Positions 1 through 64,000 of a stretch of DNA of 64,000 nucleotides are shown here, one piece after another. The first letter of the stretch is position 1. Each line of letters starts with the position of its first letter. The notes below the pieces were generated by a model. The model saw only the letters and a program-made list of their open reading frames with translations. It was not told the origin of the DNA and did no database searches. The DNA is from Heliocidaris erythrogramma (lineage: Eukaryota > Echinodermata > Echinoidea > Camarodonta > Echinometridae): the NCBI GenBank assembly GCA_025617745.1, contig CM046853.1, forward strand, positions 9,874,974 through 9,938,973. The letters run 5' to 3'. The position numbers and the translations under genes were made by a program.

Positions 1-640
1 ATAGTTTTGGTGATGCTGCCACCAGTGTCCCGTCTTTTATAGGGTCAAGGGTCATACTTTGGAGGATGGCATGAGTGCACTCTGCAGGCCACATTTCGTA
101 ATGGATTTCTTTCAAATTTTGTATGGAGGTGTAACTTGGTATAATCTACACATCTTTACTTTTTGGTGATGCTGCCCGTCATTGTTCCGTCCTTTATAGG
201 GTCAAAGGTCATATGTCTTTTGTGCGCTCTAACTTCCACATTTCTATCAAATTTTATATGGAGGTGTGTATGTTCTTAGTGAAATCTACACATCTTTAGT
301 GTTTGCTGATGCTGCCCCCAGTGTTCCGCTTTTTATAGGGTCAAATGTCATATTTTGGTTGCATGCATTCTGGAGGACACATTTGTTGACTGATTTCTTT
401 CAGATTTTGTATGGAGGTCCATCATAGATTACTCTAGACCTCTACAGTTTTTGGTGATGCTGCCCCCAGTGTTCCGTCTTTCATAGGGTCAAAGGTCATA
501 TTTTAGTGGATATCTTGTGTGCGCTCTGAGGTCACATTTCTTGACAGATTTCTTTCGAATTTTCTATAGAGATGCATTATACTCTAATCTACACATTTTG
601 TTTTAGTGATGCTGCTCCTAGTGTTGACAATAGTCCGGGC
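1..640. repeat. tandem array, ~140-157 bp unit, about 4.3 copies
   Basis: Each unit contains 'ggtgatgctgcc', then 'agtgttccgtc', then 'tatagggtcaaaggtcat', followed by a T-rich stretch ending in 'atggaggt'. The 'gggtca' landmark falls at 42, 199, 338 and 486, so spacing is 157, 139 and 148 bp. A last partial unit starts near 600 and runs into unrelated sequence. The array is cut by the left window edge, so its full length is unknown. Units are diverged, so it is not a young satellite. Each unit carries a nuclear-receptor DR1-like site (see findings). Confidence 0.85.
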
Positions 641-3200
641 CACTGGCGGCAATCTCTACGTCATCCTTTTTGGGAGGGGAGGGGGGAGGTTCTTTATCCC
701 TCCTTCGAATCGCTGCCAGTGCCGGGGAGTACATTCGCATTGCGTGGCAATTCTCTAGTTGTTTATAACTAATAAGTTCAAACTTCAAAGTAATGAAAAA
801 AATTCTGAAAGGAGAACATTGATTGTATTTACATGAGAAAATGGAGTTGTCCGACCGAACAGATAACCCTGACCTATATTCCTGTTATAACTTTCAAATC
901 TAATTGTAGATTATTTTGTTCTCAGACGATCAAGATTCACTTACAGGGGAAAATCTTTACCAAGACAATGACTAACACTGTATATTTCCTTTGATTAAAC
1001 AGAAAACAAGGTATTGATTTTTTTCTTCCCGCGGGAAGAATTAAAGAAGGGGAGAGACGGGTACAAGGCTGCCGAAAATGTGAGAAGTATAGAGAGAGAG
1101 AGAGAGAGAGACGGGGGGGGGGGGGGGGTGTCTGAATGAATATGAAACATTTTTGTCATTTTACTGTATTATAGTGTCAAGAAGTGTACAGACGATTTTA
1201 AGAAGTAACATGTATGAACAACATGTATAATGAATTTTCCTTCGCTCTCCATTATATTTTTCAAACTGAGTATTGTTAAAATTTATTTTGAGTAATTACT
1301 TCTTGTTTTCTTATTCCACCCACTTTGATCTACACATATTTTGTATTCAAGTCGTTTTTGTTTGATACGCATCTTTTCGGGTATATGCTATACTAATTTT
1401 GCTAATTTCTGAAACCAATCAAAAGAGTTATGCTCTGCCTGACAGGTTTGTGCATGGTTGCAATAGCACAATGATTGATAACGTCGTTAGAATAATTAGT
1501 TTTATTACTTCCATGAACATTGTTATTCAGCAAGACCGGTATCTCGAATTATATACGGTTTTCATGAAAGAGCAGCAATAATCATAAGTTGGCTTAATAC
1601 ATGTAACGTCTAAATATGATATCAAAATGTATATGTATCAATATTACAAAATTTATATATCATTGTCGTCAAAGTAATTACCTGGGACCAAAGTAATTCA
1701 TGTCGGTAAGTGCTAACATTATTATAATTCACTATAGTCCATTTTGAATTTGGATGTTGGATCGAATTTGTCGTCAAGTTTGCCGAAAATACGTGACTCA
1801 AAAGGTTCTCATTTGTTTTTATTTTTGAAAAAAAACCCACAAAACAATCGAGATTCGCTAAAAACATATTCTCCTTAAGCGTCGTACATGTATTGTACAC
1901 TAAATACCAATGAAGAAGTCGGAAAGTGACGTGTTGGCTGCATGGTCTATGAATAGGATATTCACGTGTAATCATTCTTTCTTTGGTCATATTTCATTTA
2001 GGTGATCTGGGGAAATTTTTGTCCTCCTGTGTTACAAACATTTATGTCGTCAATTACCCATAAATCGAGCATGCCCCTTTTAAAAGAAACCTAATGAAGG
2101 GTTGGGATTAAGGTTGAAATTGGGGTTTTGATACATGTAGTTTAGGGTAAGGGTAAGGTATACTGTTTGGTCCAGGGTAGATGTTCATTCGGTTTGTACA
2201 GGATATTGACCTTGAACAATCTCCTGTATATCAGGCTAAATCTTTGTAAATCACATGCATCATGAGAAAGAGAAGTTTCATGCATCATTTATTATAGTTT
2301 AAACTTTTAAACATTATTTTTTGTCAATTTTCAAGCATTCTTTTAATACAAATTATGGATCATTCAGAAAATATCTCCCATTTCTATTTTAGTCTTGGGG
2401 AAGGTACTGTCAATTTACAGAAGATTCTTTGAATTCTGCGCATATATTATGCCTCAAGTTCTCAATTCTGAATCTCAATAACAGCTGGAACTGCTGTATG
2501 TCTAAAGATCCAACATGCGACTTATTTGCAACGTATGAGTTTGTTATTTCCTATCTGAAATTGATCAGGATCCTTGATAAGCATTGATCGTGTATGTTTA
2601 CCCTCTTCCTTCCTGGTTGACATCCGATCTGCATGGTATCCTGGAATATGATACTAGTAGCATATGGAATATACATGTAGAAAACATTGTTAAAGGGAAG
2701 GTTGGGAAAGGTAAACAATAATTTGTAAGCTTTCTAATTCTTTTTACGTTAGTTTAGAAGATTATCATAGTCGATATGTCCCCTGAAAAGGATTGCCCTT
2801 CAAATGCTCTACCATTCAAAATATGACAAGAAACAGCTGAAATGTTCGGGCCGAACATTTGTGTGTAGCCCCATATACACATTTCTGCGTGCAGTGCATG
2901 TGACTTTCAGCAGGATTGAGTCAATTCTAATCATTCTGGTGATTCCAAAACCTCACACCATACACCAATTCTTATTTACTACCTTTCTCAATTGCCTTGA
3001 GACAGTTTCTTTCACAATATCTCGTGACCAGAACTCAACGTGGGTGTATAATGCACATATTTTCAAATACACTGGGTAGTCTTTTCGATGGTATATTCGA
3101 TGTAACCTCATCGCTTTGGGTGATTGTTTTCACTTCAAATCGTTATCTTCATCACGTTCACACACTCATTAGGAGGAATGCAAACAAACAAGTGGACATA
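641..3200. other. intergenic, no gene recognised; (GA)n plus G-run at 1091-1128
   Basis: AT-rich sequence without an open frame that resembles a known family. The only structured part is a (AG)n tract at 1091-1111 directly followed by 16 G at 1113-1128. A 122-codon minus-strand frame at 1622-1990 has no recognisable motif and is best read as chance. Confidence 0.6.
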
Positions 3201-3222
3201 CTAAATAAACAGCAACAACAAG

Positions 3223-3289
3223 AGCAACAACAAAAACATGTCGGTTGTTACTCAAGAACAACAGCAAAAACATGTCGGTTGTTACTCAG
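3223..3289. repeat. two-copy direct repeat, 34-bp period
   Basis: The string 'caaaaacatgtcggttgtta' occurs twice, at about 3231 and 3265, each copy preceded by CAA-rich sequence. It lies in a CAA/CAG-rich patch that gives a poly-Gln-like stretch in one forward frame. That frame shows no other protein feature. Confidence 0.7.
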
Positions 3290-6200
3290 TCAGACTTGTT
3301 TCCTTATGGGTTGTTTTGAGGAGTATGTCAACCCTCCGCTTCAGTATGTTGTATCAAGTGCCAGTGTCGCTTTTGGCTCAATATTTTGTCGTTTTCCTTT
3401 CCACGCACTTAACCCACTTTCGCTCTTGTATCGATTTAACGTAGAATTCACTGGAAAAATGGGATCACTGAATTGGTTGCATGTGAAAGTAGCCTCGGTT
3501 GCTCTGCATCAAATTTCATGAATACTGAGCCGAGGTGAAAACATCTCTTGTGGTGTGGAGAAGAAAATGTCCTGTAGTGAGCGTTATTATTCATCGAAAA
3601 ACAATTCACCATCATCTTTGCCTACCAGACTGTGTTAATTTATCTATATGGTACAAACGAGTATTCTTGCCAAATATTCAACGACTGTGGTGGAAAATTA
3701 TATAGTAAAGCATTATTTTCATGATCATCTCACGAGTAACTTGCCCAGAGCCCCAGTAGTGCTTAGCCCTATATTCTGTTAGAGATCATACGCAGTGTCT
3801 CCAGTGTCACTGCTCCGTGATCATTTTGATGGTCTAACCTTCTTGACTTCGCACATTTTCTTTTAATTTTCAGATTACTACACGATGGTCATGGAAACTA
3901 GATGTTAACTTGAGCTTTTGGGAGGTGCGATGTCTGGTTGGTCAAGCAATGAGATTAGCTTAGACAGTGGCTAATGACAACAACTCTATTCATATTATCT
4001 CGTATGGAGGTGAGTATTTCTGCAAGACAGTTGAAGTCACTTTTATCAACAAAACCAGTAGGTCCTGAAAAATGCGAAATGGTCACTCAGTTTCAAACAG
4101 TGCGATTGTTATTGTGGTCTACGGTCTAACCAGGGTTTTCAATCAAAATGAAAAATGAATTTTGTCGTCAGACTATCCGATGGTTGTTTTGACCATGGGT
4201 CGGACATCTTATGTGTCTGGTGTTGACAAAATTTGTAGCTGAGACCATCAGACACTGTACCAAAACTACGCGACTCTGTAACGTAGTCGCATGGGTTGTA
4301 TTCTGTTGTTTCCACCGCCCCTATCAAGGGAAATCTCCGGATGTTTCTGATCTGTGAAAACAATATGATTTGTACCTTGACTGGGAATATCCTGAGATCC
4401 TTCTTTTTACTCTTATCTTTCTTCCTCAACCACTGTAAGACGAAATATTATTCAGTTGCAGTTCGATGGACTCAAAATAATGTTTGACCAGTGAATCAGG
4501 AAGGAGGATACCTTGATCTAGATTCTACACCATCTTTGTTGGCCTTATTTTACACAGTGCAGTCATGGAATGTAGACTGTCCAGTGAGTATAGCCCATTG
4601 CATGTTCTACGTATCTCCCTCCCATGACTGCTCTGTGACTGAGTCATCGGGAGAAATGAAAACTTCTCAGACTTCCCCTTTCCTATGTACGCCTGTTGTT
4701 TGTTAAACCTCTGAAACCTCCCTTATTATATACACGTCGGGTGCTATCGCTTCGTTGATGGTCAACGACTGGAGTTTGCGTCTTTTCATGGATTGTCATC
4801 AGCAATACGCATCTACCTTGTTGTATGGTGTCTTCTGGATATGAAGAATTTATCGAATCGAATCGAGAAATCGAGATGTAAGTTTTAAGGTGCTATCGAG
4901 GCCAATGCTCTTGGTAATGCTTTTTCAGTGTGTTGGTTCAGTTGGTATTCCACGAAAAAAGAATATTTAATATTTAAGATATCCTCTTATCAGACATAGT
5001 TTATCATACGTATTATTTTGATTATTACTATTTATTGTTATTTAACGGTTCTATCCTGCCAAGAGGAATTTCATACCAGCTTCGAACATCAAAGAACGGA
5101 TTCTCATTCCCAAATATCTGGCCCAACAAGATTTAATTTCGGCGAAATCGTCGTTGAGCCCTGAAAATACCATAACATGGACACAAACTATTTTAATAAT
5201 ATTTTCCAACGGACTAGCTTAGAATGACTAACCGTGAAATATGGACGAAATTTATGTACAAAAGCCATACACTTCATTAGACCTGTACTTTAACATCCTC
5301 TGGTGGCATCTATTTTTACTGCGACCTTTTCTTCCTTTTTTTTTTGGGGGGGGGGGGGTGGTGCAGGTATTCTGCGAACTCATCTTCTCTCCCTCTAATT
5401 CAATCTAGAGCAGGAGATGGTGAGAGCAGAGGAGGCGAAATATTCCCTTTTCATTGTCGTTATTACTACCAGTCTAGAGGCATTTCTTTTCTTCGTGTTT
5501 CTACTTGAAACAGAGTCCACCCTCGAGCACTAGTTCATATATCGTTACCATGGAAACCTACTGCAATCAAGGCGTTCACAAAATCAACTCAGATGCGAGT
5601 AGATGTATATCGATTCGGGTAGCTTTTGATGGTCAGAGCAGGGGGAAAGTTGTTTGTCATGATGGAAGGGTGAAATGAAAAGCGATGGACGTTTGCTTCC
5701 CTGTAATTGACTTTTCCAATTTACACCACATTTCGGTCTTAATTTGGGAAACGAATTCCGTCTTATATTTGCCGCGGAGTAAACAAAATATCACGATTTT
5801 CCCTCGCGGGATCTTCCAAATACACTCTTTTAGAACAAATTTTTGGGGGTGGGTTGGGAACGAACTAGTGGCTCGATATTGAGTGTTTTGATGAAGAAGA
5901 TCTTTATGTAAAGCGAACAAGATACATTTACGCAGAAAATATAAATTTATTTCCTCACATGAACCCATACCCAGCTCTCAGACCTGCATGATTTTATCTA
6001 AATGGATAAAGTGGAATAATACGAAAGTGTACAGTTATATTTGAAAACCCTTGTGTTTTCTTCTTCTTCTTCTTTTAATCTTCAAAGGGTTATGCAGCCT
6101 ATCATGAAGATGAACTAAAGATTGCACGCGGTGCGAGGAAGAGTAATGAAACTATCGTCTAGTTCTCTCAAGGATCTTGTAAATCAGTAACAAATTTCGG

Positions 6201-8460
6201 GTAGAGTACACTTTCCCGACATTTTGGGAGAAAACACCTCTACTTCTTGTATGATTTCAGAAAAAAAGGATAAGCCATAGCTGAGTGTTCAATTACACAT
6301 GTCTAGGCTTCTGCACATAAGTTATCAACCCCTTGCATTATCCGTCAAGCTCGTTATCAAGTGACGAATATTTTCTTGCTCTAGCTCTAATTGTGACGTC
6401 AGTATTGCGATACTCGTAGAAAATACGTGACGATTTGCAAGTGTGCTTATTCTTTCTTATAAATACTGTAGACTAGTTTGTCTTGACTAGGAATATGTTC
6501 AGGCTAGAAATTATTTAGAAATGTGTGCTTACACTACTATAATACTTAATTCAAACGTTTTTTTTAATGAAATAATTCGTGTTAGATCTATAATACTTTT
6601 CGTTATTTTAAAATTAATGAATACATGTATTACTGACGCAGTTGTATTGACAAAATGCTATTATTATCACGGACATGGTCCAAAAGAAAGAAACATACGC
6701 AAGAATTTTGACGTTTAATCGAATCATTTCACAAAGTGAGTGGTGACCCACTGACCCATAGATTTTACATTAAATTTCTAAATCATTAATTCTATATCTG
6801 ATTATCATTATAGTTGTTTGGTATTACTTGGTATAATGAGAAAGAGAGGGTTAATGTCATAGCAGGTCTTTTTTGTTTCACAAAACGGATAGTATTCTGT
6901 ATTATAATGTTTACACTAGAAATAACATAATGTTTAGAAGTGTAAAGTGTTGGCCCAAAGAGATAAAAGGCAAGCTTTCATGATTGGTCAACTCCTTGGA
7001 CACTGTCTTCATGTGTAAGTGTGTCCAACCATGCCTTGTTGAATTGAACTAGAAACACAGATTAGAATTAGCCCCAAAGAGATTGACAGAAATGACGAAA
7101 AACGCCTTAGTGTCCGTAGTTGCAGCAAGCATCTTGTGTGGATTCATGCATACTCGGCAGTAGATGTAAATGTTTTATTTCTTGTAACACTTCGCCTCTC
7201 TGCTTGAGTCAACTTACTCGGTAATGAGGCGGAGAACGTTGCTGGAACGTATAATAAGCGGGAGAAAGGTGTGAGCAGAATATCGATTCGCTATAAAGCT
7301 GTCACATTTACTGGTCAATTTATATTGAACGACCCACTCATCTGCCGTTGCTAGCAAGTACACATCATCAATTTCTAGTATATAATAAGGGAGATGGGAG
7401 TTTCAACTCCCATCACCCTGGTATACTGTAATTCAGATCCATCTCTCTGTCTCACTTCCTGTACTGGAAGGCTCTGCTGAGCCAGTGATGAAACAGAAAG
7501 GACACACAAAAAACAATATAGGAAAGTGGGTAGTGCACGGACTCGGGGTATACTGGGGCACAGCGGATTGCATCTAACGGCAACACTATGAATTAATTTG
7601 ACTACATTTTAACTTTTAAGCAAAATACTGTTTACAGTGCGTTCCAGAAAAAAAAAAAAATAAACGAAACCCGAAAACAAAGGCTTATTGTGTACAAGCT
7701 ACGATCGAGCTGTATGAATATAATTCTTTGTGTTTCTTTGATGGCAATATCTTAACATGCTTCTCTGAGCACCATTGTTCTGCAAATAACTTGTAAAAAA
7801 ACACATTTGTGCGAGATTTTGGTAAAACGTTTGCAAACGTACATGATATCACAAGCGAACATTTAACGGAAATGTAAGCTCTAAAAGATATAGATTGCCA
7901 TTGTGTGATGACAATGCATTCCATCTGAATTTGCATAAATTTGTTCCAGTACCAATTGCCTGGGTCCCGCAGGGGCATACTTCCCCATATTTTTAAAAAT
8001 CCTTCAATATCCCTATAGAGCGATGACAAATAATCCATCTTTTAATGGAAAAGGTGCCCATCCTTAGGTGGTAATTTGCCATATTTCTTTTAAAAAAATT
8101 GCCTCGGCTGCCCTTTATACCATACTTGTTGATTTGATGACACTGGAAGGTGCCACTTCCTTTATGTTTTTAATGAAGATATCACCTCGCTGTCGGCTTT
8201 GTTCTTCAAGGAATTGCAGTTCTGAACAATGCGTGCAGTAATTGATGATCATAATGATTACCATTTTGGTATAAATTATTCCCTTTCTTTACCCCCACCA
8301 TCGATAAGAATTTGACAATCCTTCAGTACATGATGAGGGGAAATCCTTACCCTCATTATTAAAAGAAGGACATGATAAAAAAAATTCTTGTTTTAAAGTT
8401 TATGTTTCCTTCAGGTCATGTTAGCATGATATCCTAACGTTTTCACGATATTACTCAAAT
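3290..8460. other. intergenic, no gene recognised; small simple repeats and one hairpin
   Basis: No coding region could be supported. Small features are a T-run followed by a G-run near 5335-5358, a (TTC)n patch near 6060, and an A-run near 7650. A 22-bp inverted repeat at 7393-7414 has a 10-bp perfect stem ('gatgggagtt' / 'aactcccatc') and a 2-nt loop. It lacks the T-tract or histone-type flank that would make it a recognisable terminator or histone stem-loop. Confidence 0.6.
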
Positions 8461-9592
8461 CTGACCCAACCGGGTTTTTAGCGTCCGTCGTGCGTCGTCC
8501 GTCGTCCGTTAACTTTTTACATTTTCATCTTCTTCTCCAAAACCCAAGATCGGAATTCAACCAAACTTGGTAGGAATCATCCTTAGGGGTAGGGGACCCA
8601 AAGTTGCTAAAATGGTACATGTGGCCCCCAGGGGGCCGGGGGGGGGGGGCCAAGTGTAAAAGCTATGTAAATTTAAAACATCTTCTTCTCCAGAACCAGG
8701 CATAGCTCAGACTTGGTATTGTGTATGGAGATACATCTATAGATGAAGAATGAATGTAGTTCATGAAATTTCTCTGAGTGGCCCTATAGGGGCCCTGTGG
8801 GGGTAACATACTGGAGGGGAGGGGGGCAAGTTGTCCGCCATCCATAAACTTTTTACATTTTCAGCTTCTTCTCCAAAACCCATGATTGGAATTTAACCGA
8901 ACTTGGTAGGAAGCTCAGACTTGGTATTGTGTATAGAGATACCTCTATAGATGAAGAATGAAAGTTGTTCATGAAATTTTTCTGGGTGGCCTTATAGGGG
9001 CCCCTGTGTGGATAACACGCTCGAGTAACATTTGTTTTAAAATTTGATTTTCTACTTTTTTGCTTAGGTAGCATCTTGCATAAAACGACACAACATTTTG
9101 ATCGTTTAGCCACCTTGCATTGATAAATGGCAATAACATTATGAAACAGAATATTGTTCCATTTCCAATAAGTAATGTTGGTATTTGATAGATCCATCTA
9201 ATACCAGATACTAGATAATGATTAAATGATTTCATTATCTAATTGAATTTTTTGTGCCATTTATTATAACTGATCAGTGCAAAGTGTTTCCGGCACCAAC
9301 AAACTGGGAGGTACGATCATTGTTTCTTTGCATGATTTGTTGTATGATTCAACCACACTAATTGGTGGGAATCATCCTTAAATGTAGGAGATTCAAATAA
9401 TACATGACATTGTAGACCATGGGTTGGGGGGGGGGGGGGATTATGTTAATTTCTAACATCATCTCATCTACATCCTCCTAGTTGTTTCAATTTCTAACAT
9501 ATCTCCTGGTGGTGCTAGAGAGAACATGCACCAGATGTGAATTGATCCACCTCAGGTGAGCGTCGTGCCCCCTGGGGCTCTTGTTACATGTC
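8461..9592 (+). repeat. dispersed invertebrate repeat with internal duplicated units
   Basis: It starts near 'cgtccgtcgtgcgtcgtccg' and ends with 'ggtgagcgtcgtgcccc' and 'ggggctcttgtta'. In between, related units begin at about 8,508, 8,665 and 8,848. Each has 'cttcttctcca', then an 'aacttggtaggaa' or 'cagacttggtattgtgta' block, then 'gtggccctataggggcc' or a variant. From general knowledge, such CGTCCGT-led blocks recur in marine invertebrate genomes. I assign no transposon class. G-runs occur at about 8,638-8,650 and 9,425-9,438. Confidence 0.6.
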
Positions 9593-10789
9593 ATTTTCAA
9601 AATGATGGGGGTGGTAAAACATTTACGGAAGGATGCCATCAAAGTATTATTTAAAAGCATAATACTTCTAGTTTATGGAAAATAGATAATTATAGACATA
9701 GAGCTCATAGTTTGGTCACAATAACCCTTTGCTTTAGGGTTTCGTGTGTTTTTTTTTCTGGGACACACTGTACATTCGTTGTTGGACTTGTCTTTCCAGA
9801 AATCACGACAACTTAAAAATAGCCGTCTTTATTTCATTAATGTGTTTAATTGGCTTGTCGGCAATTATAAATTAACAGAGGTTAGGTATGTAATTCGAAA
9901 TTATGTTATGAAAAGTTCGATCGAAGTACGCTTTTAGGTACTTGTAACTCTCTCATGAATAATAAAGTTTAACTTTTTATAGTATAAGTGTTTCAAATTC
10001 TTTGAAAGGCGCAACCGTGACTGAAATTCCCCCCCCCCCTCCCTAAAGAGTTAAATAAAAGAGTTTTTTAAGGACGCTAAAGAGAATCTGAAAAAAGACA
10101 AAGAGAGAAAGGAAACAGCTCGTCTTTCGACCGATGGTTCAGAAGATGGTGAGCAGAGAAATGTTGTTCTGGGGTAGAATTACTTATTATCGAATGCGTC
10201 ACTAAACCTCACATGTAGTTGCCATTTTGAGGCTCTTTAATCAAAGGTAGCGATCATCATCGTCTCCTCGTTCTCAACCCCTGCCCTTTTGCATAGAGCG
10301 AGTAAACCGACACCTCCGTGTACGTTGTGGTGTTTTTGGCGGGTTTTTGGTGTCACAGTTTATGTCACGCCTCGCTTGTTTGAACAGACGATACGCGTTG
10401 TGTGTCCCCATGGAGGATAGGTTACTGCTTCCATGTTCTTTTAGTAAGATTTCTTTTCACACCGAACCTCATGGGATGTTGTGGCATTTCCGAGCAAACA
10501 TGCGAACAAAATGAGGTATAGATCACATGTCGAACCCCTGTGCTTTGTTACCTGACCGTACAAGACTGATTGTTCAGTTCTTGTCGCAATTCGCAAAATT
10601 TTATCTTTCAAATGTAACCCAGAACGCACAACGCGTATCGATTTGATAAGGCATTGGATAGATGACTGTGAGATACAGTGCGTATCAAAAAAGAGTATAC
10701 CCATCTTTGGTAGCTTCGTGTAACAATTTTTACATCCTGTGTGATCTTCAACTGAACTAAACTAAACTGGAACATGCACATACAAAATA
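9593..10789. other. intergenic, no gene recognised
   Basis: No coding region, RNA gene or repeat family recognised. A C-run lies at about 10,028-10,038. Confidence 0.55.
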
Positions 10790-11440
10790 TATCCAAAATA
10801 TATCCAAAATTATTTCCCGGAATATTGGAATAATGAATAAACTCAAATATTTCTTTCCAAGGACCACACTTTTCACACTATTCTTTTCACTGATATTACC
10901 TTATCTTAATTATGGAATAATGGCTTGGGGTTACACTAATAAATACTAATAAATATCTTACTGATAAAATTACTCCTAAAATTCCTCCTTCCTCCACCCT
11001 CATTCTTTTCATTCTCTTTTGTTTCCACACCGTCTTCCACTTCCACTTTACTTTCACACTTAGTTTTTCTTGTGGGTTGAGGCAATAGTCCTTCTACATC
11101 AACTTACTTATAAATTCTCTCTTATCAATAATTCGCTTCTTGTATGATGCTTTATGAATTTAATATTATTGAACGACCCACTCGTGATTAAGTTATATAA
11201 GTTTCTGGACATGTAATATACAAGCTTTGCTTTTAAACATGTCCAACTTTTTTTCAACATCACTTAATCGGTCAATTTTGTGCATCATAGTTTTTTACTT
11301 ATTGATTGTGCCATATCTATGGCAAAACATCATTGTTATATTTTGTTATTGTATTCATTTTATGTTATGCACTACAGTATTATGTTAATTATGTTAATAT
11401 GATTGAAAACAGTCAATAAAATCTGAAATTCATTTCCTGG
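10790..11440 (+). mobile_element. decayed non-LTR retrotransposon 3' part (CR1/Jockey-like)
   Basis: A forward frame around 10,851-10,950 reads 'SLILPYLNYGIMAWG', the signature found in the C-terminal part of CR1/Jockey-group reverse transcriptases just after the palm domain. It is preceded by a 'FFPRTTLFTLFF'-like helix. The frame breaks soon after, and later conserved blocks are only faint. The segment ends near 11,418 with 'caataaaatctgaaattc', typical of a LINE 3' end. It is 5' truncated and inactive. The clade assignment rests on motif style only. Confidence 0.6.
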
Positions 11441-11459
11441 TAAAGAGTGTCCAATCATA

Positions 11460-12365
11460 CCTTATTTATTTACAACTTTGCTGTCTCGGATGACTGAGAA
11501 GTGAGTACCAGGGTTTTCAAAAAGAGCCGTCAAAATTCTCTTGTTCCAAGTTTTGGTTGATGCAACAAAGTGTGGATCAAAACTACATGCCAGTGTTACT
11601 TTAGTCCTTTTAAACATTAACTCTTAAGGCGCTGTCACATCTTTCCGGGCAGGCTACGCGAGCTAGTTGCGTGCAGGGATTTTCCCGCACGCAGGATAAT
11701 TTCTGCGGGCAGACAAGAATTTTGGCGAGTTTCGCGTGCGTATAACCTGCTGGACGCGTGCTACTTACGTTTTACTTGCGTGTAGTCCGTGTGACCTGCG
11801 GGTGATTCGCGTGGGTGGCGCGTGAGAGCCGTGCTAATTACGGGCGACATACGGGCGCCGCGAGGTTTCTGCGTCACAACTGCGTGTTACAGAACTAGAA
11901 GTAAAAGAAATAGAGATGCCTCGTGGCCGCATCCGACCCTCAACTAACCACCAGAAAGGCAGTAACTGGCCCTCAACATGCACGCAATTTGCTCGTATAA
12001 CTCGCTCCACGCCCGCAGAGCTGATCAGCTACACGGATGTTGGCAGTATCGACACCGTTCCTTGCCAGTAAAACACCCGTACTATGCTCGTAGAATGCCC
12101 GCAGATGACACGCGTTTCTGACGCATAGCCACAGATCCACGGGCAACCTACGTACATCAAGCGGGTTAACTGCCTGTGACTTGCTGCCGGCAAAAATCTT
12201 CGCAATCGTTTACAGACTGAAACAAATAACACGTAATTTAATAAAATAATGACTTTTGCCATGCACGCTTTGCTTCAGCCAAAACTTGGTACAAGTGGAT
12301 TTTGACAAGATCTTCTAAAAACCCTGGTGCTGGGTCATCTGTGGCAGCAAAGTTATGAATAATGT
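11460..12365. mobile_element. foldback element with ~400-bp arms rich in 'gcgtg/cgggc' words
   Basis: The outer ends are imperfect inverted repeats. On the left, 11,472-11,580 has 'aactttgctgt', 'accagggtttt' and 'ccaagttttgg' in order. On the right, 12,259-12,358 has the same blocks reverse complemented ('ccaaaacttgg', 'aaaaccctggt', 'gcagcaaagtt'). The inner left arm (about 11,640-11,890) is full of 'gcgtg', 'gcggg' and 'cgggc'. The inner right arm (about 11,950-12,190) is full of 'cacgc', 'cccgc' and 'gcccg'. No protein is encoded. It resembles in layout the sea urchin TU foldback elements known from the literature. Membership of that family is not shown. Confidence 0.7.
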
Positions 12366-12469
12366 ATCAATGGACAGAATATTATGTACTCTTTACCATG
12401 AAATAAATCTGAAGATCACAGAATACGTAAATTGTATGTACGAAGCTATATCAATGTTGAGTATATTTT

Positions 12470-13575
12470 TTTTACTCTTAAAAATAACAGTCCCAAACGG
12501 GGTTACAAATGACCCCGCATGCGGGATCAACTATGCACAAACCCCGTGCGGGGTCACCCAAAGTAACCACATAGCGTGGTTACATTTCGACCCCGAATGT
12601 GGTCAAAATTTAACCACGATTGCGTGGTCATTTCTGCATAACTTGACCCCGCATAATTTGACCCCGCATACTATAATGATCATTACCTTATAACCCCGTC
12701 AAAACGTACGGGGTCATTTCTTCCGACCACGCAACGTGGTCATTTCCCGTCGGACGGGGTTGATACTTCTGCCGGATGCGCGTGTACCATCCACGTTTCA
12801 AAGATTAAAAAAAGGAAGCTAATGTCAAGTAATATTAACATATTTTGTATATTTTGCTCACTATGACCTATCCTCTCCTATCGTATAGCATATCATACCT
12901 ATCATCCTACTTTAACCCTACTCCTATTATAGTCCTACATCCTATACCTATATATCCTGAAAACCTTTACTTTCTTATATAGGGACTGTATTGCAGTGCT
13001 TGCTAAAAGTGGTTTAAGATTTTAATTTAATTTTCTAATGTAGATTTTTAGATCTTAAACCTAATTACATGTTTGAATATGTACAACATAATAATTAGTA
13101 TACATACATTTTTCATCACATTTCAAAGTGCAATCATTGCATAAAAACTTAAAAATCAAGTGTCATTTATATATATAAATTCTGGTTGTTTACGGTTGCT
13201 CATGGGTATTCAGGATACATCATGAATATTCATGACAATGGCCCAACGTTTAACCAAGTGAAGTCGGACCAATACTTTGCTGATGAATAAGCAATATTTC
13301 AAATGGTTAGTGATTAACCAGTGAAATTGGAACATTGTGACCAACATATTTTTGGAAATAGCCCATATGGTGTTGACCAATCGCATTGGTACATTTTTTG
13401 ACCAGTCCTTTTTAGAGTGCATTAAAATGACCAGTTTTTGCAGGGTCAAAATGACCACGCAAAAACTGGTCATTTTAGAGCAGCGGGAGCATTATTGATC
13501 GAAAACAACCCCGAAACGTGGTCGAATAAATTCGACCACGCAATATGCGACCCCGCATTTTTAAGAGTGTACGCA
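12470..13575. mobile_element. foldback-like element with 'ccccg/cgggg' and 'accacg/cgtggt' words
   Basis: The ends are inverted: 'actcttaaaaat' at about 12,474 and 'atttttaagagt' at about 13,557. Just inside both ends are 'aacggggt' / 'accccg' words. Through 12,495-12,770 and 13,430-13,555, short words 'accccg', 'cggggt', 'accacgc' and 'gcgtggt' recur in both orientations. 'ttggtc', 'gaccaa' and 'gaccagt' words recur at 13,230-13,450. The middle (12,800-13,190) is ordinary AT-rich sequence. No coding sequence is seen. Confidence 0.6.
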
Positions 13576-16344
13576 CTGTATAATACAAGACAAACTTTGC
13601 CAGTGGTAGACAGGATAAAAACGAACAAGTAACTGCACATGCAGGAGACTGGTAATTCTTTGAAATTGACGTGTTAAAAAACAATATTCAAGCTCATCCA
13701 CCGTTTGGAATAAGTATATTTTCTTTAAATTGAAGCTAAGTGATGCTAATCTCTTTTGGTCGTATATTTGTATTAATTTGTAATATCAAGTTAATATATT
13801 ATTAACTTGTTTACTTCAGAATAGCTTGTTACTTATTCTTCCATTTTCGCCCTTTTAGATTCCTACTAAGCTCCTACCACGCCTCTCTGACGCCCGTTAC
13901 GTATAGCGATGCAATGTGTTCACATCTTTGCAAGATTACAGTCCATATACGCTCCCTTTAGGCTCGATGCAAGATTTAACGACTAGGTGATGGGCTTCCC
14001 TCCAATGACACTAATCTGTATTGACAGGTTAGCTAGAGGCCATTTTCAAACTCGGTGCACATGCAATATAAACTCCTGGCTTTGTCTCCAATTATCCTTC
14101 TGCTGCAGTAGACATTAACTGGAATCAGGGATTAGTTGGTGGCGAATGATTTGCACGGGTTGGAAAACAGGATGATTTGAGTTATGTCAGGGGTACACAA
14201 TATTCATGAATATTTCATTTAAAAAAATTCTAGACCCCCTTGAGAAATGAGTGCCTTCGTTCAACAGTCATATTATCACTATCTTTCGAACGTAAAATAT
14301 TTTCCTTCAGTTGTAGCATTATTTAAAAAAAAAATCAGATGCCTTAATGATCTACGTTTGAAAGGGGCACTTTTTTAGGGGTGGGGTGTTGTTGTACTTC
14401 AGGTTTCAAAAGGGGATAAGCACTGGCCTCTTGTGCCCCTCCCCCCATAAAAAATCGTCAATGCTGTCATTGTTTGCTTTGTTACTGTTATAAATATAAT
14501 GTGGAAATACATCAGGTATAGGGAAGTGAAATTTAATTCTAAACGTTTCGATAATATAGGTACAAGACTAGAAGAGAAGGATATGAAATGTTTTTATGAT
14601 GTGAGAAATTATGATTCAGACCCAAAGCATTATTGCATTCTGTAATTTTGAAAAATAATTTACATTATCTACATGAGCGTAAAATCTCAGTCGCCCTTTA
14701 AAAATATTTACGTGTGCAAAACTTGAATACGAGTAAAGATTACCGATTCCGAGAAAAGGTGAGGAGGCATGGGTCACGAATAAGAGATTAAAGAATGCTT
14801 GAAAAGGACAAAAAGAGACAACAACCTGCTCGGAAAAAAATAACTAGGCGTTTTTAGTTTAATATTCCAGTGAGCGGGACTCGATCAAGCTCGTCGCTAG
14901 ATGTCACAGTATAAATTGATTGCACTGAGAGGTGTCTCCTCCAGCTTTTAGATGGTTGAATAACGACTCCTTTTAGTCTGGAAAATTGGCTTCCAAATTG
15001 ACACCAGGAGCACTTTTCTTCTCATCTTGTATGCAAGAGGACAGGTGCTTCCTGGCAGGCACTTCGCTCAATCCGGCTGGCTCCATCCTACCTTACGAAT
15101 ACTCCATTTCGAATAGTCAATACGAGACGATTTTTCTTGAAGAAGATCAATATTGTGCGCTGTCGATCTTCTGACTGGTGCCTTGCTATCTGTCTCCCCC
15201 TCCCCTCCCCTCTCTCCCACTCTCTCTTTCTCTCTCCCCCTCTCTCTCCCTCTCTCCCTCTCTCTCTCCCTCTCTCTCTTTCTCTCTCTGTCGTGCTGCA
15301 GATAGTAATGTGAAGTGGGCTGTATTAAAAGAAACATGAATTACATATCAAGACAATTACTATATGCTCCAACCTCATTTTCTTTTTTCAAAGGCTAAAT
15401 CGAAGTGTAGCAATATCCTTACGACAAAATGGTGTATAATACGTTGCTTCCTAAGTTAGTTACATACATTGCATTATAACGATGTGTTTGCATGTTTGAT
15501 GTATGCAGTTCCAAACCTGTAGAATTCAAACAATCCAAAAGAAAAATACCCCCTTCTTCACAATAAATAAATGAATGAATAAAAACATTCAAAGGGAAAT
15601 CGACGAAGTAGCAACGGTGCATGACCCCAAATACATGTATTTGCTATAATTATGTAATCAAATATTTGACCCATGGTCAGCTTTGTAACTAACGTGCCCA
15701 GGTTAATGGATGTGAAAGTTCACTTGAAATGAAGGAACATGACGACAACAAACTTTTTAATCTTTTTAACAAATGAACTTTCTTTTCATTTCTAACTCAT
15801 CCACAATATATTGTGCAAACAGAAGCCTTTATCATAGCAAAACAGCCCGAAATTATCACGATCCCTAACTTTGTTCAAGATAAGCATGACTGTGCAGGTA
15901 TAGAATATTCCAGTTCAAAGATGATTCGCAGTTATCGAAATAAAAATACTGTATACTCTACTCTACTGTATATAACAAAAATGGAAATAGACGATCCCGA
16001 AGTGTAGATCATTGCATCTCAATCACTTTTATTTGGGTTTGAGTGACAAGAAGGATTTATCGTTTTATCGCTCGCTCTTTTAAGACGTCCCACTGTGAAT
16101 GATTAATGTTTACATACCCGTAGAGATTATCATCATGTAAAATGCATTATCTGGTTAAGAGCCCGTCTTCCTTAGATGTGTTTATTCTTGAAATGGATGG
16201 CATGCGCTCCTCCTTCAATGAGAGAAATAGAGAGAGAGAGGGGGGGAGAGGGGATCATCAGAAAGAAAGAGAGAGGGAGGGGAGAGACGGGGGGGGGGGC
16301 ATCATAAAGAAAGAGAGAGAGAGGGGTAGGGGTGACAGAGAGAA

Positions 16345-16376
<32 letters not shown>

Positions 16377-19300
16377 GGGGCGGGACATCAGAGGGGGAGA
16401 AAGAGAGAGAGAGGGGGGGGGGGGGGAGACAGACGACGAGAGATGGAGAAAGGCGGTGAGAGACGAAAATAGGTCTATATGGATGATGAAGAGATAGTGC
16501 CGGGGGGGGGGGGGTGAAAATCTATCAAACCTCCCCCTGAAAATAAAGAAATATATAATGCACAAAATATATATTTCAGAATTAAGCAGGGCTGAACAAT
16601 ATTCTACATTTACCCCATTTGTAATTTAGTTATATTAGAGGCATGAACACTCATATTTATTGCCCAATGTTATTGCATTCGCGTGACGCTTCACTTTGAT
16701 ATACATTGTAATTTGATTTTGATACAGGGCCTCTCAAATATATTCTAAGATGCGCTGTTTTGTTTGCTTTGTACCTCCAACATCCCTCATCTTCTTCTCT
16801 CATCCTCGTCACTTGAAGCTGATCAACCAAGCCAGAAAACAGTGTTCGGGTGCTCGCAGCCATGATTAAGGGCTGTAGACAGAATGTAAAAATAGATCAA
16901 ATTACATAGAAGCCTGGGTAATGAAGATCTTTCGCCTTGTTTAATTGACCTTTCTATGCGAAAAATAACAGGAAGTTCCTGTATTGCAAAGAAAAGTTTT
17001 TATTTCACTTTCATAAGCTGTGATATCTAGAACATTTATGAGATACATTAGTAAGGTTAAAATACGCATGAAGCCGTAAGCAATAACATACTTTGGGATG
17101 GCAAAATAAAAGAAAAACTGTGACTGCGCGTATTAAGGATACATTACATTATTTTCTGCTGGTACTTTTGTAATTGTAAGTTTTGAATGCAATGCGTCAC
17201 GTACAGGGGAACTGCATGCATGGTTATCTAACTGCTTGTTTATCATTTATTCTATTTCATGTTTTTTTTAGATTCATCATGCTTATATTAAAATACATGT
17301 TCATTCTATCTTTACAAGAATTTGTTGTTTCATCTGAGTTAAAAATAACACCCGACCCGACCCGGCTTGTTAGCGAGTGATGAACTAAATAGATTGCTTT
17401 ATGCTTTCTTTGATGTGTCATGATAGCCTCTCCAATTCCACATTTTATTTGAGATTACGGCAATTACTCGATCTACTGCATTTCGAATACTCTGTATACC
17501 TCTCCCTATCTCTCTTCTCCCTTCTCTCCCCCTCTCTTTCTCTCGTTCTCGTGTCTCTTAATCTCCGCTTATCAGATTTTGTCGTTTAAATTTAATGTCA
17601 TCAACTGCTCTCGCCTTGAAAATAAAAACATCTGAACAGCCAACAAAAGCATTTCATGCTGCTTGATTCCTCCTCCCACTCTACCGTTATATAGGTCTGT
17701 GTTCATCAATTATTCTTCGTGCTGCTTATTTAATTGGATTTAACAATTCAGAATATTGAATCAGCGTCTCACCAAACATGCAAAGACGAACTCTCGAAGA
17801 AGTCACTCCATAAAGTATTCTAGTAAAAGATTAAATGCGTGATCGCACGGTTGCATTGCTTGTCTAACCAACTGAGATGTTTGCATACTTCAAGCTCTAG
17901 TCTTCCTGTGGAGACAGAAGAAAAAGTACTTCTTGCAAAGAGACGTTAACAGCGAAACACAACAAAATAAACTGACAATGTGTTATTACTGCCTGAAGCG
18001 TTTTGATTCAAAAATTCAGTGTATAGAAGTTGTATGGAGATGACAGACTTGCATGGATTCATTGTCAGTAATAATTTTTTTTTTTGTATTGTAAAAGTGT
18101 AGACTAATTCGAAAAGTCGAGGACAAATTTAAAGTTACTTGTCGGAACCATGTATTGGTAATAGTATACATGAATGAGATTTTAGTCAACCCTTTGAAGC
18201 ACGTCTCCACCCTTCTCACTCGTCATATAGCTGGGCATCCAGCCTTTATTAATTCAATCTTGCCATCACCTGCCCCTGTGCGCTGGATGAAAGATTACCC
18301 TACCCTGACATGCCTGGAGCACTTTTATTCACGGATCGATGATAGTGGCACTTTCTTTTATTTATATTATTGAACCTATATCACTCATGCCTTACACTTG
18401 TGCTTTATGGGGCCAGAAAGGGTAGGCAGTTTGGCTTAGGTATAGAGTTACCCTTTTTAAGTCTTGTATTAATCTTATATTGATTGATTTATCTCCGATA
18501 GATTTAATAAAGCGTTTGATTTTAAAGGTTTTTCTCAAAATGTTACATGGAATTGGTGATCTTTTTCGTGCCCCTGTTGAATAGAGTTTGATGAATGGAT
18601 TATTTGCGAAGAACGGAATATAATGGTATACCTGACAGGCTGCGGGTTAGACTATCCAATTTGACGGGGTCGCTTCGCATGATTGCGTCATATTACGCTT
18701 GATGTGATAGAGCTTGCTCAGATGCGCCCATAAATCAAAGTCATTCTTTACACTCATATGCACAAGCTTTCTATCAGCACTAGATATGAACACATTGAAC
18801 GCATGGAGTGTGTTTAAGCATTGGACCCCGTCTGTGTTTAAAGCAATGTGAGGATTTAATAAGATTACTATTTTTAAAGGTGAATTTGAGTTCTTAAAGA
18901 GGCTGTACACTCACTATACAGCTTCCCATCACTATCATGCATCCCATGCAGGGTAAAGATCATTAGTTTATTCACGCTGAGGAATATAGGGTGCCATTCT
19001 TCCGTGTTGCAAATTCGTACACTCTGCATGGATGAAACCCGACTTTCTCCGGTGAAAAATTGAACTTCAAAAGGTACACTTTTTAGAAGTGCAAGAATTA
19101 AGTTGGAGTTGAACCACAAAAGGTTCAATTTTGAATCCCGAGGGGTGCTGCTATTGTGTCGGTTATGCATGCTCCATTTAGGTGCATATACGAACCTTTA
19201 TTTCTTAATGTAGACAGAGATGTAACAAAAAAAAAAAATAAAAAATAAAAAATAAATAATGGGGGGATAGTTGCCTAGTACCTCCTTGGTCTTAGAGAGT

Positions 19301-20865
19301 CATGCAATTCTGATTTCAAAGATTTCTTCCATTTTTCCACTATACTACTGATTATAATCTCGGGATATGATAATCTAAGCGATATTCGAATACATCTTGC
19401 TTGTGATTTTTGTCATGCCAAGATGGTTTAAGTTTGGTTGGTATTTTGTTGTTATGTCACACCACTAATTAATATTCATTATCCGTCACGCAGTGACTCT
19501 CGTGGTAATCAATCTCAAATACGTTAATAGAAAATATACGAATGACAAAGGCAGTTAGGTATATAGTGTATATGACGTGGATTTAAACAAATCACAATAC
19601 AGGCTTGTAAATATATATTTTTTAAGCAGTAAGGTATAACAAGCTTATACTATTGCAATTTCAATAATGAATAATTATAAAAATAGAATAACTTCTTGTT
19701 TATAGTTTGTATTCGTTATTGGACATTATGCTTAATATGTGACAAATTGTAATTCCATGGAGATAAAGCTGGTCATGGACAGTTACATGGTAATCATTTT
19801 GCTAACGATAGCCTTGTCGCATCATGACTAATGAAATAATTAATTACCATCCTTTGCCGTCGCGAGGAAGGATGTAACGTTGAGCAATGTCACGTAAATT
19901 TAAAGGTGGTATATAGTTTGGTGAATTGCATCGTTTGGTTTACTCTAGAAAAGTGTCTGGGAAGTAAGACTACCCTGATGAATGTCAGAGGAGGAGTGTC
20001 TTTCTAATCGATGCACGTCCTATCATGAAGGAATCGTCGCTGGGTTTGGTTATAATAAACTTTGTACAGTTGTTTGAGGATGTTGAACATGTACATCGGT
20101 CACATCAGCTAGTGAGCCGTGGTTCAACTGGGTGATCGTCATATTCTACGAACGAAGGTAACCAACGGGAATTAATACCGGTCAAATTAATGGTTTGATC
20201 GTATGCTTCATGCATATTATACACACCAATATTGTTTGTTGATGTTGCATTCAATTGTAATTGAGCACTCTTTGTTCGATGATGAGACATAAAAAACCGA
20301 ATTCGCAAGTGTTTGTGCGCCAAAGGAAATCATGTGAGCTGTTGTGGGATTTCATCTTCAAACTACATTGTTATTAGTGTCTTGAGACTACCAGTACATG
20401 ATCTAGAAGGTGTGATTAAGGTGATTTGCTGAGGCCAAATCATTTTCAAAGTATTTTGCAAGTCATTGTGTGGTGCATGGATATGAAATATGACAAAATT
20501 TGATGCGAAAACAAATTTGCCACAAAGTGGGATGTGCATCAAATTTTCGTTATTGAACATGCATGTGTTTTCATCCATGAAGTCTTAGTTGATGTTTGAA
20601 TGCGATTGGAAAGCACTTTGATTTCTTTTGCTTCGGTCTACACATCGTTTTGTTGTTTTTGTTTTTATATGAGACAGTGACGAATATAGTTATCATACCA
20701 TCATAATTAATTTGATTATCGACGAAACATGTGGTCAGAATCTTTCATAGTGGCACGACCAACTGAAGATGTGTAAGAAAATACTTGGATGATATGTAAC
20801 ATTTTATTCTGGGAAGTGGAATGCAAATTATGAGACAAGCAACAAGGGCATATTTTAGACCTACA
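13576..20865. other. intergenic, no gene recognised; polypurine/polypyrimidine tracts
   Basis: No reading frame here resembles a protein family, including the longer ones (up to 98 codons). Simple sequence includes (CT)n-rich 15,185-15,288, the 16,220-16,515 tract listed separately, CT-rich 17,495-17,550, a T-run at about 18,077, and an A-rich patch at 19,228-19,260. Confidence 0.55.
16222..16515. repeat. (GA)n/(G)n polypurine tract
   Basis: Nearly pure purine on the + strand: alternating GAGA blocks with G-runs at about 16,240, 16,290, 16,417 and 16,501. Frames through it are low-complexity artefacts. Confidence 0.8.
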
Positions 20866-21080
20866 TACTCTCTAAATTCCTTAGATTGAAAACTCAATCG
20901 AACAGATTGCTGTCAGTGACGAATCTAAGTTAGATTGAAATTTCAACCGAAATAGATTACAATTTCAATCTGATAGATTGAGTTTTAAATCTAATTTGGT
21001 TGAAATGTCAATCTAACTTAGATTCGTCACTGACAGCAATCTGTTCGATTGAGTTTTCAATCTAAGGAATTTAGAGAGTA
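20866..21080. mobile_element. 215-bp near-perfect hairpin MITE
   Basis: Each arm is about 100 bp. The left arm starts 'tactctctaaattcc' and the right arm ends 'ggaatttagagagta'. The outer ~75 bp of each arm pair without visible mismatch, and a few mismatches appear near the centre (about 20,973). Internally the word 'tagattgaa' and its complement 'ttcaatcta' recur. The terminal 'ta' on both sides is compatible with a TA target duplication as used by mariner-type elements, which is inference. It lies about 1.8 kb upstream of gene 1 exon 1. Confidence 0.85.
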
Positions 21081-21189
21081 CTGGGTTTTTATCAAAGCCA
21101 TTTTTTACTGGTTCTTACCAGTGAAATTACTCCGATTAAAATGTCAAATGTGACAACTCGTCCATCAAGCAAAGTATGTTTTCTGTATA

Positions 21190-21375
21190 GTGGCGTATCC
21201 AGCAGAGGGAATACGGTGGAGCCGGCGTGCGCCCTCTTTACCAGAAACCCCCGCCCCCCCCCCAAGAATATAGAATAGAAATAGAAAAATAAAAGATATA
21301 AATGAATAAAATAAATAACATGAAAATAAATCACAATAATGGAAAATAGATAAAGAAGAAGAATAAATAAATGAA
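21190..21375. repeat. dispersed repeat fragment ('gtggcgtatccag' type) with C-run and A-rich tail
   Basis: Begins 'gtggcgtatccagcaga', followed by a C-run (about 21,249-21,263) and an A-rich tail. Related 'gtggcgtatccag', 'gtagccagg' and 'ctacgccactg' strings occur at 31,210, 38,063, 38,220, 44,755, 52,068 and 60,293, usually next to long G or C runs. Confidence 0.5.
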
Positions 21376-21449
21376 TAATAATAATACAACATCCATCGGG
21401 TATAGGGCACAGGAGGCTGCCCACATGCACCCCATCGTTATGGAAAGAT

Positions 21450-21640
21450 TCCGCTCCCTGCTTATTAATTACTGGATATTTATGTGTACTCTCTATTTTA
21501 TAACCTTAAACCATGTAAAATGTATTATATTATTGAATATTGAATTGTATGATTGATTTTTTTGGTCAAAATCAAATGTTCTGTTCTGTTCTGTTGGAAA
21601 TGAAAATAAAACTGAAACTGAAACTGAAACCGATATCCAT
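21450..21640 (+). mobile_element. LINE 3' end with (ACTGAA)n-like tail
   Basis: AT-rich 3'-UTR-like sequence ending 'ctgttggaaatgaaaataaa' and then 'actgaaactgaaactgaaac'. A short tandem hexamer after 'aataaa' is the usual end of CR1-like non-LTR elements. No coding remains. Confidence 0.45.
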
Positions 21641-21984
21641 TAGAATGATTAGTGTTGTCTTACCAAGGTTTCAGGTATATACCCGCGATCACTGCCTAGA
21701 GGTTAGATCTAATTCATTAACCCATTTTTGTTAAAACAGTGAAACACTTTGCCAGCCAAGTAGGACTTGGCAAGGGTGGTCACCGGTTACTATATAGAGG
21801 AATATCTAATGTGCTAGACTTTCATTCATCAGTTGGAAATGGTCTACAAGGAATAGATTCATTTTATACCTTTACATCCCCAGGTGTAACGTTGCTTCAT
21901 CTTTTTTATTTCGATTCACATGTTTTGGTATATATAGGACTGAAAGACAAACGTAAATAAGATCATATTATTTGGGAGGTACAT

Positions 21985-22605
21985 ACAACAAATTCGAAGA
22001 AGTGATTTTTTGACCAAATTCTATCTTTTCAAATGCCCTTAATGTGTTTAAATGAAGACAGTATTGTTTAAAATTTTCGTTAGAAAACACAGTTATTAAA
22101 GCGTTAAGTGTACAAGGTATGTACATTAGTTGTTAATTTCATTTACAAATGGATCGGGGTTTTTTTGTTGACCAAATTCTATGTTGTCAAATACCCCTCA
22201 TGTATTTCAATGAAGACAATATTGTTTGATTATAATATTCATTAGAAAACAAGTTATTAAGCGCTGTACAACTTACGTACTTAGTTATTAATTTCATTTA
22301 CAAATGGATCGGGTTTTTTTGTTGACCAAATTCTATGTTGTCAAATACCCTTATGTATTTAAATGAAGACAACATTGATTAAAATTTCATTAGTAAACAC
22401 AGATATTAAGCGTTGTGTAACGTATGTACGTTAGTAGTTAATATTTCATTTACTAATGGATCGTTTTTTGTTGACCAAATGCTATGTTTTCAAATACCCC
22501 TTTATTGTTGATTAACATTTTCATTATATAGAAAACACAGTTATTAAGCGTTGTACAACCTATGTTCTTTGTTTTTAATTTCATTTACAAATGGATCGAT
22601 TTTAC
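21985..22605. repeat. tandem array, ~150-170 bp unit, four copies
   Basis: Units share 'ttgaccaaattctat', then 'tcaaatacccc' or a variant, 'aaatgaagacaa', 'tagaaaacac', 'ttattaagcg', and 'aatttcatttacaaatggat'. The 'gaccaaattctatgtt' or related landmark occurs at about 22,010, 22,170, 22,323 and 22,470. The fourth copy is internally deleted. The array ends about 300 bp upstream of gene 1 exon 1. Confidence 0.85.
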
Positions 22606-22666
22606 TTTCCCCCCTAGGGTTGTTAACATTCAACCATCTGTGTTAGAGTTGTCCTGAAAGACTCCT

Positions 22667-22804
22667 GGGGAGCGTTTCATCAAGCGTTGTGTCGGTGATT
22701 TTTACCGACAAATTTGCTCTCAGCCAATCAGATGCAAGGATTTCAGTAGCTTATAACAGTTGTCGGTAAAAATCACTGACAAAATGCTTGATGAAACGCT
22801 CCCC
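22667..22804. mobile_element. 138-bp hairpin MITE ('gagcgtttcatcaagc' ends)
   Basis: Inverted ends 'ggggagcgtttcatcaagc' and 'gcttgatgaaacgctcccc', then 'gtcggtgatttttaccgaca' and its near-complement. A related copy lies at 24,604-24,739. It ends about 90 bp before gene 1 exon 1, inside the presumed upstream intron or 5' region. Confidence 0.8.
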
Positions 22805-22895
22805 TGATGTAGCTCTGCATTGCTTCACATTGCTTAATCCACTCAACTAATTTCCGCGCTCGTCTCTTGCTTGTGTATTTTTTTTTCATTTACAG

Positions 22896-23042
22896 ATTGA
22901 GTGGAACCACGACTCACAATGACTTCCATGAGTAAATTCGCCTTTTGGTGTGCGTTGATTTTAATGTTCACCTTCACCATTCTCGTCTACATCTCACCTT
23001 CTAAACCATCCATACAATCATCAGTACTTGGAAGAATATCAG
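22896..23042 (+). other. gene 1 exon 1 (5'UTR end plus 41 codons)
   Basis: Begins after a T-rich tract and 'catttacag', has 23 nt of 5'UTR, then ATG at 22,919. The 41 codons include a 19-residue hydrophobic segment. It ends at 'tcag/gtgagt' in phase 1. The acceptor in front implies at least one further non-coding exon upstream, not located. Confidence 0.85.
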
Positions 23043-26000
23043 GTGAGTTCATATTATTTTGTTCCTTGAAATAACAAAATACAGTTTTCTTTGCTGTAAA
23101 TTGTTTGATTAGAGTATACACATCAGAGCTGGATAAGCTTAAAAATAAAAATTGGTTGCCCTATAGAAAGTTGGCCGACTTGTGATTACTCAAAGCTGTA
23201 GATAAAAATGCATGATTGTAATAAGAAAAAGTAATTTTCAGTAAAAATATTGATTTGATAAAACTGGAAATGAGCTCTTTGAAAAGAAGACCAGATTACT
23301 CATTAGTCATTTCGTTGAAGTGAAATAAGATACAAATTGTTCCTGTAGACATTGTTATGTCGATCAAGACGGATTCACGCTTCAGATGAGCAAGTGGGGT
23401 GATTAATTTGTCCTGACACTCTTTTAATGAAGTTTGGCCTGTCATGCAAGGGCGTGCTTCTCGGTCTTACTTGTCTTAAGTGATACTGATTAAACAAACT
23501 ATTTAAAGACATATTTCAAGGTCAAAGATCGTACATTATCCTGAAATTTGCTTGATTTAAGTGGCACATTTAGCAAAATATAGATTCATTTACAAAATGA
23601 GAATAAAATATTCATATCGTTAAAAGTACTATGTATTAATTCTAAAAAAAAATCTTTCCCCTTAATGAGATATATCATAATCATGTTGCATTTATAATGC
23701 CACCGCACACTACGATCTGCATGACTACGATCCGATTTTGGAAGCGTTGACAATTGTATTTGATTTGAACATCCACACAAGTCATGTAAAATATAAATGA
23801 TCGAGATCCTGAATAGTCATATGAATAATGAAAACAATTTGTTTGGGTGGCAAGCTTCCTCGTGGGAGGAAAAGCCCAAATCTGCTCCGAATCGTAGTGA
23901 CGTCAGCCCAGTCGTGCGATTGTTTACGATTCGAAGCCGATTTGGCGTTTATTCCAAACAGAAGGTTTACAATGCACTAAAATTTTGCTTGTAGTACAGT
24001 ATTCACATTATCATTCAGAATCTCAGTGAAGAAGATTGTGATTGTTCAATATAATATGTAATTGCGATTTATTCAAAATCGGTTAGCATGCAATCGGATC
24101 GTGCGGTGGCCTAGAGACTTCAGTTCTGGTAGCAAAGATCATGTACGGCTGTAACCACATCTCAAGATTTCATTTTAGATAGAAGTTACGAGATAATTCT
24201 GCCAATACTATTGTTATCCTTGTTAACTCACTGGACTTTTCTATCGTAATGACTTTTGAGGTTGAGTCCGTTCCAACCTTAATGCACCAAGCTCATTAGT
24301 GATTATGCTCTGCTCGTGGGAGATATAGATGCGAGCGCTTTTATCTTTCAGGTTTCGAGTATAGACTGCTAATGAGAAACATGTACCACACGATAGTCTG
24401 AATTAATATGCCCTTTTAAATGATATCAGCTTATAAGTAAAATGGCGAGTTGAGAGGAAAGGAGAAAACCGACAATCAGGAGAGAGAATATGCTTTTAGT
24501 GAACAAACTTATGAGCATCATTATGTCCGTGTGGTGCGATGATTGGATCGGACATGTAATTACCTGTTCAATATTAGGTTGGTTAAAGGGAAATGTAACC
24601 AAGGCCCCGTTTCATAAAACCTGTCGTCAATGACAAGTTGCAATAACTGTTATAAGCTACTGAAATCCTTGCATCTGATTGGCTGAGAGCAAATTTGTCT
24701 GTAAAAATCACCGACAAGACACTTGATGAAACGCCCCCAGATGTCCTCTAATGAAGGAAAAAAGCCTACCCAGTCACATGGTCAAAATAACTGTAAAACT
24801 ACAGGTTTCCTGGCCCTTTTTCCTGTAAAACAACAGCAAGTTTGTTGGTTTACCGGAAATCAGCATTTATTTTCAATCGCCCGATAAAAAACACCGTTAA
24901 AAAAACATTTTCTCATATTTTAACAAGTTACCCTGTTAAATTACCAAATATGTGGGAAAACACTTATATGAATATTCATGAATTTTTAGTAAGCGTATGG
25001 TTTGGGGTTGCCCGATTTAGTAACTGTCACAAAAGGAATAAAAAACTATAAGGTGCATATAAAAGATTGAATTAACTGGGCGTTGTGGCGTGCGCCTGTA
25101 ATCCAGCTACCAGTGGAAGTTATAAACTGATTCAGCGGACCCAGGTTCGAGACTGAGTCACGTCTTTCGGATGGTGACGTTAAAGGTCGGTCCCAGACGT
25201 AAATAATCATATCTGATTGATACACGTCTGTAAAAACCCAATACACACACACACACGCGTTGTGGCGTGCGCCTGTAATCCAGCTACCAGTGGAAGCTAT
25301 AAACTGATTCAGCGGACCCAGGTTCGAGACTGAGTCACGTCTTTCGGATGTTAAAGGTCGGTCCCAGACGTAAATAATCAATAATCTGTAAAAACCCAAT
25401 TACACACACACACACAATTAACTAGATTAGGATATGCTTAAGATAGGATAGATTAAGGTATATAGAGAATAGGATAACATAAAGCATGGCTATACACTAA
25501 TAACTGTAAAACTACGGACTTTCTGGCTTTCCTTGAGACTGACTACAAATTATTTTAAATTTACAGTCTCTTTCCTGTAAAAAAACGGAAATATTTTTTA
25601 CAGACTGTAGTTTTACATGAGGCTGTAAAATAACGTGCACTCCTGGCGTTTCGACTGCCAGGAAATTTCCTGTAAAAATACCCACATATTTTTTAACAGT
25701 GTACTCAGTCAAAACATGGTCAAAATAAATGAGAAAAGTATTGTTTCAGTAATTTCGTATTATATAGGCCTAGTGCTCCCACAGTGACATTCATTACCAT
25801 TTCATCAATTTGATATTCCACTAATTTTTATGATCTCAAATTTTGAACATTCATAGATTTCTCTTTGTAGTCTAATTTCGTTCAAACTTTCACCTTGTGT
25901 TGTGTTGACCAATTTGTTTCTCTTAATTTCTGCTTTTATTCAAAGCTATAATTTCTATGAAAAATTTATAGTTTATGCAACAGATACTATAGAGTAGCCT

Positions 26001-27787
26001 CTCTCTCTCTCTCACATTTATATCTTTTTGTCTATCTCTGTCTCCTCACTTCTATCTCGCTCTTTCACCTACTCAGATCGGATACATCCCGAAGGAGGTT
26101 CATCATTACATTCTGGTAACAAAGGTCGAGACCAAGAGACGGAATCATTACCGGTCCATGTAAGATAACCTTTCTTCATCTTTTGATGTCATCCTTTATT
26201 GCTCTGTGTTCACTATCACAGTGCTGCCATCCGACCGTTCTCAAATACTTCTGTTTCATGAACGTCTTAATGGCCAATACCTTAGTCTGTCTCCTAGTTA
26301 TTTTACAGGCAAAACAGAAGCCAATATCTGGACACTTCGGAGATGAAATATCCAATTGACACAATATTGACAAGGAGATTTGTAACTTTACGAAAGGGGC
26401 GGTGCATTATTTTCTGTTGAGTGATAACTGCTTCGTCATTTTATTTCCTTGTGTTAGATAATCAAGGTAAAGAGAATAAAATTAATGTTCACCACTATTC
26501 TGACATCAATCTTTGGCATTTTGGTAGAATCTGAAAGTAAAATCTTCAAATGGCCATGAACTGTGTATACTGACAGTACATGAAATATGTTTTTATTCAA
26601 GGGATCTTGTTTTTTATTATGGGCTGTCAATACCAAGAGTCGGGGTAGTGGTATAGGGACGTAGGCATTTTTTTTTTACAAGCGTTAGACCCCTACCTAA
26701 ATCTATAATTGGGGCAATATTATGATCATTATTATTGAGTGTAGATTTCTGGATTATTGCATTTTTAACCTATCGCACCTGTGTAATCAGTAGAAATATA
26801 ATATTTTTGGTGAAATTACAGGTCAATATTGGATCGTCAAAAGAAGATGACAACCCAGACTCTGTTGGTTTGCTCAACGGGTCGTACCCAAGCGAGGCAG
26901 CATTCATTCAGTCCCAGAAAGAGATTCAGAAACGTCGCAAGTACAACATAGAGCGTATCTGCAAGAAGTATCATCCGAATCCCGATGCGGACATGGCCAA
27001 GCATCCGCCATGGAACATCCTAGTAGATGATAAATATAAACTGATGTACTGCTACGTTCAGAAGGTTGCGTGTACCAATTGGAAGAAAGTGTTTTTAGTA
27101 TTGAGTGGTCAGTACAATTCTACCGAGAGCATTCCGCAGTTCTTTACAAATCGACAAGGGGCAAAGAGTCTTAAATCACTGCAGTCTTACACCGAACAAG
27201 AACGGAGGCACATCCTTAAGACTTACACAAAGTTCATGTTTGCGAGACACCCGTTTTCCCGCGTTCTTTCGGCATACCGAAACAAACTGGCGCCAGACAG
27301 TACCTTCTCTCGGGCGGGAAAATGGCAGAAAAAAATCGGCACCAAAATCATCAGCACATTCCGCGAAAACGCCGAGGAGCCACGTGTTGCTAGGCAAAAC
27401 TTCAACATGACTAATTATGATCTTTCTTTTGGTGAATTTGTGAAATTTATCTACACTCCTCGAGGACAAAAAAATGGCAACAAGCATTGGCGGGATTTAC
27501 ATATAAGCTGCCTTCCTTGCATGATACATTATGATGTTATTGGCAAGATTGAAACGATCGAAGATGATTCGCGCTATATCTTAAGTATCAGTGGGGCAGA
27601 TAAAGCAGTGAGTTTTCCATCGGCAGATGGCAGTTCACCAACGAACAGCTCTGATCCGTACCTTATACAAAAGTACTTCTCATCTCTACCACACAGTGAT
27701 ATCACAAAACTCTACAACCGATATTTAATTGATTTCTTGATGTTTGATTACCACGCGACTGTAGATGACGTACTTGATGTACGGTAG
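22919..27787 (+). CDS. carbohydrate sulfotransferase, CHST8-14/HNK-1ST-like (gene 1), 3 exons, 390 aa
   Basis: Predicted Golgi type II enzyme that moves sulfate from PAPS to a glycan. Exons join 22,919-23,042, 26,077-26,159 and 26,822-27,787; introns are phase 1 and phase 0 with GT-AG borders. A short cytoplasmic tail is followed by a signal anchor at residues 7-25, then a Ser/Gly-rich stem to about residue 95. The 5'-phosphosulfate loop is QKVACTNWK at 149-157; the family usually has Pro first, so the P-to-Q change is odd. The 3'-phosphate site is ARHPFSRVLSAYRNK at 210-224. A CLPC pair sits at 299-302, and YLIDFLMFDY closes the domain near 370-379. The exon-3 frame stays open 29 codons into the intron, so a naive ORF call would start at 26,735 and lack the anchor. 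Acceptor glycan is unknown: chondroitin, dermatan, GalNAc or HNK-1 types are all possible. Confidence 0.9.
23697..24113. mobile_element. ~417-bp inverted-repeat MITE in gene 1 intron 1
   Basis: Ends are 'atgccaccgcacactacgat' on the left and 'aatcggatcgtgcggtggcc' on the right, which pair as imperfect terminal repeats. Variants of 'gatccgatt' and 'cgattcg' recur inside in both orientations (for example at about 23,730, 23,890, 23,925 and 24,090). No open frame of note. Confidence 0.7.
24604..24739. mobile_element. hairpin MITE related to the 22,667 element
   Basis: Starts 'ggccccgtttcataaaacc' and ends 'cttgatgaaacgccccc'. It shares the core 'gcatctgattggctgagagc' (reverse complement of the core in the 22,667 copy). 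It lies in gene 1 intron 1. Confidence 0.75.
24785..24945. repeat. 'ctgtaaaa/ttttacag' word array
   Basis: Short self-complementary words 'ctgtaaaa', 'cctgtaaaac', 'accgttaaaa' and 'cctgttaaa' recur. Related to 25,497-25,698 and to 63,720-63,895. It lies in gene 1 intron 1. Confidence 0.5.
25070..25423 (+). mobile_element. tandem-dimer SINE with 7SL/Alu-like head and (AC)n tails
   Basis: Two head-to-tail monomers, 25,078-25,254 and 25,255-25,415. Each starts 'gcgttgtggcgtgcgcctgt', continues 'aatccagctacc', has a B-box-like 'ggttcgagact', then the tail 'cagacgtaaataatca', 'ctgtaaaaaccca' and (AC)n. The second monomer lacks a few bases ('gtgacg', part of the 'tatctgattgatacacg' block). The dimer is flanked by an 8-bp direct repeat 'aattaact' (25,070-25,077 and 25,416-25,423), consistent with one insertion event. 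From established 7SL/Alu sequence, the first ~36 nt and the 'cccaggttcgagac' block look alike. It lies in gene 1 intron 1. Tail-only copies occur at 48,132 and 48,601. Confidence 0.75.
25497..25698. mobile_element. 'ctgtaaaa' word-array MITE ending in 'aacagtgta'
   Basis: Left end 'aactgtaaaactacgg'; right end 'ttttttaacagtgtact'. Between them the words 'ctgtaaaa', 'tttacag' and 'ccaggaaatttcctg' recur on both strands. Similar 'gactgccaggaaatt' blocks occur at about 63,728. It lies in gene 1 intron 1. Confidence 0.6.
26077..26159 (+). other. gene 1 exon 2 (stem linker)
   Basis: 83 nt after a pyrimidine-rich tract and 'ctactcag'; donor 'cat/gtaaga'. It is the only reading that joins the phase-1 end of exon 1 to the phase-0 start of exon 3 without a stop. 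It encodes a hydrophilic Gly/Ser/Glu-rich linker, as expected for the Golgi stem. Found by splice and phase logic, not homology. Confidence 0.75.
26822..27787 (+). other. gene 1 exon 3 (catalytic domain)
   Basis: Acceptor 'gaaattacag' at 26,812-26,821; 321 codons plus TAG. It holds both PAPS-binding motifs and the whole conserved domain. Confidence 0.9.
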
Positions 27788-28017
27788 CAAGAAAACGATT
27801 CAAGTTTTCTATGAACAACCTTAACCTAGTAGCTACAGTTAATACTTGCTTGAAATGAAGACTTATAGTCAAATGTGCCTGTTCACGTTTGAAAGCCATA
27901 ATTTTACCATGTTCCAAATGTGCAGGATTTACAATTTGTACTAAATCATGCAACTATATGCATAAATTACCTTTGACACTATTACCTATCACTATTCATG
28001 TTTTTATAATGAGATGG

Positions 28018-28023
28018 AATAAA
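28018..28023 (+). terminator. candidate poly(A) signal of gene 1
   Basis: AATAAA, about 230 bp after the stop codon and 20 bp before the next mobile element. It is the first canonical hexamer I see downstream of the stop, but cleavage is not shown. Confidence 0.4.
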
Positions 28024-28042
28024 AGATACGAGAAAGATTTTA

Positions 28043-28944
28043 TTAAAGGAGAATTAACCCTGAGTACAAATTTACTTATATTGAAAGGTGTAATATATTC
28101 CTACTTATTGGCCTAAATCATTTTCTAATAAGATATCAGAAAAGGGTATAAATAAAGATATTCCAACACCCGGTATCGTCTCCTACTCATTTACATGGGG
28201 GTTGCCATTTTCTTGCTGATTTGGATTTGTACATGAACCATTGAGAAATGTTCCGGTCAGGAAGATATTTTGAATCCAAGACCTAAATTGCTTTTCTTCA
28301 TTACCTAAAATCCCATATGTGACGAAAAATATAAAGTGGGTGTTTACATGATTTATAAAAATTAAATCTTTATAATGATACTTTTAAATTGTCTGGTTTT
28401 GCTTAACAAAAATCTATTTTCTTGGGTTTGCCAAACAGAGCAGTATGCAGCATGCATTCTGACTTTTCAAGTCCCATTATCCGAAAGCAGGTGAATGCAT
28501 AGTTTGCTGCTATAGATGCTCAGGGAAGAAGCATCCATAAAATTTGAATTAATTTGCTCCGTCCATTGCGTCACAGTATCTAGAAAAGAGATTTATATTA
28601 AGCGAATATCGATTTTCAACAGAAATATATAAGGAAATCTTCAGTTTAAAAATAAATTGACATATCTATTCTATATTTTTAATCTCAAATGGGTTTTTAA
28701 TTTTGAAAAAGGCAATTGGGCATTTGGATTAAGAAAATCTTCTTGTACACATAAAAAAATGGCAGCCCCCATGTATTGCTAGCAGACGATACATATTGCT
28801 AGCAGATGATAAATTTTGCTCAGAAAATCTTGATTCGTATCGATCTCGTATATTTTGACGCGAAGCCATATAGTCTAACAAGTAGGAATAAATAACACCT
28901 TTCAACACTATCGTCTTTATTGTTTGAGGTTAATTCTCCTTTAA
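28043..28944. mobile_element. ~0.9-kb MITE with TTAA target duplication
   Basis: TTAA at 28,043-28,046 and 28,941-28,944 bracket inverted ends: 'aggagaattaacc' on the left and 'ggttaattctcct' on the right. Pairing resumes further in ('tgaaaggtgt' and 'tattcctactt' against their complements near 28,880-28,915). No coding. TTAA duplications are used by piggyBac and Kolobok superfamilies. I cannot choose between them. Confidence 0.75.
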
Positions 28945-31900
28945 TTCATCCTCGCTACATCTCGCTTTAATCACAAAATCATTGGAAACCGATTGAGTCG
29001 TCACGATAAGGTTATGCTCAAGTACGATTAGCTTCGGGGTTAAAGAATTCCATGTACATGAAAATTGTACTGATTAAACAATCTCAACTGCAAATCAATA
29101 ACTATAATTATAGATTTACTGTGCATAAGCGTTTGTTTGGTAAAATATCACTGGGTAGATAGATTGTTTATAGTGGTTATTCTATTTTTTTATTATAAAT
29201 TCGACAGTGAAAAACACTTTTTGAATGACGTGTTTCACTTGGTTCTTAGATCATGTACGTATTATTCCATTACTCTTAGTGCATGGTCCTTTTTTTTTGT
29301 TTGCTGCATTTTCATATTAATGTATTTTCTAATATCTAGACAATTACTAGGAGAGTTTGAACCCTTGAAAGTACTCATTAATACCCCAGTCATACCGTCT
29401 AACGGACCCTAGCCAGTCGATAATCCACAACAGTTTTGGCCATTTAATCTAATGTTATTTTCTTGTCTGTCTTTTATGGGTCTCGTTCGTGTGATTGGGG
29501 TATAAAGGAAATAAACAAGCCTACTTTGATAAACTTTTGTCCAAACGGACCTTGCTCAGGTATACATTTCGTGACTTACTGTATTAGTGTTTTAAATAGC
29601 GTACTTTTTTGTAGAAAACCCTATTCTGAGGTTTTCCATTCTGACAGAGTGAGTATACGTCTTGAAAATGGCTCTTAAATATGAGAGTCTATTATATTTA
29701 TACAGTTATGATCCAGTATTACTTTTAAAAAATGTATTGCCTCTTTTTATCTGCTTTGAGATACTCGGTAGATAAAATACGTTCCCTGCAGTGGTGAACA
29801 TAATTTTATATTCGACAGATCCAGGAAGGGCAAAGTGGCCGCGCGCCCCTCCTTTTGGAGAGAGAGGGGGGGGGGGGGGGGGATAGTTGGAATAAAATTC
29901 TACCCCATTTTCTGAAATGTAAGGTGTGCCCTGACCTGAACATAATAATGTTTCGTTGAGCTGTCAAATCATATCGCTTATAACTTATTTTTCCTACTCA
30001 AGAAAATTAGAAAATTTTAAATTGGACTATTATTCTTGCCATAGCTATACACAAGAAGAACAAATAATAGTTTTACCTGACAATACCACTGAATTACCGA
30101 AGGTGGTTTACCGCCAAATTCGTCTAATATTCAGTCTTTTAATCACAATTGTATACACAAAGTTCGTTTATTAACCAGGTGGTCTGCTTATCATTTCGTC
30201 TTATATCCACTTTGTGCACACTGGTGTTTGGGCTATCATCCATTATTATGACTTATTTGCATAATGCCTGTTTTTCAAATATCTCTTTCCTTTTGTTGGA
30301 GTAAACAAATTAGAATTTGACGAATAACTTGTACCAAACAAAAAATAGATAGGAATGTCATTAATGATGTAGCACAACTCCACCATTTCACCAAATGTAT
30401 ACATTTCTGTTAATATTGAATATTATAATATTCAGAAGACATTACTTATGACGCATTTTTATATTTTGGAGATAGCATTACTAAATGCCGATTGGAGAAG
30501 AAAATTCACCTGGGACTAGTCACAAATTACATTTGTTTTAATAATAGAGGAAAATTCATTACGAAAATGGTCGTAAAATCGTAAACGACGACGTGAAATG
30601 CATACGCGATATAGACAATGCTCATTACTAGCCTTGTACCCAATGTGCACTTTTCAGTACTAGTACCGTACGTATTTTGTTGTCAGTGTGTTTATTTTGC
30701 CCTGTTGTCAAAATGATAATTCAATACCCAAAACGAAATAAACATTATGAAAAGGCTAGAAATTAAGTCACTGTCAAAATGTATGTTCTCACATGTATAT
30801 GACATGTCCTGCACCAGGATGCAATGGTGACGAAATATTGATCACGTTAAGAGTAATTGCATTTGATTGGCCAGCATGCATGTTCTCTATTTCAGATGTT
30901 GCTATGTCGGGCATTTCTGATGAGCTTACAGATAGCCAGCGACAGTCTTTGTGAAAGAAGTTTTTACGTAAAGATTATTATGAAACTATTTGGAAACCTG
31001 TCATGGAAAGACATGGTTTATTGCTTTATTGATGAATGTTATCGGATAGTCAATCTTGAAGCAATGGCCTAGCCCGAATCCATCCAGGGGGAGGGGGGGG
31101 GGGGGGCACCGGTCTTACTGACTGGATAAAATGTGAATTAACAAGGCCAGGGATTAGTGGTATGTCCCTCCCTTTCCCCCCCGCAGTTTTATGGGGGCAC
31201 ATGCCCCTGTAGCTACGCCACTGTCTTGAGGGAGACTCGAAATCAGTAAGGTGGTCATAATGACCCCACCCCGAACGAAGAAGTACTAACCAAAGAAATA
31301 TTATATTACATGTTTTATTATTAAATTAGTTGTTCGTTTCACCCCTGCAGCCAAACAGTATTTCGCTGTCTCTACTGATATATTTCTGACATACATAATC
31401 TTCGTATCATTATGTTTAATTCGATGGCAAAGGAAACAAGAGGTATTACATTTAGAAGTGATTAACAATCTTAAGAATGATTATGAAATACTATTGATAT
31501 TTCCACGTGGAACGTTATTTTGGTCTTTTTAGAAACTTTTTAATGTATCTTTGTTTCAACACCAAGCGGAAATAGACATTTTTTTTACAAGATTGTTTCA
31601 TCACTTCTGTAAAGTTTCTAAAACTTGTAATGTGAAAATATCAAGAAATTTTAAAGACCCTTTTATGAGGATGTTTTGGCAGAATATGGTTATAATTATG
31701 ATAGAGTGAAGGAAGACGTACTATTTGTGTATAAAGTATATTGTTTAGCTAACAATACGGTAGATTAACATTATCCACGAAGTCATGAATGTGTGATGAC
31801 ACAGAATATTCACAATGCGTAATCTTGTCAAAAATTTTGTCAAAATTTTCACTATTATTGACTGATTTTAAAATTATTTTTCCTTGAAAAGTGGATTTAT

Positions 31901-32510
31901 ATTTTATATCCGTCGGGACTTACGCCCTTGTCTTCTCTCTAAATATCTTGATGTAAAGCCGTAGTATGGGCTTGTACGGATATTGCCCTATTCTTGTGAC
32001 ACTAGATGAAAGCTATAGTTGGACATAGACCGACAATAACGGCAATGTCAGTCTCGTTAACCCTCAGGAGAGCTTTCCGATGGCCTTCGAGACCGTCATG
32101 TCGGGCTTGTGAATCCTCAGGTAGCTTTTCAGAAGGCACACCCGACTAACATTGTCAGCCTCTTGGGCTGTCGGTATCATTTGACTGTCAGTATTGAATT
32201 ATTTGAAAATTATTGAATTAAAGTTCTTCGAAGCGACATAATTACCTCTTATACAATTAATTTCCTCATCAACCTTTAGGTTGGTGTTTTTTTACACCTA
32301 ATATTTGTTTTGAAACGTGTCTTATCATGTTAAATATAATACGATTTCCTGCAGTATCAAGCATTGGACAATAATTTATGATAAATTAAGGACTAATACA
32401 ATGTATCTCAGAACCTCAGAAGAAGAAGGTAGAAAATACCCTTGTATCCTTAAAAGTACTATTTGTAAGATGTATAAACATTCAAACAAACTTAATTGGG
32501 ATGTTTTATT
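28945..32510. other. intergenic, no gene recognised; G-runs
   Basis: AT-rich. G-runs occur at about 29,866-29,882 and 31,089-31,106, the latter followed at about 31,208 by 'agctacgccactg'. No coding region supported. Confidence 0.5.
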
Positions 32511-32514
32511 TTTT

Positions 32515-32688
32515 TTTATTATCGAATTTTAATATTTTTTTTTTATTTATTAATTGATTTATTTATTGATTGATTGATTTATTATCATCATTGTTTTTTT
32601 TTTTGTTTTTTTTGTTTTTTTTTTTGTTTTGTTGTTTTAGTTTGTTTGTTTGTTTGTTTGTTTGTTTGGGGGGGGGGGGGGGGGGGGC
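32515..32688. repeat. T-rich tract, (GTTT)n and long G-run
   Basis: Poly-T blocks with interspersed G, then (TTTG)n at 32,640-32,667, then about 20 G to 32,687. Confidence 0.8.
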
Positions 32689-33911
32689 TTACATGGCTAT
32701 CCATAACACATTATTGTGATTAGCGCTATAGACCCAAATATGTTAGCGTGGCTTAGATTTAGAAGGAAATTATCTACCTAATAACTTATCGACTTGTGTA
32801 TGTCTTTGCTAAAAAACAAAAAAAAAATCACTTAGATTGAAAAATGTAGAAATTGTCACCCATGTTGTTAAAAGTATTGGGTGTGTTTGAGAACAGATCC
32901 ATCCAAATTGTGTAGTATTAGTGAGTCTAAAATATGTAATGTATACCAATGGTCATAACGTTTTGGTCGCTATTTCTAACTCATGTCAAATACTAGTATC
33001 CTAACTTTGGAGTCACGATGATTTAATCGGCGTCAAGTGCCCATACACTAGTCCCCTCCCTGGACTGTTTCCGTGTCGCGCGATCCGATATGTTTTTGGC
33101 TGAGCTATAAAACAATATAATAACTGTCCTTTACAATTCCTTTTTTTTTCGACGGGTGAAATTTTGGGGATCGCGCAATTAGTGGAGAGTCTCGCACTGT
33201 GTGGGATATGCGTGGAGAGAAAGAGCAGCGTAGGGGAATTAACCCTGTTATGTAGGGTTCCCACTTAGCAGAGTTATAGTGGCGATTTATGGAGAGTTGC
33301 GGCGAATTGCCTCAAGGAGGCACTAGCGATAACTCGCGTAAAGCTGTTCATGTAACTCGGGATAACTCGTGACAACTCGGCACGGCTCGGTGTAACTCGT
33401 TGGAAATCTGTACAGCTCTCCTTGAAGTCGCAAGCAGTTCCAAATTTTTTGAACATGTTCAAAATTTTCACTAACTCGTAACTCGTGCTGAACTCGTTTA
33501 AACTGGCAGCATACTGGCATTACTCGTAAGAAGCTCGAGATGAACTCTTCATAACTCGCCATCTTCAAGTATACCCGAGTGCTATTCGAGTTTCCAAGAG
33601 TGGGATACGAGCACTCCGATTGTGTTACGAGTCACGCGGTGTTGCCCACGAGATTAGAGCGAGTTTAGATCGAGCACGGCGACTTACAGCGAGTTTCGTA
33701 TGAGCTTATTCAGAGTGCATTGCAAGCGCACCATTATGTCAGCTGGCCTATAAATATATACAGTGATTTATATATTCCCAGAAGTATTTTCAATTTAGAA
33801 CACAGTTATTCAACCCTAAACGCACGTGTACACGGAAAAATAGGCCATCGCCATTGTATTTCCACAACTACCAACAAACAAGGCAAGAAACATGCCTCGG
33901 CTCAAGAAATC

Positions 33912-33968
33912 CAAGAGTGGTGGACATTGCGGTAGTGGACATTGCGGTAGTGGACATTGCGGTAGTGG
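33912..33968. repeat. minisatellite, 16-bp unit, 3 copies
   Basis: 'tggacattgcggtag' repeats three times, with a half unit 'tggtggacattg' before and 'tgggcc' after. Confidence 0.9.
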
Positions 33969-34512
33969 GCCATTTTGTAAAGTGAAACTTTTTTTGACAA
34001 AAAATGAAGTTAATTCTTGTTGTTGTTGAAAAGTATATTCTTGAAGAGTAATGTCTAAAGTTAAATGGATCACATTTTTTAAAATTGAAGACCCAATTAT
34101 GCTAACTTGCATACAATTACATTGGCAGATATTAAAGTTTTAAAAAAATCATCCCTTTTTCACCATATAATAGTCATCTCTTAGTATGAGCTTTAATAGT
34201 TGTCACTTTATAGTGAAATAATACCCTTCCTATATAGGTCCTTTTGCAAGTAATTAAGTTGAAGGAAAAGAAAATTTGTCTATGCATTATGTAATAATTA
34301 ACATGCATAATTAAGTAATTCTAATTTTTACACACATTACCCCAAAACATGAAATGTTTATGCTATTTGAAATATACAATTTGGATAATTTATACTTTTC
34401 CTGTCATAAGCTAACTTGTATGTGTCCTCCATCTCACCAAATATTATTCCAAATATGATTTGCGTTCTTTAAATATCGCCCAACTAACTTTGTCACACAC
34501 TTGACCTGCATG

Positions 34513-35041
34513 CACTGTAAAAAAAAATCGTTGAAATTACTCAAAAAAACGTTCAACAAATTGCCTTGATTAGTTTAAGTATTTGTAGAAAGGAATTTTA
34601 AGTAGAATTTACTTATTTTGCTTAATAAATATTAACTCAGTAAAATTGAGTTACATTAACGTAAATAATTGAAGTATTGCAATCATGATAGCTAACAAGA
34701 AAAACTCATGACATGATTAAACACAAAAGTCACTTTGGTACCCATCTAACATTCACTGACACTATTTCAATTTAGGATTTATCCAATGATCTATCAATTG
34801 TTTGAGTAATACGTACAATTTCTTACTTTGAGTTAACATTACTAAATTAATACAAGTTGAGAGTACTTGAATGTTCTGTTGAAGTTTACTTAAACTTTTC
34901 ACGTATATTCTACTAAATTGAAGTTTGAGTTAGTAAAACTTAAATCGAGTGCGTAAGTGGCAAAACTTATGTTTTTAAGTAGATTCTACATAGGAAAAAT
35001 AAGTAAAAATGACCAATGGGCATATTATGTTTTACAGTGTG
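34513..35041. mobile_element. MITE with 'cactgtaaaa' terminal repeats
   Basis: Left end 'cactgtaaaa', right end 'ttttacagtg'. Inside, short words 'ttgagtta', 'taactca', 'acttaa' and 'ttaagta' recur in both orientations, as in the other word-array elements. Nested in the 33,252-36,466 composite. Confidence 0.65.
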
Positions 35042-35345
35042 AGTGCAAATGGTCAAGTGCATAATGTACTGGACAAGTCATGTGTACAGTCTTTTTTATT
35101 GTTGAGTTTCCTGACCTATTAATTCTGTTTTCACTTTTTGTATTCCTCTTGTTTAATCCTCTGAATTAATTGCCTAACCCTATACAATTATGATCAAAGT
35201 GTAATAAGCTATCGTATATTTATAATGTAAATGGCCAATGGAAATGTGCTTCTAAAAATAGTTTAGAAAACAAGCTGAAGATGAATATACTTGTATATCA
35301 TCATGAAAACTTTTGATTGGTTTACTTTGATTATTTGGTCCGAAC

Positions 35346-35735
35346 ATTAATAATAATGATAATAGTAGATATTAATGATAATGATATATAATAATAATAA
35401 TCACAATAATAATAATAATAAGAATTAATAATAATAATAATATACTTACATGTCTTGTTTACCCAGGGTAGCCTCATCAGTACTAAATACTGTTCTTCCT
35501 GATAGCCCTACAAGCATATTATTACCCTGGTTTCAGCACAACAACCGTAGCGCTAAGTGCATTCAAGAAATAAATCCTACAGGTACTCACTACACCTGGA
35601 TTGAGCATGGCAAGCGCCAATAAATGTCTTGCCAAAGGACGTTAGTGCAATGGCAATTCAATTGAACCCCATACCTTGTGATCTGCAGTACGGTTAGTTG
35701 GTTACTTATCTACTAGACCAAAACACCTCCACAGT
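35346..35735 (-). mobile_element. tRNA-headed SINE, diverged copy
   Basis: Reads on the minus strand from 35,735. The head 'ggaggtgttttggtctagta' fits a tRNA-type A box, and the B-box region is decayed. The body includes 'cctttggcaagacattta', and the tail is an (ATT)n tract at 35,346-35,452 (seen as ATA/AAT on +). Same family as the copy at 43,035-43,354. Confidence 0.65.
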
Positions 35736-36834
35736 ATCTCAATAAATATATCAATAAATGATATCAATAAATGTATGAAAATGAAAAAGAAAAAAAATTG
35801 TGTGTTCCCGGTGTATTTTTCATAAAGAAAAGATTTATTTTCAATAGTTCACCAAATCTTTTGGTTATTTAATCCATGTACCTATGTCTGTATTTACTGT
35901 ATATTTACACAGGAAAAACCTACACACTTGGAAGATTATTAAAATTATGGGGCTCACAATAGCCCAATTCCCTGGTTTTTGGGTCACGATGACAAAGAAT
36001 GGCCCCTTTGCATTACTTTGTTCTCCTCCTGAACATCTCTTTTTCTGCGGCGCCTCCTTGACAACAGGGTTGCACCAAATGTGCAGAAGATAAAGGTCTC
36101 TTCTTCCTCAAGCAGAGCGAAAATGCTTCTGGCATCCATCTTTACTATGCAGAACGCCAAAAATTATGCATTACCCGCCCCCACCCCCTTGATCGTATGA
36201 AACTCGTAGAAAGCTCTTATCACTCGTAACAAGATCTTGATAACTCGTTGATTGATCGGTATAAATCGTACACAGGTCATCGTAACTCTACCAAGCTCGG
36301 TGTGACTCGTTTCGTGCTCGTATCGTAGTAAAGTCGATGTTGTGTCGTAGATCACTCGTGCAAGTCTCATAAAATAGGCAAATTTCGCGCGAGTTCATGC
36401 GAGTTCAAGCTTGCAAAGCTCGGCATAGCTCTAGACTCCAACTCGGCTAAGTGGGAACCTTGCGTCAGATTTGGGCGACTTGTGTCACACCTTGCTGAAA
36501 ACTATTGTTACATCTAATGCTTTTCTTCTGTAGGCTAACCTTGGTAAACATGCTTCATTATTGAAATAAGAAAGACTATTTTCCTAATAAACGCTATCAA
36601 ACTATCATCTTGTATAATTGCTATCTTTGTTCTGTTTTTAAATTGTGCATCGGCTACAAATCATGTCGCTGCTCTCTCAATGAGAAGCACTGGGCTCGTG
36701 GTAATTAATCTTTTAAATTAAAATTAAGGGTTTCCGCATAAATTATTTCATGTATCTTTATACATCAGTCACACCCCCAAACCGATCGTTTATTTGCCAT
36801 TAGGGGTAATGTGAATTTTTTGTTATCCCCTCGC

Positions 36835-37600
36835 CGACGAAGTACGTCCGTCCGTCCGTAACAAATATGGTTTCCGTTCGATAACTTTAGTAATGTTTAA
36901 CGGATTTTAATGAAATTTCATATGAAGGTACATGGTATCAAAATACAGCCTAAGTTCGATTTCGGAGTATGTAGTTCAAAGGTCAAAGGTCATAGCTCAT
37001 TAAATATCAAAGTCCGAAAATGTGGTTTCCGTTCGATAACGGTAGTAATGTTTGACAGATATTAATGAAATTTTAGGAAGGTACATGGTATGAACATATA
37101 GCCTAAATTCGAACTTCGAGTATGTCATAGCTCATTAAATATGCGAAAATAGCTAATTATGTATGCGAAAATGTGGTTTCAGTTCGATAACTTCAGTAAC
37201 GTTTGACACATCCGATTTCAATGAAATTTGGTATGACGGTACATGGTGGAAGTGGAAGTTTGATTTCGGAGTATGTAGGTCAAAGATCAAAGGTCATAGA
37301 TCCTTAAGTATGCGAAAATAGCTAATTACTGTATGTATCCGAAAATGTCGTGTCCGTTCGATAACTTTATTATAGTAATGTTAGACAGGTATGTACCTAA
37401 GTTATAGCCCAAGTTCGATCTTCGAGTATGTAGGTCAACGGTAAAAGTTCACAGTTCATTAAATATGCGAAAATAGCTAATCATACAATGTTTATGCGAA
37501 AATGTGGTTTAACGTAAGTCATGTTGTTGAGTATGTAAGTCAAAGGTCAAAGGTCAATTAAATATGCAAAAATTGCTGATTATGTACCTGAGAAAGTTTG
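36835..37600. repeat. tandem array, ~150-170 bp unit, 4-5 copies
   Basis: Leader 'gtccgtccgtccgtaac', then units sharing 'ggtttccgttcgataac', 'agtaatgtttgaca', 'aatgaaattt', 'ggtacatggta', 'ttcgatttcggagtatgta', 'aggtcaaaggtca' and 'cattaaatatgcgaaaa'. The 'ttcgataac' landmark falls at about 36,878, 37,033, 37,182 and 37,357. The last unit is partial. Some units carry a consensus DR1 site. Confidence 0.85.
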
Positions 37601-37802
37601 TTTTCATACCTTCTCCATAAAGTAGTAATCTATCTGTACATCCAATCCCCAGGTATTAGTAACTTCCTTGCCTAGTAATAGTCTAATGGAGTTAACTTGT
37701 TCTGATGTATATATGCCATTTGTACCCGGCGAAGGCATGCTACGCTTTGTGTTGCCCTTGTTCGGTCTGTTATCGGATTCGTTGGTGTGACTGGAATACA
37801 AA

Positions 37803-38660
37803 GTTTTCTTATACAATTATGGGTGAGGGTCTGCGACATGACACTGTGGCAGCCTACTGACAATATTTTACGCTTGAGTGAGTATTGGTTACTTATTAAT
37901 GTGGTAAAACTCGCAAATATTGGTGTGCTCAAAAGTGCCTCGAATTTATCAAAGTGCCTATCTGGCAGCAAACTGCATGTTCGCTGTTAACCATCAAGAA
38001 ATGATTTGAAAATCTTTTGCTCCTTGACCCTACACTTAGCATGTAGTGCATACCCACAATGGCGTATCCAGAAATTGATAAAGGGGAGGGGACGGGATGC
38101 TCCAAAGACGGGTTAAATATATCTGGACAGCCCTTGTACAAGCATACTGAGCATATAGGAAGTTGTACTCTTTTCCTGGGGCTTCAATAAGGAGCTACAC
38201 CAGCTTCATCCATTGCTGGATACGCCACTGCCCCAACCCACAACCACAACCGCCACCGCCATTGCTGGTGGTGTCTTTCCAGCACAAATCATCTGCATCA
38301 ATGCCTATTCTACAAATTTCTTATTCCATCTAAAATTTACGAGACCCCATAAACGTCTTGTATATGACGAATAAGAATTCAAAAGATAATCAAATAAATT
38401 GATAAAAATATAACATCATGCTTTCTTTCACATGCCTCAGACAGTAACGCATCCCGAACTGGTCGGAAGAGATGGGGCAAAGAAAGTACCATCATTAAAT
38501 GTTCAAACCCGGGTGTTTATCTCACTTCTTGAAAATGGAACATTTTAGGTCCATCTTCCTTTAATGCGGTGCAATTTGTGTACTTTCGATATGCTCCAGT
38601 CAAAAATGGAATTGTATGCAGAAATACATAATCCACAATGTTTTGTGTTGGGCGTTTGGG
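37803..38660. repeat. dispersed repeat, locus A (matches 43,961-44,830)
   Basis: Block 1 (37,805-37,990, starting 'ttcttatacaattatggg') matches 43,964-44,140 in the same orientation. Block 3 (38,170-38,330, containing 'gtgtctttccagcacaaatc') matches 44,655-44,800 inverted. Block 2 (38,459-38,650, containing 'gaagagatggggcaaagaaa') matches 44,215-44,405 inverted. A further part (38,040-38,110) matches 46,165-46,265 inverted. No protein recognised. Confidence 0.65.
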
Positions 38661-38900
38661 CGTGTGGGTGTGTGTGTGTGTGTAGATGGGGGCGTGTTTA
38701 GCCGTATGTCCGAGGACATTTTCGGACAGAGAACAAACAAAAATCATGAGAACAATGGTCCTCGGAAGCCGGACAATAGTCCTCGAACGTCGAATAATGA
38801 ATTTGTGCCTTATTCCGTCGATTGTCCGAGGACGGAGGAACAATAGATGAACAATACTTGTCCTCGGAAGTAAAGCAATACAAGAATTGTGCGTGTGTGT
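38655..38900. repeat. 'gtcctcgga/tccgaggac' word array
   Basis: After a (GT)n tract, the word 'gtcctcgga' or its complement occurs at about 38,708, 38,758, 38,779, 38,825 and 38,861 in mixed orientation, with 'acaat' and 'attgt' partners. It forms several alternative hairpins. Confidence 0.6.
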
Positions 38901-39299
38901 GGAAGGGAGGGGTGGAGATGTGGGGCTACGTATGGGGTTAAGGATTAAATGATTGTTCATTCAAGTGATATTCAAGACCGATGCATTTCTGCGCAAATCA
39001 TTTGTTGCGAGTTTATCAAAGTAGCCATTACTCACTCAAGACTAGTGTAAAATGCAGTCAATATTCATAGTGTCACCTGATGAAACAGACCTTCATCCAT
39101 AATTAAGAAGAAATAATAATATTGATATTGTAGGATTATGATTTGGATTTTGGAGAATATTTTCAAAGTGTACTTTTTAATACGCACTGTAGAAAGTTGA
39201 TGGCGTTTTTAAATATCCAATTTATGTCGACATTGATGACTTTGGCGTACAGGTAAGATTTTGAACAAAAAAGTGGAGCAGAGAGGTATAGGGGGAACA

Positions 39300-39425
39300 G
39301 AGTGAGAGAGAGAGAGCGAGAGAGAGAGAGAGAGAGAAAAAGAGAGAGAGAGAGAGGAGGGGGGCAGGGGAAGACGGAGGAAGAGAGAAAAAGAGAAAGA
39401 GGGAGGGCGGGGGTTATCCAGAGCA
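39300..39425. repeat. (GA)n polypurine tract
   Basis: GAGA blocks with short G-runs. The Ser/Leu-rich frames across it are low-complexity artefacts. Confidence 0.8.
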
Positions 39426-39499
39426 AGACGGAGGCAGAGAAACATTTGTCACTGTAGTAGATGTACGCATGCTGCAGTTTTCTTCACATAAAAGGGGTA

Positions 39500-39722
39500 A
39501 CCTCGCTAGTCATAAGGACCGCTATTCATAAGGACCACTATAAGGATCGCTATCCATAACGTGACTAAATGAATAGTGGTTTTGTGTGAATAGCTGTCCT
39601 TATGAATAGCGAACAAACCATCGACAAATTACGTTGCTATTCATAAGGACCGATATTCATAACGCGTGTTAAATGAATAGCGGTTTTCTATGAATAGCGG
39701 TCCTTATGAATAGCGAGCGGAC
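39500..39722. mobile_element. 'gctattcataaggacc' hairpin element, two foldback units
   Basis: Unit 1 spans about 39,505-39,611 and unit 2 about 39,640-39,715. Each starts with 'gctattcataaggac' or a close variant and ends with 'gtccttatgaatagc'. The word occurs at least seven times in both orientations. Confidence 0.75.
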
Positions 39723-40367
39723 CCCAAATAAAGTAACCTTTCACACTCGGACATCAACCATGTATCTTTAAATTTGGTCGGATATTTGTTCCAAGCTACA
39801 CAATATTAGTACCGTCATGAAACCAATGTTTATGAATACAATGTTTATGATAAAGAATACTGCACAATGTATTGTAGTTTTGATTCATTTTATTAGTAGT
39901 AATCGTTCATACCATATGACGTCATGGTCAGTGTCAATAAATGAAGTATACACATTATTAAAAATGATATAAGTTAAATAAATAATTCATGGAAGTTTTA
40001 AAGGAAATTTCAGTTTAAGAACATGAATCATGCTTCCTATAAAGTAGATAGTACTATCATTTAATATTTATTTTCATTTGCCAAATTATTTTCTAAATTA
40101 CGCCCCCCTCTTTCCCTGATCCTCTAATGTGTAATTCTAGTCCGCGCAAAATGTCTTCTCTTCACTTTCAGTTAGACGAGGTATTCAAAAGCATGCACTA
40201 TACTACACTCATATCATTTATAATAATGTGTATATTATCATCTTTCACGTTTCAGATTTCAGTAGGCCTATAGTATTCAAGGTATACATTTCCTATATTA
40301 TATTATCTTATGTTCGTTTTCTGGAGGTACAAGCCCCATGACGAATTCATTCATAACGAAGTAATTA

Positions 40368-40570
40368 TTTCTATTATATCTACTATACTGGATTATGTGC
40401 ACGACAAATACTAAATTATCCCGAGTGCAGTGTTTGTTCTGATGCAAAGTGGTTTCTTTTACAAACTTCTTTAATCCGGTTTCGACGCTCTTTTCGTACA
40501 ATAGACCTGCACGATGGATAATTTAGTATTTGGAGTGCATATAGTCCAGTAATGGTGCATAAATAGAACA
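40368..40570. mobile_element. small inverted-repeat element carrying a gene 2 exon fragment
   Basis: Two inverted arms: about 40,368-40,431 and about 40,507-40,570. The best-matched part is 'caaatactaaattatc' (40,405-40,420) against 'gataatttagtatttg' (about 40,516-40,531), with 'tactgga..tat.tgcac' continuing outward. The loop holds 40,438-40,494, which is identical over 57 bp to 41,794-41,850 of gene 2, same orientation. See findings. Confidence 0.65.
40438..40494 (-). pseudogene. 57-bp fragment of gene 2 exon 3
   Basis: Exact copy of the part of gene 2 encoding residues of about 80-97 (basic helix before the PAPS motifs). It is too short to be functional. Flanking sequence on both sides is unrelated to gene 2, so it is not a processed pseudogene or a whole-exon duplication. 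Confidence 0.85.
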
Positions 40571-40642
40571 TGCACTGATTGTAGTAAATAGACCCCTAGA
40601 TCTATTACTATTAGGCCTGTATTCCCCGTACAAAAAATCAAA

Positions 40643-40670
40643 GTTATAGTGCACGATCGTGCACTATAAC
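40643..40670. other. 28-bp perfect palindrome
   Basis: 'gttatagtgcacga' followed at once by its exact reverse complement, with no spacer. It lies about 360 bp downstream of the gene 2 stop. Function unknown. Confidence 0.9.
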
Positions 40671-41033
40671 AAATTTTTCGCACGTCACGTGATGCGAATC
40701 TAACCAATCACCGCGCGTATTATACATATACACTATTTACTATAAATAAATGCAGACAGTTATCCTAGATGGGTGGTAATGGTTCGGTGGTAAAGGTCCC
40801 TGGGTGTATAGTTTTCCGGATTGTATAGATGCATGCAGGGATATTGGTTTTCGAGTCTTTTTCATGATGAATATGTGCATACTCAAACTGCTTAAAAATT
40901 ATTGCCGGATTTCGAAATCCATGGAATGTATTCAAGAACAAAGATAAAGTATGAATATGATTATAATTATATCGAAACAATTTGTCTCCATGCACACTAA
41001 CATCGACAGGAACGATAGCATATATCGGAGATG

Positions 41034-43745
41034 TCATGATGCCTGAATCTCGTGTGGTATATCGTATCCAAACAGCTCAAAATCAAGGCGATATCGCTGG
41101 TATAAATCCATGACTATATCATCAGGTACCTGAGCATAGTAAGGGATAATATGATTTGAACTATTTGTAGGGCTACTGCCATTTGATGACGGAAATTCCA
41201 CAACTTCAGAAAGATTGAGCGATTTCAGGATGAATTCAGCATCCGTACTCATTGTTTCAAACTTTCCAACGATGTCATAATTGATATCACATGGTGAACA
41301 CATCTTATGCATTTCCTTCCAGTGTTTATTGTCTTGGCCTTTTATATTTCCTCCTTCCCCAAGAAATTTAACAAAATCTGTAAAACTGAGGTCATATTCA
41401 TTCGTAGAATCGGGATGGAAGCGTTCAAAGATCCTTTTACCGAGTTTGTTCTGCCAGTGACTCGCTCTACTGAATGTTGTATCGGGGGCTAACTTGTTCA
41501 TGTATGCTGAGAGCACACGAGACATTGGGTGTCTGGCAAACATGATCTTGGTGTACCTGTTCAAAATACGTTTCCTCATCCGACGAGACTGGTGAAAGAA
41601 AAAGTCCAGATGTTTTTGTTCATGATGATTTATTTCAAACTGGTCAAATTCATCAGTGTTGCTAATGACTCCTTTAAGAACCAGGAAAATTTGTTTCCAA
41701 CTTGTGCAGGCCACCTTTGGCATGAAACAGAACATGAGTTTATGTTGGTGGTCAATGATGATGTTAAATGGTGGATTATCTATGACGTCACCCTCTGATG
41801 CAAAGTGGTTTCTTTTACAAACTTCTTTAATCCGGTTTCGACGCTCTTTTTGTAAAGCTTCTTGTGAATGGGTGAATTCACCTTTCTTGACCACCTGTGA
41901 AAGATTGAATTGAAGATATATAATTACGTATTTTAGTTAATGCTGCCGAACACAATGTTCATACTATGTCTAACTAGGAGTATCGCCTGACCAATTTGAA
42001 ATGGGGTGGGGGGATGTTGTCGAACATGTGCCGACAAGTTAGACTTTTTTTTTCATCAAGCAAAATATATATCTTTAATTACAGAAAAGTAATGATAAAC
42101 AAAGAAAGGTCCTTAGATTTTGAAATTTTCAGATAAACATTTTAAAACTTTTGATACCGTAACTCCATGTGGTAGCTTTCATGATTTAATCATTTCTTTG
42201 TTGGTATAAAGAACAAAGACTGGAAAATAAAAAGAGAATATCGGTTGTAAGTTGGCTGACAAGATGAATGTATAATATCAGCATCAAACCCTCACATGCA
42301 GACTATAATCATAATTATTGTTTTTTTAATGATGTAGTTTTCTGGAGAGCTTATACAAAAGCCCTCTTTAATTGGAGGATCGTTAATTGGAGAATCTTTG
42401 TAAATTTATTTGACTTTTGCAAGAAAGGATAATCTTAGGTGTATAAAATGTGCTTTTTAGCACTTTAAAGGTGAAATGTTTAGGGTGATCTGGTATAAAG
42501 TTTAAGCGTGGTAACACTTGTCGGGGCCATGGCTGTAATACTCAGTATGGTAGATAATCTATTAAATCCATAGAATACTTTTGATATATGTTCAATTTGT
42601 TATAGACACTCTAAATGCCTCCCATATGGATTTAGTCTCTAACAAAGTAATAGAAAAACAATTACCGATTGAAAGTCGGTGACATTTTGATATCCATATT
42701 CACTGCTTCGTAAAAAGGGCTTCTTGGAGGGAGCTGGAATTATAAATAAATCATATAATACAGATTAAAAATAGAAATATCACTTTACCCCAATATGGTT
42801 TATGTTGTTTTCCCAGCTGCACTTAAACATATCATGGTGATTAATCATTAACACTGATAGCGCTTGTGTATACGGGTTGCTTCTACTATAGCTTTAAACG
42901 TGGAAATAAATACACATGCATTGAAATATCCTTGTGCCGCAATCCATAACATATAGAATATTACTGCTTTCTCAATCATTTACTGGCATGTGTAGTTTTG
43001 AGGAAATTTTGCAATTAATAATGATTAACATCGAATAATAATAATAATAATAGTAATAATAATAATAATAATAATAATATGTCCATTTATATAGCGCAGC
43101 TACTATACAATATACTCTACTGCGCTTAATACAAAGTATCACATTATTACCCCGGCTTTAGCCGAGCTGCCATGATGGCGCTAAGGTATTCAAGGAATTT
43201 CTTTCTACCGGGTACCCATTTACTTCACCTGGGTGGAGAGTGGCAAATGTAGATGAATGTCTTGCCAAAGGACCTTAGCGCCGTGGCGGGATTCGAACCG
43301 CGAACCATGTGAGCCACAGTCCGGTGACGTATCCACTAGACCAAGACACCTCCAGAATAGTTCAGTAAACAAACCAGAAATTTTGTACAAGTTTCGCAGT
43401 CTCCAACAAGATATTTTCTCATGCGATGATTCGAAAAGCAGCCATGCAGGTTTAGTCGTTACATGTTTTAGTGGAGTTGGTGAAGATTTTGATCACTACT
43501 CTCTCAGTGGAGGATGCAGGGTTTTGAAATAGGGGCGGGGCATGAAAATCCTTCCACGTGTAGATATTATAAAGGAGGCGCGCGCCCTCAATTCGCACTT
43601 GTATGTTTGATGAAAACTTACCTTTTCCAGTTTCCTGAACCATTTTGGCAACCTGGTGGGATGACATCAAAGAATAAGAGGTAACCATGACAACTAGGAG
43701 TGCTGTCCCGATGAAAAGTAACTTCGGTTTATTGTGTTTTTGCAT
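41034..43745 (-). CDS. carbohydrate sulfotransferase, CHST8-14/HNK-1ST-like (gene 2), 3 exons, 350 aa
   Basis: Predicted Golgi PAPS-dependent glycan sulfotransferase. On the minus strand, exons are 43,745-43,622, 42,733-42,666 and 41,894-41,034; introns are phase 1 and phase 0 with GT-AG borders. A basic cytoplasmic tail (residues 1-8) is followed by a signal anchor at about 9-23 and a stem to about residue 75. The 5'-phosphosulfate loop is the canonical PKVACTSWK at 123-131. The 3'-phosphate site is ARHPMSRVLSAYMNK at 184-198. A CSPC pair sits at 263-266, and YRLDFELFGY is at 332-341 near the C terminus. All key PAPS-site residues are intact, so it looks functional. Exon 1 contributes 124 coding nt, exactly as in gene 1. 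Intron 1 carries a tRNA-headed SINE. The acceptor sugar cannot be told from sequence alone. Confidence 0.88.
42666..42733 (-). other. gene 2 exon 2 (stem linker)
   Basis: 68 nt, acceptor 'ataattccag', donor 'tcg/gtaatt'. It joins phase 1 to phase 0 with no stop and encodes 22-23 hydrophilic residues. Chosen because it is the only segment I found between exons 1 and 3 that fits both phases. The polypyrimidine tract is weak, so alternative exons remain possible. Confidence 0.6.
43035..43354 (-). mobile_element. tRNA-headed SINE in gene 2 intron 1
   Basis: Reads on the minus strand from 43,354. The head 'ggaggtgtcttggtctagtg' contains an A box (tggtctagtgg), and 'ggttcgaatcc' is a perfect B box. 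The body has 'cctttggcaagacattcatc' and 'gcgctatataaatggacata', and an (ATT)n tail lies at 43,035-43,080. It is SINE-like rather than a tRNA gene, because the anticodon arm and acceptor stem do not fold as a full tRNA and the tail is LINE-like. Confidence 0.8.
43622..43745 (-). other. gene 2 exon 1 (signal anchor)
   Basis: ATG at 43,745 in context 'ttccaccATG', 41 codons plus one base, donor 'gaaaag/gtaagt'. It encodes a lysine-rich tail followed by a 15-residue hydrophobic core. Confidence 0.8.
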
Positions 43746-43960
43746 GGTGGAATGTTAAACTGGTTATCATGCAGTTAACGGAGGACATTCATCATACTGT
43801 GAAAACGAAAGAAAGAAAGACAGTAAATAAGTATACAAAATAGTAATTCATGTTCAGTTGCACAGCTAAGGAAGCACACCACACACTCCAGTGCGTATAT
43901 ATAAAAAAGTACACACTTAAAATATCCTCCAAAATCATAATTTCACAATATCGATATGAG

Positions 43961-44830
43961 TTTTTCTTATACAATTATGGGCGAGGGTCTGTTCCATCGG
44001 ATGACCCTATGCGTATTGACAATATTTACGCTTGGGTGAGTACAGGTTATAAAAACTCGCAAAAATTGGTTTGCGCAAAATAATATTCTTTGTCTTGAAT
44101 TTGATCAAAGGACATATTAAGTAGTAACAGCATGTTCTCTGAATCAATCCATTATTCAATAATCCTATACCGAGCCGCACACATAAACACCCCCCCCCCC
44201 CACAAACACACACATTTAAATGCCCCACATCTGCAAAAAATTGCAGATTATGTCTTTGTCTACACAATTCAATTTTTGACTGGAGCATGTTGGAAGGATG
44301 CAGTGCATTGCAGGAAGATGGACATAAAATGTTCTATTTTCAAGAAGGGAAAGGGGGAAAAATGGTTTTGAACATTTATGTTTCTTTCTTTGCCCCATCT
44401 CTTCTAACCTGTTGAGGATGAGTTGTACCCTCTGGAGCATGTTGAAAGGATGTACTGTATTGCATGATGATATCTTTCAAATGTACATGTTTAATTGAAG
44501 AAAATTAAAATATTATTGAAATATTATTTTTTTTTTCTTTAAAATTCTTATTCCTCATACAACACGTTGTTTATGGGGTCTTGTAACTTTTAGGACGAAT
44601 AAAAAAACTTGAAGAAGAAAATATGTTATGATTCTTCTCCCGTTATTGCATTCAATCTTTCCAACATTCTTCAGGCAAAAATAGGTATTGATGCAGATGA
44701 TTTGTGCTGGAAAGACACCACCTGCAATGGTGATGACGGTTGTGGGGTGGGCAGTGGCGTATCTAGCTATTGGGTGAAGCTGGTGTAGCTTCTTCTTCAA
44801 GGCCAAGGAAAAAATCAGTACAACTTGCTA
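43961..44830. repeat. dispersed repeat, locus B (matches 37,803-38,660)
   Basis: Starts about 220 bp upstream of gene 2's ATG. Block order is block 1 forward, then blocks 2 and 3 inverted relative to locus A. A C-run lies at 44,190-44,201, and 'gcagtggcgtatctagct' at about 44,753. Short frames here are not protein-like. Confidence 0.65.
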
Positions 44831-46537
44831 TGATCATGATGCTTGTATCATTGGCCGGAAGTGCCCCCCCCCCCCCTTTGGAAGAAAAGTATGCATTTTG
44901 ACCATAGACGATCCGCCATTTTCTCGATTGTGCCCCCCCCCCCCCTTTTAGAATGAAGACCTTTATTATTAAAAAAAAAATTTTTTTTTGCTTGTCAGGG
45001 AATTATGGAGGGGAACTGGACCCCCATAACACCCCCCCCCCCCCCCCCACTGAGCGACTTTTCGAGAAGCTGGCGAGACCAAAAAAATACGGGTCTACCT
45101 TTTCCAAAGGTTGACAAACCAAGTTGACAAACCTTCATTTGTGTGCCCCCTCTTTTACTCAATCTTGGATCCGCCCCTGCTTGTATTATAGTTGTACAAG
45201 AACGGAGCTGTCCATATACATTTAAAGTAGATATTCAAAGAAAATCACAAATATGGCAATTAATGTATCACTAGAAACTGGGAAGCTTACAGATGGCAAT
45301 CGTATAAGTTTTATGTCAACTGCGTATCTGGTGATTATAAAAACAACACAAATAAAAGCTCTTCTCAGCATCTGGAATATCCGAGGATTCGCCAGAAATA
45401 TAGCGATGTTTTGATGTCGTCACACTCGGGATCGATCCTGCTTAAGCAGACGACGTCCTATAATGAATGAACGTAATTGCAATGCAATTATTTATCAAAT
45501 TATAAAGAGTTTGGTGTATTTAAACATGACCTTATTTCACACCATTATAAAGGGAAAGTGAAACTGATTCTGATAGCTAAAACCGTTTGATTGTAAATAC
45601 ATAGGAGAAGGGTCAATGATCAATGAAATAAACCCCACTTTCAAATTGAAAAGCCCTCCGAGTAATAGCAGGATGGTATTCGTTCCCTCTTGAAACGCCG
45701 AACATACCCCGGTGCAAGCAGCTGAAAATACAATGGCGTCTTATTTTGTTTACAAGTGACTGATTCCTTTATTTTTTTAACGCTGCATTTTTCATCAAAA
45801 TAATACCATACACGAAGTTAAGAGTGAGGCAACAGACTAACATTAAGACTGACGCTAGTGAAGGAAGAGAAATAAGTGAAGAGGAGATGACAAAATAGGC
45901 TCTGAAAAATGTGTAAGATGTTATGGGACATCGTCTGCTTATATAGACAGGACTGGTCCAGGGTGTGTCGTCACATATCTCGGCAGCGTTCGAGGAGCTC
46001 TTCAGCTGCTATATCGGGGGCTGTATTTTACCGTTTTATAATTGATAATAATCATTATTTCAAATGTTTCCAAGCGTTGAATTTGGATAACATTGTTTAA
46101 TTTATGCCATCTATGCAATAATAAGTATTAAGCCAATATTTAAAATCATTAACGTTCTACTTTAAACCCGTCTTGGAGCATCCCGCCCCTCCCCTTTATC
46201 AATTTATGGATACACAACTGTGGGTGTGAACTTCTAGGTATAGTGTTAATGAATACTCGCTCGCTCGCAAAACTTTAGATTGAAAAGTTCATATTCGGGC
46301 AAAAAGCGTCAGCCCGTCCCCTTGCAAAATGGGCCCGTATAATCAAGATTTCTACATCTGCGATTTTCTTTTATTATTATATGTGTGTGGGGGGATTAGG
46401 TTGCAGCATTTTTGTCGGCAGATTTGGGTCATCCCCCTCCCCTTCAAAATGGTCTAGAGACGCCCCTGTGTACAAGTAAAAGTTGATTCATAAGGAATTT
46501 AGCACCGTATTCCCCCATGCAAGTGTAGTGAGACCTC
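44831..46537. other. intergenic, no gene recognised; three C-runs; 46,165-46,265 repeat fragment
   Basis: C-runs at about 44,865-44,878, 44,933-44,945 and 45,031-45,049. A fragment at about 46,165-46,265 is the inverted match of 38,040-38,110. No coding region supported. Confidence 0.5.
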
Positions 46538-46705
46538 GGGGTGTTTCATAAAGCTGTTCGTTAGTTACGCACGACTTTACGCACGACGGGTGATCAGTTT
46601 TTATGCTAAATGATTGAGAAGCTGATTAGTAAAGCACCCAAGAACATTTTCCAGTCGTTTGTAAAGTCATTCGTAACTTTAAGAACAGCTTTATGAAACA
46701 CCCCC
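46538..46705. mobile_element. hairpin MITE ('ggtgtttcataaagctgttc' ends)
   Basis: Left 'ggggtgtttcataaagctg' pairs with right 'cagctttatgaaacacccc'. Pairing continues for about 40 bp with mismatches ('gttacgcacgactttac' against 'gtaaagtcattcgtaac'). Same general design as the 22,667 and 24,604 elements but a different interior. Confidence 0.8.
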
Positions 46706-47880
46706 CATGATTTTGACCTGAAAATTAACAAAAATTTCTTTAATATTCCTCTATAGATTAATTTTATATTATTCCTGATATTCTAAAGAGTAAGTTTGTA
46801 AAATATTACATCAAAATTAGAGCAAGGTGACATTGCCACTTTCACAAGAAACGGGGCCGTGTCATTTCCACATTCATTACACGCAATTCGGGAGTTTTGC
46901 CTTAAAAGACAACATTTTAAAGGCTTGTAAATAAAATTTCTTCAATAAGACATTCCCATATTTTGACTCGTTGGATTCATATCAATTTTGTAACAGGTGC
47001 ATAATATTGGTATATTATATCGATATTAATCCCATAGATTAATAGTCTTGCAAAGTTATTGCAGCAAAATAATCGATTTAACAGACTGGTAATATTGATA
47101 AATAAATTATATTTCGAAAATATGTCAGCTTTTGAACACCTTCGGAATTTACCGGCAAATGACTTAGCATACCTGAAAGACTTAAATTCATACTTCACCG
47201 TGTGCAATAATTTTGCATATTACTTGTTATGTTGTTGCACAGCTATGAAATTTCAAGACATGGTTTTTCCTAATTATAAAAGACTGCCCTGTTCGTGTCA
47301 AAGTTGCTGCGATTCACTCCAGACCGTTGATTGACTCCGTATGACGTAATCAAAATATAAAAATATACGAGCACTAAAGAGAGAATACGAATACTTATAT
47401 CAACAATTTATGAACAACATTAACCACATGTGCATTACAAAGTTAAAATATTGATTTTAAAGGAGAAGAAAATGAGTCAATATTCTTAATGGCAAGGAAT
47501 GAACGCCAATGATAAACACCAACAAAATCCATGATGGAGTCGCAAACGTAGGCGGCATACATCCACTCCCCAGATGGCTCTGCACGGGTAGAGATAGATG
47601 GTTGAATATCGCATTAATTCCACATTTTAAAATACTTTAATTCAAAATTATTTGAATCAGTGTGTAAAATGATTAGCAAAGAAGTATTGTTGAAAATTTC
47701 AAGAAGTGGAATTATCTAAAACATGAAATTTAAGACTAGAAAACGGTCGGGTGCGTAGCGGGGACTTCAACTCTTGAAACATATAGTCACCCCGCAGTGC
47801 CGCGAGTTCGCCCTCGTGCCGAGTTAGCCCGACCCCTGCCACGGGGCCGGCCCTATCAAGATATGTCATTCTTGACATGA
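46706..47880. other. intergenic, no gene recognised
   Basis: No coding region or repeat family recognised. A 91-codon frame at 47,059-47,334 is Cys-rich at its end but shows no known motif and no clear splice context. Confidence 0.5.
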
Positions 47881-48127
47881 TGCAGTTTGAAGACAAGTAA
47901 CCAGACAACCACCCCAGGACAGTTATCCCCCGGACAACTTCCCCCAGACGACTACCCACTAGGACAACCACTCCCAGGACAATTTTCCCCCGGACAACTA
48001 CCCCCCGGATTCTGGGATAGTTGTCGGGGGAATTTTGTTTCGGGGGGGGGGGGGGGGGGGTTATCGGGGTAATCGTCATTTATGGGAAGGGGGAATTCTT
48101 CCTCAGGGTAACTGTCCTAGGTGTTAG

Positions 48128-48210
48128 TTGTCTGGGGGTGTGTGTGTGTAATTGGGTTTTTACAGACGTGTATCAATCAGATATGATTATTTACGTCTGT
48201 ATATAATCAT
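48128..48210 (-). mobile_element. SINE tail fragment (first copy)
   Basis: Reverse complement of the 3' half of the 25,078 SINE monomer: (TG)n, 'aattgggtttttacagac', 'gtgtatcaatcagatatg', 'attatttacgtctg'. Head absent, so 5' truncated. Confidence 0.7.
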
Positions 48211-48596
48211 ATCTGATTGTTGTCCGGGGTTAGTTGTCCTAGAGGGCGGTTGTCCTAGGGGGTAGTTGTCTGGGGGTAGTTTTCCGGGGGTAGTTGTCCT
48301 AGAGGGTGGTTGCCCTAGGGGGTAGTTGTCTGGGGGTAGTTGTCCGGGGGTACTTGTCCTAGAGGGTGGTTGCCCTAGGGAGTAGTTAGCTTGGGGGTAA
48401 TCATCCTAGAGGGTAATTGTCCCGGGGGTAGTCGTCCCAGGACAATTTTCCCCCGGACAACTACCCCCCGGATTCTGGGATAGTTGTCGGGGGAATTTTG
48501 TTTCGGGGGGGGGGGGGGTTATCGGGGTAATCGTCATTTATGGGAAGGGGGAATTTTTCCTCGGGGTAACTGTCCTAGGTGTTAGTTGTCTGGGGG

Positions 48597-48678
48597 TGTG
48601 TGTGTGTAATTGGGTTTTTACAGACGTGTATCAATCAGATATGATTATTTACGTCTGTATATAATCATATCTGATTGT
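48597..48678 (-). mobile_element. SINE tail fragment (second copy, part of the tandem duplication)
   Basis: Same fragment with the same truncation points as at 48,128. It therefore arose by duplication of the surrounding 463 bp, not by a second insertion. Confidence 0.7.
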
Positions 48679-49071
48679 TGTCCGGGGTTAGTTGTCCTAG
48701 AGGGCGGTTGTCCTAGGGGGTAGTTGTCTGGGGGTAGTTTTCCGGGGGTAGTTGTCCTAGAGGGTGGTTGCCCTAGGGGGTAGTTGTCTGGGGTAGTTGT
48801 CCGGGGGTACTTGTCCTAGAGGGTGGTTGCCCTAGGGAGTAGTTAGCTTGGGGGTAATCATCCTAGAGGGTAATTGTCCCGGGGGTAGTCGTCCTAGAGG
48901 GCGATAGCCCTAGGGGGTAGTTGTCCTAGGCGCTAGTTGTTCTAGAGGGTGGTTGTATATCCCTATATACGAATTTGGTTGTTGCAACTTGAACAAGAAT
49001 TGTGTCGTTTAATATAGGATAGGTCCTGGTATATTTTGTTTTGCTTTGTTTTGTTGAATAAAATAAAGATG

Positions 49072-49115
<44 letters not shown>

Positions 49116-49255
49116 ATATTTGACTAACGGGTACATTAAGTCGACACCTAACAATGCAGTTTATTCCGTCATAATAGCGACCCCTACATTAGGTCGACAG
49201 TTGAACAAAGAAAAAGAACAAAAACTGTCCTCCTAATGTACCCATTAGTCGTTTA

Positions 49256-49300
<45 letters not shown>
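49072..49300. repeat. (TA)n tracts flanking a ~120-bp hairpin
   Basis: (TA)n at 49,072-49,105 and 49,254-49,300. Between them, 'gactaacgggtacattaagt' at about 49,122 pairs imperfectly with 'cctaatgtacccattagtc' near 49,243, and 'taggtcgaca' variants lie inside. It looks like a hairpin element inserted in, or giving rise to, a TA microsatellite. Confidence 0.65.
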
Positions 49301-49310
<10 letters not shown>

Positions 49311-49620
49311 ATAACAATTTATTTGCTTGGATCGAGTTTTTAAAAAAATGTTTAGTTCATAATTTACAGTATTCAGGATGATTTTGGAATCACGATTTGA
49401 GAGGGAAATGTTATAATGATTAAAGCTAGCTTTCAGATAGAAATCGAAATAATTTTGAGGTTAAATTCTATTATCGGGGAATTTGGTTTATTTGAGGGTT
49501 GTCTGCTAGTTATTTGTGATGAATAGTGAGAAAAAAGTACATGTCACACAAAATGTTATGAGCTACATGGTCACCTGTCACTATGTTGGAGCCCATTGAT
49601 ATAGAAAGTCTAGGACATGT

Positions 49621-49730
49621 GGACCCTGTCTTATAAAGAGTTGCGATTGTGTACTTAGAGACAGGAGTTGCAATTAATTTTAAGTTACGATCGATTCCAA
49701 TCAATAGCAACTCTTAATAAGACGGGGGCC
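49621..49730. mobile_element. hairpin MITE ('cctgtcttataaagagttgc' ends)
   Basis: Left 'ctgtcttataaagagttgc' pairs with right 'gcaactcttaataagacgg'. The interior also pairs ('gagttgcaatt' and 'atcgattccaatc' arms). About 110 bp, no coding. Confidence 0.75.
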
Positions 49731-50114
49731 CAGGTGCATATAAATTCATGTTATAGAATTCAGTCACCCGTGAAGCATCCATATAGTAACCAACCATGCA
49801 ACGTAACCCCAAATGTGTCCTGTTTATTCACATGCTTCGTCCATAATTAATGTAAACATTGTTATACCATGCTCGTTCTCATACAAATGCATATTCCTAT
49901 CTTAATAACTATTATCGTGGGCGGCCTTTCTGCATTTTTGCTCATGACTGTATACGATGAAGATTCACCGGATTTGCATACAGTTCCGATGAGTATATTT
50001 CATTTACATGCCGTAGAATCGTAGATGATATTGATTTCGATACATTTTTTTCAATAATTCAAAAGAATACCTTTAGCTAATTTTGAGTCGAGTATATGTT
50101 TTCCTGTCCATTCT

Positions 50115-50720
50115 AACAGGTTTTCATTCATTTTCGTCAGATAACATTCGCATTCGTCCCACCTATGCAGAATGCTGCAGAATGTAACGATCGAATTCGT
50201 CTTTGTGTCATCAATTTCAAAAGAGTTTCATTCAAATTCGTGGGATAGACAAGACATTGACCTAAAATTATCCAATGGATAAAACAGAACCATTTTTCAT
50301 AATTCGTGTAAGCATCCTCATTTATTGAATAAGATATGTAAAGTAATATGCAAGCATTTCAGACAGCTTTTCTTCCTCATGAATATTTTGTCAAATTCCA
50401 AGACAAGAAATTTAATGAAAAATAGCCGTATAGCAAACCAACGAGTGATGAATTTGAATGACGCTGTGACGAAATTGATTGCAAAATGACGAAAGTAATT
50501 CATGCTATATCGGACGTTGGCAGCCCGGGATGACGAAATTGATTTGACTTCGACGAAAGTGGATGCAAAATGATGAAATTGATTGGAGAAAGTTCAAATA
50601 AGTATGGCCATAGACGAATTTGACCATGAGATGTGCAAGATCACGAAGTTTCGGGACGAAATTGAATGAAAAAAGTATGAAATTCAATGAAAGAAGCGTC
50701 AAAATGGATGGTAAATCCTA
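50115..50720. repeat. 'gacgaaatt/aattcgtc' word array
   Basis: 50,115-50,245 carries 'ttcgtc', 'attcgt' and 'tttcattc' words. 50,460-50,715 carries 'gacgaaattgat', 'acgaaagt', 'aaattgaatga' and 'gaaagaagcgtc'. The two halves are roughly complementary, as in a decayed foldback element. Boundaries are approximate. Confidence 0.5.
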
Positions 50721-50849
50721 TATTTCTGAATACTTTGCAACTCTGCAACGATACCATTTTCTACAAATTTTGACCCGAACGACCAATCACTGCATATTCC
50801 AGAAGCTAAGAACTTAATAGAAAATCAATTCATGAAAGAGTCAACTACT

Positions 50850-51400
50850 CAGGACAACAATGTTATCCTCAGTTTCAATAAAAGAAGCCTTAGTAAAAAC
50901 CTGGACTATTTCAAGACATTCCTTGACAAGTTTTCTTTTGATTTTTCAGTTATTTGATTATGTGATACTTGGCTTGGAGACGAAAGATATCCTTTAAGTT
51001 ATATAATTAAACGAACACGGGAAATAATATAGAGTGGGTAAATGAACTTTATAAGAGTTAAATCATATGTCAAATGCCGCATAAACTGTGTTTACTGAAC
51101 TCATTATCCCGCGTAAAAGAAACATTATTGGAGAAATTTACAAGCCACCTCAAACCATCCCTAATGAATTTCTTAATCTACGTGAAAACATATTATCTGC
51201 CCTTTTTCTTGAAAACAAAATCTATTTTATTATGGGAGATTACAACTCTGATCTCCTGAAATGTAATACATGTAATCATTCTCATAATTTTTGTGATAAT
51301 TATGCTCTCGAAATCACTTATACCCATATTAACAAACCAATCCGAATATTCAGTAACTCCTCGACCCTTATAGACATAATCTTTATTTATTTCCATTGAA
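50850..51400 (+). mobile_element. non-LTR retrotransposon endonuclease relic (CR1/L2-like)
   Basis: Frame pieces read 'NKRSLSKNLDYF', 'CDTWLGDE', 'RNIIGEIYKPP' and 'FIMGDYNSDLL', ending in 'STLIDIIF'. These are the successive signature blocks of the APE-type endonuclease (S-[E/D]-TWL, I-YRPP, GDFN, T-ID). Stops at about 50,955-51,060 and frame changes show decay. The element breaks off before the reverse transcriptase. Clade is a judgement from motif style. Confidence 0.7.
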
Positions 51401-51504
51401 CACATAAATACTGGCATAATAATAAGCGATTATGTCTGATCACTTCCCGACATTTGCATTTAGGCCTACCCCACAATATATATGCACGTTCTAACCGGTT
51501 AAAT

Positions 51505-51815
51505 GTCGTTTTTCTGAAGGTTTATAATTCCGAAGGCTGGTTTTTCTGAATGTTAGTATTTCTGAAGGTTCGTTACTCCGGCGGTTTGCAATTCCGAAAA
51601 TGAAAAAGGGTTCATATTTCCGAAGGTTTAGTTCGGAAAATATGTAAGGTTCTATTGCATTTTCGGAATTACGAACCTTCGAAATAACAAACCTTCAGAG
51701 TAATGCATCAGATATTCGAAATTATATGAACCCTATTTCATTTTTGGAATTATGAACCCACTGCTATGATAAAGTAATGAATCTTCGGGAAAGCAAACCT
51801 TCGGAAAAAGAGCAC
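51505..51815. mobile_element. 'ccttcgga/tccgaagg' word array, foldback
   Basis: Left end 'gtttttctgaaggttt', right end 'aaaccttcggaaaaagagc'. Between them 'ttccgaagg', 'tctgaaggt', 'cggaatta' and 'accttcg' recur about a dozen times. The + orientation dominates to about 51,625 and the complement after, so the whole can fold. Confidence 0.7.
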
Positions 51816-52064
51816 CCCTCCCCGCCCGCTCTAACCGTAATTGACCCGAAACTTTTCGGATAACAATATAGGAAGTTTTAAAGAATGTTATACCGACTGG
51901 TCCCAGGTGTACAGCAAAAAGATGCAAATTAGTCATTCAATACTTTTATTAATATATTCATTAGTCTGTATCACGCCCACTATCCCATACAATCCTCTCG
52001 AACGAAATACAAAAAAGAGATTTCTTCTCCAATCCAATAATAGTGGAAAACACATCTATACTCA

Positions 52065-52990
52065 CAGGCGTAGCCAGGTTTTTCAATAGGGGGGGGGGGG
52101 GGGCAGACGTGAAAGATCCAACCGCATAGCTAGGATTTCCTTTTAGGGGGCGGTTGTGGGGCACGCGAAGAGTGCAAAATTGGTGATGAGCACGCAAAGC
52201 GTGCTCCCTAGGGGTGGGTGTAGGGACGGGGAGTTTTTCCCCTCCCGTGTAGGCCAGCCAAACATCAAAAAAGGCACTAGAAAAAGATTCGACGGCATTT
52301 TGGGGTAATGCTCGGCATCCATGCTAAAATTCTTGCAAAAATACTGCGGAATAAGTCCGCCCCCCCCCCCCCCCCCCACACTCGGAGGTCGAAGGGACCG
52401 CATGCGTGTTCCCAAAATCTCCGGTAAAGGGGTACTTTTTGAGCGACACAATCCGGCCCGTGAATTGTAAAAAAAAGGGATGTTTTTTATCTTTCACCCG
52501 GAGATTTCGTTAAAAAAGGGGGTGTTTTTCTCTCTCTCTTGGACACCTGAGAAATTAAAAAAAAAAAGGGGGGGGGGGGGTTATGAAACTTTTATGTCAT
52601 GAGATTTTCAGTTTTGTTTGGTTTCTTATGACTGCATTGAGTTCTCAGATACCATTTTGAACATTAAAAAAAAAAATTTCTTCCAAGGTATTGTAATTAC
52701 TTGGGAGGGGGGTTGGGGGGTTGGAGTCTGTCCTGAGATATGGGGTTGGAATGAGAGCTCACCTGAGATAGGGGGGTACATTGAGCAGTGTTCTGAATTT
52801 AGGGGGGTCTCCAAGGCAGGAAAAGCCCGCGCAAAGCCCGCGATAGGGGGGTTCAGAATTTTTGGCAGCCCTGAGATAAGGGGGTGCTTTCAAAGGGAGG
52901 GAACAAGCATACGTGTACCCTAAATAATACTGAGTGGGGGGGGGGGGGGGGGGGATAAGGTACGGGCGGATGCCACGCGCATTTTTGCCT
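52065..52990. repeat. G-run-rich degenerate repeats
   Basis: Starts 'aggcgtagccaggttttt' and carries G- or C-runs at about 52,089, 52,360, 52,568 and 52,936. 52,690-52,920 has recurring 'cctgagataggggggt' variants. Frames over it are Pro/Gly-rich artefacts. Confidence 0.55.
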
Positions 52991-53239
52991 AAAAATGCCA
53001 TTTTGGCTCAAAATTTGAAAGAATGTCAAATATCAAGATTTTAATTTTTTTTACCTAATATGTAAAACCTGATAAAGACTATTCAAGTGATATCAGATTT
53101 ATTTTGAATTTGACGTTATAAACCTTTGTGAGTTTGTGCACTAATTTTGTACTTTGGTCCCCTTTATACCAATTAATAATATGCAGATGTACTCATTCTT
53201 TCACCTGAACTATTTCATACCCAAATTTTTTTCACTTAA

Positions 53240-54960
53240 ATTAATTATATTCTGGTATATATACCATGGTAACGGAATTACCAGAAAATGGCGGTATTTT
53301 TAAATCTCTCATTTCCGTTCAATATCCTTTGAAATGTACAAGCCATTTATTCCAGATTCATGTTTGATTCAGCTAACTGTTTATTCAACTTAATTGTGAT
53401 AGGAAGAGATTAGTAATAACATGACAGATGTGTAGTACATGTATTTGCTCTTTTTCTGAGATAAGTCATCGGTAACGGAATTACATCTTTGAAATTTACT
53501 CAGAAAACTAAAGGTTGTTCAATCTCATGTAAACTCTAATGTTGATAAATTTTTATACGCAGTCTCAAGTGAAAAAAAAAAATGATTTTAAAATAAGTAC
53601 CATAAGGCCATTATAAAAATGTATTTGTGATTGCACTGGAAATGGTTAAGATTACAAAGTTATATAGTTGAGGTAAGCAGCAACTGCTTGGTATATATGT
53701 GTTAAATTTTGTCAGTTGAGTTGCAGGCATTTAATCATCAACATAAATAAACAGTCATGATTATTTAAACAATATTCCATATTACAAATTGGTATAATAG
53801 CTATGGTAACAGAATTACGTCATATTCAATCTCAGTACTAACTCAATCATTCATTGGCTATTCTTCGCATATAATTATTTATGAAGGTTTTCCTCTACTA
53901 ATTAAAATCCTTAGAAAAGATAGACTTGCAGTTTAGTCACCAGATCTCTCTAAACCATCAAAAAGAGAACTTTAAAATGCACTGTGAAGGATTGACATGC
54001 AAAAGCAAAACAGAAAACAGGTGTGATTGAGTGAAAGTATGGTAAATTCCATTTTATATATTACATGTATGTGAAAATCACATGGAAAACATATTTATCT
54101 GTAAAACTAAAGCCAGCTTTTGTTTTAATGTTTATTCTATATTAATGAATGCCAGAATATAAATAAAAGAAAATTCAAGAGTTTGCAATATTTTGACACG
54201 AACACTCATGACAGAAAGATCATGTAAATGAATGGTAGGTGAATATTCACACGACATATACCAAGACCAAAAAAAAAACAAAAACAACCAACAAACAAAT
54301 CCAAACAGTGTTTCATAATAAATTGGGCTCTTTTTCATAAAATGGATGTTGTTTAAAACTGAAAATTCCTCCTTTCTATAACCATATGCTAAGTGATGTA
54401 AACATACACATTTATCATTCATACTGGATTGTTTGCGTCTTTTTTGCAATCAATGACACTTCAGAGCTACTTCACAAACGACATATGCATAAAACACATG
54501 TGGTTCCAACTTCTCAATCACATTTTAAACCTTTTTTTTGCATGATGGTAATTCCGTTACCACAAATTTGGCCAAACAGAAAAAGATATTCAAATAAGTG
54601 TTATCGGAAGTTTTAAGGTACAAGTTGAAATCAGAGAATTTTCAGTTTCCCCAAAAAATATTCACTCTTAAAGGGATACGCCACCGTGGGGAAAGTCAGG
54701 ATTGCGTAAGCCCCATTCACTCGTACACAAAGTTTGTGCGTCGAACGCGTCCGTTGGACTAAGTGGGATTACCTTTCGACAGCACGAAGCCGATCGAATC
54801 TCGCACGAGAGCTCGAGCTCAGGCGGCATGATCAGGTAACCCTCAGGTGCCCTCTCGCGGCATTAAAACGTCCACAATCTGCGGTTGAGTATCCCTTTAA
54901 AGCTAGGAGGAAAACTCTCCCCCGTTTATGGTCACGGAATTACAACCATATTGTAGTAGA
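53240..54960. repeat. scattered 'ggtaacggaattac' motif, at least five copies
   Basis: Copies at about 53,267, 53,470, 53,805 (one change), 54,547 (inverted, 'gtaattccgttacc') and 54,930 (one change, 'ggtcacggaattac'). The DNA between copies is not repeated and is AT-rich. No coding seen. See findings. Confidence 0.6.
54668..54900. mobile_element. 225-bp MITE with TTAA target duplication
   Basis: TTAA at 54,668-54,671 and 54,897-54,900. Terminal repeats are 'agggatac' and 'gtatccct'. The interior is GC-rich ('cgccaccgtggggaaag', 'ctcgagctcaggcgg') against an AT-rich background. Probably piggyBac- or Kolobok-type, non-autonomous. Confidence 0.75.
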
Positions 54961-55262
54961 TTTTAAACCTGCTTCCTGAAAATACTGGTTTGATATATGT
55001 CTCATAGCTTGGAACACAAGTTGCCTACACATACGCGATTATAATGAAGTTAATGCATGAGACACAAATCGAACAATGTATTTATTTCATCATAATCATT
55101 ACAGTGCCCAAAATATTTAGTAAACAGCAAACAAATGACATGTAACTTCAAACATGCATTGTGCAAATTTCGAATGAGATGGGGAACAAGTTTTTCAGTA
55201 TCTTTTTATTTAAGGATTTGGCTATTAGGAACAAATGGAGATATATTTATTAGTATAGATCT

Positions 55263-55572
55263 AAAACAGTAAAATCCTACCGGATTTTATTATTTGCTAA
55301 ATAAGTTGATGTATCTACCTATTATGCTAGTGTGGTCCAAACTACGCCACCACCTAGAAACTTAAAAAGTACAATCGCGCACGCCCCACCCTCGTTATTA
55401 CGCCTTTCCATAGTCACTTGCGCGAGCGCACGCCCGCCATCTTCCTCTAACGAGCTGCCAGAGACAACGTTTAGGACATGTTGCTGGGCAAGGAGAGGGG
55501 ACGGAGGGAGGGACATAGGTTGATACATCAACTTATTTAGCAAATAATAAAATCAGGTAGGATTTTACTGAT
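55263..55572. mobile_element. ~310-bp MITE with ~50-bp terminal inverted repeats
   Basis: Left 'cagtaaaatcctacc' plus 'ttatttgctaaataagttga' pairs with right 'tcaacttatttagcaaataa' plus 'ggtaggattttactg'; only a couple of mismatches over about 50 bp. The core is GC-rich. The high arm identity suggests a fairly young copy. Confidence 0.8.
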
Positions 55573-55586
55573 TTACTACAATAATT

Positions 55587-56507
55587 TTTTTTTTTTTTTA
55601 ATTTTATGTTTTATTACAAATCAAAAAGAAATTACAATATTCACAGATAACCAGATTGAATGATTAAAATTAAAAAAGACAAGATTACAAGTTATACAAA
55701 TGATCAAAAAAGGCAGCAGAATAAAGAGAATTATTTAAAATGAGGCCTGACACTGACCAAAACAAACAAACAAACAAACAAAAAACACACATTTATAAAG
55801 AGCATTCATTGGTTAAAACAAAAGACTTGAAAAAAACGGGCAAAGTGATGAGCAAAGGCATATGCGTCGAGGGTTGCGGAAGTAAATCAACATAAAAAAA
55901 AAATAAATAAAGGTGAGGGTGTATACTTGTGAGAAAGAGAGATATTGAACTACCTGATGCATATCATAGAAAATATGGAAAATCATAAATCAAAGCGCCA
56001 TTTCTTGAAATGAACAGGTAATTTGTTTCTTTTTTTGGCTAATAAGTATTCAGTTTCTCTCTGTCTCTTCACAAAGCATTTAAATGCAATAAAATTGGGA
56101 AGATTGTTATTGAACTTACAAGTATAAATATAGTATTTCAGAAGCAAAAATAAATATGTAAGAAACTTATCGCTGCAAATACCAAACAATTTCTCAAAAT
56201 TAGATACATTGATAGAATTTTCACATTTCTGAGAGATTACATCCAAAACATCTTGCCAGATTGGAGCGACCTTATCACATTCGCAAAATAAATGCACCAT
56301 TGTCTCACATTTTGTTTCACACAGAGAGCAGTTTGGTGAATCTCTTCTTTTAATCTTATAGAGAAAATCATTTAGGGCAATAGCCTTATGAAATATCTTA
56401 AAATAAAAGGATCTCAATTTCGTATCAACAGTACAAAAAAAGTTAGAAATGTGTATTTTTTCCCAGTTCAAAGTAACAGGTACAGGTAAACGATCACACC
56501 AATAAGT
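55587..56507 (-). mobile_element. L1/Tx1-like non-LTR retrotransposon 3' end
   Basis: A minus-strand frame ends at 55,983. It carries the reverse-transcriptase C-terminal zinc-binding region: 'FHKAIALNDFLYKIKRR' then 'CSLCETKCETMVHLFCECD', giving the Cys-x2-Cys...His-x3-Cys pattern of zf-RVT. The frame is intact from the junction at about 56,507 to its stop, so it is fairly young. About 390 bp of 3'UTR ends in a poly(A) tail (T-run at about 55,587-55,599 on +). It abuts the truncated DIRS element, suggesting a 5'-truncated insertion into it or a later deletion. Confidence 0.75.
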
Positions 56508-56514
56508 TTTCCTT

Positions 56515-57205
56515 GACTGAGGAGAAGTCTGGCAGAGGGCTGAGAAACACCTCAACCGGTCCGGAGGAAGCCGTCTGATTTTTGGCTACAAAGGAAGGCT
56601 TGGGAATAAGACGAAAACCTCTTTCCCAACGGATGCGACCGGGAGAGGTGCAGAGAGCATGAAGAGAACTTCTTCTCTGCCCTGAAGCTATAGCCATAAG
56701 AAAAATGGTCTTGACAGTTACCTGATGGAGAGAAGTCTTGCTCATCGGTTCAAAGGGAGGCTTTGATAACGCATCCAAAACTTTAGGAAGACTCCAAGCA
56801 GGAGACAGCTTTGGATTTGCTGGTCGTTGTAAGATTATTAGAAGAACGATCTCAGCAATCTAGCAAGGAGAAACTCCCGAGCCGTCTGGAAAGCCAACGT
56901 GAGTGGCAGCGATGGCAGATCGATATCCACGGATCAAAAAGGGAGATCAGAAAGTCTGCAGTCGTGCTTACAGAAGCCTCACGGGGAGAAACCCCGAGAT
57001 CTTCGCACCAAAGTGAAAAGGCCTCCAGACGGGAGTTGTAAAGAAATCTCGTGGAATCTCTACGACTCTGAACTATAAATTGAGAGGCTCTCTCTGAGAG
57101 ACCCGAGGCCCTATAGCGTCTCCCCCGATAACGGCCAGGCGGTCAAGTGAAGGGTCTCGGGCCGACCATGGAGGAGCCCCGAAAGAGGCTGAGACACCAG
57201 GTCTG
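56515..57205 (-). pseudogene. DIRS tyrosine recombinase (broken, C-terminally truncated)
   Basis: Pieces in several frames: 'GYRSAIAATHVGF' (core-binding domain), 'VLDALSKPPFEPM', and 'KTIFLMAIASGQRRSSLHAL', where the Arg-containing catalytic helix starts, then 'KPSFVAKNQTASSGPVEVF'. The later His-x-x-Arg and Tyr motifs are absent because the element is cut at about 56,508. Stops occur upstream of the intact 56,494-56,778 frame. Confidence 0.75.
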
Positions 57206-57208
57206 GAC

Positions 57209-57737
57209 TCAGAGGAAGCGGAAACGGCTGCCCCTCCAGGGAGGGGAAACCAAGGCCTCTGCGGCCAGCGCGGGGCAATAAGCAGGACCCACGCTCGATC
57301 CTTGAACCTGAGGGATCAATATAAACGGGGGGAAAGCGTACCCTCGAAAGTGTCCCCTATGGAGAGCGAAGGCATCGAGTGCCCAAGCCTCCGGCTCCAG
57401 AACCCGAGAACAATACCTCGGAAGACGGTGGTTGAGAGCGGTCGCAAACAGATCGATCTCTAGCGGCGCCCACGACGCTTGAAGAAGATCGAAAACCTCC
57501 TGATGGAGGGACCTCTCGGAAGGGACACACCTGCCCAGGGACAGAAAGTCTGCTAAGAGATTTTCTTGCCCGGGAATGTAGGAGGCTATCGGAACAATGT
57601 CGTTCGTCCGACACCACCTCCATATCTGGGCGGCAAGCGAGTTTAGGGAACCCGACCGGGTTCCACCCTGACGATTGATGTAGGCAGCACAGTGTGACGA
57701 TTGATGTAGGCAGCACAACACAGTGGTGTTGTCCTTA
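57209..57737 (-). pseudogene. DIRS RNase H C-terminal half and linker
   Basis: After the nested LINE the frame resumes with 'AAYINRQGGTRSGSLN', 'ASYIPGQENLLADFLS' (third RNase H Asp region) and the DIRS linker 'IDLFATALNHRLPRYCS' with 'AFPPFILIPQV'. A 26-bp direct duplication of 'gacgattgatgtaggcagca' (57,669 and 57,695) shifts the start of the frame. Confidence 0.8.
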
Positions 57738-58826
57738 CGGACAACACCACTGTTTTTAATTGTTTTTAATTCTTTGATTATGTCACATTTAAACTACTGA
57801 TATTGTGTGGGGTAACTGCGGGATAAGTAATCAAAACGTTCTTCAAAAACTACAAAACAGGGCTGCCAGAATAATAAATCGTTCCCCATGGTATTCCTCT
57901 GCTAAAGAAAATTTAAGTAAATTAAAGTGGGTGACATTGCATGAAAACAGAAAATGTAGCTATTATGATGTTCAAGATAATGACTGGCCAAGCACCATTA
58001 TACCTAAATGACCGATTTTCATTATACAACCATGCATATAATACACGATCAGGTCCCTTAAGCTTAACTATCCCTCAAGCAAAAACCGAATCTGCTAAAA
58101 AATCTTTTATGTTCAGGGGGGCTTCTTGCTGGAACTCGCTCCCAATTCAACATCAACAATGCAATACTGTTACCAGTTTCAAAAGGGCATTAGTAAATAA
58201 CAGGAAATGAATGGAGGGTGGGGGGATTCGTCTCAATTTTGCAATTTCTCATTTATATCTTATGTTTTCTGCATTGTTACTTTACTTGAATTTACTGCCT
58301 GATGTGCTCGTGTGTGGTATGTAGAGATCTGTATGTCATGATGTGGAGTGGGTTGATAAATGTGAGATGAAGATGGGTGTTTCGGATCTCTGTGTGTACA
58401 GGTGTGTGTGTGTGTTTGCGTAGAGTTTGTTGAACTGACAGTATGTATGAAGAGACGTGTTAAATTGTTCATTATATATTCTGGTCTTTATATGTACTAC
58501 CAGTATTTGCGTTTTATACATGTAATTATATATGTTTTATTACATGTATTTAGTAATTATAAGAATGTATAAGAAATAAAGAATTTCTTTAACTATGCGT
58601 ATGCTTGTATTAATTTTAATTATTTTGTATACATTTGACCCAGTTTTATTTGTTATCTTGACTCGTATAATTATGTTTCCGATGTGATTTATGTATTTTA
58701 ATTTTGGGTGCATTTAGTTTGTATATTAGTTTATGGCACGGCCCCAATGTAAATCAGACTTTGTATCTGTTTGGGTTTTTTACCATGTGAAAATAAAATT
58801 TACCTACCTATCTATCTATCTATCTA
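57738..58826 (+). mobile_element. 5'-truncated non-LTR retrotransposon (CR1/Jockey-like) nested in the DIRS element
   Basis: Frames at 57,805-58,011 and 57,941-58,210 read 'LQKLQNRAARIINRS', 'LKWVTLHENRK', 'MMFKIMTGQAPLYL', 'YNTRSG', 'CWNSLP' and 'FKRAL', the usual C-terminal RT blocks. One frameshift lies near 57,960. About 590 bp of 3'UTR ends with 'aataaaattta' and (CTAT)n at 58,805-58,826. It splits the DIRS RNase H, so it arrived later. Its left edge is an inverted copy of 14 bp of flank (see findings). Confidence 0.75.
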
Positions 58827-59107
58827 AGGATAAGTACGGAGTGCCCACAATCGTGCGCCTGAAATGGCGGAGCGACATGAAAGCCTCCAGCATCTCCAGC
58901 ACATTGATATGAGGAATGGCGCGCAGATGAGACCAATCCCCCGAAATCACCTCGCCCCCACAATGGCCGCTCCAGCCTAGAAGCGACGCATCCGTCGAGA
59001 TGGACACTGACGGAAGAGGGATGCGAAGGGCTTTGCCTCGAGCAAGAAACGTCTCGTCCTCCCAGGGGGCGAGTAGACGTCTGATCTCCCTCGGTAATGG
59101 ATTCCAT
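58826..59107 (-). pseudogene. DIRS RNase H, N-terminal half
   Basis: 'STDASLLGWSGH' is the RNase H first catalytic Asp motif, followed by 'HINVLEMLEA' with the conserved Glu. It ends at about 58,826 where a LINE is inserted. Confidence 0.75.
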
Positions 59108-59152
59108 ACTCAGAGGGAGTCTACGCCCGGCGAGAAAATTTCTAGAAGGGCC

Positions 59153-59425
59153 TCAACAGAAGTCTGCAGCCGGCAAAACATCCACTCGGCTCGAGAGGTA
59201 GCCTAGAAATTGAAGCCAGGGCTTGACCCGTACCCTGCGCAACAGGCGCAGGGACCGAGCGGCTGACGAAATCGTCAGAATTCTGTCGCGGCTTGGGCGA
59301 GCGACCCGATTCGGGATATAGATCTCCGCACCTAAGTACACTGGGGTACGGGTGGGAGACAGCTCCGATTTCTCCCAGTTGATCAAAAAACCTAGCTCCT
59401 GAGTGGTCTGGAGTAAGATGTACAA
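59153..59425 (-). pseudogene. DIRS reverse transcriptase C-terminal / connection segment
   Basis: Reads 'LGFLINWEKSELSPTRT' followed by 'VYLGAEI', the RT thumb/connection signature of DIRS and related elements. It is in a different frame from the upstream RT block, so a frameshift lies between. Confidence 0.75.
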
Positions 59426-60024
59426 CTGGTCTCAGAGCAACGGCTGTGATTGCTACCAGGAGCCAATCGCCCAGGTAGACAAAACGTCGGAGTCCGCGCT
59501 TCCTTAGGAAGGCGGCTAGGGTCGATACTGCCCGGGTGAATATGCGGGGGGCTGGTTTCAGCCGGAAGTGTACCGGTGTTGATGACCTTCATATTGAGGA
59601 TCATCCTTAGTTTCCCCGAGCGTTTGGGAATCATAAAGATCGGGGAGAGACACAGATGTGGGTGGTCTCTCACCTTTTCTATTGCGCCCTTCACCAGTAG
59701 CAACTGAATGTCGGCCGAGATATGCTGCTGATGAAGGGCGGAAGAAGCTGGCGGGCGGATACGGATAGCACCGTGCGGGACGGGCTCTGCAAGATTTATG
59801 AAGAAGCCGTCTCGCACGATTGAGAGAACGAAGCTGTCCTCGGTAATTGCTTCCCAAGCGGGAAGGAAGTACTGACGACGTTCGCCTACCTGATGATCCA
59901 TTGCTCGGGACGCATCCTCAGAAGGCCTGCTTGGGCTTGGCCGGAGCCTTGCCCGGGGCCCTATTGCTACCTCTGGAGGAGCCTCCACCTCGAGTAGGTG
60001 ATGATTCTTATTTATTTTATCCAA
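59392..60024 (-). pseudogene. DIRS reverse transcriptase, N-terminal part (broken)
   Basis: Contains 'GERRQYFLPAWEAI', typical of the DIRS pre-RT region, and 'IFMIPKRSGKLRMILNMK', the RT fingers motif. After 'KVIN' the homology jumps, in another frame, to a 'LRRFVYLGDWLL' palm block near 59,470-59,490. The stretch that should hold the first catalytic Asp is missing, and the second catalytic motif reads YLGD instead of YLDD. A gag-like frame with Gly/Arg/Lys-rich end overlaps the start (stop near 59,908). Confidence 0.75.
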
Positions 60025-60059
60025 AAATATTTGGGGTGATAATACAGGCCATTCCCCAT

Positions 60060-60300
60060 CTCAATTTTTTTTTTTTGGGGGGGGGGGGGGATATATACCC
60101 CCATCTCCCCGGGATCGACACCCATGGTGACAGGAGTGGGTGCAGGGAGAGGAGAGTTATTACGTTTTAGCAAATTTTGCGAGCCAGATAACGGCTTGTA
60201 GCGGCTGTTTAGGCCTTTTTCTCTCACTTCCCCGCTTTTTCGCTCTCGCTTTTTTTTTAGTGGCTGAATGGGGGGGGGGGGGGGTGCCCCTATCTACGCC
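60060..60300. repeat. G-run-rich repeat fragment
   Basis: T-run then G-run at 60,067-60,090, another G-run at about 60,268-60,283, then 'cccctatctacgccagtg', the same junction type seen near 31,210 and 38,220. Confidence 0.5.
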
Positions 60301-60434
60301 AGTGTTTATACTACAAATATAAGAAAACACATTATGTATGAATTGCAGTTTTCTCTCTATGAAAATTATCAATACATCAAACGATATCTTAAGGCTCAAA
60401 ATCAAATTCACTACCTAGTTGATATTTGCAATCC

Positions 60435-61460
60435 TCATAAAAGAATCTCTGGCTTTCCATACCCGAATAACTCAAAGTCTAGTCTGTATTTTTGGTATAG
60501 TTTTTCTAAGTCACTACGAGGAATATTGGCAAAGTAGGAGTCGTAGATAGACTTAGAAGAGCTGTTAGTGGGACTACTCCCTTTTGATGACGGAAACTCA
60601 ACGACGTGATCAGCATGTACAAGACGAAGAATATAGAGAGCGTCATCGACAAGGGTCTCGAAGTGGCTGATGATGTCGTAATCGATCTGACATGGTCGGC
60701 ATATTGGATCGATTTCTCTCCAATGGTTATTTTTAAGGAAGGATTCCGGCTCTGATTTATTCGTCAGGAATTTTACAAATTCATCAAATCGGAGATCATA
60801 GTTGACTTTCCGTTTGTCTTTTGTGAGTACTGTTTTACGCTCAACGCTCCCACTCTTGTTATTCAGGATCGTATTAGGCCTGTACTCTTTTAAGATATGC
60901 AAGCCAATCTTTCTCTGGAACGATCCTGAGCTAGGTGATGTTGAGCCTGCCCACAGTTTATTCTGATAGGCAGATAATACACGTTGAAATGGATGCCGAA
61001 CCACCAGAAACTTGGTGTAGCTTTCCAAGATTTTAGCTCTCTGACTGTTGTTATACGACTTGAGGAAGCTGAGCGTACGAGGTCCGATTTTATTATTGAC
61101 CACAGATTGTTTGAGATCGTCGGTGTGGTTCATGATACCTTTTAGAACAAGAAAGACACGCTTCCAGCTGGTACAAGCTACCTTCGGCACATAACAATAA
61201 ACGAGTTTGTGTTTCTCATCAACAATCATATTACTTACTACACTGACTCTCGAGTCATTGTAAACATTGTTTTTAAAGCAGCCATCTTTTAATTGTCTTC
61301 GACGACGTAGCTGAACGTCGGCCTGGATGTCCATGAATTTCTCATCATCCTTCATGGTCAAAGATGTCGGTGCCATGGCTGGGTTCGCTCTCACTGTCTG
61401 ACTGAAGGATGCTTTAGCCTTTGATTGGGGTTGCCTCCACGCCTGAGATGTAGAGGTCAT
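60435..61460 (-). CDS. carbohydrate sulfotransferase, CHST8-14/HNK-1ST-like (gene 3), catalytic exon, 341 aa
   Basis: Third paralogue; PAPS-dependent glycan sulfotransferase domain. The 5'-phosphosulfate loop is the canonical PKVACTSWK at 92-100. The 3'-phosphate site is VRHPFQRVLSAYQNK at 154-168. CRPC is at 254-257 and YRLDFELFGY at 325-334. It has an extra ~20-residue basic insert before 'YDLRFDEFVKF' compared with genes 1 and 2. The frame opens right after 'acaaatcgcag', so 61,460 is most likely a phase-0 splice acceptor, matching exon 3 of the paralogues, and the ATG there may be internal. No hydrophobic anchor is visible in this exon. The 5' exons should lie beyond 61,460, but I could not find them before the window end. 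A LINE sits in that presumed intron. The exon itself is intact. Confidence 0.85.
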   Translation of the reverse strand: MTSTSQAWRQPQSKAKASFSQTVRANPAMAPTSLTMKDDEKFMDIQADVQLRRRRQLKDGCFKNNVYNDSRVSVVSNMIVDEKHKLVYCYVPKVACTSWKRVFLVLKGIMNHTDDLKQSVVNNKIGPRTLSFLKSYNNSQRAKILESYTKFLVVRHPFQRVLSAYQNKLWAGSTSPSSGSFQRKIGLHILKEYRPNTILNNKSGSVERKTVLTKDKRKVNYDLRFDEFVKFLTNKSEPESFLKNNHWREIDPICRPCQIDYDIISHFETLVDDALYILRLVHADHVVEFPSSKGSSPTNSSSKSIYDSYFANIPRSDLEKLYQKYRLDFELFGYGKPEILL

Positions 61461-61599
61461 CTGCGATTTGTAAACATGGAAAGGTGAAGATATAAAGATT
61501 GATCATCATGAAAACATATTAGTAGGGTATCTTAGAGGGGTATCCGTGCACCCCCCCCCCCCCCCCCCCAGACGGGCTAGGACTAAACGAAACCAACTT

Positions 61600-62390
61600 T
61601 TTAAAATCTTTTTAAAAAAGTATAAGTACTAAAACATCTCATACCATTGGATGTATTCGCCGCATTAAACATTTAATACCTCATAAAACTCTTGTAATTT
61701 TATATTTCGCATTAATTGTACCACATATCGACTATTGTTGCACTGCCTGGGGAAACTGCTCAAAGACAAATATATCCAAACAACAAAAGTTACAAAATAG
61801 ATATGCAAGATTAGTTTTAAACAAGGATTATGACACACCACAATGTACCCTTCTTACAACCTTAAATTGGCAATCGGTCGAACAAAGAATGAATTATCAC
61901 TACTGTCTGTTGGTTTTCAAAATTATTAATATAATGGCCCCAAATTATCTAAAATCACTTATTACTCATCGTACCTTTAACTATTGTACCCGCTATTCAC
62001 AAAATTCTCTTCTCGACATCCCATTCCCTAAAACTGAGTTAAAAAAAAGATCATTCTCATACAAAGCAAGCACCCTATTCAACAAACTTCCCTTTTCAAT
62101 TAAAACCACAATATATATCAATTGTTTTAAGCGCGGGTGCCCATTGGCCAAACATTTATTATAATATAATTTCCTCTGTCGTAATCATTCTTCGCGTTTT
62201 AATTGTTATGTTTACTTTGTTATTTTGTATTATATATGATGTCACATAATTATTTTAATGTTTATTTTTGCTTTGTTTTGTTTTGTTGTATAATAATGTG
62301 TATATTAATGTCCTAGAGGGTGTGCTTGTAAAGCAGTTTTTTAACTGAATGTACCTACCCTCTATTTTAAATAAAACATGAATAAATAAA
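61600..62390 (+). mobile_element. 5'-truncated non-LTR retrotransposon (CR1/Jockey-like)
   Basis: A continuous frame from about 61,628 to the stop at 62,164 reads 'LYFALIVPHIDYCCTAWGNC', 'QKLQNRYARLVL', 'LNWQSVEQRMNYH', 'LFNKLP' and 'NCFKRG', the C-terminal RT blocks. The open frame suggests a fairly recent insertion. The 3'UTR ends near 62,390 with 'aataaaacatgaataaataa'. A C-run (61,551-61,569) precedes it. It lies just upstream of the gene 3 exon, probably in its intron. Confidence 0.7.
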
Positions 62391-63715
62391 TAATTTTTTT
62401 ATAATATAGTTTAAGATATAAGGTATAAGATATTTTAAAAAGTGGCCCGCATGGTGAAAATCAAGATGGTGATAAAGGTGATGAAAATGGGCTTTAATCA
62501 ATTTCTTAGGGGGTCCCATTGTACCATTTTGACATCTTCCCTTGTAACTTTTTGTATGGTTATTAGCTTTCATTGAAACCTAGTCATCTTATTTAGAATT
62601 ATATTTCGCATATTTTAATACAAACCAAACGTATGTACTTTACTGCCCTTTACTATGGCAACCGTCTATTTCAATACAAACCAATATGGTTTTGAGAAGT
62701 TTTTGATCATAATATTTTGGTGCGAAAATTGATTTGGTTTTTAAACTTTAGTTTTGATGTGAGTTTGATACAATATTTAGACCAAAGAAAGATATCATAC
62801 ATCTATTTGGTGTATATAAACACCATTTTGATAATGGTCACCTTAATTGCTTATCAGTACCCTGCAAAGTATCATATAAACCTCCGTTTGGGGGGAAATT
62901 TGAGATTTGTCAACACATAAACAGTTACCTTATAGGCCATAAATTTGTATAGTGTAATCATAATTCCTGATGATTCAGAATTACAAGTTTTTGTGACCTA
63001 AGTTATAACGCAGCGAACGTTCTGACTACTCTGTTATTAATGAATCCATGTTCCTATGCTTTGCCATTTCCCCCCTTTAATTTTTATTTTATTTCTATAC
63101 AACATTTCTCTATTTTCGTCAAATAACAGATATAGCATTATCTTTAAGTGTCAGAAATCATTTATCTTCTGGTTTTATAACATCAATCAATGTCTTCTTC
63201 TTTTTTTTTTAAATCGCCAGTTTCCTTATAAAAACGAACTTTGATATTTGCTCCCGACTCTCAACATGATGATACTTAGCCTATCAATGAATGCATGCAG
63301 GCACTCTACTGTTTTCGTTTCAACACTCATGCATACTAAGCCCTCAGTTATGCCGAATTATGAACGGGACTTGCATGACCGCCCCATTGATACGTATCTT
63401 ACTGAATAACCTTTATTATATATCTTTATGTTAGATAATGCAATTTTGAACCGATTCATCAAATATCGAAACCAATTTTAACGATCCCACATGACATGTT
63501 TGATGTAATTTCCTAATGTTCATATTGTTTTGTGTTAATGTATCTGTGAATTATTGTCCGCTTTGTACTTGGACAGATTATTCCGGTTGTAATCTAGAAT
63601 ACGATAAAAAAAAACTATTTTCGAAAAATCAACTTAAGGCATTTTCAACAGCCCTGTTTTTCACCTTTAGAAGTGTACGAATATTACAATACGAATATGA
63701 TGAAAAACTGGCATT
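62391..63715. other. AT-rich sequence, no gene recognised
   Basis: No protein family, RNA gene or mobile element recognised. If gene 3 has upstream exons they could lie here or beyond. I searched the minus strand for an ATG followed by a hydrophobic run and a donor and found none convincing. Confidence 0.5.
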
Positions 63716-63719
63716 CCCG

Positions 63720-63774
63720 GCATGCTGACTGCCAGGAAATTCCGTGAAAAACGGCAAAACTTTTTACAGTGTAA

Positions 63775-63815
<41 letters not shown>

Positions 63816-64000
63816 TTACTACCACAACAACAAGAACTACTGCTGCTGCTGCTACTAAATTCCATGAAAAAACGGCAAAACTTTTTACAGTGTACTACTA
63901 CTACTACTGCTGCTACTACTACTACTACTATACTACTACTATTACTACAACAACAACAACTACTACTACTGTTGCTGTTGCTGCATTGCTGCTCCTATAC
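63720..64000. repeat. (TAC)n/(TGC)n microsatellites with duplicated MITE end
   Basis: 'ggcaaaactttttacagtgt' occurs twice (about 63,753 and 63,875), each followed by a (TAC)n tract with TGC and CAA variants. It is cut by the window end. Confidence 0.85.

Follow-up and report, generated by a model that had tools for sequence, protein, structure and literature searches.

According to excerpts of two papers, the hagfish family was the first evident SINE1 outside Euarchontoglires (PMC7245038), and as of 2024 SINE1 was known only from primates, rodents, and hagfishes (PMC10886601). The excerpted text of the former describes primate Alu and rodent B1 as elements that are moved by L1 via poly(A) and consist solely of 7SL sequence. 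SINE1-1_EBu, from the hagfish Eptatretus burgeri (Kojima 2020, PMC7245038), appears in the same excerpts as a chimera of 96 nt from the 5′ part and 44 nt resembling the 3′ part of 7SL, with RTE-derived parts and AAC repeats, present in 2,363 full-length copies. The SINE pair described here belongs to a new 7SL-headed (SINE1) lineage in an echinoderm. No report of a 7SL-headed SINE from an invertebrate was recognised among the titles and abstract starts of the open-access literature (subscription papers and Repbase lay outside this scope), and no literature mention of SINE oligonucleotides was found.

Results and discussion

Structure of the SINE pair

The pair lies in a window of 64,000 nt, the whole stretch of DNA analysed, and is made up of the following features.

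25075-25415, + strand: SINE pair, two head-to-tail units with (AC)n tails and AATTAACT on both sides
25075-25256, + strand: unit 1, within the SINE pair
25257-25415, + strand: unit 2, without the first 5 nt, with internal deletions and an (AC)n end
25070-25077, + strand: 5′ copy of the flanking duplication AATTAACT, its final 3 nt being compatible with the start of the SINE as well
25416-25423, + strand: 3′ copy of the flanking duplication AATTAACT
25075-25110, + strand: unit 1, 7SL block, 36 nt that coincide with nt 1-36 of the 7SL RNA genes of the host
25111-25120, + strand: unit 1, CAGTGGAAGT, counterpart of host 7SL TTGGAAGT with a 2-nt insertion
25144-25154, + strand: unit 1, B-box-like GGTTCGAGACT, not detectably 7SL
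25194-25230, + strand: unit 1, 3′ tail hairpin CAGACGT...ACGTCTG
25243-25256, + strand: unit 1, terminal (AC)n
25321-25331, + strand: unit 2, B-box-like GGTTCGAGACT

The two units bear out the preliminary description of this locus as a dimer with (AC)n-ended tails. Within each, the order is ACTGGGCGTTGTGGCGTGCGCCTGTAATCCAGCTAC, CAGTGGAAGT, a body with GGTTCGAGACT, the tail hairpin, and (AC)n. The units are 87.6% identical over 178 aligned columns; unit 2 differs from a reference copy by one substitution and four gaps, and unit 1 by no substitution and one gap. A flush 8-nt match such as that of AATTAACT was seen in 0 of 5000 shuffled flank pairs. Because the SINE starts with ACTGGGCG, the bases ACT are common to the upstream copy and the element, and the duplication is unambiguous at 5-8 nt. 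The 8-bp duplication described earlier is thus present on both sides, with the qualification that not all 8 nt are unambiguous. No family reached its Rfam gathering score within the window.

The head derives from host 7SL RNA

The host assembly (1,064,227,859 bases, or 1.06 Gb, in 26 contigs) was searched with the Metazoa_SRP model, giving 23 matches, 18 of them above the cut-off (248-278 bits) and five weak; two of the five weak matches were read, and both are SINE copies. The count of at least 18 7SL loci is a lower bound, as 26 of 11,405 first-look candidates were scored. Twelve are on contig C16, five on C4, and one on C1. The 12 on C16 form a cluster at 41.25-41.72 Mb (L012-L020, L023, L024, and L027), many of them about 2 kb apart, and a copy of the SINE family lies near the 7SL locus in L019.

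Nucleotides 1-36 of the SINE are identical to the 7SL locus L012, and are followed by a 2-nt insertion and seven matching bases. The exact 36-nt head, which comprises the A box and the 5′ domain of the Alu fold, is present in 10 of the 18 host loci. The alignment score of the head to host 7SL was 76, as compared to a maximum of 27 in 2000 dinucleotide shuffles. When the pair was analysed with cmscan (E up to 10), Metazoa_SRP was the top match at 34.3 bits (E 2.5e-7), below the curated gathering cut-off of 70, with unit 2 scoring 14.3 bits. Of the other two matches, mir-1268 falls on the head as well (26.5 bits, E 0.009), and the second is a snoRNA (E 6.3).

It is highly improbable that the head instead came from a tRNA or 5S gene and came to resemble 7SL by convergence, through the pol III boxes A and B. 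In favour of this, GGTTCGAGACT at the B box agrees with the tRNA-type consensus, and two of three copies of a sister family (see below) carry the tRNA-like GGGTTCGAGCCCC, which is what such an origin would lead one to expect. Against it stands the identity of 36 of 36 nt with host 7SL genes, which includes the stretch TGTAATCCAGCTAC outside the A box. A head closer to a tRNA or 5S gene than to 7SL had been named earlier as a refuting outcome; in the pair, cmscan (E up to 10) matched neither tRNA nor 5S, and ARAGORN found no tRNA in the window. The 5′ end is accordingly neither tRNA-derived, as in SINE2 (cmscan E up to 10, ARAGORN), nor 5S-derived, as in SINE3 (cmscan E up to 10), and the proposed 7SL origin of the head holds.

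Recognisable 7SL sequence extends over about 45 nt altogether, of which nt 1-36 are exact. The remaining 134 nt of the unit align to host 7SL no better than shuffles do (1769 of 2000 as good), and the B-box block fares likewise (1409 of 2000). The stretch with the B box is aligned by cmscan to the 3′ end of the Metazoa_SRP model, but sequence similarity there does not exceed that of shuffles. Since no 3′ strand of the Alu domain of 7SL can be recognised by sequence in the SINE, a complete Alu domain is not claimed. The central S domain is absent, and a non-7SL body joins after about nt 45. An Alu-like B-box region, 'cccaggttcgagac', had been pointed out earlier; it is not demonstrably 7SL, lying beyond nt 45 where the sister family is tRNA-like. 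The tRNA-type B box and the GGGTTCGAGCCCC of the sister family suggest that the part after nt 45 may well be tRNA-derived.

In the predicted fold of the head alone, the H3 hairpin of host 7SL and one resembling its H4 are followed by a non-7SL hairpin in place of H5, and the fold of the long SINE RNA is barely above shuffles (z -1.24, 24 of 200 as good). The first 36 nt, in the domain of the presumed SRP9/14 site, are preserved by identity. As to transcription, carriage of the upstream 7SL promoter into SINE loci was considered and rejected, as the flanks of the 7SL genes differ.

A young and mobile family

A 71-nt pattern spanning head to body, with up to three mismatches, was found at 3,124 places in the genome (1490 + 1634), while the reversed control gave 0. 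Copies are dispersed over both strands and several chromosomes. A non-random sample of 70 loci, taken in chromosome order (50 on C1 and 20 on C2), was read; as all match the pattern with 0 mismatches, the sample favours young copies. Two of these loci, L051 and L052, overlap, and L035 is the window copy. The sample yields 73 clusters and 66 distinct junctions, clusters directly after another SINE tail being excluded, and the SINE start was set with substitution-only anchors in the cluster, duplication, and TATA counts cited here. Among the 66 distinct junctions, 62 clusters are single, three double, and one triple; under another rule (n = 64), 58 are single, four double, and two consist of five units. 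The window dimer is real and represents one event, but the dimer is not the usual form of this SINE, as the label "dimeric SINE" had implied.

Target duplications, where found, are 5-15 nt long. Flush duplications of at least 7 nt flank 17 of the 58 clusters with a readable 3′ flank, as compared to 0.4% of mismatched pairs, leaving 41 of 58 without one by this strict rule; at 5 nt or more the count is 22 of 58 versus 4.9%. The exact 35-nt head piece was found 0 times in IMG/VR contigs and 0 times in GTDB contigs.

The element thus has many dispersed copies and target duplications of variable length, as SINEs in general do, together with the 7SL-derived 5′ head and missing S domain of SINE1. 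An origin of the copies as retrocopies (pseudogenes) of 7SL RNA, with no SINE family behind them, has next to no probability. Their 5′ end does equal 7SL from the first base, and putative 7SL retrocopies are described from marsupials and guinea pig in excerpts of PMC7245038, but the 3,124 places match a pattern that crosses the 7SL/body junction, the sampled copies run on into the same non-7SL body, and the S domain is absent. This is a young, mobile, 7SL-headed SINE family in an invertebrate, an echinoderm. The mobility anticipated in the preliminary description is confirmed by the dispersed places, other dimers included, and the window pair is no unique local duplication.

Host and other contents of the window

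The host is an echinoderm, probably an echinoid or a holothuroid, an assignment that rests on its mitochondrial code and gene order. COX1 has its sole match on contig C24, which is 12,905 bases long, with 11 in-frame TGA codons; ATA fits isoleucine, and three of four AAA codons fall at usual animal asparagine positions. Conserved COX1 motifs underlie the reading of AAA as asparagine. By reading and three ARAGORN tRNAs, the order is the end of ND2, about 1.4 kb in which 16S rRNA would lie, COX1, tRNA-Arg, ND4L, COX2, ATP6, COX3, tRNA-Ser (minus strand), ND3, ND4, tRNA-His, and ND5. Excerpts of PMC7396427 describe the cox1-to-nad5 block as conserved in echinoderm classes and nad2-16S-cox1 as alike in sea cucumber and sea urchin.

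The window also contains three Sulfotransfer_2 reading frames (26735-27787, 41034-41894, and 60435-61460; E below 1e-47), a local sulfotransferase cluster, and a LINE remnant with a zf-RVT domain (55983-56555).

Search for a LINE partner and a sister family

A search for a LINE sharing the SINE 3′ tail had been suggested. In three exclusion-pattern searches of the genome, no such LINE was found in the places read; those places comprised variants of the SINE itself, a sister family, the junction of a transposon, and truncated tails that had been duplicated. The first gave 393 + 393 places, and most of the 100 listed look like SINE variants with an extra-C shift, a few carrying GGTCCACACAGACG, which led to the sister family. 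The second gave 22 places, comprising variants and singletons. Among the 109 places of the third, TACGCCACTG occurs in at least 24 and ATATTAATT in at least six among the 100 matches listed. In L123, the sole TACGCCACTG place read, this sequence is the end of another transposon within a SINE-like tail: a transposon with CAGGGGCGTATCCAGG-type ends lies inside such a tail at L123:3734-4002. As the 3′ junction recurs in at least 24 of the matches listed, a composite of the L123 type, itself the only one read, seems to have multiplied. L127, the sole ATATTAATT place read, holds a 5′-truncated SINE tail with no LINE recognised in the 450 nt upstream. There, at L127:450-520, ATATTAATT stands upstream of the truncated tail as if carried by a host repeat. 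A search for an alternative head on the same SINE body gave 74 places, with no clearly recurrent other head at the boundary.

The sister family was read at three places of the GGTCCACACAGACG variant, L124 (789-975), L125, and L126, the last two compared without their 5′ ends. Its head has 7SL nt 2-24 exact in L124 and a diverged H4 region, and the family scores weakly against Metazoa_SRP (14.8 bits, E 0.054). The tRNA-like GGGTTCGAGCCCC occupies the B box in the two copies already mentioned. Body and tail hairpin are as in the main SINE, with an ATTC-type end replacing (AC)n, which suggests a 7SL/tRNA chimera with a later change of the 3′ end.

Tail-only copies

Two tail-only pieces lie elsewhere in the window.

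48138-48199, − strand: 5′-truncated tail-only copy, with a short inverted stretch of that tail before it (by reading)
48596-48657, − strand: the truncated insertion again, copied by local duplication

They are 98.4% identical over 62 columns, and the direct duplication around them spans at least 449 columns, 441 of which are identical. Because both sit inside this duplication, they represent one 5′-truncated insertion. The tail-only copies reported before are real and 5′ truncated, but the two are one event, later duplicated. A G-rich minisatellite with units of 14-16 bp surrounds the duplicated tail (47904-48956).

Proposed origin and mode of movement

The element is very probably a non-autonomous, LINE-dependent SINE of an echinoderm, with a 5′ end taken from host 7SL RNA, to which were added a body carrying a tRNA-like B box and a tail of hairpin and (AC)n. 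Judging from its boxes, identified by sequence only, it would be transcribed by pol III from a 7SL-type A box and a tRNA-type B box. The 5′ end of the RNA would fold as the 5′ domain of the 7SL Alu region and could bind SRP9/14, and by analogy with Alu the RNA might then sit on ribosomes beside nascent LINE protein. The reverse transcriptase of the LINE would recognise the tail, and the copy would be inserted by target-primed reverse transcription, which is indirectly supported by the variable target duplications, the 3′ repeat tail, and the 5′ truncation. The spacers between units suggest that dimers and arrays may form from copies landing again at the same site or from joined templates.

Dimers, arrays, and the carrier repeat

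The SINE pair sits within another repeat.

24784-25706, + strand: carrier repeat hosting the SINE pair, about 0.58 kb without the SINE

It holds GTAAAACTACAG at 24793 and the reverse complement at 25605. Pieces of this carrier, 82-97% identical and with mostly similar borders, surround the SINE at 13 other places among 100 SINE loci compared, several with the same junction GAATTA/ACT. Flanks related to the carrier were also noted in L006, L056, L057, L084, and L093. Such recurrence could mean that the window dimer spread chiefly as a passenger of the carrier and not by its own retroposition, yet this is unlikely. By reading, the place of the SINE within the carrier varies slightly between copies, with several positions seen; dropping targets that have a 12-mer in common with an earlier target still leaves 57 of 66 distinct junctions; and the first dimers were sampled with a query that included 15 nt of flank on each side, favouring the carrier of the window copy.

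Heads no more than 14 nt after ACACAC, as at tandem junctions, number 93 on the reverse strand genome-wide; the forward-strand count of 338 for the same pattern is inflated because starts overlap. In place of repeated insertion or template joining, tandem duplication or unequal crossing over might have produced the dimers and arrays, a real possibility that falls somewhat short of probable. The array in L034 is perfectly regular, with four identical 181-bp units, and the notion that the 5′ unit is the youngest in arrays was unsupported (17 versus 9, 3 ties, p 0.17; means of 3.4 versus 3.2 changes). This age-polarity test used 29 of 35 arrays, six with a SINE fragment directly upstream being excluded and a few overlapping (L059/L077). 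By reading, however, array spacers often repeat the local flank (GTGTAT in L003, ATTA in L036, GTATACA in L064, and CTTA in L074), as repeated insertion at one site predicts, and the spacer in L009 resembles another locus (AATTAACTAGATAG) inside one outer duplication, as template joining predicts. The regular tandem arrays of L034 (181 bp spacing) and L101 (186 bp) look as if a satellite were arising from the SINE.

Insertion downstream of TATA boxes

Two TATA motifs precede the window copy.

25047-25063, + strand: two motifs of the carrier, TATAAG (25047) at 28 nt and TATAAA (25058) at 17 nt upstream of where the SINE starts

Downstream of TATA boxes there is an enrichment of SINE insertions that share the orientation of the box, and the window copy is one of them. 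Genome-wide, TATAA lies 19-39 nt upstream of the exact head in 305 + 244 cases and 85-105 nt upstream, the one control distance used, in 58 + 53. Forward counts of gapped patterns may count a head several times, and the reverse-strand counts of one per head (244 versus 53) are preferred; both also contain copies that lie in repeated carriers and so are not independent. The mirror motif TTATA gave 112 + 104 at the near distance, with about 60 among the 100 matches listed reading TTATAA and thus being TATAA too. In the sample, TATAAA/G occurs 16-45 nt upstream in 16 of 66 clusters, as compared to 2 of 66 at 66-95 nt (Fisher p 0.0006), and after removal of targets sharing a 12-mer in 13 of 57 versus 2 of 57 (p 0.004).

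Tentatively, and with rather more doubt than confidence, we propose that insertion is directed by promoters: the SINE would enter tens of nucleotides 3′ of TATA boxes, in the direction of transcription and near the start site, and repeat hits would build arrays with a local duplication between units. If so, the SINE machinery would read a melted or TBP-bound promoter as its target, and the SINE would gain an upstream promoter. If this link to TATA boxes is confirmed, it would represent a form of targeting that is new for SINEs.

Comparison with known systems

A further capture of 7SL, in an echinoderm and with the 5′ domain alone recognisable, tests which part of 7SL SINEs need, and it argues that the 5′ domain, with the A box and the presumed SRP9/14 site, is the part repeatedly captured. 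As in primate Alu and rodent B1, the head corresponds to the 5′ part of 7SL, beginning at the first base and including the A box, the S domain is absent, and both single units and dimers occur. Unlike those wholly 7SL-derived elements, the echinoderm SINE has only about 45 nt of 7SL, an unrecognisable 3′ strand of the Alu domain, a tail of hairpin and (AC)n, and an echinoderm host. It resembles SINE1-1_EBu, as far as the excerpts of PMC7245038 describe it, in being a young 7SL-headed chimera outside Euarchontoglires with a microsatellite 3′ end, and both families number thousands. It differs from the hagfish element in its shorter 7SL part, tRNA-like B box, and (AC)n, in that no LINE was found, and in target duplications of 5-15 nt as compared to about 17 in SINE1-1_EBu (same excerpts). 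With tRNA-derived SINEs (SINE2) it shares the type of B box and the organisation of body and tail, whereas its 5′ end is 7SL. Finally, in inserting at a set spacing from an element of a promoter, the family recalls Ty3, Dictyostelium TRE5, and NLTR-A, which target pol III genes according to excerpts of PMC5911963; unlike these, the echinoderm element is a SINE, and the TATA box that serves as its mark stands at many different sites.
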